A stretch of DNA of 38,716 nucleotides, from positions 1-38,716 of the forward strand of contig JACRLC010000077.1 in NCBI GenBank assembly GCA_016235425.1, given 5' to 3'. A program made the position numbers and the translations under genes. Under the pieces are notes generated by a model. It was not told the origin of the DNA. It ran no database searches and saw nothing but the letters and a program-made list of their open reading frames with translations. The DNA comes from Chloroflexota bacterium. GTDB taxonomy: Bacteria > Chloroflexota > Anaerolineae > Anaerolineales > Villigracilaceae. How positions within the stretch are numbered: position 1 is the first letter of the stretch; each line of letters opens with the position of its first letter. This document shows, piece after piece, positions 1 to 38,716 of this stretch.

Positions 1-132
1 ATTGTTAAAGATCAACTGCGAATTCGGAAAGACGACTTCCGAGATCGGGTCATGGAAACTTGCTGTGGCCTGCACAATTTCCGCTTGAACTTCAGACCCT
101 GGCATTACAATGTCGATTTTGCTAAATCGTGA
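1..132 (+). CDS. DDE transposase, C-terminal fragment (gene enters from the left edge)
   Basis: Frame 1 is open from the first base to a TGA at 130-132 and encodes 43 residues. The segment contains RIRKDDFRDRVMETCCGLHN followed by FRLNFRPW; a C-(A/G)-LHNFR motif near the C-terminus is typical of DDE superfamily endonucleases of IS5-like elements (DDE_Tnp_4 type). Only the tail is inside the window, so the catalytic residues and element ends cannot be checked. No terminal inverted repeat could be assigned in 133-193. The product assignment comes from remembered family motifs, not from a search. Confidence 0.65.
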   Translation: MVKDQLRIRKDDFRDRVMETCCGLHNFRLNFRPWHYNVDFAKS

Positions 133-193
133 TAACGTCTAATGTCCACTATTGGATAAGCATTTCATTGCCGCTATTCAAGGGAGATAAACT

Positions 194-2965
194 GTGGTCA
201 TGAACGAACTCCTGAGCTTTGTGGTTCAGGGCATCCTGTCGCTAATTGTCCTGTTGGCGCTCCTCATTTTTCTCCGTCAACGCGGACGCGCACGATCCGG
301 CCACGATGCAGTGCAACACGAACTGAATGGGCGCAAGCAGACTAACGAAACATTGTCTGCGAGTGAAAAGCGTTTTCGCGCCCTCATCGAGAACAGCACG
401 GACGGTATTGCATTAGTCGGCGCCGATGCAACCGTTCTTTACGTCAGCCCCTCGAATGAGCGCATCTATGGTTATTCCACCGAAGAAATAATCCATCAGA
501 ATGGACTCGAACTTGTGCATCCCGACGATCGTGCGGTTGAGATGGCTCATTGGGCGAAACTGCTTGAGCGGCCAGGGGAGATCAGCACTTCTCAGTGCCG
601 TGTCCGGCACAAAGATGGATCGTGGCGGTGGACAGAGATCATTCGCAAGAATCTCCTGGCGGAGCCAGATGTGCAAGCGATCGTCGTCAATTACCGCGAC
701 ATCACCGAGCGCAAACGAGCCGAAGAGTCCCTGCGCGAAAGTGAAGAGCGATACCGCAACCTGGTGGAACTATCACCCGACATGATCGTCGTTCATAGCG
801 AAGGGAAAATCATCTATATCAATCCGGCGGGAGTCGGCTTTCTGGGTGCAGCCGATCCACAGCAATTGATCGGCAAGTCGCTGTTGGACTTGGTCCATCC
901 GGACTTTAGGCGAACGTTGGCAGAGCGGTTGGAACCGATCTATTCGGGGAGAGAACGAAGATTCCAGATCGAAACCAGGTTCGTTCGGCTTGATGGACAG
1001 GTGATGGATATTGAGGTGTCCTCAGTGCCCATCACCTACGAAGGTAAAGCGGCAAGACAGGTTATCGCCAGAGACATCAGTGAACGCAAGCGCGCGGAGG
1101 AACGACTGGTCTACCAGAGCCAATTGCTCGCCAACGTACACGATGCGATTATTGCCACCGATGAGCACTTTACGCTTACGGAGTGGAACCGCGCGGCGGA
1201 ACAGATGTATGGCTGGAAAGCCGAAGAGGCAATTGGCCGCAAGGTGAACGAGGTCATCCCGACAGAATTCACCGATGCCCAATTCGCCGAAGCGCTGCGG
1301 CTTTTCAGTGAGACCGGGCGCTATCGCGTGGAGGTTGTTCAATATCGCCGCGACGGGAAACCGATTGACGTTGAGGGAACGACTATGGCGCTGCGCGATG
1401 CAAACGGACCCATCAGCGGCTACGTGAGTGTGAACCGCGACATTACCGAGCGCAGGCAGGCGGAGGCGGCACTGCACGCAAGTGAGAAACGCTTTCATGC
1501 GCTCATCGAGAACGCCTCGGATGTTGTCGCTTTGGTCAGCGCCAATGGAACGATTCTGTACGAGAGTTCGGCGCTGACTCGCGTGCTGGGCTATACCGTC
1601 GAGGAGCGGACAAACCGGGCGTTCTTTGAACTCGTCCACCCGGATGACTTGACAGATGTCACCAATCGTTTTGCCCAGTTGTTGCAACAACCCGACGTCA
1701 CAATCAGCACTCAATTCCGCTATCGGCATAAAGACGGCTCGTGGCGCTGGCTGGAGGGCACAGGCCATAACTTGCTGGCCGAGCCGGGCGTGCAGGCAAT
1801 TGTGGCTAACTACCGCGACATCACCGAACGCAAGCGCGCGGAGGAAGAGTTGCGGAAAAATTACGAACTCCTCAATCGCATTTTCGCAACGACGCATTTC
1901 TGCGTGGTTTATCTGGACCGGGATTTCAATTTTGTGCGGGTGAACAAAGCCTATGCCAATGCATGCGGTTATCCGCCCGAGTTTTTCGCGGGCAAGAACC
2001 ATTTCGACCTGTATCCGGGAGAAAAAGCCGAAACCATCTTTCGGAATGTGGTGTCCACCGGCACACCATTTACGATCTACGCGAATCCATTTCAATTCCC
2101 CGATCACCCTGAACGGGGTGTGACCTACTGGGACTGGACTTTGCATCCCCTGATGAACGAAGAAGGCTACGTTGAAGGACTCCTGTTCGTGCTATTGGAT
2201 GTCACCAAACGTAAGCGCGCGGAGGAGGAACGCGCGCACTTGTTCGAACAAGCGAACACCAGCCGTAAGCGGTTGCAGATCCTCTCCCAGCAACTCATCG
2301 AAGCGCAGGAAATCGAACGCCGTCACATCGCGCGTGAACTGCACGATGAAATCGGCCAGGTGCTTACCGCAGTGAGGGTGAATCTACAGACGATACAACT
2401 TTCGCCCGACCCATCAACACTCGGTCCGCGCCTGGAGGAAAGCATCAGCATCGTCGAACACGCTCTGCGCCAGGTGCGCGATCTATCGCTCGATCTGCGC
2501 CCTTCACTGCTCGACGATTTTGGACTGGCGCCTGCGTTGGAGTGGTATGTGGATCGTCAGGCGGAGAGATCGGGGTTCACAGCACAGTTTGTTGCCGTGC
2601 CGCCGGAGATGCAATTGGCCCCGCTGCTGGAAACCGCGTGTTTTCGCGTAGCACAAGCGGCTTTGACGAATGTGACGAGACACGCGCAGGCAAAACAGGT
2701 GCGCGTCGAATTGCATCACACAGAGACGGAACTGCGGCTGGTCGTCCGCGATGATGGCATTGGTTTTGACGTGGACACCGTTCTGGAGCATGCCGCCCAA
2801 GGCGCGAGTTTGGGACTGCTGGGGATGCGCGAACGCGCCCAATTGGCAGGCGGTCAAATCGAGATTGAATCTGCGCCAATGAATGGAACCGAGATTCGCG
2901 TGCGTTTTCCGTTTCCCCCATCCGCTAAGGATAGACCAAGCGAAGGATACAGGCGTGAGACGTGA
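194..2965 (+). CDS. Membrane-anchored multi-PAS sensor histidine kinase, HisKA_3/NarL type
   Basis: 923-residue sensor kinase expected to autophosphorylate on histidine and pass the phosphate to the regulator encoded 4 bases downstream. One N-terminal membrane helix (about residues 7-29) is followed by five PAS/PAC modules (about 55-175, 180-300, 303-425, 430-555 and 560-685), most ending in the linker DITERKRAEE. The dimerisation domain carries RHIARELHDEIGQ, with the phosphorylated His near residue 716. The ATPase domain shows RDDGIGFD and the LGLLGMRERA motif of NarL/DesK-type kinases. PAS1 and PAS4 are close paralogues of each other and of the PAS in the 8525-9787 protein. GTG at 194 lies 7 bases after AGGGAG (181-186); ATG at 200 is the alternative start. 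The stimulus is unknown; five PAS domains suggest redox, oxygen or small-ligand sensing, which is inference. Confidence 0.9.
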   Translation: MVMNELLSFVVQGILSLIVLLALLIFLRQRGRARSGHDAVQHELNGRKQTNETLSASEKRFRALIENSTDGIALVGADATVLYVSPSNERIYGYSTEEIIHQNGLELVHPDDRAVEMAHWAKLLERPGEISTSQCRVRHKDGSWRWTEIIRKNLLAEPDVQAIVVNYRDITERKRAEESLRESEERYRNLVELSPDMIVVHSEGKIIYINPAGVGFLGAADPQQLIGKSLLDLVHPDFRRTLAERLEPIYSGRERRFQIETRFVRLDGQVMDIEVSSVPITYEGKAARQVIARDISERKRAEERLVYQSQLLANVHDAIIATDEHFTLTEWNRAAEQMYGWKAEEAIGRKVNEVIPTEFTDAQFAEALRLFSETGRYRVEVVQYRRDGKPIDVEGTTMALRDANGPISGYVSVNRDITERRQAEAALHASEKRFHALIENASDVVALVSANGTILYESSALTRVLGYTVEERTNRAFFELVHPDDLTDVTNRFAQLLQQPDVTISTQFRYRHKDGSWRWLEGTGHNLLAEPGVQAIVANYRDITERKRAEEELRKNYELLNRIFATTHFCVVYLDRDFNFVRVNKAYANACGYPPEFFAGKNHFDLYPGEKAETIFRNVVSTGTPFTIYANPFQFPDHPERGVTYWDWTLHPLMNEEGYVEGLLFVLLDVTKRKRAEEERAHLFEQANTSRKRLQILSQQLIEAQEIERRHIARELHDEIGQVLTAVRVNLQTIQLSPDPSTLGPRLEESISIVEHALRQVRDLSLDLRPSLLDDFGLAPALEWYVDRQAERSGFTAQFVAVPPEMQLAPLLETACFRVAQAALTNVTRHAQAKQVRVELHHTETELRLVVRDDGIGFDVDTVLEHAAQGASLGLLGMRERAQLAGGQIEIESAPMNGTEIRVRFPFPPSAKDRPSEGYRRET

Positions 2966-2969
2966 ACCC

Positions 2970-3620
2970 ATGCCCCCCATCCGCGTCCTGCTTGCCGACG
3001 ATCACACCCTCGTGCGCGCCGGGTTCCGCGCGCTGCTCACAGGTCTGGGAGGCATCCAGGTTGTCGCAGAAGCGGGCGATGGGTACGAGGTACTCCAGCT
3101 GATTGAAGTTCACAATCCCGATCTGGTCTTGATGGACATCGCCATGCCGGGATTGAATGGCTTGGAAACAACCATGCAATTGGTCAAAGAGTTTCCGACA
3201 GTACGGGTGATCATCCTTTCGATGCACGCGAATGCCGAATATGTGCGGCGCGCATTTGGCGCGGGCGCGCTGGGATACTTGATCAAGGACGCCAGCGCCA
3301 GTGAATTCGAACTCGCGATTCGAGTCGTTGCGCAAGGCGAAACGTATGTCTCCTCTGGTGCGGCGAAACATAATCATGCTCGCAAAGAACGACAGATCAA
3401 TGCCGTTGGCTCGCTCGAGCATCTGACCTCGCGCCAGCGCGAAGTCCTGAAGTTGATCGCGCAAGGTTATACAACTCAAGAGACCGCTCAGTTGTTGAAC
3501 ATCAGTGTGAAAACAGCCGAGACCCATCGTACCGAGTTAATGGATCGGTTGGACCTTCACGACGTTGCAGGTCTGGTCCGCTTTGCAATTCGCACGGGCC
3601 TGCTTCCCCCGGATGAATAG
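2970..3620 (+). CDS. NarL/FixJ-family response regulator
   Basis: 216-residue transcription regulator, the evident partner of the kinase that ends 4 bases upstream. The receiver domain (about 1-120) has the acidic pair in VLLADDH, the phosphate-accepting Asp in LVLMDIAMPG and the conserved Lys in YLIKDAS. A LuxR-type helix-turn-helix fills the C-terminus (LTSRQREVLKLIAQG, then ISVKTAETHRTELMDRL). The frame is open further upstream to 2883, but that stretch overlaps the kinase and lacks receiver homology; ATG at 2970 gives the normal N-terminus MPPIRVLLADD. No terminator follows. Target genes cannot be told from the sequence. Confidence 0.93.
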   Translation: MPPIRVLLADDHTLVRAGFRALLTGLGGIQVVAEAGDGYEVLQLIEVHNPDLVLMDIAMPGLNGLETTMQLVKEFPTVRVIILSMHANAEYVRRAFGAGALGYLIKDASASEFELAIRVVAQGETYVSSGAAKHNHARKERQINAVGSLEHLTSRQREVLKLIAQGYTTQETAQLLNISVKTAETHRTELMDRLDLHDVAGLVRFAIRTGLLPPDE

Positions 3621-3853
3621 GGTTTACGACGTCCAGAACAAAAACTCCCCCACTTCTTGTACTCCCCGACTTTTCAGGTATCTCGCTTCCGGTGGACGAC
3701 TTAACCACAACCGGGAGAAGAATTTCTTTTCAGTTTCTGCCCTCACACATTCATTAGACGATATTTCTCTGATCTTTTCGCGTTTGCGGAGCGCTTACTT
3801 CACCTCCTGGCTTGATCCAAGGGTTGTCAGACTGTGGTCAGGTATTTACCCGA

Positions 3854-3882
3854 TTGTTTTCACGAACTGAATGTTGTAGATT
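3854..3882 (+). promoter_or_regulatory. Possible sigma-70 type promoter for the 3909-7787 operon
   Basis: TTGTTT (3854-3859) and TAGATT (3877-3882) are separated by 17 bases and lie 27 bases before the start codon. The spacing is ideal but both boxes deviate from consensus. The rest of the 288-base gap 3621-3908 shows no gene or convincing terminator. Confidence 0.35.
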
Positions 3883-3908
3883 GTATTCAAATGATTCTGG
3901 AGCAATGA

Positions 3909-4316
3909 ATGCTGCCCATCCGAATTCTCCTGGTTGACGACAGCGCCGTATTCCTCAATTCAGTTGAGAGTTTTTTGTCTACGGACCCGGCGGTCAAGAT
4001 TGTCGGGCGGGCGCTTTCGGGCAGGAGTGCGTTGGAACAAATCTCTTCCCTCCAGCCAGACCTGGTGCTGATGGATCTTTCCATGCCTGAGATGAGCGGC
4101 CTTGAAGCGACGCGCTTGATCAAGGCGCGGAAAGACGCACCATGCGTCGTCATCCTGACACTGCACAATCATCCCCAATACCGTAAGGCATCCCAGGCGG
4201 CTGGCGCAGATGGATTCGTCAGTAAGGCGGAACTGGGAACGCAGTTGATTCCGCAGATCCATATACTGCTCGGTGGGAATACCACCGACGCGGAAAAGGA
4301 AGGAGTAAAAGAATGA
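3909..4316 (+). CDS. Stand-alone response regulator receiver domain (CheY-like)
   Basis: 135-residue single receiver domain without an output domain. The acidic pair is in ILLVDDS, the phosphorylatable Asp in LVLMDLSMPE and the conserved Lys in FVSKAEL, so it should be phosphorylatable. The sequence is of the NarL receiver type, as if a LuxR domain had been lost. GGAG at 3899-3902 supports ATG 3909; another ATG at 3905 is out of frame. The stop overlaps the next start by 4 bases (ATGA), so it is translationally coupled to the substrate-binding lipoprotein. It may relay phosphate from the kinase at 5337 or act as a phosphate sink. Confidence 0.88.
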   Translation: MLPIRILLVDDSAVFLNSVESFLSTDPAVKIVGRALSGRSALEQISSLQPDLVLMDLSMPEMSGLEATRLIKARKDAPCVVILTLHNHPQYRKASQAAGADGFVSKAELGTQLIPQIHILLGGNTTDAEKEGVKE

Positions 4317-5326
4317 ACACAGCCTCTCATCATTTTGTCGTTTGGCTCAGACGGCTTTTGCAAGCGAGCGTTGCCGGGATCTTCGTCCTCCTTGCCGCGT
4401 GTGGCGCCCCGCCGACGCCCGCGCCGCTGGTCACGCTGCGCTTCGGATTCTTCTCAGCGGCGTCCAACCTGCCTTTCTTTGTCATGCAGGAGCAGGAGTT
4501 CGCTGAACGGAACGGTCTCCAATTCACCGAGGCATCATACGAAACCGCCGCTTTGTTCATCAAGGATATGGCCGCTGGCTCTCTGGATGTTGGCTATCTT
4601 GCCACCGTGCCGCTGATGACTGCGGCTGAGAGCGGCCTGGTCCCCAGTCAAATCGTGCCAGTGGCCGCCGACGCTTTGGGTGACCCCGATCATCCAGTCG
4701 CCGGTGTCGTGGTGGCTCCCTCTATAAGTAGTTGGAGCGACCTGGAGGGGCAGTACATTGGCGTCACATCCAAGAATTCTCCCTCTGGTGTTGCCATCAC
4801 GGGCCGCCTTCAGCAGGAGGGCGTCCACAACTACACGCTCGTGGAAATCCCCATCCCTAACCTGGGTTTGGCCGTAGCAGAAGGCAACGTCGCTGCCGCC
4901 TGCATGCTTGATCCCTACCTGACTCAATCCCTGTTGCGCGGCGATGGGAAATTACTGGGTTGGGTCATCGGCGGGCCACCCTTCGAGCGCATGTCAATCA
5001 ATTTGATCGTCGTCAAGGCCGATCTCTACCGCGATAACCCGCAGGCGGTCAAGGCATTTCTGCGCGCGCACTTGCAGGCGGTCGAATGGATCAATCAAAA
5101 CCCGGACGAAGCCCGTTCCCTCCTCACAAGACGCCTGGGGCTTAGTGAGGAAGTCGGTCAGGAGATCATTCTGCCCTACTGGCCGTTGGATGCGCGCAAT
5201 GATTCATCCCTACTGGAAAGCATGCAACCGTCGCTGGTGGAGATTGGTATACTCAAAGCACCCATCCCGGCCAGCCAACTGTATGACGAGACCCTGCTCA
5301 ATGAAGTCCTCGCCGAGACTCGGTAA
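4313..5326 (+). CDS. SsuA/NMT1-like substrate-binding lipoprotein
   Basis: 337-residue solute-binding protein of the NMT1/THI5/SsuA class, which bind small organics such as sulfonates, nitrate or pyrimidine precursors for ABC importers. It begins with a lipoprotein signal: a basic start, a hydrophobic stretch and a lipobox ending LLAAC-G (Cys near residue 30), so it is probably anchored on the outer face of the membrane. Family features include LRFGFFSAASNLPFFV at the N-terminus, the DVGYLATVP region and DLEGQYIGVTSKNSPSG. No permease or ATPase gene is nearby; it lies between a receiver and a membrane histidine kinase, so it may act as a ligand-presenting subunit of a sensor rather than in transport (inference). 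Ligand unknown. Confidence 0.85.
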   Translation: MNTASHHFVVWLRRLLQASVAGIFVLLAACGAPPTPAPLVTLRFGFFSAASNLPFFVMQEQEFAERNGLQFTEASYETAALFIKDMAAGSLDVGYLATVPLMTAAESGLVPSQIVPVAADALGDPDHPVAGVVVAPSISSWSDLEGQYIGVTSKNSPSGVAITGRLQQEGVHNYTLVEIPIPNLGLAVAEGNVAAACMLDPYLTQSLLRGDGKLLGWVIGGPPFERMSINLIVVKADLYRDNPQAVKAFLRAHLQAVEWINQNPDEARSLLTRRLGLSEEVGQEIILPYWPLDARNDSSLLESMQPSLVEIGILKAPIPASQLYDETLLNEVLAETR

Positions 5327-5336
5327 GGAGGCAGAC

Positions 5337-7787
5337 ATGCACCGCCTCAGTCTATCCATCAAGTTGCCGATCCTTTTTGTCATGGCCGTGGCGCTGGTCG
5401 CCGGGGCGGCCAGCCTAGTGGCGATTTCCATCATCAGCAACGCCCTACACGCCCAGGCGTCGGCGGCCAACGATAACGCCGTCCAAACTTACGCCAGCGC
5501 GGCCGGCCTTTATCTGAGCAACGCCCGTTCGGCCCTGGAAACCACGGCCGACTTGCCAGAGATGGCCGACTTCACCACGACCCAACTTGTTGACCCGGCG
5601 CTGCACGGCCTGCCCGCCGACGCGGACCCTGCCAAGCGCAGGATTGCGGTGCTGATCCTGGAGCATTCGCAAGTCTTTGAGTACGTGTTGCTTCTTCGGG
5701 CCGACGGATCCGTGTATTTCGTCGAACCCTACAACCTGCAGGTCAGGTTGTCGCGCCACGACCTGGCTTTCACCGCCTGGTATCAAGAGGTGATGAGCAC
5801 CGGCCAAACGGTCGTGAGCGACGTGCACATCTCCACCGCCACCCAGCGCCCGACGGTCATCGTTGCTACACCCGTGTTCGCCGATAACGGGCAGATCATC
5901 GGGGTGTGGGCTGGCGCGCTAAAATTGGAGCAACTCGCGCACATCGGCTCCGGCGGGCCGCAAGGCGGAGCGGCGTTGCACTACGGTTATCTTACGGATG
6001 GCCGGGGGCTGGTCATCGCACATCAGGCCAATCCTGCGTACATACAGGATCAGACCGATTTCAGCGCGGTGCCCCCGGTACAGGCCGCACTGGCCGGGCA
6101 ACAGGGTGCGGATCAATTCGTTGACCCGATTGACCGCCAGGAGAAACTGGCCGCCTACATGCCTCTCACCGGCTCTGGCTGGGCAGTGGTGTACGAGGTG
6201 TCAACGCGTGCCGCCTTTGCGCCGATTGACGAATTAGCGCGCGGCATCGCGTTGCTCGGGACGGTAGCAGGGATCATCATGCTCCTGGCGAGTATCGTCA
6301 TCGTCCGGCAGATCACCGGCCCGCTGGTTCGGCTGACGGCGGCGGCGGAAGCTATCGGTGCCGGGGACCTCTCCCGGAGCATCAAGGTGAACAGCGGCGA
6401 CGAACTTGGCCGGCTCGCCGACGAATTCAACCACATGGCGGAGGCACTGGACGCGCGTGTGAACGCTCTCTCAGCCTTGAACACCATGGCAAACATCGTT
6501 ATCGAATCAGTGGACGCCAAACAGATTTGCAGCCGCGCCCTTGATGAGGCGCTGGTGCTGGTGAATGTGAATGCGGGCGCCCTCATGCTGCTCGAGCCAC
6601 ATTCGGGGGACATGGTCATGATCGCCCAGCGCAGTCTGACGGACGAATTTGTCCAGAACGCAGGCCGGATGAAAAAAGGGGAGGGGTTGACCTGGCAGGC
6701 GGCAGAGGCCTGCAAGCCGGTGGTCATGCCAGACATGTCGAAATACCCGGGTGCCTTGAAAATCTACGTTCAGAGGGCTAATATCCAATCGGCGGCGGTC
6801 ATCCCCCTGATCGGACGCACGGGCGTGGTGGGCACGATGAATCTGGCCACGAGTCAACCTCGAGTTTTTGATGTTGCCGGCCTGGAATTGTTGACCGCCG
6901 TCGGCCGCCAGGTCGCCATCGGGCTGGAGAAGGCTCAATTGTATACGGCTCTACAAGATGAACTGGCCGAGCGCAAGCGGGCAGAAGAAGAAATACGCAG
7001 GCTCAACGAGGAACTTGAGCAGCGCGTGATCGAACGCACCGCCGAACTGGAAGCTGCCAACAAAGAACTGGAAGCCTTCTCCTACTCTGTCTCACACGAC
7101 CTGCGCGGGCCGCTGCGGGCGATTGACGGCTTTTCTCGCGTCTTGTTGGAGAAATACGTAACACAGCTTTCGCCGGAGGCTCAGCGCTACCAGCGGTTGG
7201 TGTGCGATAACACCCAACAGATGGGGCGCCTCATAGATGATTTACTCACCTTCTCGCGCTTGAGCCGCCAGCCGCTCAAACTCCAGCCTGTGTCACCGGC
7301 CGACCTGGTGCGGCAGGTACTTCAAGGATTGCAACCGGAACAGGAAGGGCGGCGCATTGAAATCACACAGGGTGATTTGCCGCCCTGCCAGGCCGACCCG
7401 GCGCTGCTCAAGCAGGTCTGGATGAACTTGATTGCCAATGCGCTCAAATTTACGCGTCGGCGCGAAGTGGCGCGTATTGAGATCGGCGCAATCTCCATTT
7501 CAAATTTCAGAACCCAGGTTGCAGGTTCGATTCCCGACCCGCTCAAATCTGAAATCCTAAATCTAAAATCCGAAATCTATTTCGTGCGTGACAACGGAGT
7601 GGGCTTTGATATGCAATATGCGGACAAACTCTTCGGCGTCTTTCAGCGTCTGCATCGCGCCGAGGACTACGAGGGCACCGGCGTCGGGCTGGCCATCGTG
7701 CAGCGCATCCTCCGCCGTCACGGCGGACGTGCCTGGGCTGAGGCCGAAGTCGAGAAAGGGGCGGTGTTTTATTTCACAGTACCGTAG
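5337..7787 (+). CDS. dCACHE-HAMP-GAF sensor histidine kinase with an in-frame insertion in its ATPase domain
   Basis: 816-residue transmembrane kinase. TM1 is at about residues 8-30, an extracytoplasmic double-CACHE-like sensor at about 35-300, TM2 at about 304-325, HAMP at about 326-378, GAF at about 380-535, then a coiled coil. The HisKA domain has SHDLRGPLRAIDGF (His near 586), the type found in phytochrome-like kinases that pair with Rcp1-type receivers such as the one at 8041. The ATPase domain shows NLIANALKF, DNGVGFDM and GTGVGLAIV. Between the N and G1 boxes about 29 extra residues (ISISNF to LKSEI) are encoded by a repetitive DNA insert at about 7491-7579. ATG 5337 follows AAGGAGG (5325-5331); upstream codons overlap the lipoprotein gene. 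The stop of that gene is 10 bases away, so the three genes form one operon. Confidence 0.9.
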   Translation: MHRLSLSIKLPILFVMAVALVAGAASLVAISIISNALHAQASAANDNAVQTYASAAGLYLSNARSALETTADLPEMADFTTTQLVDPALHGLPADADPAKRRIAVLILEHSQVFEYVLLLRADGSVYFVEPYNLQVRLSRHDLAFTAWYQEVMSTGQTVVSDVHISTATQRPTVIVATPVFADNGQIIGVWAGALKLEQLAHIGSGGPQGGAALHYGYLTDGRGLVIAHQANPAYIQDQTDFSAVPPVQAALAGQQGADQFVDPIDRQEKLAAYMPLTGSGWAVVYEVSTRAAFAPIDELARGIALLGTVAGIIMLLASIVIVRQITGPLVRLTAAAEAIGAGDLSRSIKVNSGDELGRLADEFNHMAEALDARVNALSALNTMANIVIESVDAKQICSRALDEALVLVNVNAGALMLLEPHSGDMVMIAQRSLTDEFVQNAGRMKKGEGLTWQAAEACKPVVMPDMSKYPGALKIYVQRANIQSAAVIPLIGRTGVVGTMNLATSQPRVFDVAGLELLTAVGRQVAIGLEKAQLYTALQDELAERKRAEEEIRRLNEELEQRVIERTAELEAANKELEAFSYSVSHDLRGPLRAIDGFSRVLLEKYVTQLSPEAQRYQRLVCDNTQQMGRLIDDLLTFSRLSRQPLKLQPVSPADLVRQVLQGLQPEQEGRRIEITQGDLPPCQADPALLKQVWMNLIANALKFTRRREVARIEIGAISISNFRTQVAGSIPDPLKSEILNLKSEIYFVRDNGVGFDMQYADKLFGVFQRLHRAEDYEGTGVGLAIVQRILRRHGGRAWAEAEVEKGAVFYFTVP
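7491..7579. repeat. Short-period palindromic repeat inserted in frame inside the kinase gene
   Basis: The right half is five head-to-tail 7-base units of form AAATCNN (AAATCTG, AAATCCT, AAATCTA, AAATCCG, AAATCTA) at 7545-7579. The left half (about 7491-7515) carries two units in the opposite orientation, visible as ATTTCAAATTTCAG. The two arms form an imperfect hairpin around GC-richer DNA. It interrupts the ATPase domain between conserved boxes without breaking the frame. Confidence 0.7.
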
Positions 7788-7842
7788 CAGGAACCTGGCA
7801 GATGTCCATCCACTTATGAATCCATTGCAAAAACTCTTTTTA

Positions 7843-7972
7843 ACCGCAAAGGGCGCAAAGAACGCGAAGGAAATTCAAAGACGTATTAAGAATGGTAATT
7901 TTTCATGCAAGTTATCTTGATAAAAGATCCGTGTTTCGGCTTTTTCTTAGCGGCCTTAGCGTGCTTCGCGGT
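7843..7972. repeat. Palindromic element of 9-base units (copy A)
   Basis: The left arm 7843-7869 is three exact-length units of NNCGCNAAG: ACCGCAAAG, GGCGCAAAG, AACGCGAAG. The right arm 7946-7972 is three units of the reverse form CTTNGCGNN: CTTAGCGGC, CTTAGCGTG, CTTCGCGGT. The arms are separated by 76 bases. It occupies most of the 253-base gap between the kinase (ends 7787) and the next gene (8041). A second copy of the same design is at 23271-23340. Confidence 0.8.
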
Positions 7973-8040
7973 GCGATGACCTTTTTGCAGTAGAGTCACT
8001 TGTTTATCCGAAGAGATATAGAAAAAAGGAGAGAACCGCA

Positions 8041-8484
8041 ATGAACGACAAACCCATAGAAATCCTGCTGGTTGAAGACAATCCCAATGACGTGGAGTTG
8101 ACCCTGCTCGCGTTGCAGGACAACAAACTCACCAACCCCATCCACATAGCGCGCGATGGGGCTGAAGCGCTGGAGTTCATCTTCGCCACCGGCGCGTATG
8201 CGCAGCGCAGCATTAACAACGTCCCTAAAGTCATCCTGCTCGACCTGAAACTGCCCAAAGTGGACGGGCTGGAGGTGTTGCGGCAAATCAAGTCCGACCC
8301 TCGCACGCGGGCGATCCCGGTGGTGGTGCTCACCTCCTCGCGCGAGGAGCGTGACATCGTCGAGAGTTACCGGCTGGGCGTCAACAGTTACATCACCAAA
8401 CCAGTGGACTTCGAACAGTTCACCCAGTCCGTGCGCACGCTGGGCCTTTATTGGCTGCTGCTCAACCAGCCGCCGCTACCGTAA
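8041..8484 (+). CDS. Rcp1-like single-domain response regulator
   Basis: 147-residue CheY-superfamily protein of the Rcp1 type, which receives phosphate from phytochrome-like or bacteriophytochrome-like kinases and has no DNA-binding output. Marks of this subfamily are [14 protein letters not shown] at the start, the [11 protein letters not shown] segment between beta-2 and the Asp loop, [11 protein letters not shown] with the accepting Asp, and [12 protein letters not shown] with the Lys. The AAGGAG at 8027-8032 is 8 bases from ATG. The preceding kinase (5337-7787) has the matching SHDLRGPL-type HisKA domain, so it is the likely donor although a 253-base repeat-bearing gap separates them. 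It heads the run of c-di-GMP enzyme genes. Confidence 0.92.
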
Positions 8485-8524
8485 GCCGTCTGACAGCGCT
8501 CCACCCAGTGAAAGCAGGTACACG

Positions 8525-9787
8525 ATGCCTATTCCTCTACAGGTGCTGATCGTCGAGGACAACCCCGCCGACGCCGAGCTGATGGCGCTCGAACTGCAGG
8601 CCGGCGGTTTTGATCCCGACTGGCGGCGGGTCGAAACCGAGGCCGACTACTGCGCCTGTCTGGATCAGCCCCCGCTGCCCGACGTCATCCTCTCGGACTA
8701 TCGCCTCCCCGACTTCGACGGGCTGCGCGCCCTGCAATTGCTGCAACAGCGCGGGCTGGACATTCCATTCATTCTCGTCTCCGGCGCCATCGGCGAGGAT
8801 GTCGCCGTCGAGTGCATGAGACAGGGGGCCACCGACTACCTGCTCAAAGACCGGCTGGCGCGGCTGGGGCTGGCAGTGACCCATGCAATGGAACAGAAGA
8901 AACTCCGCGATGAAAAACGGCGGGCGGAGCAGGCGTTGCGGGACAGCGAAAGACGTTTCCGCGCGCTCATCGAACATAGCAGTGACATCATTGCGTTAAT
9001 CGGCGCGGACGGCACCATCCTGTACGAAAGTCCCTCAGCCAGCCGGATCGTGGGCTATGCTCCTGAAGAACTCGTCGGTGAGAAGATGTTTGGATGGATC
9101 CATCCTGAAGATCTCCAAAACGCGCTGGCCCTCTTCACGCAACTCCTTCAAGAACCAGGCGCAAGCGTAGAAGTCGAGTTTCGATACCTGCACAAAGATG
9201 GAACCTGGCGATGGCTGGAAGGCACCGCCACCAACCTGCTCGCAGAGCCGGGCGTGCAAGCCCTCGTCGCCAACTATCGCGACATCACGAAACGCAAGTT
9301 GGCGGAAGAGGAACTGCGGTATCTGAGCACCCACGATACCCTGACTGGTCTCTATAACCGAGCCTACTTCGAAGAAGAACTTGCCCGGCTGGGGCGAGGA
9401 CGATTTTTTCCCGTCAGCATTGTGATGGCTGATGTGGACGATTTGAAGACAGTAAACGACCGCCAGGGGCATGCCGCCGGAGACAAATTGCTCCAACAAG
9501 CGGCTCATGTTCTCCGTGCGGCTTTCCGCGCCGAAGATGTAGTGGCGCGGATCGGCGGCGACGAGTTCGCGGTGGTACTGCCTGGCGCAAATGTCAGGGC
9601 CGTGGAGGCAGCTTTGGATCGGCTGACCAGGAGTCTCGTCACGTGTAATGCGGCTCACATCAAAACCCCTTTACACCTCTCGCTGGGTACAGCCACAGCA
9701 AAGGAAGGCGAGTCGCTGACCGAGACGCTGAAACAAGCCGACGCACATATGTATGGAAAGAAACGCACGGCGTATGATGGCAAATGA
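8525..9787 (+). CDS. REC-PAS-GGDEF diguanylate cyclase
   Basis: 420-residue protein expected to make cyclic di-GMP from two GTP. The receiver (about 1-122) has VEDN and the acceptor Asp in VILSDYRLPDFDG; one PAS/PAC (about 139-258) is followed by a GGDEF domain (about 264-420) with intact RIGGDEFAVV near residue 342. An inhibitory-site RxxD (RAED) lies five residues before GGDEF, so product feedback is likely. The frame is open upstream to 8351 but that overlaps the previous gene; ATG 8525 starts the receiver in register with the homologous start of the 9800 protein. No EAL or HD-GYP domain is present, so this is a dedicated cyclase. It is soluble and probably switched by phosphorylation plus a PAS cue. 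Confidence 0.92.
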   Translation: MPIPLQVLIVEDNPADAELMALELQAGGFDPDWRRVETEADYCACLDQPPLPDVILSDYRLPDFDGLRALQLLQQRGLDIPFILVSGAIGEDVAVECMRQGATDYLLKDRLARLGLAVTHAMEQKKLRDEKRRAEQALRDSERRFRALIEHSSDIIALIGADGTILYESPSASRIVGYAPEELVGEKMFGWIHPEDLQNALALFTQLLQEPGASVEVEFRYLHKDGTWRWLEGTATNLLAEPGVQALVANYRDITKRKLAEEELRYLSTHDTLTGLYNRAYFEEELARLGRGRFFPVSIVMADVDDLKTVNDRQGHAAGDKLLQQAAHVLRAAFRAEDVVARIGGDEFAVVLPGANVRAVEAALDRLTRSLVTCNAAHIKTPLHLSLGTATAKEGESLTETLKQADAHMYGKKRTAYDGK

Positions 9788-9799
9788 TCGGAGAATACC

Positions 9800-12700
9800 A
9801 TGTCCATTCCTCTCCGCGTTCTGATGCTCGAAGACAAGCTGTCCGATGCCGAATTGTCGGTAATCGAGTTGCGCAAGTCCGGTTTCGAACCTGACTGGCA
9901 GCGCGTCGAAACGGAGGCGGATTATGTCAATCACCTGGATCCGTCACTCGACCTGATTCTGGCAGACTATTCCCTGCCCCAATTCGACGGGCTGCGCGCC
10001 CTGCAGTTGCTGCAACAGCGCGGGCTGGATATTCCGTTCATTCTAATCTCCGGCACCATTGGCGAAGATATCGCCGTCAAGGCCATGAAGCAGGGCGCGA
10101 CTGATTACCTGCTGAAGGATCGGTTGACGCGCCTCGGCCCAGCGGTGAAAAGCGCGCTGGAGCAGAAACGACTCCGCGACGAGCGCAAGCAGGCGGAGGA
10201 GGCGCTGCGGCGGGCAGAGGAGAAATATCGCAACATCTTCGAAAATTCATTGAATGGCATCTTTCAAAGTACGCCCGATGGCCGCTTCATCCTGGTCAAT
10301 CCGGCCTTGGCGAGAATGTGGGGTTATGACTCGCCCGAGGATCTGCTCGCCAGCGTCACCAACACCGCGCGCCAGGTCTACGTGGATCCCGGCCGCCGCG
10401 CCGAGCACACGCGTCTATTGAAGGAGCAGGGCGGCAGCGTGATAGGCTTTGAATACCAGGCGTATCGCAAGGATGGCACTACGATCTGGATTTCGGAGAA
10501 TGTTAACTCTGTAGTTGATGCGAATGGAAATCTCCGCTACTACGAAGGTGTCGTTGAAGATATATCCGAGCGCAAGCGGGCGGAGGAGCGTTTGCACTTG
10601 CAAAGCACAGCGCTGGAAGCCGCGGCGAATGCCATCGTGATCACCGATCGCGAGGGCGCGATCCTATGGGTCAACCCGGCCTTTACCAAACTAACAGGCT
10701 ATTCCCTCGAGGAAGCCGCCGGTCAGAATCCTCGAATCATCAGTTCGGGCAAACAAGATAGACCCTTTTATCAAAGACTCTGGGAGACGATCCTGTCCGG
10801 GCAGGTTTGGCATAGTGAGATTATCAATCGCCGCAAGGATGGCAGCTTGTACCCCGAGGAAATGACGATCACCCCGTTGCGTGATGAGCGCGGTGAGATC
10901 GTCAACTTTATCGCCATCAAACAAGACATCTCCGATCGCAAGCAGGCCGAGGCCGCGTTGCACGAGGCCAACCACCGCGCGATCCGTGAGTACGAACGGT
11001 TACTGGAGCGCCTAGCACATCTGGCGCAGGCCGTCGGCACGGCGCGGGATCTCACCTCCGTGTTTCGCGGTCTGCGCGAGTTCGCCGAAGCCTCCGTCCC
11101 GTGCAATGGGTTGTTCGTGTCGCTCTATGATCCCGGGAAGCAGGAGCGTATCTGTGTATACTCCGGCGGCGACGGCGAGGAGGATGATGTCTCCATGCTT
11201 CCGCCCATGCCCATGAACGACGGTCCGCATAGCCGGGCGATTGCCAGCGGGCAGATCGTTGTAACCGACGACCTTCAATCCGCCCTGGCGGGCAAACCGG
11301 TTGTGACCCTCGGGGCGGATAAAGACCCGCGCCTGCCGCAATCGTCGCTGGCCGTGCCGTTGACCGTGTTGGGAAGAGTGGTTGGCGCGTTTGAAGTGCA
11401 GAGCGTTCAACCTTCGGCCTACCGGCAACAACACATTACCGCCATGCGCATGGCGGCGAACCTGGCAGCGATTGCCGCCGAGAACGTGCAGATGCTCGAA
11501 AGGGAGCGTCAACTACGGCTCGGCGCAGAGATGTCGGAGGAGCGCTATCGAACCCTGGCGGAGGCTGCCCAGGATGCCATCTTTATCGTCAATCGCGACG
11601 ATCGCGTTGAATATGTGAATAGTTTTGCGGCCGGTCAATTTGGCAGCCGAGCGGAAGAGTTAATCGGGAGAACCCGCGCGGCGCTGTTCCCGCCACAAGT
11701 AGCCGAACATCAAACGCACACTTTGCGGGAGGTTTTCGAAACCGGCAACTCCATTTATGAAGAGACGAAGACAGTTTACCCAATCGGTGAAGTATGGATT
11801 GGCACCAGACTGGCTCCCATCAGGAATGCGGCTGGGGAGGTACGCGCAGTTCTCGGCATCGCACGCGACATCACCGAGCGCAAGCGGGCGGAAGTTGCAT
11901 TGCGCCGCCACGCAGACGAATTGGAAACGCTCTACGAAAGCGCCCTGGCTCTCAGCCAGTTACTTGACCTGCGAGAGATTGGACAAAGGATCATAGAAAC
12001 CTTTGATGAAAAATTGGACTGGCATCACGCGGCCATCCGTCTGTATCATCCTGAAAGTGACCGCCTCGAACTGCTGGCCTTCAGCCATCCCGATATAAAG
12101 AATGAGGTGGAGCGGCGCGGCGTCGAAAAACGATTCAATGATTTGATATCGCGGCCGGGACTGGGATTGAGCGGCTGGGTTGTCCAGCATGGCCAGGCGG
12201 TCCGCAGCGGAGATGTGTCCCATGATCCGCGTTACGCGGACACGTATCCCGGATTGAACTCGGGACTGTACCTGCCGTTGCAGGTTGGAGGGCGAACCAT
12301 TGGCGTCATCGCGGTGGAAAGCGAGAAAGCCAATGCTTTCAGCGAAGCAGACGAACGATTGCTGACCACCCTTGCGGCCCATGCGGCTGTGGCCATCGAG
12401 AACGCAAATCTATTTGCCGAGACCAGGCGGCGGCTGGAAAACATGCAGGCGCTGCACATTATTGACAGGGCCATCGCCTCCAGCCTGGATCTCCGCCTGA
12501 CCCTGCAGATTCTGCTGAAACAGACCATGGAGCAGTTGAACGTGGACGCGGCCGATGTGCTGACATACAACCCCCTTACCCAAACCCTGGATTATGCCGA
12601 CGGGCAGGGCTTCCGCACCGACGCCCTCCAACATACCCACCTGCGTTTGGGAGAAGGCTACGCTGGTCTGGCGGGCCTGGAACGCAAAATCATCCACCTC

Positions 12701-13525
12701 TCCGACTTGAAAGGACGCAGAACGGATTTCCTGCGATCCCCCAACTTCAAATTCGAGGAGTTCGTCAGTTATCTCTGTGTGCCTCTGATCGCCAAGAATC
12801 AGATCAAGGGAATGCTGGAACTCTTTCATCGTTCCCCGTTCCAACCCGACCAGAATTGGATGGATTTTGTCGAAACCCTGGCCGGGCATGCCGCCATTGC
12901 CATTGATAACGCAAGTTTGTTCACGGACTTGCAACGCGCGAACGCTGAACTGATGTTAGCATATGACACAACGCTGGAAGGCTGGTCCAAGGCGCTGGAT
13001 CTGCGCGATAAGGAGACCGAAGGCCACACCCAGCGCGTCACCGAGATGGCTGAAAAACTGGCGCACCTCATGGGGGTGCGCGGTATGGAACTGGTGCATA
13101 TCCACCGAGGCGCGTTGTTGCACGATATGGGAAAGATGGGTGTTCCAGATAACATACTGCTCAAGCCGGGTGCGTTGACTGATGAAGAATGGAAGATCAT
13201 GCGCATGCACCCGGTTCATGCCTACGAAATGCTCTCTCACATCGCTTACTTGCGCCCTGCCCTCGATATTCCCTACTGCCACCATGAGAAGTGGGACGGC
13301 ACGGGTTATCCGCGCGGGCTGAAGGGAGAGGAAATCCCGCTGGCAGCGCGCCTCTTTGCGGTGGTTGATGTATTTGATGCATTACGTGCGGACCGCCCGT
13401 ACCGCAACGCCTGGCCTGAGGAGAAGGCTCTCCAGTACATTCGCGGCCAGGCGGGCAGGCATTTCGATCCAAAGGTGGTGGAGGCGTTCTTGAGGATGGC
13501 AGAGGGTTCCGATGAACGATCCTGA
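9800..13525 (+). CDS. REC-PAS-PAS-GAF-PAS-GAF-GAF-HD-GYP c-di-GMP phosphodiesterase
   Basis: 1241-residue soluble protein. Order: receiver (about 1-125), PAS (140-260), PAS (265-385), GAF (395-565), PAS (580-695), GAF (705-875), GAF (880-1040), HD-GYP (1050-1235). The HD-GYP metal-site motifs are present: EGHTQRV, LLHDMGKMG, MRMHPVHA, CHHEKWDGTGYPRG and VVDVFDAL, so it should hydrolyse c-di-GMP. The receiver is a close sister of that in the diguanylate cyclase encoded just upstream (both contain FDGLRALQLLQQRGLDIPFI). GGAG at 9790-9793 supports ATG 9800, 12 bases after the preceding stop. Its 3' end overlaps the next gene by 14 bases. The size and number of sensory modules are large for this family. 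Confidence 0.9.
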   Translation: MSIPLRVLMLEDKLSDAELSVIELRKSGFEPDWQRVETEADYVNHLDPSLDLILADYSLPQFDGLRALQLLQQRGLDIPFILISGTIGEDIAVKAMKQGATDYLLKDRLTRLGPAVKSALEQKRLRDERKQAEEALRRAEEKYRNIFENSLNGIFQSTPDGRFILVNPALARMWGYDSPEDLLASVTNTARQVYVDPGRRAEHTRLLKEQGGSVIGFEYQAYRKDGTTIWISENVNSVVDANGNLRYYEGVVEDISERKRAEERLHLQSTALEAAANAIVITDREGAILWVNPAFTKLTGYSLEEAAGQNPRIISSGKQDRPFYQRLWETILSGQVWHSEIINRRKDGSLYPEEMTITPLRDERGEIVNFIAIKQDISDRKQAEAALHEANHRAIREYERLLERLAHLAQAVGTARDLTSVFRGLREFAEASVPCNGLFVSLYDPGKQERICVYSGGDGEEDDVSMLPPMPMNDGPHSRAIASGQIVVTDDLQSALAGKPVVTLGADKDPRLPQSSLAVPLTVLGRVVGAFEVQSVQPSAYRQQHITAMRMAANLAAIAAENVQMLERERQLRLGAEMSEERYRTLAEAAQDAIFIVNRDDRVEYVNSFAAGQFGSRAEELIGRTRAALFPPQVAEHQTHTLREVFETGNSIYEETKTVYPIGEVWIGTRLAPIRNAAGEVRAVLGIARDITERKRAEVALRRHADELETLYESALALSQLLDLREIGQRIIETFDEKLDWHHAAIRLYHPESDRLELLAFSHPDIKNEVERRGVEKRFNDLISRPGLGLSGWVVQHGQAVRSGDVSHDPRYADTYPGLNSGLYLPLQVGGRTIGVIAVESEKANAFSEADERLLTTLAAHAAVAIENANLFAETRRRLENMQALHIIDRAIASSLDLRLTLQILLKQTMEQLNVDAADVLTYNPLTQTLDYADGQGFRTDALQHTHLRLGEGYAGLAGLERKIIHLSDLKGRRTDFLRSPNFKFEEFVSYLCVPLIAKNQIKGMLELFHRSPFQPDQNWMDFVETLAGHAAIAIDNASLFTDLQRANAELMLAYDTTLEGWSKALDLRDKETEGHTQRVTEMAEKLAHLMGVRGMELVHIHRGALLHDMGKMGVPDNILLKPGALTDEEWKIMRMHPVHAYEMLSHIAYLRPALDIPYCHHEKWDGTGYPRGLKGEEIPLAARLFAVVDVFDALRADRPYRNAWPEEKALQYIRGQAGRHFDPKVVEAFLRMAEGSDERS

Positions 13526-16500
13526 CCGAATGAAACGTAGCCCCACGGTGTCTGCACAGTCTCGCTGGGCGCAGGTCATACTGGCCCTGAGCGCTCTGGG
13601 CACTTACGGGTTGATGTTCTTCCCTACCTATCACTGGATGGGTCGGGCGGCGACCACGCTGGCCGTGTTGCCCGTCGCGATGTTCGGTTGGCTCCTGGGA
13701 ATGCGAGGCGGGTTACTGGCTGCGTTGTTCTGTCTGCTGTCGAACATGATCCTTTTGAATCTGGTTGGGCAGCCGGGGTGGGAGGTGATGATTCACACCG
13801 GAGGCGGCAGCCTCGGAGCGATAGCCCTGGTACTGATCGGCGGCATCGTTGGGCGGATGAGCGACCTGGGGAGGCGGGCAGAACGGGAACTGGCCGCGCG
13901 CAAGCGCGCGGAGGAGGAAAGGGCGCGCCTGCTGGAACAACAGCAATGCCACGTGGAACGACTGGCCGTGCTGTACGAAACGGCCCGCGCGACGACCGAC
14001 GTGCAGGACCTCCGGCGGCTCCTCGGCCGGGCGCTGGAGCGCATCCTGACCCACCTGCCGGCCGACGCCGCCAGCGTGTACCTGCGGGATCAGGATGGTG
14101 ACGCGCTGGTGTTGGCCGCCCAGAGCGGTTTTTCTTCGCAGAACGTTTCCCACTTCATTGCTCACCGCGTCGGGGATTCAACAGTCACGGGCCAGGCAGC
14201 CGCCCGGGGCAAAGTGATTTTCATTGAAGACACAGCAGCCTTTCCCTACACTCCCGAAGTCCGCCAGATCGTGCAACAGGATGGCATCGTAAGCCACGCC
14301 GCCGTGCCTCTGTGCAGCGAGGCCTCCACCATAGGTGTCTTGAATGTGGCGTGGCGCACCCATCACTGCCTGGATGCCGAGGCCCTGTCACTGCTGGAGG
14401 GTCTGGCTGACATTCTCACTGGCGGCGTGCTCAATGCCCGCCTGTTACAAGAGACCCGCCGCCGCGCCGAGGAACTGGAGGCACTCACCCGCCTCAGCCG
14501 CGAGATCGCCATCGTCCCCGAACTACATCCGGCCCTCACCCTCATTGCCCGTCACGCGGCCGAACTCTCCGGCTCGGATGCGGGCGGCGTGTTCGCCTTC
14601 GGTCCCGACGAACGTTTACACATTGTGGCCGCCCATGGAGTGGGGAACGAGTTCGTTGCCGCGCTTAACGCTCTGGGCGTGCCGCCCGGTCACGGCGCCA
14701 TTGGCCGGGCGGCAGCCGAGCGCCGTCCGATCCAAATCCCTGATGTGCTGACCGAGTCGGCCTATCCATTTAGTCAACTGGCTGACATGGAACACATCCG
14801 CAGCATCCTGGCCGTGCCGATGCTCCGCGGCGAGCATGCCGAAGGGGAGGTGATCGGCGGCATCGTGCTCTGGCACCGGCAGACTCGACATTTCACCCCG
14901 CATGAGGAAGCATTTGTGCAAGCACTGGCCCAGCAATGTGTCAATGCCGTCGAAAACGCGCGGCTGTTCGAGTCTGAGCGTGCGGCCCGCGAGCAAGCCG
15001 AGACTCTGCGCCAGGTAGCCCAGGTTATGAGCGGCAGTCTTGAACTGGAGAATGTTCTGCACCGCATCCTGGGGCAGCTCAAGCGCGTGCTGACCTACGA
15101 CACTGCCTCGGTACTTCTCTTGGGAGAGGCAGACCAACACGCCCTTGTGGCCGGCATCGGCTATGCAGACGAGCAATCCACCAGCCGGGCGGCCGGAGAA
15201 TTACTGAGGGATAGTCCGATTCTACGGCAGATGGCCAACGACCTGCGGCTGGTGAATATTGCCGAGGTGCGCGACCACCCGGGTTGGACCTGGGTGCCCG
15301 GGGCCGAGCATGTGCGCTCGTTCCTGGCCGTGCCCATCGTGGCTCATCATCGGATGATCGGCGCGCTGATGGTGGACAGCACTCACCCCGGCTTATTCAA
15401 AGAGAGTGACGCTCACACGGCGCAAACGTTGGCGCAACACATGGCCATAGCCATCGAAAATGCCCGGCGCTACGAGGAAACGCGGCAGCAAGCGGCGGAA
15501 CTGGCTGTTCTGGCCGGTGCCAGTCGGTCCATCCAGAGCGGAGGCGATCTGCCAGAGGTGCTCGATGCTGTCCTGCGGCAAGCCTGCGATTTGGTGAATG
15601 TGCCGACCGGCTCGATCCTGCTGCTGGACGAGAATGGCGATAGGCTGCGCGTGGCCGCCCAACGGGGACTCGACGCTCAGGCAGTAGCCGAGTGGAACCG
15701 TACGGGAATTCCCCGCACTTTTGGCACTTTCGCACTTGTTTTGGGGACAGGCGAAATGCTGGAAATCCCCGACGCACGACATGACCCGCGGGCAGCCGCG
15801 GGCTATGGCCCCATCCCGGAGGCGCTCACCAACGTGCCTCTTCTCGCAAAAGGGCGAGTCATTGGCATCCTGGTCATTGAGGGTGTATCACGGGATGACA
15901 GCACACGCCGGGTGCTGCGCACGCTGGCGGAAATGGCGGGCGTGGCCATTGAACGTGCGCGGCTCTTCGATGAAACCCGCCGCCACGCCGAGGAACTCGA
16001 ATCTTTGGCCGAAGTCGCTTCAGCGATGCGCACTGCCCGCACCGTGGAGGAGATGTTACCCCTGCTCGTGCGAAAAGCGGCCGAAGTCATCGGCGGAGCC
16101 GCTGGTTCGATCTTCCTCGTCGAACCTGGAACGGGCGACCTGGTGTCCCGGGGCTGGCTCGCAGCCAGTGACGGGTGGCGGTTCACGAGTGACGCCTCGC
16201 TCACCCTGCGCCACCGCCCGGGCGAGGGCGTCACCGGGCATGTCGCCGCCACCGGCGAGATTTACATCACCCGGGATTTGCAGCATGACCCGCTGGCCGT
16301 CTTTCTTCCCGGCGAGGAGGAACGCCTGCGCGCAATCCAGAGCGGAATTTCCCTGCCGCTCCACACTCAGGCCCGTATCATCGGTGTGCTGCATATCTGG
16401 CGGCACGAGGATCGCGCCTTCGATGAGACGGAGGTGCGCCTGCTCACATCCATCGCTGAGATGGCCGGCAATGCCATCCACCGTGCGGCCCTGTACGAGC

Positions 16501-17093
16501 AAACGGAGCGTGATGCGGTCGAACTGGCCCTGGCTTACGACACCACCATCGAAGGCTGGTCGAAAGCGCTCGACCTGCGTGACAAAGAGACTGAAGGCCA
16601 TACCCTGCGTGTTACCGAGTTAACCGAACGGCTGGCGTGCAACATGGGCATGAGCAAAGCCGAACTGGTGCATATCCACCGCGGCGCATTGTTGCACGAC
16701 ATCGGCAAGATGGGCGTGCCTGATTCCATTCTGCTCAAGGCTGGACAACTTACAGACGAAGAATGGGTGATCATGCGCCAGCATCCGCAGTTTGCCTGCG
16801 ACATGCTCTCCCCGATTGCCTACCTGCGTTCGGCCCTCGACATCCCGTTCTGCCACCACGAGAAGTGGGATGGCACGGGTTATCCACGCGGCTTGAAGGG
16901 GGAGGAAATTCCGCTGGCTGCACGCCTCTTTGCGGTGGTAGACGTGTACGACGCGCTGCGCTCGGACCGCCCGTACCGCGCGGCTTGGCCGGAAGAGAAA
17001 GTGCGGGAATACATCCGCGAGCAGGCGGGCAGGCATTTTGACCCGAAGGTGCTTGATGCGTTCCTGAGGCTCTTGGACGAGAAAAAGGCGTAG
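13512..17093 (+). CDS. Membrane-bound five-GAF HD-GYP c-di-GMP phosphodiesterase
   Basis: 1193-residue protein. About four membrane helices occupy residues 15-125, then a coiled coil (ELAARKRAEEERARLLEQ), five GAF domains (about 155-325, 330-490, 500-660, 662-825 and 830-1000) and a C-terminal HD-GYP domain (1005-1190). Catalytic motifs are intact: EGHTLRV, LLHDIGKMG, MRQHPQFA, CHHEKWDGTGYPRG, VVDVYDAL. The domain is very similar to that of the preceding protein, pointing to duplication. ATG 13512 overlaps the upstream gene by 14 bases with GAGGG just before it; ATG 13530 is an alternative. The N-terminal helices resemble sensory membrane modules such as MASE, but the exact family was not identified. 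Confidence 0.88.
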   Translation: MNDPDRMKRSPTVSAQSRWAQVILALSALGTYGLMFFPTYHWMGRAATTLAVLPVAMFGWLLGMRGGLLAALFCLLSNMILLNLVGQPGWEVMIHTGGGSLGAIALVLIGGIVGRMSDLGRRAERELAARKRAEEERARLLEQQQCHVERLAVLYETARATTDVQDLRRLLGRALERILTHLPADAASVYLRDQDGDALVLAAQSGFSSQNVSHFIAHRVGDSTVTGQAAARGKVIFIEDTAAFPYTPEVRQIVQQDGIVSHAAVPLCSEASTIGVLNVAWRTHHCLDAEALSLLEGLADILTGGVLNARLLQETRRRAEELEALTRLSREIAIVPELHPALTLIARHAAELSGSDAGGVFAFGPDERLHIVAAHGVGNEFVAALNALGVPPGHGAIGRAAAERRPIQIPDVLTESAYPFSQLADMEHIRSILAVPMLRGEHAEGEVIGGIVLWHRQTRHFTPHEEAFVQALAQQCVNAVENARLFESERAAREQAETLRQVAQVMSGSLELENVLHRILGQLKRVLTYDTASVLLLGEADQHALVAGIGYADEQSTSRAAGELLRDSPILRQMANDLRLVNIAEVRDHPGWTWVPGAEHVRSFLAVPIVAHHRMIGALMVDSTHPGLFKESDAHTAQTLAQHMAIAIENARRYEETRQQAAELAVLAGASRSIQSGGDLPEVLDAVLRQACDLVNVPTGSILLLDENGDRLRVAAQRGLDAQAVAEWNRTGIPRTFGTFALVLGTGEMLEIPDARHDPRAAAGYGPIPEALTNVPLLAKGRVIGILVIEGVSRDDSTRRVLRTLAEMAGVAIERARLFDETRRHAEELESLAEVASAMRTARTVEEMLPLLVRKAAEVIGGAAGSIFLVEPGTGDLVSRGWLAASDGWRFTSDASLTLRHRPGEGVTGHVAATGEIYITRDLQHDPLAVFLPGEEERLRAIQSGISLPLHTQARIIGVLHIWRHEDRAFDETEVRLLTSIAEMAGNAIHRAALYEQTERDAVELALAYDTTIEGWSKALDLRDKETEGHTLRVTELTERLACNMGMSKAELVHIHRGALLHDIGKMGVPDSILLKAGQLTDEEWVIMRQHPQFACDMLSPIAYLRSALDIPFCHHEKWDGTGYPRGLKGEEIPLAARLFAVVDVYDALRSDRPYRAAWPEEKVREYIREQAGRHFDPKVLDAFLRLLDEKKA

Positions 17094-17179
17094 AATCTGT
17101 CTGGGGCCGTGCCCTGTCACACTGCACTTGAATAACCTGCAGCCTCCGGCCAATTATCGAAGGAATGGAGAAACTGCCT

Positions 17180-20100
17180 ATGACTACCAGTTCGTCATCC
17201 CCGAGTGGAAGCCCTCGAGCCGCCATTTGGCGCCGTCTGACCGAACCGGCCGTCTCAATTCAACAGCCCGCCCAACGCCGCCGGGCGCGGCTGCTCGCCT
17301 CACTGCTGCTGGTCCTGGTCCCGCTTGGCCTGGTGGTGCTCGTTGTCGCGGCGTGGCGGATCGGCCCCCTCGCCGGACAGTCGTATCCACCAGTGTTCTT
17401 CGCTCTGGTTCTCACCTCTATCGCCCTCCTGGCCGGGGCCTATGCCCTGTGCCACGCCGGGCATTACACCCTGGCGGCCGCGCTCACAGTGGGCGTCACC
17501 TCGGCCGCCACCTTCGTGGTGGTGCTGATCCTCCCGTCCGTTCCGCTGACGGTCGCTTTCATGAGCCTGGGTATGTTGACGAGCAGCCTGTTCCTCTCTC
17601 GCCGGGTTACGGTGCTTGTCTTCGCCGCCACCTTCGCGGCGACGGCGTTGCTGCCGCTGCTCGACCCGCACATACCTCCGCGAACTGTCGTCGGTGCGCT
17701 GAGTTTCGTCGTCATTATGGGCGCGCTGATATGGGTTACCCTGGCCGTCCAGCAGGAGGACCTTCAGCGCATCGAACAGCAGGCCCACGCGCTGGCCGAG
17801 AGCGAGCAGGCTCAGAGTGTGCTGAATGCGTTGCTGCGCCTTTCGATGGAAAACATTCCCTTGATCGAACAACTCGAGCGGGCGCTTGACGTTATCCTCC
17901 TGGCTCCATTTATCCCTCTCAAACCCCGAGGCGGCATCTTTCTGGCCGAAAGTGATCCCGAGGTACTGGTGCTCAAGATCCATAGAAACCTGCCGCCGGG
18001 GTTACAAACCATGTGCGCCAGGGTCCCCTTTGGGCGCTGCCTGTGTGGCCGGGCGGCTGCCCGCCGGCAGATTGAATTTGCCGAAGGCGTGGATGAACGG
18101 CATGAGAATGTGTATGCTGAGATCGAGCCCCATGGGCATTATAACGTCCCCATTCTGTCCGACGAGAGGGTGTTGGGCGTCCTCGTGCTCTATCTACAAG
18201 CGGGGCATCACCGGGAAGAACGCGAGGTGGAGTTCCTGCAAGTCGCAGCCAACACCCTGGCGGGTATTATCGAGCGCAAGCAGGCTGAAGAGGCGCTTCG
18301 GGAGAATGAGGAGAAATTCCAGAGCATCACTGCCTTAGCCAAGGATGCGATCATTCTACTGGATAACGAAGGAAACATTGGCTACTGGAACAAAGCCGCG
18401 GAAGGGATATTTGGGTATTCGGCTCAAGAGGCGCTGGGCAAGCCGCTGAGAATCTTGATGCCAGAGCAGTATCACGAGGCTCAAAGAAAGGGCTGCCTGA
18501 AATTCAAAGAGACCGGAGAGGGTCCTATCATCGGAAAGACCCTTGAAGTCCAGGCGGTGAGAAAAGATGGAACAGAATTCCCTATCGAACTCTCCGTCTC
18601 TGCGGTCAGGTTAAAGGGCAGGTGGAATGCGATCGGGGTATTACGGGACATCACTGAGCGTAAGCGGATCGACGAGGAGATCCGGCAGCTCAGCCACCAG
18701 AATGAGCTCATCCTGGGCGCGCTGGGTGAGGGGGTGTATGGGATTGACCTGGAGGGGAAGGCCACGTTCCTCAACCCGGCGGCGGCGGAAATGCTCGGCT
18801 ATCGGCCCGAGGAATTGATTGGCCAATCTATGCACGAGGCTGTGCATCACTCGAAACCGGATGGAACTCGCCTCCTGAGGGAGGAGTGTTTGATCTACGG
18901 CGCGTCCCGGAATGGCACAGTCAACCGGGCCGACGACGAGGCCTTCTGGAGAAAGGACGGCACGAGTCTGCCGGTCGAGTATGTGAGCACGCCAATTCGA
19001 GAGGGCGAGGCGCTGGCCGGGGCGGTCGTCGTTTTCAAGGACATCAGCGAGCGCAGGCGAGCGGAGGAGGCGCTGCGCGAGAGTGAAAAACGGTTTAGAA
19101 GCCTCTTTGAGGATTCTCCCATCTCTCTCTGGGAAGAGGATTTCTCTCTCGTTGCCGCGTACCTCGACGAGTTGCGGCATTCAGGGGTCACAGACTTCAG
19201 GGTCTATTTCGAGAACCATCCCGAAGCGGTGGCCCATTGCGCCACGATGGTGAACGTCGTGGATGTGAACAGGGGGACGCTGAGGTTGTATCAGGCCAAA
19301 TCCAAAGAGGATTTTCTGGCCGGCCTAAACGTGGTGCTCAGCGAAGAGGCAATCCCCACATTTAGAGAAGAACTGATTGCCCTCGCCGAAGGCAAAACCA
19401 GGTTTGAAGGCGAAGCCATCAACCAAACTCTGGCCGGTGACAAAATACATGTTGCGCTCAGTTGGTCGGTGGCGCCTGACGGTGATAAAGGCGCCCGGCG
19501 GCTATTTGTCTCGATCAATGACATCACCGCGCGCAGGCGGGCGGAGGAGAAACTGGCTGCCAAAGTGATAGAACTGGAGCGTCGCAGCCGCGAAATCAAA
19601 CTGCTCAACGAAATGGGCGACTTGTTACAAACCTGTCAAACTATTGAAGAAGCCGGTACGGTCGTCACTCAGTTTGCTCAAAGACTATTTCCGAATCAAG
19701 CGGGCTCGCTGTGCCTCATCGCCGCCTCGCGGAATCTCGTGGATGCCATTGCGGCCTGGGGTGAGTTCCCGCCCCAAGACCGTATCTTCACCCCCGACGA
19801 CTGCTGGGCATTGCGGCGCGGCCAAGTACACAGCGTGACCGACCCTGACTCGAGGTTGCTCTGCCGGCATGTCAGCCAGCCCTTCGGCACTGAGCGACAG
19901 CCGGAGGGCGGCTACCTGTGTGCGCCGATGATAGCACAGGGTGAAACTTTGGGGATTCTGCATCTGCGAAGCGGCCAACCTGCTCCGAGTCAAACCAGGG
20001 AAGAACAAGCGGCCGTCATGGCCTCGCAGCAACTGCTGGTAGTTGCCATGGCTGAACAGATTGCCCTGTCGCTGGCAAACTTGAAAATACAGGAATCTCT

Positions 20101-20617
20101 CCGCCGCCAGGCCATTCGCGATCCACTCACCGGTCTGTTCAACCGGCGGTACATGGAAGAGACGCTGGAACGCGAACTGCGCCGGGCGGAGCGCCGCCGG
20201 ACCCCGCTGGGGATCATCATGTTCGACCTCGATCACTTCAAGAAATTCAACGACACTTTCGGCCATGCCGCGGGCGATATCGTCCTGCGTGAAATCGGCG
20301 CTTTCTTACAGGCAAGTGTTCGAGCAGAAGACATCGCCTGCCGTTATGGGGGTGAGGAGTTTCTTGTCATCCTTCCGGAAGCCTCGTTCAAAGATACCCT
20401 GAAGCGGGCCGAGCAGCTCCGCAAGGGCATAAAACAACTACACGTGCGGTATCATGACCAGGCACTCGGAGCCGTCACTGTCTCGCTTGGTGTGGCCGTC
20501 TTTCCCGATCATGGTTCGACCACAGAGGCCATCATGCGGGGGGCCGATGATGCTCTTTATCATGCCAAACAAGAGGGACGTGACCGGGTCGTCAGCGCGC
20601 CAGGTATGAACGCGTAA
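17180..20617 (+). CDS. Membrane GAF-PAS-PAS-PAS-GAF-GGDEF diguanylate cyclase
   Basis: 1145-residue protein. About six membrane helices lie in residues 35-200, then GAF (about 217-363), PAS (377-493), PAS (503-627), a divergent PAS (633-787), GAF (807-967) and GGDEF (977-1140). The active site is the GGEEF variant (RYGGEEFLVI), which is catalytically competent in known cyclases, and RAED five residues upstream forms an inhibitory site. ATG 17180 follows GGAG (17167-17170) by 9 bases; the in-frame ATG at 17165 has AAGGA directly against it and is less likely. The third PAS-like segment (WEEDFSLVAAYLDELR) is of the type found with PAS boxes that lack a clear ligand pocket. It closes the four-gene c-di-GMP run. 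Confidence 0.87.
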   Translation: MTTSSSSPSGSPRAAIWRRLTEPAVSIQQPAQRRRARLLASLLLVLVPLGLVVLVVAAWRIGPLAGQSYPPVFFALVLTSIALLAGAYALCHAGHYTLAAALTVGVTSAATFVVVLILPSVPLTVAFMSLGMLTSSLFLSRRVTVLVFAATFAATALLPLLDPHIPPRTVVGALSFVVIMGALIWVTLAVQQEDLQRIEQQAHALAESEQAQSVLNALLRLSMENIPLIEQLERALDVILLAPFIPLKPRGGIFLAESDPEVLVLKIHRNLPPGLQTMCARVPFGRCLCGRAAARRQIEFAEGVDERHENVYAEIEPHGHYNVPILSDERVLGVLVLYLQAGHHREEREVEFLQVAANTLAGIIERKQAEEALRENEEKFQSITALAKDAIILLDNEGNIGYWNKAAEGIFGYSAQEALGKPLRILMPEQYHEAQRKGCLKFKETGEGPIIGKTLEVQAVRKDGTEFPIELSVSAVRLKGRWNAIGVLRDITERKRIDEEIRQLSHQNELILGALGEGVYGIDLEGKATFLNPAAAEMLGYRPEELIGQSMHEAVHHSKPDGTRLLREECLIYGASRNGTVNRADDEAFWRKDGTSLPVEYVSTPIREGEALAGAVVVFKDISERRRAEEALRESEKRFRSLFEDSPISLWEEDFSLVAAYLDELRHSGVTDFRVYFENHPEAVAHCATMVNVVDVNRGTLRLYQAKSKEDFLAGLNVVLSEEAIPTFREELIALAEGKTRFEGEAINQTLAGDKIHVALSWSVAPDGDKGARRLFVSINDITARRRAEEKLAAKVIELERRSREIKLLNEMGDLLQTCQTIEEAGTVVTQFAQRLFPNQAGSLCLIAASRNLVDAIAAWGEFPPQDRIFTPDDCWALRRGQVHSVTDPDSRLLCRHVSQPFGTERQPEGGYLCAPMIAQGETLGILHLRSGQPAPSQTREEQAAVMASQQLLVVAMAEQIALSLANLKIQESLRRQAIRDPLTGLFNRRYMEETLERELRRAERRRTPLGIIMFDLDHFKKFNDTFGHAAGDIVLREIGAFLQASVRAEDIACRYGGEEFLVILPEASFKDTLKRAEQLRKGIKQLHVRYHDQALGAVTVSLGVAVFPDHGSTTEAIMRGADDALYHAKQEGRDRVVSAPGMNA

Positions 20618-20618
20618 T

Positions 20619-20889
20619 ATGATGAATTGCTCTTTTCTATTGTGTCGTCACGAAAAGCGGGAAGACAAGGGCTGCCCGCGCAGGCTTAAGGGCGGGCAGA
20701 TTCCGCTGGCAGTGCGTATCTTTACCGTTGTGGATGTGTGGGACGCATTACGCTCCGCCCCACCATTATCGCAAGGCTTGGTCTGAGGAGAAGGCTCTCC
20801 ATTACATCCGCGAGCAGGTGGGCAGGCGCCTTGACCCAGGGGCGGTAGATGCGTTTTTGAATCTATTGGACACCAAAAAATCTCAGTAA
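20619..20889 (+). pseudogene. Frameshifted remnant of an HD-GYP domain
   Basis: Reading from ATG 20619, the frame gives CRHEKREDKGCPRRLKGGQI then PLAVRIFTVVDVWDALRS, which aligns with the HD-GYP stretch CHHEKWDGTGYPRGLKGEEI of the two intact proteins upstream. After about 20757 a one-base insertion breaks the frame (TGA at 20784). The +1 frame continues as HHYRKAWSEEKALHYIREQV and ends at TAA 20887-20889 as in the parents. Catalytic residues have decayed (HHEKWDGTGYP to RHEKREDKGCP). The DNA mixes stretches closest to the 9800 gene and to the 13512 gene, so it is likely the tail of a third paralogue now lost. Confidence 0.85.
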
Positions 20890-20900
20890 TCACAGATTCC

Positions 20901-21121
20901 GGTGATTACCCACAAGTCCGTACACGTCAAAGGCAAGAGCATTTTGCCGCGAATTTCGCCCTGGCCTATCCGCCAGGACAGGCGGATTTTCGCCTCCTGG
21001 ACGGACAGTCCAGGGTGCAGGCTGATTTTTTAGATCAAATCCGCGCACATCCGTGAAATCCGCGGCTGAGGTTTTGCGTTTTTCCCTGAATTGGCAAGCG
21101 CAAAAGATGTGGGTAATCACC
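20901..21121. repeat. MITE-like element with perfect 14-bp terminal inverted repeats
   Basis: GGTGATTACCCACA at 20901-20914 is matched exactly in reverse by TGTGGGTAATCACC at 21108-21121. Inside are hairpins: ATCCGCC/GGCGGAT (20969-20987) and CCTGGAC/GTCCAGG (20996-21014). ATCCGCG-type words recur at 9-10 base spacing around 21039-21064. No protein is encoded. It lies between the HD-GYP relic and the iclR promoter. Confidence 0.7.
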
Positions 21122-21134
21122 AGACTAAAAAGTC

Positions 21135-21163
21135 TTGACAAAACATCCGCTGGAAAATACAAT
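21135..21163 (+). promoter_or_regulatory. Sigma-70 type promoter of the IclR regulator gene
   Basis: A perfect -35 TTGACA (21135-21140) and a -10 TACAAT (21158-21163) are 17 bases apart, 31 bases before the start codon. AAAACAT just after the -35 and ATGTTTT just after the -10 form an inverted repeat across the promoter, a plausible operator for the IclR protein itself (inference). Confidence 0.75.
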
Positions 21164-21193
21164 GTTTTACCTAAAGATACTTGGTTTTATTAG

Positions 21194-21988
21194 ATGAAAC
21201 CAGACAATTCCTCTCCAAAATCAAGATACAACATTGAGGCGCTCGCCCGGGGACTGGATATTCTGTCGCTTTTTTCCGCCGAGCGCCCTTCCCTTTCCCT
21301 TTCCCAAATTGTTGAACTCCTTCAATTGAATAAAAGCACGGTTTACCGTGTGCTATCCACCTTGGGATCCATGGGATACCTCGAGCAGGATCAAGTCACG
21401 CGCCAGTATCGTCCCGGCTTGAAGGTCTTGCAACTCGGGTTCACCGCCATCAACACGCTCGAGCTCCGCCAGATTGCCCGTCCCTATTTGGAAAAACTTT
21501 CGCAGGAAGTTGGGGAAACGGTCAGCCTTGCGGCGTTGGACGGGTTCCGCACCATTTACGTGGACCGCATTCGCAACCAATCCATCGTCGGCGTGGTGCT
21601 GGGAGTTGGCTCCAGCCTGCCAGCGCATTGCACCGCCCTCGGCAAGGTTTTGCTGGCAGGCCTGCCAGCCGATGAGTTGAGCAACCTGCTTTCGACTCAT
21701 GAATTAAATGCCTACACACCAAAAACACTGACAACCAAAAAATCCCTGAGTACTGAATTACAGAAGATCCGCGCTCAAGGATATGCAATTGACGATGAGG
21801 AACTCGCCTCCGGTTTACGGGCGGCATCCGCGCCGGTCCGCGATCTTTCCAAACGGACAGTTGCCGCCGTTAATGTGACAGGCGCCACTCTGAGAATCAC
21901 CTACGAGCGTCTCACAGACGAGATCATCCCGGCGCTTGTCAACACAACCAATCAAATTTCGACTGCCCTGGGATATTTTCCCGGTTAA
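21194..21988 (+). CDS. IclR-family transcriptional regulator
   Basis: 264-residue regulator. The N-terminal winged helix-turn-helix (about 10-75) includes LSLSQIVELLQLNKSTVYRV, and the C-terminal effector domain (about 85-260) includes AHCTALGKVLLAG with the conserved effector-pocket region. IclR proteins usually control catabolic genes next to them and bind small acids. Here an acyl-CoA dehydrogenase and a CoA-transferase gene follow on the same strand, so these are the probable targets. No strong ribosome site precedes ATG 21194, but the length and N-terminus fit the family. Whether it activates or represses is unknown. Confidence 0.93.
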   Translation: MKPDNSSPKSRYNIEALARGLDILSLFSAERPSLSLSQIVELLQLNKSTVYRVLSTLGSMGYLEQDQVTRQYRPGLKVLQLGFTAINTLELRQIARPYLEKLSQEVGETVSLAALDGFRTIYVDRIRNQSIVGVVLGVGSSLPAHCTALGKVLLAGLPADELSNLLSTHELNAYTPKTLTTKKSLSTELQKIRAQGYAIDDEELASGLRAASAPVRDLSKRTVAAVNVTGATLRITYERLTDEIIPALVNTTNQISTALGYFPG

Positions 21989-22001
21989 TCCTCACCCTAA
22001 C

Positions 22002-22024
22002 CCTCTCCCAGAAAAAGGGAGAGG
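22002..22024. repeat. Hairpin of the CCTCTCCC/GGGAGAGG type between iclR and the dehydrogenase gene
   Basis: CCTCTCCC (22002-22009) pairs perfectly with GGGAGAGG (22017-22024) across 7 bases and is preceded by CCTCACCCTAAC. Sequences of this kind (CCTCACCC-TAACCC-TCTCCC) recur between genes in many bacteria. It has no T-run, so it is more likely a dispersed palindromic repeat than a strong terminator. Confidence 0.6.
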
Positions 22025-22051
22025 AGACTCTTGTTGTCAAGGAGACCCATC

Positions 22052-23260
22052 ATGGATTTCAATCTTTCCGAAGAACATCTACAGATCGTCAAAGTAGTGC
22101 GCGATTTTTGCCGCAAGGAAGTCGCCCCGGTCATCAAGGAAGCGGACCGCACACAGACCATGCACCCCAGCATCCTGCCGCGCATGGGCGAACTGGGCAT
22201 CCTCGGCATCTGCATCCCGGAGAAATACGGCGGACAGGGATTCGATTACATTACGCTCGGCCTGGTCTGCGAAGAACTCGAATACATGGATACATCCCTG
22301 CGCGTGGTCATGTCTGTTCACATGGGATTGAACAGCCTGGCATTGCTCCAATGGGGCACGGAGGAACAGAAGCAGAAATATCTCGTGCCTCAGGCCAAAG
22401 GCGGGAAGTATGCCATGTTCGGCCTGACCGAACCCGGCGTGGGCAGTGACGTGGCGAACATGTCCTCCACCGCGCGCCGCGACGGAAGTGATTACATTCT
22501 CAACGGCGAAAAGATGTGGATCTCGCTGGCGTCGAAGGCGCATCATATCTTGTGGGTGGCGCGCACGAATCCCGAAAGGCCCGATCCGCACGACCAGTTG
22601 TCGGCTTTCATTGTGGAAACCAATTGGCCTGGCGTATCGCGCGGCGACATTCACGGAAAATTGGGTGTGCGCGCAGGTTCCACGGGCTGGGTCAATTGCC
22701 AGGATGTGCGCGTGCCAGTTGAGAATCGACTCGGCGAGGAAGGCGAAGGATTCAAGATCGCCATGTCCTGCCTCGATAACGGACGTTACACCGTCGGCTC
22801 GGGCGCGGTGGGATTGATCCGCGCCGCGTTGGACGCGAGCGTCAGTTATGCCAGCACGCGCAAAGCCTTCGGCAGGGAAATCGGCAGGCACCAACTGGTT
22901 CAGCAGAAGATCGCCCGCATGGTGCGCGATTATGAATATGGGCGAATGATGACTCTCAAAGTCGGTTGGATGAAGAATCAGGGTGTCCGCAACACGCGGG
23001 AAACATCCCTGCTCAAATGGTTTGCCACGGATGCATCGTTCGATGCCGCCAACGAAGCCATACAAATTCACGGCGCGTACGGCTACAGCGACGAATACGA
23101 TGTGGAACGTTACATGCGTAACTCGCGCGGCGCTGTCATTTACGAAGGCACCAGTGAAATCCATCAGTTAATGCAGGCCGGGTATGCTCTTGGCTACCGC
23201 GAAGATAGTCCCCTGCGCTGCGAACTTCCCGCCTACGATGAAGAACTCTGGCATTCATAA
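22052..23260 (+). CDS. Acyl-CoA dehydrogenase (possibly glutaryl-CoA type)
   Basis: 402-residue flavoprotein of the acyl-CoA dehydrogenase family, which oxidises an acyl-CoA to the 2-enoyl-CoA. Family signatures are FGLTEPGVGSD (about 128-138) and, near the C-terminus, QIHGAYGYSDEY plus VIYEGTSEIHQL with the probable catalytic Glu. AAGGAG at 22039-22044 marks ATG 22052; the frame extends a few codons to a TTG at 22031 without support. The next gene is a class III CoA-transferase. That combination with a local regulator resembles glutarate or other dicarboxylate degradation, in which a CoA-transferase activates the acid and glutaryl-CoA dehydrogenase consumes it. The substrate is not proven by the sequence. 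Confidence 0.9.
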   Translation: MDFNLSEEHLQIVKVVRDFCRKEVAPVIKEADRTQTMHPSILPRMGELGILGICIPEKYGGQGFDYITLGLVCEELEYMDTSLRVVMSVHMGLNSLALLQWGTEEQKQKYLVPQAKGGKYAMFGLTEPGVGSDVANMSSTARRDGSDYILNGEKMWISLASKAHHILWVARTNPERPDPHDQLSAFIVETNWPGVSRGDIHGKLGVRAGSTGWVNCQDVRVPVENRLGEEGEGFKIAMSCLDNGRYTVGSGAVGLIRAALDASVSYASTRKAFGREIGRHQLVQQKIARMVRDYEYGRMMTLKVGWMKNQGVRNTRETSLLKWFATDASFDAANEAIQIHGAYGYSDEYDVERYMRNSRGAVIYEGTSEIHQLMQAGYALGYREDSPLRCELPAYDEELWHS

Positions 23261-23270
23261 AAAATAATCC

Positions 23271-23340
23271 ACCGCTAAGACCGCAAAGATCACAAAGGTT
23301 TTTAAAAGATTTTCTTTGCGCTCTTCGCGTACTTTGTGGT
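23271..23340. repeat. Palindromic element of 9-base units (copy B)
   Basis: The left arm 23271-23297 is ACCGCTAAG, ACCGCAAAG, ATCACAAAG and the right arm 23314-23340 is CTTTGCGCT, CTTCGCGTA, CTTTGTGGT, the same three-plus-three design as 7843-7972 but with a 16-base loop. It sits in the 103-base gap between the dehydrogenase and CoA-transferase genes and would fold into a long hairpin in a shared transcript. Confidence 0.8.
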
Positions 23341-23363
23341 TCAAAAATTCGCCCAAGGATATT

Positions 23364-24566
23364 ATGTCCAACTCCGCGCTTTCAGGCATACGCGTCGTTG
23401 ATTTTTCCCGGGTGCTGGCAGGGCCTTATTGCACCATGCTCCTCGCTGATTTTGGCGCGGAGGTCATCAAGATCGAAAGTCTCGATGGCGACGAGACGCG
23501 TCAGTGGGGGCCGCCCTGGCTCGACGGCGAAAGCGCGTATTATCTGAGTGTCAACCGCAACAAACGCAGTATCACGCTCGACCTTAAACATCCCAAAGGA
23601 CAGGCCGTCGCACGCCGCCTCTCTGAAAAAGCCGATGTACTTGTGGAAAACTTCAAAGTCGGCGGCATGGCAAAATTCGGGTTGGATTACGAATCGCTTT
23701 CCAAGGTAAATCCCGGCCTCATCTATTGCAGTATCACCGGCTACGGACAGACCGGCCCGTGTCAATCGCTCGCGGGCTATGATTTCATCATTCAAGCCGA
23801 AGGCGGATTGATGTCCATCAACGGGCCTGTGGATGGGCGGCCTTACAAAGTGGGTGTGGCAATCGTTGATATTACCGCCGGCATGTACGCCAGCCATGCA
23901 ATTCTGGCCGCGCTTCATCATCGCGAGAAAATGGGCGAGGGGCAATTCATTGACGTGGCCCTCTTCGACTCACAACTTGGCTGGCTTGCCAACGTGGGAC
24001 AAAATTATCTTGTCTCCGAAAAGGATCCCCAACGATACGGCAACGCCCACGCCAACATCGTCCCCTACGAAGTCTTTCAAACCTCCGATGGATATCTGGC
24101 GCTCGGGGTCGGCAATGACCGGCAATATCAAAATTTATGCGACGCGGCCAACAGGCCGGACCTGTGGGCCGACGAACGATTCCAGACCAACCCGGGACGT
24201 GTCACACACCGCCGCGAGTTGATCCCGTTATTGCAGAAAATTTTCCTCACCCGCGCCACCTCCGAATGGATCTCCTCCCTCAGCAAACTGGGAATTCCCA
24301 TCGGCCCGATCAACGATATCCCGTCGGCGCTGAGTCATCCACAAGCGGCAGCCCGCCAAATGGTCCAGGAAGTGAAGCGGGCGGACGGTCATCCCGTGAA
24401 GATGGTTGGCCCGGTCGCAAAATTATCCAGGACACCTGCGGGCATCTGCACTCCGCCTCCCAAACTTGGCGAACAGACTCGCGAAATTCTCGAGCAGGAA
24501 TTGAATCTCTCTTCGATTGAAATTGATAACCTTCAAAAGGAAAATGTCATCGCACTTCCTGAATAG
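23364..24566 (+). CDS. Class III (CaiB/BaiF family) CoA-transferase
   Basis: 400-residue enzyme that moves CoA between carboxylic acids through an aspartyl-CoA anhydride. Family features are IRVVDFSRVLAGPYCTMLLA at the N-terminus, ADVLVENFKVGGMAKFGL, SITGYGQTGP and the Asp in VAIVDITAGMYA that corresponds to the catalytic residue of the family. The frame is open up to 23316 but that part overlaps the palindromic repeat; ATG 23364 follows AAGGAT and begins the conserved domain within a few residues. It is probably co-transcribed with the dehydrogenase gene upstream. The GYDFIIQAEGGLMSINGP region resembles succinyl-CoA:glutarate CoA-transferase-like members, which supports but does not prove a dicarboxylate substrate. 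Confidence 0.9.
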   Translation: MSNSALSGIRVVDFSRVLAGPYCTMLLADFGAEVIKIESLDGDETRQWGPPWLDGESAYYLSVNRNKRSITLDLKHPKGQAVARRLSEKADVLVENFKVGGMAKFGLDYESLSKVNPGLIYCSITGYGQTGPCQSLAGYDFIIQAEGGLMSINGPVDGRPYKVGVAIVDITAGMYASHAILAALHHREKMGEGQFIDVALFDSQLGWLANVGQNYLVSEKDPQRYGNAHANIVPYEVFQTSDGYLALGVGNDRQYQNLCDAANRPDLWADERFQTNPGRVTHRRELIPLLQKIFLTRATSEWISSLSKLGIPIGPINDIPSALSHPQAAARQMVQEVKRADGHPVKMVGPVAKLSRTPAGICTPPPKLGEQTREILEQELNLSSIEIDNLQKENVIALPE

Positions 24567-24622
24567 CCTTCGTGTTGCTTCTATATTTGATGTATATCAC
24601 CCTGGCAGATTGCGATCGGACT

Positions 24623-25369
24623 CTAGCTTTCCCCTGGACTGACCAACCCCGCGCGGATGGCGAGAATCGCCGCCTGCGTTCGGTCAGTGACGCCGAGCTT
24701 CGAAAAAATCACGCTGACGTAGTTTTTGATGGTGCCCTCGGAGAGGAAGAGAGTTTGAGCGATTTCAGAATTGCCCAAACCGCCTGCCAGCAACCGAAGC
24801 ACTTCGCGTTCGCGTTCGCTCAGTTGGCCAACCAGCTTTTGATCCGCTATAACCGAAGTGGGTTGGCGGGCAACGTGATCGAGAATCTTTCCCGCCACGT
24901 GAGGGTCAATGTGAGTCTGTCCATGCGCCGTATCAACGATGGCTCTGGTCAAGTCTTCCTGCGGCGTATCTTTCAACAAATATCCCGCCGCGCCATTTCG
25001 AATCGCATCGAGCACCCATTCGTCTGCGTCATAGGTGGTCAAAACCAGCACGCGGACTTCCGGGAATTATTCGCGAATAATTTTGGTTGCCTGAATGCCA
25101 TTCATCTTCGGCATTTTTAGATCCATCAGAACCAGGTCGGGATGCAGCCTGCGAGTCAGATCAACGGCTTCGATCCCATTGTTTGCAACGCCAATGACTT
25201 TAATCTGGGGGGCAGGTGCCAGCATGGCGCACAAGCCCGGCTCCAAAAGTCGCTTCGCTTCCTCCAGTTGTCCGCTTAGTTCAGTGATGTTTCCCATTTT
25301 AGCCAGAATGTGACACAGCATTCTTCGATTGCCAAAGTGTTCCGCCATGATGCGGACTTCAGTGAAGGA
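24623..25369 (-). pseudogene. Broken NarL-family response regulator with a TPR-like N-terminus
   Basis: Read on the minus strand, the frame encodes the second half of a receiver ([30 protein letters not shown]) and reaches TAA at 25069-25067 after KIIRE. The same frame continues directly with FPEVRVLVLTTYD, YLLKDTP and a LuxR helix-turn-helix (LSEREREVLRLLAGG, EGTIKNYVSVIFSKL) to 24623. A single codon change, for example CAA to TAA, explains the break. The N-terminus is also wrong: in place of the beta-1 strand and acidic pair stands [20 protein letters not shown], then [16 protein letters not shown], which looks like a tetratricopeptide repeat. The joint is near 25225-25240. Two independent defects mean it is not a working regulator. 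Confidence 0.85.
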
Positions 25370-25592
25370 TTAATTGCTCGTCATGGTGCATATTTATCTG
25401 GAAACCTTTGCCGCTGTGGTTCATATCAAAATATCATGCGAGCCGTAGCTGCGGCCGGCAAACGGGAATGAACAGGATTTGACTGACCCCTGCACGCGGT
25501 CGTGTTTACTGAACCGGATGAATATGAACTGCGCGGGAAAATCTTGGTTGAAATATAAGGCAGGTTAGGGGACATTTAAGGCGCTTTTCTTC
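25370..25592. other. Non-coding stretch with no recognised gene
   Basis: Between the broken regulator and the promoter at 25593 no ORF with family features, no tRNA and no strong terminator was seen on either strand. A weak dyad (GCCGTAG and CTGCGGC) lies near 25443-25456. The stretch may be decayed sequence upstream of the TPR-like fragment. Confidence 0.5.
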
Positions 25593-25620
25593 TTGACATT
25601 CCTCCCACTGACACTATACT
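25593..25620 (+). promoter_or_regulatory. Sigma-70 type promoter for the 25690-28351 operon
   Basis: TTGACA (25593-25598) and TATACT (25615-25620) are separated by 16 bases, about 70 bases before the first start codon of the operon. Confidence 0.7.
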
Positions 25621-25689
25621 GGGGATGAAAGAAACATCGGATGTGAATCTCAAAGTCTATGGCAATCCTCTCCAGGGAGGGATGATGAC

Positions 25690-26394
25690 ATGAACAAGGT
25701 TCGCTCTGTTTCAGGGGACAAGATCCGGGTGCTTATTGTGGATGACCACGCCATGGTACGGCAGGGCCTGCGGACATTCCTGGAATTGCAGGATACCTCT
25801 GCTTTGCCGATCGAAGTGACGGGGGAGGCCGCTAATGGAATCGAGGCGGTGGAATTGGCGCGTGATACGCAACCCGACATCGTTCTGCTGGATCTGGTTA
25901 TGCCTGAAATGGACGGCATCCAGGCTGCGCCCAAAATCATCGAAGCCAGTCCGCGATCGCGTGTGATCATTTTGACCAGTTTCGGCGAAGAGGATAAAGT
26001 CCTGCCTGCCATTCGTGCGGGCGCACAGGGTTATCTGCTCAAGGACATTCCGCCGAATGAATTGGTGCAGGCTGTGCGCGAGGCTTATCTTGGCAAGGTG
26101 CAGCTGCATCCTGAGGTTGCCAAAAAACTGATGTTGGCGGTGGCAGCAAAGGAGGAGCCGGCTTCAGGCCGCGCCGCGGCCAATTCCGAGAACGGGTTGA
26201 CCGGGCGCGAGCAGGAAGTCCTGCGGCTGATTGCCGATGGAATGAGCAACCATGAGATTGCCGAGAAACTGGTCATCAGCGAGAAGACCGTCAAGACACA
26301 CGTCAGCAATCTCCTCAGCAAATTGCATCTGGATGACCGCACGCAAGCCGCCATCTACGCCCTGCGGCACGGATTGACGACGGACAAGAACTGA
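25690..26394 (+). CDS. NarL/FixJ-family response regulator
   Basis: 234-residue regulator. Receiver about 10-130, with VLIVDDH, the acceptor Asp in IVLLDLVMPEMDG and Lys in YLLKDIP. A linker of about 30 residues rich in Ala leads to a LuxR helix-turn-helix (LTGREQEVLRLIADG, SEKTVKTHVSNLLSKL). AGGGAGG at 25674-25680 precedes ATG 25690 by 9 bases. Its TGA shares one base with the ATG of the kinase gene that follows (TGATG), so the two are translationally coupled and form a cognate pair. The order regulator-kinase is the reverse of that at 194-3620 and 30535-32393. Confidence 0.93.
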   Translation: MNKVRSVSGDKIRVLIVDDHAMVRQGLRTFLELQDTSALPIEVTGEAANGIEAVELARDTQPDIVLLDLVMPEMDGIQAAPKIIEASPRSRVIILTSFGEEDKVLPAIRAGAQGYLLKDIPPNELVQAVREAYLGKVQLHPEVAKKLMLAVAAKEEPASGRAAANSENGLTGREQEVLRLIADGMSNHEIAEKLVISEKTVKTHVSNLLSKLHLDDRTQAAIYALRHGLTTDKN

Positions 26395-27575
26395 TGCGTA
26401 CAGCCGGTGTGTACTTGATCTTTGCCGCGGTTGCGTTGCGCGGCGCGGTGACCTTTTCTGACGAATCGCAGTTCGGCGCGGTGCTTGGTCTTCTCGCGGC
26501 GTATGGCTTGCTCCTGTTTGCCAAAACATGGATCATTCATCGCCAATCTTCGGATTTATTTCGATCTCAATATTCACAACTGATTTATCTTTTCCTGCAA
26601 TCCACTCTCGTGATTGGCCTGTTGATCGTTTCTACATACGAGGATTTTTTCGCACTCTTGTTCGTTCCGCTCAGCCTTGATGCGGTCTCCTTCTTTGGGC
26701 GGCGTTTGGGGTTCATGGGCATTGCGGTCTTTTCACTCGCGCTCACCAGCGCGATGCTGTTTTCGGATGAAGGCCAACTTTTCGGGCTGGCCATGGGAGG
26801 ACTTTACAGCGGCATGTGTTTCCTCTTCGGTGGATACGCTCATCAGGTTCAGAAAGCCGAAGCGGCGCACGACCAAAATCAACGCATGTTCAACGAATTG
26901 CAGACCGCCCATCGTCAACTTCAAAGCTATGCGGATCAGGTGGCAAGTCTGGCGGTGGAACAGGAACGCAACCGACTGGCGCGTGACCTCCACGATTCGG
27001 TCACGCAGACGGTCTTCAGCATGAACCTGGCCGCGCAGTCGGCGCGTCTGCTATTGGATAAAGATCCGCTTCGCACTTCGGGACAGTTGCTTCGCCTCGA
27101 GGAACTTGCCGCGAACGCTTTGAGTGAGATCCAATCCCTCGTTACACAGTTGCGTCCGCGTTCGATGGCAGAAGAGGGTCTGCCTGCGGCTCTGCGCCGG
27201 ATGATAGATGAGCGTCAGGCCCGTGACGGGTTACAAGTTTCACTGGAAATGCATGGCGAGGAAAAGTTGTCCGAAGCCGTAGCCGCGGCGCTGTATTCCA
27301 TCACGCAAGAGGCGTTGACCAATGTTGCCAAACACAGCGGCGCGCGTGAAGCAACTGTCCGTTTGAACTTGGACGCTGACAAATCCTGCCTTGAAATCGA
27401 AGATCGCGGCCTCGGCTTCGATCCGCAGGCAGCCTTGAATCAACGCGGTCATTTGGGGCTGGCGGGCATGTCCGAGCGGGCGCGTGAGATCGGATGGAGT
27501 CTGTCGGTTGAGTCGCGGCACGGTCGGGGGACGCGAATTCGTGTAATGCAGAATCAACCTCGAGGTCCAGAATGA
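26394..27575 (+). CDS. Membrane NarL-type sensor histidine kinase
   Basis: 393-residue kinase. About five to six membrane helices fill residues 1-150 with no large extracellular loop, so it probably senses within or at the membrane. A coiled coil (QLQSYADQVASLAVEQERN) leads to the HisKA_3 domain with RLARDLHDSVTQTVFS (His near 200). The ATPase domain has the ALTNVAKHS N-box, EDRGLGFDP and HLGLAGMSERAREI. It is coupled to the regulator upstream and overlaps by 4 bases the next gene, a paralogous kinase without ATPase domain. The stimulus is unknown; the architecture resembles LiaS/VraS or NreB-type kinases. Confidence 0.92.
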   Translation: MRTAGVYLIFAAVALRGAVTFSDESQFGAVLGLLAAYGLLLFAKTWIIHRQSSDLFRSQYSQLIYLFLQSTLVIGLLIVSTYEDFFALLFVPLSLDAVSFFGRRLGFMGIAVFSLALTSAMLFSDEGQLFGLAMGGLYSGMCFLFGGYAHQVQKAEAAHDQNQRMFNELQTAHRQLQSYADQVASLAVEQERNRLARDLHDSVTQTVFSMNLAAQSARLLLDKDPLRTSGQLLRLEELAANALSEIQSLVTQLRPRSMAEEGLPAALRRMIDERQARDGLQVSLEMHGEEKLSEAVAAALYSITQEALTNVAKHSGAREATVRLNLDADKSCLEIEDRGLGFDPQAALNQRGHLGLAGMSERAREIGWSLSVESRHGRGTRIRVMQNQPRGPE

Positions 27576-28351
27576 AGCGGGCGTATGGTTATCAGGGCAG
27601 TTATCTGATCGGCTACATCCTCATTGCCGTGGTCGCATTGCGCGCGATCCTCTTTTATGAGGAGTCATCGAATCTCGTCGTCGCAGTCTCGCTGATTGCG
27701 ATCTATGGCCTGTTCTATGCTTTGGAGCCGTGGCTGTCGAACCATATTCGCTGGAACAACCTGCTTTACTTCCCGTTTCAAACCGCGCTGGTGCTTACGC
27801 TCTCCAACCTGCGTCCATTTTTGGATATCCAATCGCTGTTGTACATCCCGCTTTGCATCCAGGCTGTGCGCGCGTTTTCACGTCGAGCCGTTCTGATCTG
27901 GATGACTGTATACGTTGCGCTGATCGGCGCCACGCAGGTGATTGGATTGGGCTGGGTAGACGGGCTGGCGCTTCTCCTGCTCTTTCTGGCGGTGGGCGCA
28001 TTTCTGATCTCATATGATTTCCTTTATTCGCGGACCCAGGCCGACCAGGCCGAAAGTCAGCGTCTGCTCGCGGGCTTGCAGTCTGCCCACCGAAAATTGC
28101 AGGAATACGCCGCACAAGCGAAGGAGCTGGCCGCGGCACGTGAACGCAACCGACTGGCGCGCGAACTGCACGACTCGGTCAGCCAGGCGATCTTTTCCAT
28201 CACGTTGACCTCCCAATCCGCCCGCCTCCTGCTCGACCGCGACCCCGCCCGTGTCCCCGAACAACTCGACCGCCTGCAAAAGCTGACCGAGGACGCGCTC
28301 AGTCAACTGCGTTCGTTGATCGAGCAGTTGCGTCCCCCACAGAAATCCTGA
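27572..28351 (+). CDS. Kinase-like membrane protein with HisKA_3 domain but no ATPase domain
   Basis: 259-residue paralogue of the preceding kinase. About five to six membrane helices (residues 10-155), the same coiled coil (HRKLQEYAAQAKELAAARER) and a full dimerisation/phosphotransfer helix with RLARELHDSVSQAIFSITLT (His near 202). The protein then ends at LRSLIEQLRPPQKS, exactly where the ATPase domain would begin. A strong terminator starts 6 bases after the stop, so the lack is not caused by a nearby frameshift. It overlaps the full kinase by 4 bases. It could form mixed dimers with that kinase and be phosphorylated in trans, act as a phosphatase or be a dominant-negative partner; these are inferences. 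Confidence 0.85.
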   Translation: MKRAYGYQGSYLIGYILIAVVALRAILFYEESSNLVVAVSLIAIYGLFYALEPWLSNHIRWNNLLYFPFQTALVLTLSNLRPFLDIQSLLYIPLCIQAVRAFSRRAVLIWMTVYVALIGATQVIGLGWVDGLALLLLFLAVGAFLISYDFLYSRTQADQAESQRLLAGLQSAHRKLQEYAAQAKELAAARERNRLARELHDSVSQAIFSITLTSQSARLLLDRDPARVPEQLDRLQKLTEDALSQLRSLIEQLRPPQKS

Positions 28352-28356
28352 AAATC

Positions 28357-28394
28357 AGACCCTAAAGGTTTCCAAAACCTTTAGGGTCTTTTTT
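28357..28394 (+). terminator. Strong intrinsic terminator of the 25690-28351 operon
   Basis: AGACCCTAAAGGTT (28357-28370) pairs perfectly with AACCTTTAGGGTCT (28376-28389) across a 5-base loop and runs into six T residues (28389-28394). It lies 6 bases after the stop of the ATPase-less kinase gene. Confidence 0.93.
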
Positions 28395-28402
28395 ATGTCT
28401 AC

Positions 28403-28469
28403 GACTTGCGATGTAGACCTACATCTCAAGTCTGAGCGAATAAATCCGCCTCTATTCGCAGGGCGGATT
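28403..28469. promoter_or_regulatory. 30-base palindrome and interleaved hairpins upstream of the 28544 operon
   Basis: GACTTGCGATGTAG (28403-28416) and CTACATCTCAAGTC (28419-28432) form a 14-base dyad with one mismatch around a 2-base centre, a good candidate for a dimeric regulator site. Just after it GCGAATA (28436-28442) can pair with TATTCGC (28453-28459) and AATCCGCC (28443-28450) with GGCGGATT (28462-28469); the two stems interleave as in an H-type pseudoknot. A possible -10 TATAGT (28507-28512) follows, with no good -35. If that promoter is used the structures act as DNA sites rather than RNA. Confidence 0.5.
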
Positions 28470-28543
28470 CAACCTCGCGCCAGATGCGCCTTTACCTGTC
28501 TGCGCGTATAGTGGGAATGTAATTTTCGACCAAAGGAATTCCC

Positions 28544-28759
28544 ATGAACACTCGAATGTTGACACACCCCGCGGCGATCTGCAACTTCCGTATTGCAGTA
28601 TCCGAGCAACCAATTTATGCCTCCTCCCGCGACTACGGCTTCGACTTCAACGAAGAGGAACTGGCAGGAGATTTACTTGCCCCTTTGCCTGCGAGCGAGC
28701 CGACTCACGAAGTGGATGCGGATGAATTCGAGTCGCGCTATCTGTGGTTTGTTTCTTGA
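28544..28759 (+). CDS. Small acidic protein of unknown function (71 aa)
   Basis: Not recognised. The 71-residue product has no signal peptide or membrane helix. Its C-terminal half is acidic (FNEEELAGDLL, HEVDADEFESRYLWF). AAGGAA a few bases before ATG 28544 is a fair ribosome site, and the stop lies 11 bases before the start of the receiver gene, so the two are probably co-transcribed. Base composition matches the neighbours. It could be a small accessory protein of the receiver that follows, but nothing in the sequence proves this. Confidence 0.6.
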   Translation: MNTRMLTHPAAICNFRIAVSEQPIYASSRDYGFDFNEEELAGDLLAPLPASEPTHEVDADEFESRYLWFVS

Positions 28760-28770
28760 GGGACGAGAGA

Positions 28771-29139
28771 ATGACTGCAACCCGAGTTTTGATCGTGGAC
28801 GATGTAGTACAGGTTCGCCGCGACCTGCGCACACTGTTGAGCCTTTCCGGTGAAATTGAAGTCATCGGCGAGGCCCCGAACGGACTGGAAGCTGTGCGCC
28901 AAGCCGAGTCCATCCAACCTGACGTGGTGCTGATGGATTTGGAAATGCCTGTCATGGATGGTTACGAAGCGACGCGGCAGGTCAAGTCGCGCGTTCCATC
29001 TTGCAGGGTGATCGCGCTCACTGTGCATGATTATCCGTCGGCGCGCGCCAAGGCGCAGGAATCTGGCGTGGATGCCTTCCTCGTCAAAGGCGCGTCTGTG
29101 GAAAGTATTGTTCAAACGATTTCCAAACAAAAGGAGTAA
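28771..29139 (+). CDS. Stand-alone response regulator receiver domain
   Basis: 122-residue receiver with no output domain. The acidic pair is in VLIVDDV, the acceptor Asp in VVLMDLEMPVMDGYEATR and the Lys in FLVKGAS, so it should be active. Upstream in-frame codons to 28744 overlap the previous gene; ATG 28771 gives the usual N-terminus MTATRVLIVDD. It is similar in design to the receiver at 3909. Its stop codon overlaps the region of the AAGGAG that serves the acyltransferase gene next in line, so the genes are tightly linked. The nearby ATPase-less kinase or full kinase (26394) may be its phosphate donor (inference). Confidence 0.9.
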   Translation: MTATRVLIVDDVVQVRRDLRTLLSLSGEIEVIGEAPNGLEAVRQAESIQPDVVLMDLEMPVMDGYEATRQVKSRVPSCRVIALTVHDYPSARAKAQESGVDAFLVKGASVESIVQTISKQKE

Positions 29140-29142
29140 AAA

Positions 29143-30327
29143 ATGGAAACCAAAACTATTCAAAGAAGATTCGACCTCGACTGGCTGAGAGTGCTTGCCA
29201 TCCTGTCCGTCTTCATCTACCACTCGACGCGCTTTTTCAACCTGGGAGATTGGCACGTCAAGAACGTTATTACTTACGTATGGGTGGAGGCCCTCGAGCG
29301 TTTCATGGAGATCTGGATGATGCCGCTGGTCTTCCTCATCTCCGGTGCAAGCATCTTCTACGCCATGAACAAAGGCGGCGCGGGCACATTCTTTAAGGAC
29401 AAAGTCTTTCGCCTGCTTATCCCCCTGCTGGTGGCGATGTTCACGTACGCATCCCTGCAAATCTACCTGGAGAGGGTCACGCACGGCCAGTTCAGCGGCT
29501 CGTATTTCGCATTCCTGCCGCACTATTTCGAAGGCGTGTACTTGGATGTCGGCAGTGCCGGCAACTTCGCCTTCCACGGGATGCACATGTGGTATGTGAT
29601 GATCTTGTTCATCTACTGCCTGCTCTTCCATCCGCTCTTCCGCTGGTGGAAGGGGAGCGGGCGCGGCATGCTGAATAAAATCGGTGACATCCTCGGCTTT
29701 CCCTGGACCCTGTGGCTGGCTCTGGCTTTCCCGATCCTTATCCTGAATATCTGGGTGAGTGACACCGACTTGGAGTTTGGGGCAGGTGGCTGGCCTTTCC
29801 TATACTACATCTTCTTCCTGCTCTACGGATTTGTGATCGTCTCGCATGAACGTTTGCAGGCGAACATCAAACGGATGCGCTGGTTTCATCTGACCCTGGG
29901 GCTTGTTCTCTCAGCGGCGCTCCTTATCCTCACTGCGAATCCAGCCCTTGCATCTTTGGAAGACGCGCTGGGTGAGACGTTCTACATCCTCAGTGCTTGC
30001 TGTCTGCTCCCCGCTTTCCTCGGCTTCGGGATGCAGCATCTAACCAAAACCAGTCCATTCCTCAAATATGCAGGCGAAGCCGTGATGGGTTTCTACATCC
30101 TGCACCAGACCGTGCTGTTGATTGCCGGCTATTTCGTCGTGCAATGGGCTATTCCTGATTTCGCGAAATGGATGGTCATCCTCACCACCTCATTCGTCGT
30201 CATCATGGCAACTTACGAATTTGCGGTGCGGCGCGTCAACGTCCTGAGATTCCTGTTCGGGATGAAGCCCATAACCAGGGCCCCCGCCGCCCAGACCATG
30301 GATCCTCAAGTTGCCAAGGCAGCTTGA
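29143..30327 (+). CDS. Acyltransferase-3 family membrane protein (OpgC-like)
   Basis: 394-residue integral membrane protein with about ten helices. The N-terminus RRFDLDWLRVLAILSVFIYH is the acyltransferase-3 start motif, with the His that family members use in acyl transfer. It resembles glucan-modifying OpgC/MdoC-type proteins and other enzymes that O-acylate cell-surface glycans. AAGGAG (29131-29136) is 6 bases from ATG. It follows a receiver-only gene, so surface modification may be under signalling control. The substrate cannot be named from the sequence. Confidence 0.85.
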   Translation: METKTIQRRFDLDWLRVLAILSVFIYHSTRFFNLGDWHVKNVITYVWVEALERFMEIWMMPLVFLISGASIFYAMNKGGAGTFFKDKVFRLLIPLLVAMFTYASLQIYLERVTHGQFSGSYFAFLPHYFEGVYLDVGSAGNFAFHGMHMWYVMILFIYCLLFHPLFRWWKGSGRGMLNKIGDILGFPWTLWLALAFPILILNIWVSDTDLEFGAGGWPFLYYIFFLLYGFVIVSHERLQANIKRMRWFHLTLGLVLSAALLILTANPALASLEDALGETFYILSACCLLPAFLGFGMQHLTKTSPFLKYAGEAVMGFYILHQTVLLIAGYFVVQWAIPDFAKWMVILTTSFVVIMATYEFAVRRVNVLRFLFGMKPITRAPAAQTMDPQVAKAA

Positions 30328-30344
30328 ACTTCGCAATTGGAAAT

Positions 30345-30389
30345 AGAAAAAGCCACTTCCGGCTCCTTTCTTGAAAGCAGCCGGGAGTG
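30345..30389 (-). terminator. Hairpin with a minus-strand T-run after the acyltransferase gene
   Basis: CACTTCCGGCT (30354-30364) and AGCCGGGAGTG (30379-30389) pair with one mismatch, with an inner CTTT/AAAG stem. The poly-A side is on the left (GAAAAAG), so the T-run belongs to a transcript of the minus strand. No minus-strand gene is nearby; on the plus strand it could still protect the 3' end of the acyltransferase mRNA. Confidence 0.4.
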
Positions 30390-30492
30390 AAGGATGAAAC
30401 ATGAGGCCTGTGTCTCTTTTTGATCTTGGAGTTTACTCATCCATTAAAATCCAGCCAACACCGTAATATGCCGTTTTTTTATCCGTCAAAAG

Positions 30493-30501
30493 TGCTACAA
30501 T
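30493..30501 (+). promoter_or_regulatory. Extended -10 promoter element of the 30535 kinase gene
   Basis: TGCTACAAT at 30493-30501 is an extended -10 box (TGn plus TACAAT) about 33 bases before the start codon. A T-rich tract precedes it but no good -35 hexamer is visible. Confidence 0.5.
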
Positions 30502-30534
30502 ATTTTTAGCGATCATCCACACTCGGATATTGAG

Positions 30535-31740
30535 ATGGAACCCCGCCCCACACTTTCCACAACCCAGGATCAACAGGGAAAAGCGCTTCTCCTGTTCATG
30601 GTAGTCATCGGCTATCTCGTCACCTTCCTGGCGGCATCGCGGGATGACATACAGTTTTCCGTTTCCCGATTGTTTGTGGGAATTGCGTTTGGAGTGGTCT
30701 TTCTGATCCTGGGCGTTTTTGATGCAGAGATTTTGCGGCGTTTCTCGGCAAATACGAGGAACGCTTTATTTTTCTCCATTCAGTGCGCGCTCGTCTTTGG
30801 CATCGGTTGGACTCTCGGGCCCGGCGGCCACTGGCTGATTGGCCTGCCGCTGGCAGGCATGGCAGTGGACAGGTTATCACCGCGCTGGCGCTGGCTGGTT
30901 TACGCCGCGCTGATTGCAACGGTTATTTTGCCGATCGGTCTGCGCTATTCCACATGGGAGACCGCGCTCTTCAATGGATTTATCATCTCCACAGCGATTT
31001 TCTTCGTGGTTGTATTTTCGCAATTTCGTTTGAATGAACAACAGGCGCGCGAAAAAGCCGAGGAGCTTGCAAAACAATTGGAAGCGGCTAATCATCAATT
31101 GGCTGAATATGCTTCACAGGCTGAGGAGCTTGCCGCCACGCAGGAACGCAATCGCCTGGCGCGCGAGATTCACGATAATCTCGGCCACTACCTGACTATT
31201 ATCAACGTGCAGATCGAGGCCGCGAAAGTAACCCTGGACTCCGACCCAAAACGCACATGGGATGCGCTGAACAAGGCGCAGGAACTTGCAAGAAAAGGAC
31301 TGACCAGTGTGCGCGAGTCGGTCTCGGCTCTGCGCGTGTCGCCTGTGGAAAATCGTCCATTGGAAGAAGTCATTTCCACGTTGGTTGATGAGACACAAGC
31401 AACAGGTATCACTGCGAAGTTCGATGTTCTTGGCGAGCCTCGCGCTGTGGATGAAAAAGTCGCGCTGGCGTTGTATCGTGCCGCGCAGGAGGGATTGACC
31501 AACGTCCGCAAACATGCAAATGCTTCATGCGTGGATGTCGAATTGGATTTTTCCCGGCCCGATAAGATCCGCCTCTCTGTTCGGGACGATGGGGCTGGTG
31601 CGGCTGACACGAGCAGTGGATTCGGCCTTGTCGGAATCCGCGAACGCATCCATTTGCTAGGTGGTGATTGCAAGATCGAGACACAAGCTGGAAAGGGATT
31701 TTGTCTCGAAGTAAGTGTGCCTGTGGCAGAGGAGGAATGA
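30535..31740 (+). CDS. Membrane NarL-type sensor histidine kinase (LiaS-like layout)
   Basis: 401-residue kinase. About six membrane helices lie in residues 15-165, followed by a coiled coil (EKAEELAKQLEAANHQ) and a HisKA_3 domain with RLAREIHDNLGHYLTI (His near 209). The ATPase domain shows GLTNVRKHA, RDDGAGAAD and FGLVGIRERIHLLGG. It is followed without a gap by its regulator gene (the TGA stop shares a base with ATG 31740). The short loops between helices suggest intramembrane sensing, as in LiaS/VraS kinases of cell-envelope stress. Genes for envelope-type proteins lie downstream at 32560-34935. Confidence 0.92.
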   Translation: MEPRPTLSTTQDQQGKALLLFMVVIGYLVTFLAASRDDIQFSVSRLFVGIAFGVVFLILGVFDAEILRRFSANTRNALFFSIQCALVFGIGWTLGPGGHWLIGLPLAGMAVDRLSPRWRWLVYAALIATVILPIGLRYSTWETALFNGFIISTAIFFVVVFSQFRLNEQQAREKAEELAKQLEAANHQLAEYASQAEELAATQERNRLAREIHDNLGHYLTIINVQIEAAKVTLDSDPKRTWDALNKAQELARKGLTSVRESVSALRVSPVENRPLEEVISTLVDETQATGITAKFDVLGEPRAVDEKVALALYRAAQEGLTNVRKHANASCVDVELDFSRPDKIRLSVRDDGAGAADTSSGFGLVGIRERIHLLGGDCKIETQAGKGFCLEVSVPVAEEE

Positions 31741-32393
31741 TGGCGATTCGAGTTCTTCTTGTAGATGACCAGGCTCTCTTTCGTGAGGGATTGGATACGC
31801 TGTTATCCGCCCACAAGGATATTCAAGTCGTTGGGCAGGCATCGAATGGACAGGAAGCGATTGACCTCGCGCTGAAACTTCGTCCCGATGTGATCTTGAT
31901 GGACATGCAAATGCCTGTGCTGAATGGCATCGGCGCGACGCGGCGGTTGAAAGGGTTACTGCCCGATTGCCGTGTGATCGCGCTAAGCACGTTCGATGAC
32001 AAGGAGTACATTTTTGACGCGTTGCGCGCCGGCGCGGTGGGGTATTTGCTTAAGGATGTGGGATCGGCGCAGTTGGCAGAGTCCATTCGGAGGACGGCGC
32101 GCGGCGAGTCGATTCTCGATCCGTCGGTGGCCGCGAAAGTGGTGGTGGAATTCAGCCGCGTATCCTCCCTGGTAACGGCGACCAGTTCCGAGGTCCTGAT
32201 TGAACCGCTTTCCGAGCGTGAGATCGAAGTCCTGAGGCTGGTCACAGTCGGGTTGTCGAATCGAGAAATTGCGGAGAGACTGGTCATCAGCGCGGGCACC
32301 GCCAAGACACACATCCATAATCTGTGCGGGAAGTTGGGCGCGCACAATCGCACCGAGGCGGCGATGCGGGCGAGAGAATTAAACCTGGTTTAG
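31740..32393 (+). CDS. NarL/FixJ-family response regulator
   Basis: 217-residue regulator and evident partner of the kinase upstream. The receiver has VLLVDDQALFREGL, the acceptor Asp in VILMDMQMPVLNG and Lys in YLLKDVG. The LuxR helix-turn-helix contains LSEREIEVLRLVTVGLSNRE and SAGTAKTHIHNLCGKL. The frame is open back to 31668, but GGAGG (31731-31735) and the receiver start favour ATG 31740; ATG 31737 is only 1 base from the ribosome site. A terminator follows at 32415-32450. Confidence 0.93.
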   Translation: MAIRVLLVDDQALFREGLDTLLSAHKDIQVVGQASNGQEAIDLALKLRPDVILMDMQMPVLNGIGATRRLKGLLPDCRVIALSTFDDKEYIFDALRAGAVGYLLKDVGSAQLAESIRRTARGESILDPSVAAKVVVEFSRVSSLVTATSSEVLIEPLSEREIEVLRLVTVGLSNREIAERLVISAGTAKTHIHNLCGKLGAHNRTEAAMRARELNLV

Positions 32394-32414
32394 CATTTAG
32401 GTCATCTGGGATTG

Positions 32415-32450
32415 AGGCGGCTGTCACTTCAAAAGTGGCAGCCACCTTTT
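32415..32450 (+). terminator. Intrinsic terminator after the 31740 regulator gene
   Basis: GGCTGTCACT (32419-32428) pairs with AGTGGCAGCC (32434-32443), one G-T pair, extended by AGG/CCT outside a mismatch, and runs into TTTTA. It separates the kinase/regulator pair from the 35-aa peptide gene. Confidence 0.75.
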
Positions 32451-32520
32451 ATTTAAACCACCTAATCTACCGTTTGGCAGATGCAATAAACCGGGTTGAT
32501 TGGGTACATTGTGCTTGTAA

Positions 32521-32756
32521 GTGCCCAACGGACTTTTTCCAATGAAAGGAGAAAAAAACATGGATCTCTGGCTGGCTCTCTTTTGGGGTAGCCCAATCGG
32601 CCTGGGTGTGTTCTTCATCGGCCTCGGCGTGCTGTTCATCGGCATTGCCAAGCTTCGCAACAAGTGATCTTTTCGATTCTTCATTCCTGGCGGCGAGGAA
32701 GTTGCCGGGAACGAGGATGGGCGCATTTGACTCTAAACGTATCTTCCGTTGGGCAC
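32521..32756. repeat. 12-bp perfect inverted repeats framing the 35-aa peptide gene
   Basis: GTGCCCAACGGA (32521-32532) is repeated exactly in reverse as TCCGTTGGGCAC (32745-32756). The 236-base unit between contains the ribosome site and whole coding region of the 35-aa peptide. It could be a small mobile unit or a long-range RNA pairing; no target-site duplication was identified. Confidence 0.55.
32560..32667 (+). CDS. 35-residue single-helix membrane peptide
   Basis: ATG 32560 is 8 bases after AAAGGAG (32545-32551). The product begins MDLWLALFWGSPIGLGVFF and ends VLFIGIAKLRNK before TGA 32665-32667. It is almost wholly one membrane helix with GxxxG-like glycine spacing and a basic C-terminal tail, so it should insert with the tail in the cytoplasm. 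The strong ribosome site and clean reading frame favour a real gene. No family was recognised. It lies between a LiaS-like two-component pair and an Lnt-like gene. Confidence 0.65.
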   Translation: MDLWLALFWGSPIGLGVFFIGLGVLFIGIAKLRNK

Positions 32757-32796
32757 AACAGGAATCATCTTTCAAAGTTTTCAGAAGGAGAAAGAA

Positions 32797-34332
32797 ATGA
32801 CCACGATTTCCAATGTCAAACCTCAGACGAAGGTTGCAACACCTGCAACGGCACTGCGCTTCGCTCTTGGCATTACACTGTCCGCGTTGAGCGGCGTGAT
32901 GTTGTTGCTGGCTTTCCCGCCTTATGGATTTTGGTATTTGGCATGGTTCGCGCTGGTGCCTGCTCTGCTGGCACAATATCGGTTGCTGCCCGCCAAATGG
33001 ACAAGCCTGGCGGCTTCCATTTACGCGGCGATCTGGCTTGGCCCGTTCCTGGCGCGCCTCTTTGGCCCTGAGTTTGGGCCGTTCTTTCAATATCTTGGCT
33101 TCTGGATTGCCATTCTCGAATTCTTCATAGCCAAGGATCGCAAATTTCATGAGTTGACGAAATATCGCTGGTTCATCCTGCAGGGAATACTCGCATGGGT
33201 GGGCTTTGAGATGATCCGTGCCTCGTTCATCCCGCTGATCGCAACCAGCGCGTTCATCGGCTATACCCAGGCAACTCAACCGTGGTTGATCCAGCCCGTC
33301 TCGGTGTTCAGCGTTTATGGGCTGAACTTGGTCATCATCTTGTGCAACTACGCGTTGGCTCAAGGCGCGATGGCTTGGCTTGACCACAAGTGGACTGCGG
33401 CAGATGTTGTTGCAGTTGATCAACATTCTACGCGGCGCTGGCTGGTGGGGATGGGCATTGTTCTTGTAGCGTGGATCGGCCTCAGTGTGGTCATCCTCAG
33501 TTCGATGGCGAGCATGCCAACAGTCCGCGTGGCGAGCGTACGGCCTAATTTCCCATTGCCTGCTTTTCAGGATACAGTCAACACATCGCAAGTCCGCTTC
33601 GATACGTTTGCGGAACAGGCGCGTGAGGCCGCGGCGCAGGGCGCGCAAATCATCTACACACCCGAAATGATGTTCAACTTCGACCCGCAGGTGGAATACA
33701 CCGAAGAATTCCGCGCTCTGGCGAAGGAAACGGACGCATACATTTTTATCACCTACGTGGTTGCGATTGAGGGGCAGCCCTGGCGCAATGAGTCGGTCAT
33801 GCTGTCGCCCGAAGGCGAGTTCTCGCAGGTGTATGGCAAGAACCACACATGGGCAATCGGTGAGCCACCCACCCCATCGGCTGGCGTGTTCCCTGTTTAC
33901 GAAACACCGCTGGGGAGACTGGCAGGCTTGATCTGTCACGACGCTAACTATACCGATACCACCCGCAAACTGACTGCCAGCGGCGCGCAACTTGTTGCCG
34001 CTCCGTATCGTGAGTTTGGCGGCTTCGGCGAACAGGCTTGGACGAATGCCCTCTTCCGCGCGGTTGAAAATCGAACTGCCGTTGTGATCAGCGGCGTGGC
34101 GACTGTTTCGGGGATCATCAACCCGGATGGCAGTCTGGTGGCGCTGGATACGAACATCAACGGTTCACGCGTGATTTTGGTTGGGGACGTGACCCTCGGC
34201 TCTGGTCCCACCCCTTACACTTCCCTCGGCGATTTGCTCGGCTGGGCTTCGTTGGCTGGATACATATTCTTCATGGTTTTTCAAAGCGTTGTTGAAAAAC
34301 GCGCCAAGAAGGCCGCGAAGGCTATAGCATAA
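32797..34332 (+). CDS. Lnt-like apolipoprotein N-acyltransferase / membrane nitrilase
   Basis: 511-residue protein. About six to seven membrane helices fill residues 20-240, a nitrilase-type domain follows (about 245-475) and a last helix lies near 485-505. The Glu-Lys-Cys triad expected for Lnt is visible in IIYTPEMMF, QVYGKNHTW and AGLICHDANY. Lnt adds a third acyl chain to the N-terminal Cys of lipoproteins. The LAFPPYGFWYLAWFALVPAL segment is also typical of the family. AAGGAG (32785-32790) precedes ATG 32797; codons back to 32749 lie upstream of it. The sequence is divergent around the Cys (CHD rather than CYE), so another amide-forming reaction remains possible. Confidence 0.82.
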   Translation: MTTISNVKPQTKVATPATALRFALGITLSALSGVMLLLAFPPYGFWYLAWFALVPALLAQYRLLPAKWTSLAASIYAAIWLGPFLARLFGPEFGPFFQYLGFWIAILEFFIAKDRKFHELTKYRWFILQGILAWVGFEMIRASFIPLIATSAFIGYTQATQPWLIQPVSVFSVYGLNLVIILCNYALAQGAMAWLDHKWTAADVVAVDQHSTRRWLVGMGIVLVAWIGLSVVILSSMASMPTVRVASVRPNFPLPAFQDTVNTSQVRFDTFAEQAREAAAQGAQIIYTPEMMFNFDPQVEYTEEFRALAKETDAYIFITYVVAIEGQPWRNESVMLSPEGEFSQVYGKNHTWAIGEPPTPSAGVFPVYETPLGRLAGLICHDANYTDTTRKLTASGAQLVAAPYREFGGFGEQAWTNALFRAVENRTAVVISGVATVSGIINPDGSLVALDTNINGSRVILVGDVTLGSGPTPYTSLGDLLGWASLAGYIFFMVFQSVVEKRAKKAAKAIA

Positions 34333-34353
34333 ATAATCGTAAGGAGAATCAAA

Positions 34354-34935
34354 ATGAACAAATCCAACCTCATCTGGGGCATCATCTGTCTGGTCATTGC
34401 GGGAGCATTGGCGGCTGCAAATCTCACTCTGCCACCCGAAGACCTGATGTTCCAAATCGGCGACCAGAACATGCCTTGGGTCCCGCCCGTTGTGCTGGCG
34501 ATCCTCGGCATTATATTGATCTCAACTTCAAATCAAGGAGAAGAAAAAATGAAAGAAGAAACGAAAGTCAAACCTGTTGTTGATTCTGCGAAAGCCGCCC
34601 TGAACAAGAATATGGAAACGGCCGCCTGGGGTTGCTTCCTCATCATGCTTGGCGGGTTCATGTTCGTGCCCGATAGCGTTGTCGAAGGCGGCTGGTGGTC
34701 AATCGGCGTGGGGCTGATCATGCTTGGGCTAAACGCAGCCCGCTACTTCACCAGGATCCGAATGAGCGGCTTCACCACCTTCCTGGGAATCATCTCGGTC
34801 ATCGGCGGCGCGCTTGAATTGGCCGGCATGAAAGGCATTGACGGCGCGGTCTTCATCATCGTCCTGGGTGGTTATCTGATCCTCAAGCCGTATTTTGACA
34901 AGCGGCAACTCTTTGGCAAGGCCGAGCAAAGTTGA
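34354..34935 (+). CDS. Multi-pass membrane protein with an internal ribosome site
   Basis: 193-residue protein of unknown function. Two helices in residues 5-57 are followed by a charged cytoplasmic-type linker (QGEEKMKEETKVKPVV) and about four helices in residues 85-180. The second half resembles the membrane part of LiaF/LiaI-like proteins (repeated LIMLGG and IVLGGYLILKP patterns). AAGGAG (34341-34346) serves ATG 34354. A second ideal site, AAGGAG at 34535-34540, sits 8 bases before the in-frame ATG at 34549, which would give a 128-residue protein of only the second half. It ends before a terminator. Confidence 0.8.
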   Translation: MNKSNLIWGIICLVIAGALAAANLTLPPEDLMFQIGDQNMPWVPPVVLAILGIILISTSNQGEEKMKEETKVKPVVDSAKAALNKNMETAAWGCFLIMLGGFMFVPDSVVEGGWWSIGVGLIMLGLNAARYFTRIRMSGFTTFLGIISVIGGALELAGMKGIDGAVFIIVLGGYLILKPYFDKRQLFGKAEQS

Positions 34936-34950
34936 TCCTTTGTGGATTAT

Positions 34951-34990
34951 TCAGGCAGGTTTTCATCAGGAAACCTGCCTGGGGCTTTCA
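34951..34990 (+). terminator. Probable terminator of the 32560-34935 gene group
   Basis: AGGCAGGTTT (34953-34962) pairs perfectly with AAACCTGCCT (34971-34980) across 8 bases; GGGGCTTT follows, a short weak T-run. The rest of the gap to 35107 holds no recognised gene. Confidence 0.7.
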
Positions 34991-35107
34991 GGCTTTATGG
35001 AACGGGGTCAATTCAATCCAAAGCGCGGAGATTAAACTTCAAGAATCGGTGCAGTCTGCATCAGGTGGGCCCGAATTGATACCCTTAATTTACAGGGGGA
35101 TGCCTGG

Positions 35108-35148
35108 AATCAAAAAGAGCGCGGCATCAAACTGCGCTCTTTTTGATT
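35108..35148. terminator. Bidirectional terminator between the membrane-protein and UvrA-like genes
   Basis: AATCAAAAAGAGCGC (35108-35122) and GCGCTCTTTTTGATT (35134-35148) are perfect inverted repeats with an 11-base loop. Both strands read into a T-run, so it can stop the plus-strand genes to the left and the UvrA-like gene on the minus strand, whose stop codon lies 5 bases away. Confidence 0.9.
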
Positions 35149-35152
35149 GAAG

Positions 35153-37690
35153 TTACAACATCGCTTTCAAACACTGACCCGTGTACGACTCTTTGACCTG
35201 CGCCACATCTTCGGGGGTGCCTTCGGCGAGGAACTGACCGCCTGCCACGCCGCCTTCGGGACCGAGGTCAATCACCCAATCCGCAGCTTTCACCAAATCG
35301 AGGTTGTGTTCGACGACGATGACGCTGTTGCCCGCATTCACTAGACGCTGGAGGAGGAGCAGCAGGCGGGCTGTATCGGCGAGGTGCAGACCTGTGGTCG
35401 GTTCATCGAGCAGATAAAGAGTGCGCCCCTTGACGCGGCGTCCAAGTTCCTTGGCAAGTTTGACGCGCTGAGCTTCGCCGCCTGAGAGTGTAGTGGCAGG
35501 CTGACCGAGTTGCAGGTAGCCGAGTCCCACATCCGACATGACTTTCAGGCGAGATGCGGCGGCGGGGACATCCGCGAATAAAGCCAGGGCTTCTTCGACG
35601 GTCATGTTCAGCACCTGTGAAATATCGCAGCCGCGATACTTGACCGCGAGCGTCTCGCGTTTGAAGCGGCGTCCGCGACAGGCAGGACAGCGCACTTCGA
35701 CCTCGGGCAGGAAGTGCATTTTGACAGTCAGCGTGCCCGCGCCTTCGCAGCGTTCACAGCGCCCGCCCGGGACGTTGAACGAAAAATGGCGCGCCGTCAC
35801 TTTGTTCTTTTTGGCTTCGGGTGTGGCGGCAAAGGCTTCACGGATGGGCGTGAACGAGTCGGAGTAGGTGGCGGCGTTCGAGCGCGGGATGCGCCCGATG
35901 TGAGCCTGGTCAATGGTGATGACTTTGTCGAGGTGCTGGAAGCCGTCGATGGAATCGTGCTGGCCAGGCTGGTCGCTGGCTCCGTTGAAACGGGCATGTG
36001 CGGCGCGGTCGAGGATATCGAAGATCAGCGAGGACTTACCCGAGCCAGAGACGCCCGTCACCGCCACCAGCAAGCCGAGCGGAATCCGCACAGTCAGATT
36101 TTTCAGGTTGAACTGGCGCGCCCCGTGAATGGTCAGCGCTTTTTGTAGGTCAGATTGCCAATCCGACTTACGGCGGCGTTCGGGAATTGGCACGCTCATT
36201 GTCTCGGCGATGAACGCACCCGTCAGCGAGCCTTTTGTTTTGGATACCTCGTCGGGCGTGCCAGCGGCAACGATCTGCCCGCCATGCTTGCCCGCGCCCG
36301 GGCCGATATCTACCAGGTAGTCGGCGGACCTGATGAGTTCGAGATCATGCTCCACCACCAACACTGTGTTGCCCAAATCGCGCAAGCGGCGCAAGATGTT
36401 GATGAGGCGCTGCGTATCTCGGGGATGCAGACCAATTGTCGGCTCGTCCAGAACGTACAGCACGCCGGTCAAACCGGACCCGAGCAGGGCAGCCAGTCTC
36501 AGGCGTTGGGCTTCGCCCGCAGAGAGAGTCGGCGAGGAACGTTCAAGCGACAGGTAGCCCACGCCCACTTCGAGCAGGCGTCCGACGCGCTCGTGCAGGT
36601 CATCCAAAATAGGACGGGCGAGGAGCATTTCTTCCGAGGTGAAGCGCGGGGGCAGACTCTTGAGCCAGGTGTCGAGATCATTGAGCGAAAGTTGTGAAAC
36701 TTTGATAATCGACTCGCCCGCCACGGTCACGGCGCGGCTTTCGGGACGCAGGCGCGTGCCTTCGCAATCCATGCAGGGCAGGGTGGTGAAGAGGGGATTC
36801 AATTTTTCGAGGTAGGCGGCGTTGGTGGCATGCTCGTCGTAGCGGCGCTGCAGGTTGGTGACCACGCCTTCGAAACGTCCCTGTGCGTTGGTGGCGGGCG
36901 GCTTGACGTTCGGGAAATGGCGGCGGAATTGCGGACTCTCTGTGCCGTACAGCAGCAGGTCGCGTTGAATCGGTGTGTAATCTTTAATCACTTTGGATGG
37001 ATCGAATTCGAAGCCGAAATATTTGCCCGTGTTTTTCAGGATTTGGCTGTAGTGATTGATGTGGAATTCGATCCAGCCATCCACAGCATTTTCGGGGATG
37101 CTCTTGCTCTCGTCAATCAGGCGGCTGACAATGGGTTGGCGCACCACGCCCAGACCCATGCAGGTAGGGCAGGCGCCCGCAGGTTTGTTGAACGAGAAGT
37201 TTGCCATGCCCATCTCTGGTATCTCCGCGCCACAGTGCGGGCAGGGATACGTCCCATCGGGGCTTTCGTCGGACTCGTCTTGAAAGTTCTCGTCGGCAGA
37301 TTCATACGTTGGCGGAGGGACATCCTTTCCGCAGGCGGGACAGGGACGATGCCCGAGGCGGGCGTATAAAATTCTCAGATAGGTGAAGACTTCGGTAACG
37401 GTACCCACCGTCGAGCGGGGACTGTGATTCGTCAGGTGTTGGTCAACACTGATGGATGGAGACAAGCCGACGATGGAGTCCACTGGCGGTTTGCTCAATC
37501 CCCACGTGACCAGACCGAGCGATTCCATATATTGGCGCTGGCCTTCCTTGTGCAGGATGTCGAAGGCGAGTGTGGACTTTCCCGAACCTGACAGCCCCGT
37601 AATGACCACGAATTTGTTTTTTGGAATTTCAAGACTAACGTTTTTGAGATTGTGCAAACGGGCATTGCGAATGGTGATGGTGGGGTTCAT
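35153..37690 (-). CDS. Class II UvrA-like ABC ATPase (UvrA2/DrrC type)
   Basis: 845-residue tandem ABC ATPase. Walker A motifs are [13 protein letters not shown] and [13 protein letters not shown], signatures [12 protein letters not shown] (first, Ala for Gly) and [12 protein letters not shown] (second), Walker [15 protein letters not shown] and [14 protein letters not shown]. Zinc-binding CxxC pairs are CPACG, CPHCG, CPTCMG, CERCEG and CPACRG. It is about 100 residues shorter than UvrA: only about 40 residues separate the first two zinc clusters, where housekeeping UvrA carries the UvrB-binding domain. Such class II proteins are linked to DNA-adduct tolerance or resistance to DNA-binding drugs. 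The start at 37690 has GGAG 5 bases upstream; an ATG at 37735 is possible. The gene lies downstream of a MerR-type regulator. Confidence 0.9.
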
Positions 37691-37732
37691 GGGTTCTCCA
37701 AACAGGCGCAGTTTGGCGCTGGGTTTTATCTC

Positions 37733-37742
37733 CATTGTACAA
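37733..37742 (-). promoter_or_regulatory. TTGTACAA palindrome and possible -10 upstream of the UvrA-like gene
   Basis: On the minus strand GTTGTACAAT reads into the leader of the UvrA-like gene, 45 bases before its start. TACAAT could be a -10 box. The same ten bases occur at 38638-38647 upstream of the MerR-type gene, so a shared operator is possible. No -35 box with normal spacing was found, as is common for MerR-type promoters. Confidence 0.4.
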
Positions 37743-37821
37743 CCCTGGTGTGCCAGTGGAGGGTTTCAACGGATGGCTACGCGGAGCGGATGAACGGATA
37801 AACGGATGATTCGGCGCCTTA

Positions 37822-38568
37822 TTACCTGAGAGCTATTTGTTCTTCGATCAGTTGAATCACCTGCTGCGCCAGCTTTTTCTGTTCATGCAGAGTAGTGAGC
37901 CAGCGGTCGGCGGCGGTGAAGATGTCCTCGTCTGCGCGCGGGGTATCGAGGACTTTTTTCAGGTCGCGGGTGTTGCCCCCATCCAATTCGATGAACATGC
38001 GCAGAATCGCCATGTGACTGTAACCCGCCTTGCTCAAGATGCGGATGACCTGCAGGCGTTCGATTTCCTTTTTGCCGAACAGGCGGTACTTGTTGTACGA
38101 GTTGCGCGGCACCGTGATCAGTCCGTTTCGCTCCGCGTTGCGGATGATGTCGAGGCTGACGCCCAATAATTTCGATACTTCCCCAATTGCAAGAGGTTCC
38201 TCGGCGGCGTCATCTGTCATGTTTTGCGCCCAATGTTCAAGAAGATCCGCGGCAGTGTCTGCTTGTTCCAACTCGGTGTTCACGGCCAGCAAGTGTTCGC
38301 GCGCTTTTTCCAGCGCGCCCTGCCAATCCTCCACGACTGCACACTGGATGATCTCGTTGCCTAATGCGCGAAACCCTCTGCCCGGATATGGGGCGGCATA
38401 GATCATCCGCGCCAATCGCAGACAATCGAGGTGGCGGTGGGTGAAGAGTCGGTATCCGCTGGGACTCCGCTCCACAGGCGGGATCAGCCCCCAGTTCAGA
38501 TAGAGGCGGACGGTGTTGGGGTGAATCCCAACTGCGCGGGCGAGGTCTGATGTGCGGAGGAATTTCAT
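37822..38568 (-). CDS. MerR-type regulator with two helix-turn-helix domains
   Basis: 248-residue protein. The first MerR-like domain (about 1-70) begins MKFLRTSDLARAVGIHPNTV and contains GYRLFTHRHLDCLRLARMI; a middle helical part (about 75-135) links to a second MerR-like domain (about 140-215) with LAIGEVSKLLGVSLDIIRNA and NKYRLFGKKEIERLQVIRIL, then a short helical tail. MerR proteins normally have one such domain and dimerise; here two are fused. No Cys-rich metal site is seen, so an organic ligand is likelier than a metal. The frame is open to 38679 but homology starts at ATG 38568. It precedes the UvrA-like gene by 131 bases on the same strand and probably controls it. Confidence 0.85.
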   Translation of the reverse strand: MKFLRTSDLARAVGIHPNTVRLYLNWGLIPPVERSPSGYRLFTHRHLDCLRLARMIYAAPYPGRGFRALGNEIIQCAVVEDWQGALEKAREHLLAVNTELEQADTAADLLEHWAQNMTDDAAEEPLAIGEVSKLLGVSLDIIRNAERNGLITVPRNSYNKYRLFGKKEIERLQVIRILSKAGYSHMAILRMFIELDGGNTRDLKKVLDTPRADEDIFTAADRWLTTLHEQKKLAQQVIQLIEEQIALR

Positions 38569-38637
38569 AGCTATTGCTCGACTTTTGCAGCACATTACCA
38601 GCCAAATACTCCAACAACCAGACAAAAAGGGGGAGCA

Positions 38638-38647
38638 GTTGTACAAT
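38638..38647. promoter_or_regulatory. Second TTGTACAA palindrome, between the MerR-type gene and the edge gene
   Basis: GTTGTACAAT at 38638-38647 matches the site at 37733-37742 in the opposite orientation. It lies 70 bases before the MerR-type start and 30 bases before the plus-strand start at 38678, in position to regulate either. Confidence 0.35.
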
Positions 38648-38677
38648 TCGTAACGATCCCGATTCTGGAGGTGCAAC

Positions 38678-38716
38678 ATGCTACCTTTGGTGGAATTTCC
38701 TGAACTGGTGCAACAC
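38678..38716 (+). CDS. 5' end of a gene leaving the window (possible transposase)
   Basis: ATG 38678 follows GGAGG (38667-38671) by 6 bases and opens MLPLVEFPELVQH, cut by the window edge after 13 codons. The strong ribosome site argues for a real gene. The start recalls transposases of Chloroflexota that open with MLP-x-x-x-FPE, but thirteen residues are too few to be sure. Confidence 0.5.
   Translation, partial: MLPLVEFPELVQH

Follow-up and report, generated by a model that had tools for sequence, protein, structure and literature searches.

Why would a bacterium carry, directly beside a complete histidine kinase gene, a second one that ends before the catalytic domain? Histidine kinases are usually viewed as self-sufficient homodimers, and a DHp hairpin that lacks a CA domain has no means of phosphorylating itself. 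The question is posed by the window analysed here, the whole stretch of 38,716 nucleotides from a Chloroflexota bacterium of the Villigracilaceae (assembly GCA_016235425.1, contig JACRLC010000077.1, positions 1 to 38,716, forward strand), in which a full kinase is followed at once by a shorter paralogue, hereafter the short protein. Comparison with related loci suggests that the pair is a two-subunit signalling receptor rather than a kinase with a broken gene next to it.

The sequence-only reading of this DNA had described a protein that keeps its sensor helices and phospho-accepting His helix and has no ATPase domain, and that description held up. HisKA_3 (PF07730) is the sole Pfam match in the short protein (residues 191-257, E 1.3e-20), with no match to HATPase even at E 0.1. 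A structure model built from five orthologous sequences (mean pLDDT 75.7) places helices at residues 9-28, 34-58, 62-78, 87-101, 104-126 and 128-223 and DHp helix 2 at 225-253, with nothing modelled beyond it; in the model the sixth predicted membrane helix and DHp helix 1 are a single long, continuous helix. As modelled, then, the protein is six predicted membrane helices and a complete HisKA_3 DHp hairpin, followed by a stop 60 residues from the His, His included. It is 39% identical to the full kinase across its residues 15-256. Its DHp region resembles DesK by sequence (E 2.1e-7, residues 169-254), and DesK is also the top structural match of the DHp, weak by E-value (Foldseek E 0.45, probability 1.00, TM 0.30); searching the structure library with the model gave zero matches at E 0.001 or better. 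DesK carries a CA domain, unlike the short protein. The host genome has 25 PF07730 matches, 23 of them in frames of at least 343 aa and two in frames below 340 aa; one of these two is the short protein, and the other, a 227-aa ORF, reads by eye through HATPase-like motifs. The residues H200-D201-S-V-S-Q205 supply both the phospho-accepting His and the DxxxQ phosphatase motif of HisKA_3 proteins (PMC3510030, PMC5231405).

Table 1. Features of the kinase locus, with coordinates given as positions in the window
Feature	Coordinates	Strand	Details	Basis
Promoter-like TTGACA-16-TATACT	25593-25620	+	5' of regulator gene; 11/12 matches; weak	Consensus scan
NarL-type response regulator	25690-26394	+	Response_reg + GerE	Pfam
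Full histidine kinase	26394-27575	+	HisKA_3 + HATPase_c; HDSVTQ	Pfam, alignment
Short partner	27572-28351	+	259 aa; ATG start; no HATPase	Pfam, alignment, structure model
Intrinsic-terminator-like hairpin	28357-28389	+	15 pairs, loop 3, T-run	
Small acidic protein, sm	28544-28759	+	71 aa; no known family; no Pfam or NCBIfam match	ORF
Single-domain receiver, REC	28771-29139	+		Pfam, alignment
Membrane acyltransferase	29143-30327	+	Acyl_transf_3 (PF01757); probable output gene; weakly MdoC-like	Pfam

The locus around the pair is compact (Table 1). The overlap of the two kinase genes by 4 bases, an ATGA common to the start of one and the end of the other, and the terminator right behind the short gene, both seen in the sequence alone, are confirmed. 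A programmed frameshift into a hidden ATPase domain is unlikely, because the terminator begins 5 nt past the stop codon and the start of sm is only 192 nt away. Few loci share such a terminator: in a simple scan covering at most 150 nt past the short gene (75 nt in G024 and 0 nt in G538 could be scanned), stems of at least 10 pairs turned up in 5 of 33 loci (G000, G118, G046, G174 and G272). The promoter-like site is rated weak because the consensus scan of the region found 3 such sites against 2.1 expected, and the NCBIfam match behind the MdoC-likeness of the acyltransferase falls below the family cut-off.

The sequence-only reading had named two observations that would count against a short kinase working together with a full one: an ATPase domain at this place in relatives, which would point to a recent truncation, or a His that is not kept. 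Neither is what relatives look like. Besides one frameshifted copy (G118, excluded from the counts), 32 intact short genes were found in 31 genomes, G254 carrying two. HisKA_3 is present in 32/32 and HATPase in 0/32 at E 0.1 in Pfam, the His is retained in 31/32 (lost in G034), and in all 32 proteins the chain stops 56-64 residues from the His, counting the His itself (from the aligned Arg in G034). The full kinases continue for 186-205 residues from the His, or 84 in the frameshifted G060. The conserved pairs of full and short kinase that were to be looked for in related genomes do exist: a full kinase adjoins each of the 32 intact short genes, in 29 cases intact with both domains, in one frameshifted in its assembly (G060), and in two partial (G648 and G533), the 3' end with HATPase being visible at the contig edge. 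In the Pfam scan, HATPase_c was found in 32/32 full-kinase rows and HisKA_3 in all 30 whole rows, G060 not among them. The kept His and the lack of an ATPase domain in the short proteins of relatives support a short kinase that is functional and works with a full one.

Relatives at 62-79% identity lie in five named Chloroflexi contigs, also beside a full kinase; four of these genes are likewise short, while that of L042, the contig of G118, has a broken frame, and the named members of the short-bearing group are Chloroflexi. Profile searches in overlapping samples found the short gene in 15/152 genomes of the family and 23/400 of the order, both counts including the broken G118, and in 9/396 of the class. 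From the phylum, 6 of 400 drawn genomes match, all of the same class (the share of the 400 lying outside the class is not given), and the short gene is present in two of the six (G000 and G048). Detection used profiles built from the short proteins themselves at E 1e-35 followed by a short reading frame, so that more diverged members would escape. The G174 gene, inside a longer frame, was placed by hand, and start codons were chosen by the analyst, uncertainly for G127 and several members of the second of two locus types. In type 1 (18 short genes) the order is regulator, full kinase, short; in type 2 (14) it is full kinase, regulator, short. The ATGA overlap recurs in 8 of the 10 type-1 loci measured, and a relative of the regulator holds the same place in type-1 loci; the regulator gene is partial in G171, and in G330 and G538 it sits in an unusually long frame. 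Three loci (G670, G652 and G634) have a full kinase, NarL regulator and REC without a short gene; they may show what the locus looked like before the duplication.

Selection on the short gene has not slackened. Across four close pairs, three of which come from a single set of three genomes, short genes have a dN/dS of 0.14-0.26 and full kinases one of 0.23-0.31; by these estimates purifying selection acts on the short gene as strongly as on its partner. Mean pairwise identity of the DHp in type 1 (15 of 18 pairs) is 0.81 among short proteins vs 0.79 among full kinases; it is as high in the one as in the other, and therefore there is no relaxation. Within the type-1 short protein, conservation peaks in the DHp (0.81), ahead of the linker helix (0.77) and the sensor part (0.53), and the sensor part is freer than in the full kinases (0.53 vs 0.60). 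The triad H-D-Q is complete, and with it HDxxxQ is kept, in 30/32 short proteins; it is complete in 31/31 full kinases. The exceptions are G034, which has lost all three residues, and G216, where Ala replaces Asp. Short proteins also have residues of their own, with Q at H+36 and R at H+47 in 31/31 (G034 left out), where full kinases are mixed at H+36 and have R at H+47 in 2/31; T at H+4 is present in 31/31 full kinases and never in short proteins. In these alignments the short DHp looks like specialisation rather than decay. We considered whether the Thr before the catalytic Gln is an ancestral state lost in the short proteins and dropped the idea, as outgroup kinases vary here (S, A, T, G).

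These results bear on another account of the locus, that the short gene is a decaying, functionless remnant of a tandem duplication. It is, after all, a truncated paralogue beside a parent-like gene, and the copy in G118 is frameshifted in its assembly. Selection and conservation contradict such an account, given the low dN/dS, the uniform end point in 32/32 and the membership of all copies in one old clade, and we give it almost no weight. A recent truncation or pseudogene is likewise rejected, from the relatives' uniform end point, single clade, conservation and dN/dS.

The clade itself comes from two trees. In the larger, of 82 rows, a single, moderately supported branch separates the 32 short proteins from all other rows (90/79; 87% of 200 bootstraps); in a first tree of 71 rows, 25 short proteins stood together at 93/66. 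A single origin thus has moderate support from the sequences. The split of the short proteins into types 1 and 2 is mirrored by two clades of full kinases (100/100 and 100/99), the second of which, type 2, also holds the short-less G714, cut by a contig edge. Full kinases group together at 98/88 in the first tree, which lacks the short-less kinases; once these are added, in the second tree, they are not one clade, and the deciding forks are weak. (Thinning affected 8 outgroup rows of the second tree, from which O_L012, a duplicate of F_G034, was also removed.) At 17/56 the deepest forks are too weak to place the duplication, or to tell whether a single one came before everything else. Distance matrices of short proteins and full kinases agree (Mantel r 0.967, 27 of 30 pairs), an agreement for which shared ancestry and linkage alone could suffice. 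This and the comparison of protein regions cover 15 of 18 type-1 and 12 of 14 type-2 pairs, leaving out G272, G516, G454, G648 and G533, the last two because they have no whole partner. Short-full identity in the type-1 DHp shows no excess within a genome (0.549, vs 0.547 between genomes), and so gave no direct trace of gene conversion or of co-evolution at an interface.

How might such a pair work? We put at about one in two the probability of a mixed receptor in which the full kinase alone provides the ATPase, while the short protein senses, accepts phosphate and is capable of phosphatase action. We favour this because the kept His, the unrelaxed DHp, the sensor part of its own and the fixed partner all fit. 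From these features of the sequences we infer a mixed dimer, trans-phosphorylation, phosphatase activity and the regulator served. The short protein and its full sister would pair at the membrane part and at the helices of the DHp. The ATPase of the full kinase, the only one in the mixed dimer, would then phosphorylate His200 of the short protein, its own His, or both. The HDxxxQ face of the short protein would give phosphate to the NarL regulator or strip it off, and would act likewise on REC where REC exists. Through its own sensor part the short protein could bring in a second signal that sets the balance of kinase and phosphatase. Several observations count against a mixed receptor. The full partner, with a His and an ATPase of its own, could work alone, and G670, G652 and G634 combine full kinase, regulator and REC without a short gene. 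There is no within-genome excess of DHp identity, and G034 and G216 indicate that the His is not indispensable everywhere. A CA-less form of the kinase ChrS, in addition, showed no heterodimerisation in a two-hybrid assay (PMC9491836).

The same conserved face would also serve a dedicated phosphatase or phosphate sink, in which a homodimer of the short protein, set by its sensor, dephosphorylates the NarL regulator, REC or both and so opposes the full kinase. D and Q of the HisKA_3 phosphatase motif are kept in 30/32 short proteins, and the best solved match is DesK, also as captured with DesR in a phosphatase-state complex. Phosphatase activity is reported for EnvZ lacking the catalytic domain, to go by the title of work by Zhu et al. 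in 2000. The His of HisKA_3 proteins is described as dispensable for phosphatase action, in which Gln positions the water, and as not essential in NarX (PMC5231405, the latter citing Huynh et al. 2010). But the His is kept in 31/32, beyond what a phosphatase alone needs, and CA-less ChrS seems to have lost its phosphatase function (PMC9491836); we regard a dedicated phosphatase as possible and, on the whole, unlikely. It could also be that His chemistry goes unused, the short protein being a pseudokinase that modulates the full kinase allosterically through membrane and coiled-coil contacts. RocA and evolved ChrS are reported to act without their His, and G034 and G216 keep the gene despite lost catalytic residues. 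Such a role hardly predicts that H, D and Q persist in 30/32 over deep divergence, or that no part of the protein is better conserved than the DHp, and it seems to us quite improbable.

The unit extends beyond the kinase pair: it comprises the NarL regulator, full kinase and short protein, often REC, and mostly then the membrane acyltransferase. The sequence-only reading had not counted sm, REC and the acyltransferase as parts of it. Within the family (152 genomes), the 13 strongest short proteins, sm and REC fall in the same 13 genomes, where REC matches reach E 2.1e-58 or better, the next best in the 152 genomes being 1.5e-35; G048 and G055, also of the family, have a type-2 short gene, no sm and no close REC. 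The structure model of sm was too poor to use (mean pLDDT 57.4). REC retains a working receiver's residues: D10, D11, D56 and K106 are invariant and T84 nearly so (13 sequences). It accompanies 24/32 short genes: 18/18 of type 1, on another contig in G024 and G516, and 6/14 of type 2. The other 8 are in genomes without a close REC, meaning no match better than E 8.5e-34, where all REC-positive genomes reach 1.1e-36 or better; weaker receiver matches in short frames occur in G048, G034 and G216. The acyltransferase adjoins REC or lies within 1.6 kb in 19/24 REC-bearing loci (G118 counted, G516 not testable), with a broken or short frame in two of the 19 (G171 and G049) and two copies in 8. None was found in 7/7 REC-less loci examined (G538 outside the sample). 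An acyltransferase also comes after REC in G670, which has no short gene (50% identity), and in G652 and G634, where the match is weaker. From gene order we guess that REC acts on the acyltransferase; in EpsW-EpsZ, a single-domain regulator is reported to activate a membrane glycosyl transferase (PMC12802240).

The tight company of short gene, sm and REC in 13 of the 152 family genomes might mean a branch of phosphotransfer, with the full kinase phosphorylating a short protein that serves REC alone, and REC then regulating the acyltransferase. Both short proteins with lost residues, G034 and G216, are among those without a close REC (2/8 vs 0/24; one-sided Fisher p 0.056, on rows that are related and not independent), an association we treat only as a lead. 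Set against this, 6 of the 8 short proteins in genomes without a close REC keep H-D-Q, REC is present without a short gene in G670, G652 and G634, and REC types do not track kinase types, and we think a branch to REC alone very unlikely. The idea that short protein and REC form an exclusive pair is weakened by the same 8 short proteins and by REC without a short gene. One genome, G001, of the same genus as the window, sets the two associations apart. There a type-2 trio of full kinase, regulator and short gene precedes sm, REC and the acyltransferase; its REC groups with type-1 RECs (91/91), its regulator with the type-2 regulator of G342 (100/94), and its short protein and full kinase with type 2. 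(In the REC tree the out-of-frame RR_G670 was ignored, and the bootstrap had not settled.) Since the REC of G001 goes with type 1 and its trio with type 2, the short gene appears to travel with the full kinase and regulator rather than with REC.

A more ambitious form of the mixed-receptor reading would take the unit whole: an obligate two-subunit receptor in which the ATPase-bearing subunit phosphorylates a permanently ATPase-less sister, the two sense different signals, and the output is split between the NarL regulator, acting on transcription, and REC, acting directly on an acyltransferase that modifies the cell surface. We offer this tentatively, as doubtful in its full extent. A natural pair kept through deep divergence, one partner having lost its ATPase for good, would be a clean test system for obligate heteromeric kinase receptors, for the parting of phosphotransfer and phosphatase roles between subunits, and for the switch-like behaviour that models of split kinases give (PMC3591291). 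It would also warn annotators against labelling such genes truncated.

The layout had been called unusual from the sequence alone. Unusual it is, and it has precedents in FasBC, RocA, evolved ChrS and the CA-less HisKA proteins counted in 2013. CA-less or degenerate partners are thus already known (the ChrS mutant, RocA, FasC), as is a CA-less class of HisKA proteins, noted in 2013; what seems new here is a natural, old and apparently obligate CA-less partner in the HisKA_3 family. In titles and the starts of abstracts, subscription journals and preprints lying outside the scope, we found no description of a natural, old, CA-less HisKA_3 partner that is always beside a full kinase, nor of such an arrangement in Chloroflexota. 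The 2013 count from SMART gives 1556 of 42417 HisKA proteins without HATPase, 711 of them with a phosphatase motif (PMC3591291); it concerns HisKA rather than HisKA_3 and is a bare count, without a conserved pair or gene context. As a HisKA_3 sensor kinase the short protein has the DHp and His, as in DesK (PDB 7ssj, 3gig, 3ehf), and lacks the HATPase (CA) domain.

Like CheA3/CheA4 (PMC3591291) and Hik36/Hik43 (PMC7656254), in which phospho-accepting and ATP-using parts are on different proteins, the pair has a phospho-accepting part without an ATPase on one protein. However, CheA4 is described as an ATPase partner without a phospho-accepting domain (PMC3591291), whereas the full kinase here has its HDSVTQ motif, with H-D-Q in 31/31; as His and ATPase are both retained in the full partner, the pair falls outside the CheA3/CheA4 kind of split kinase. 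In having its catalytic domain absent, the short protein resembles pseudokinase modulators such as RocA and DivL, whose domain is absent or degenerate. RocA is a six-helix membrane pseudokinase that binds and tunes the full kinase CovS, and overexpressed RocA without its CA domain is reported to work; unlike the short protein, it retains a CA domain in degenerate form, and it can do without its His (PMC7028121). CA-less ChrS of Corynebacterium glutamicum is, like the short protein, a kinase cut just past the DHp, and acts through a full paralogue. That form is a laboratory mutation, described as not yet known naturally in corynebacteria and with the His uninvolved, and in two-hybrid assays the full proteins, unlike the CA-less one, did heterodimerise (PMC9491836). 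The short protein, in contrast, is natural and old, with the His kept in 31/32.

The nearest tested case is FasC/FasB of group A Streptococcus, a likeness of arrangement, homology beyond the kinase fold being outside the comparison. Both systems have two co-encoded kinase-like membrane proteins and one regulator, and the short gene is co-encoded and co-inherited with its partner in 32/32 (one frameshifted, two partial). For FasC, the membrane part and DHp are reported to suffice, H246 is needed, and the protein interacts with FasB in a two-hybrid assay; the ATPase is proposed to come from its partner, as we propose for the short protein (PMC12675982). FasC still has a kinase domain, a dispensable one, where in the short proteins it is absent in 32/32, and, unlike FasBC, the unit described here often has a single-domain receiver and an acyltransferase attached.

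The small acidic protein encoded downstream of the short kinase partner has no match in Pfam or NCBIfam, and it is present in exactly 13 of the 152 family genomes, the same 13 that carry the strongest short partners together with the single-domain receiver; a further match, in genome G342, is weak. A gene for a membrane protein of the Acyl_transf_3 family lies close to the receiver gene in 19 of the 24 loci that have a receiver, with two copies in 8 of those 19, and it is possible that this protein is a direct target of the receiver.

Features of the window in and around the unit
Feature	Position	Strand	Remark
GerE-domain piece of split NarL-type regulator	24623-25051	-	
Receiver piece of split NarL-type regulator	25067-25348	-	without usual start
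Small acidic protein, 71 aa	28544-28759	+	conserved DYGFD stretch
Acyl_transf_3 membrane protein	29143-30327	+	adjoins single-domain receiver
Second HisKA_3 kinase and NarL-type regulator pair	30535-32393	+	shortly downstream of unit

In one related locus (L106, G049:C132) an extra kinase-regulator pair lies between the short gene and the genes for the small protein and receiver, and both parts of the unit are retained despite this intervening pair. In a genome of the same genus as the window (L044, G001:C95), type-1-like small protein, receiver and acyltransferase genes are preceded by a trio in the type-2 order of full kinase, regulator and short partner, which was apparently swapped in as a single unit. 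Two other copies are frameshifted in their assemblies, the short gene in L042 (G118:C2) and the full kinase in L105 (G060:C76), and each may reflect either an assembly error or a real change.

Adjoining the unit in the window is a NarL-type regulator split over two reading frames (24623-25348, minus strand), which looks like a decayed regulator. The kinase of the downstream pair has the H-box HDNLGH and is missing the phosphatase-motif Gln, as are several other outgroup kinases. The short protein of G034 (L043, 4272-5066, contig C102) has lost His, Asp and Gln, and despite these losses its gene still adjoins those for the full kinase and regulator; nature has here supplied a His-less control.
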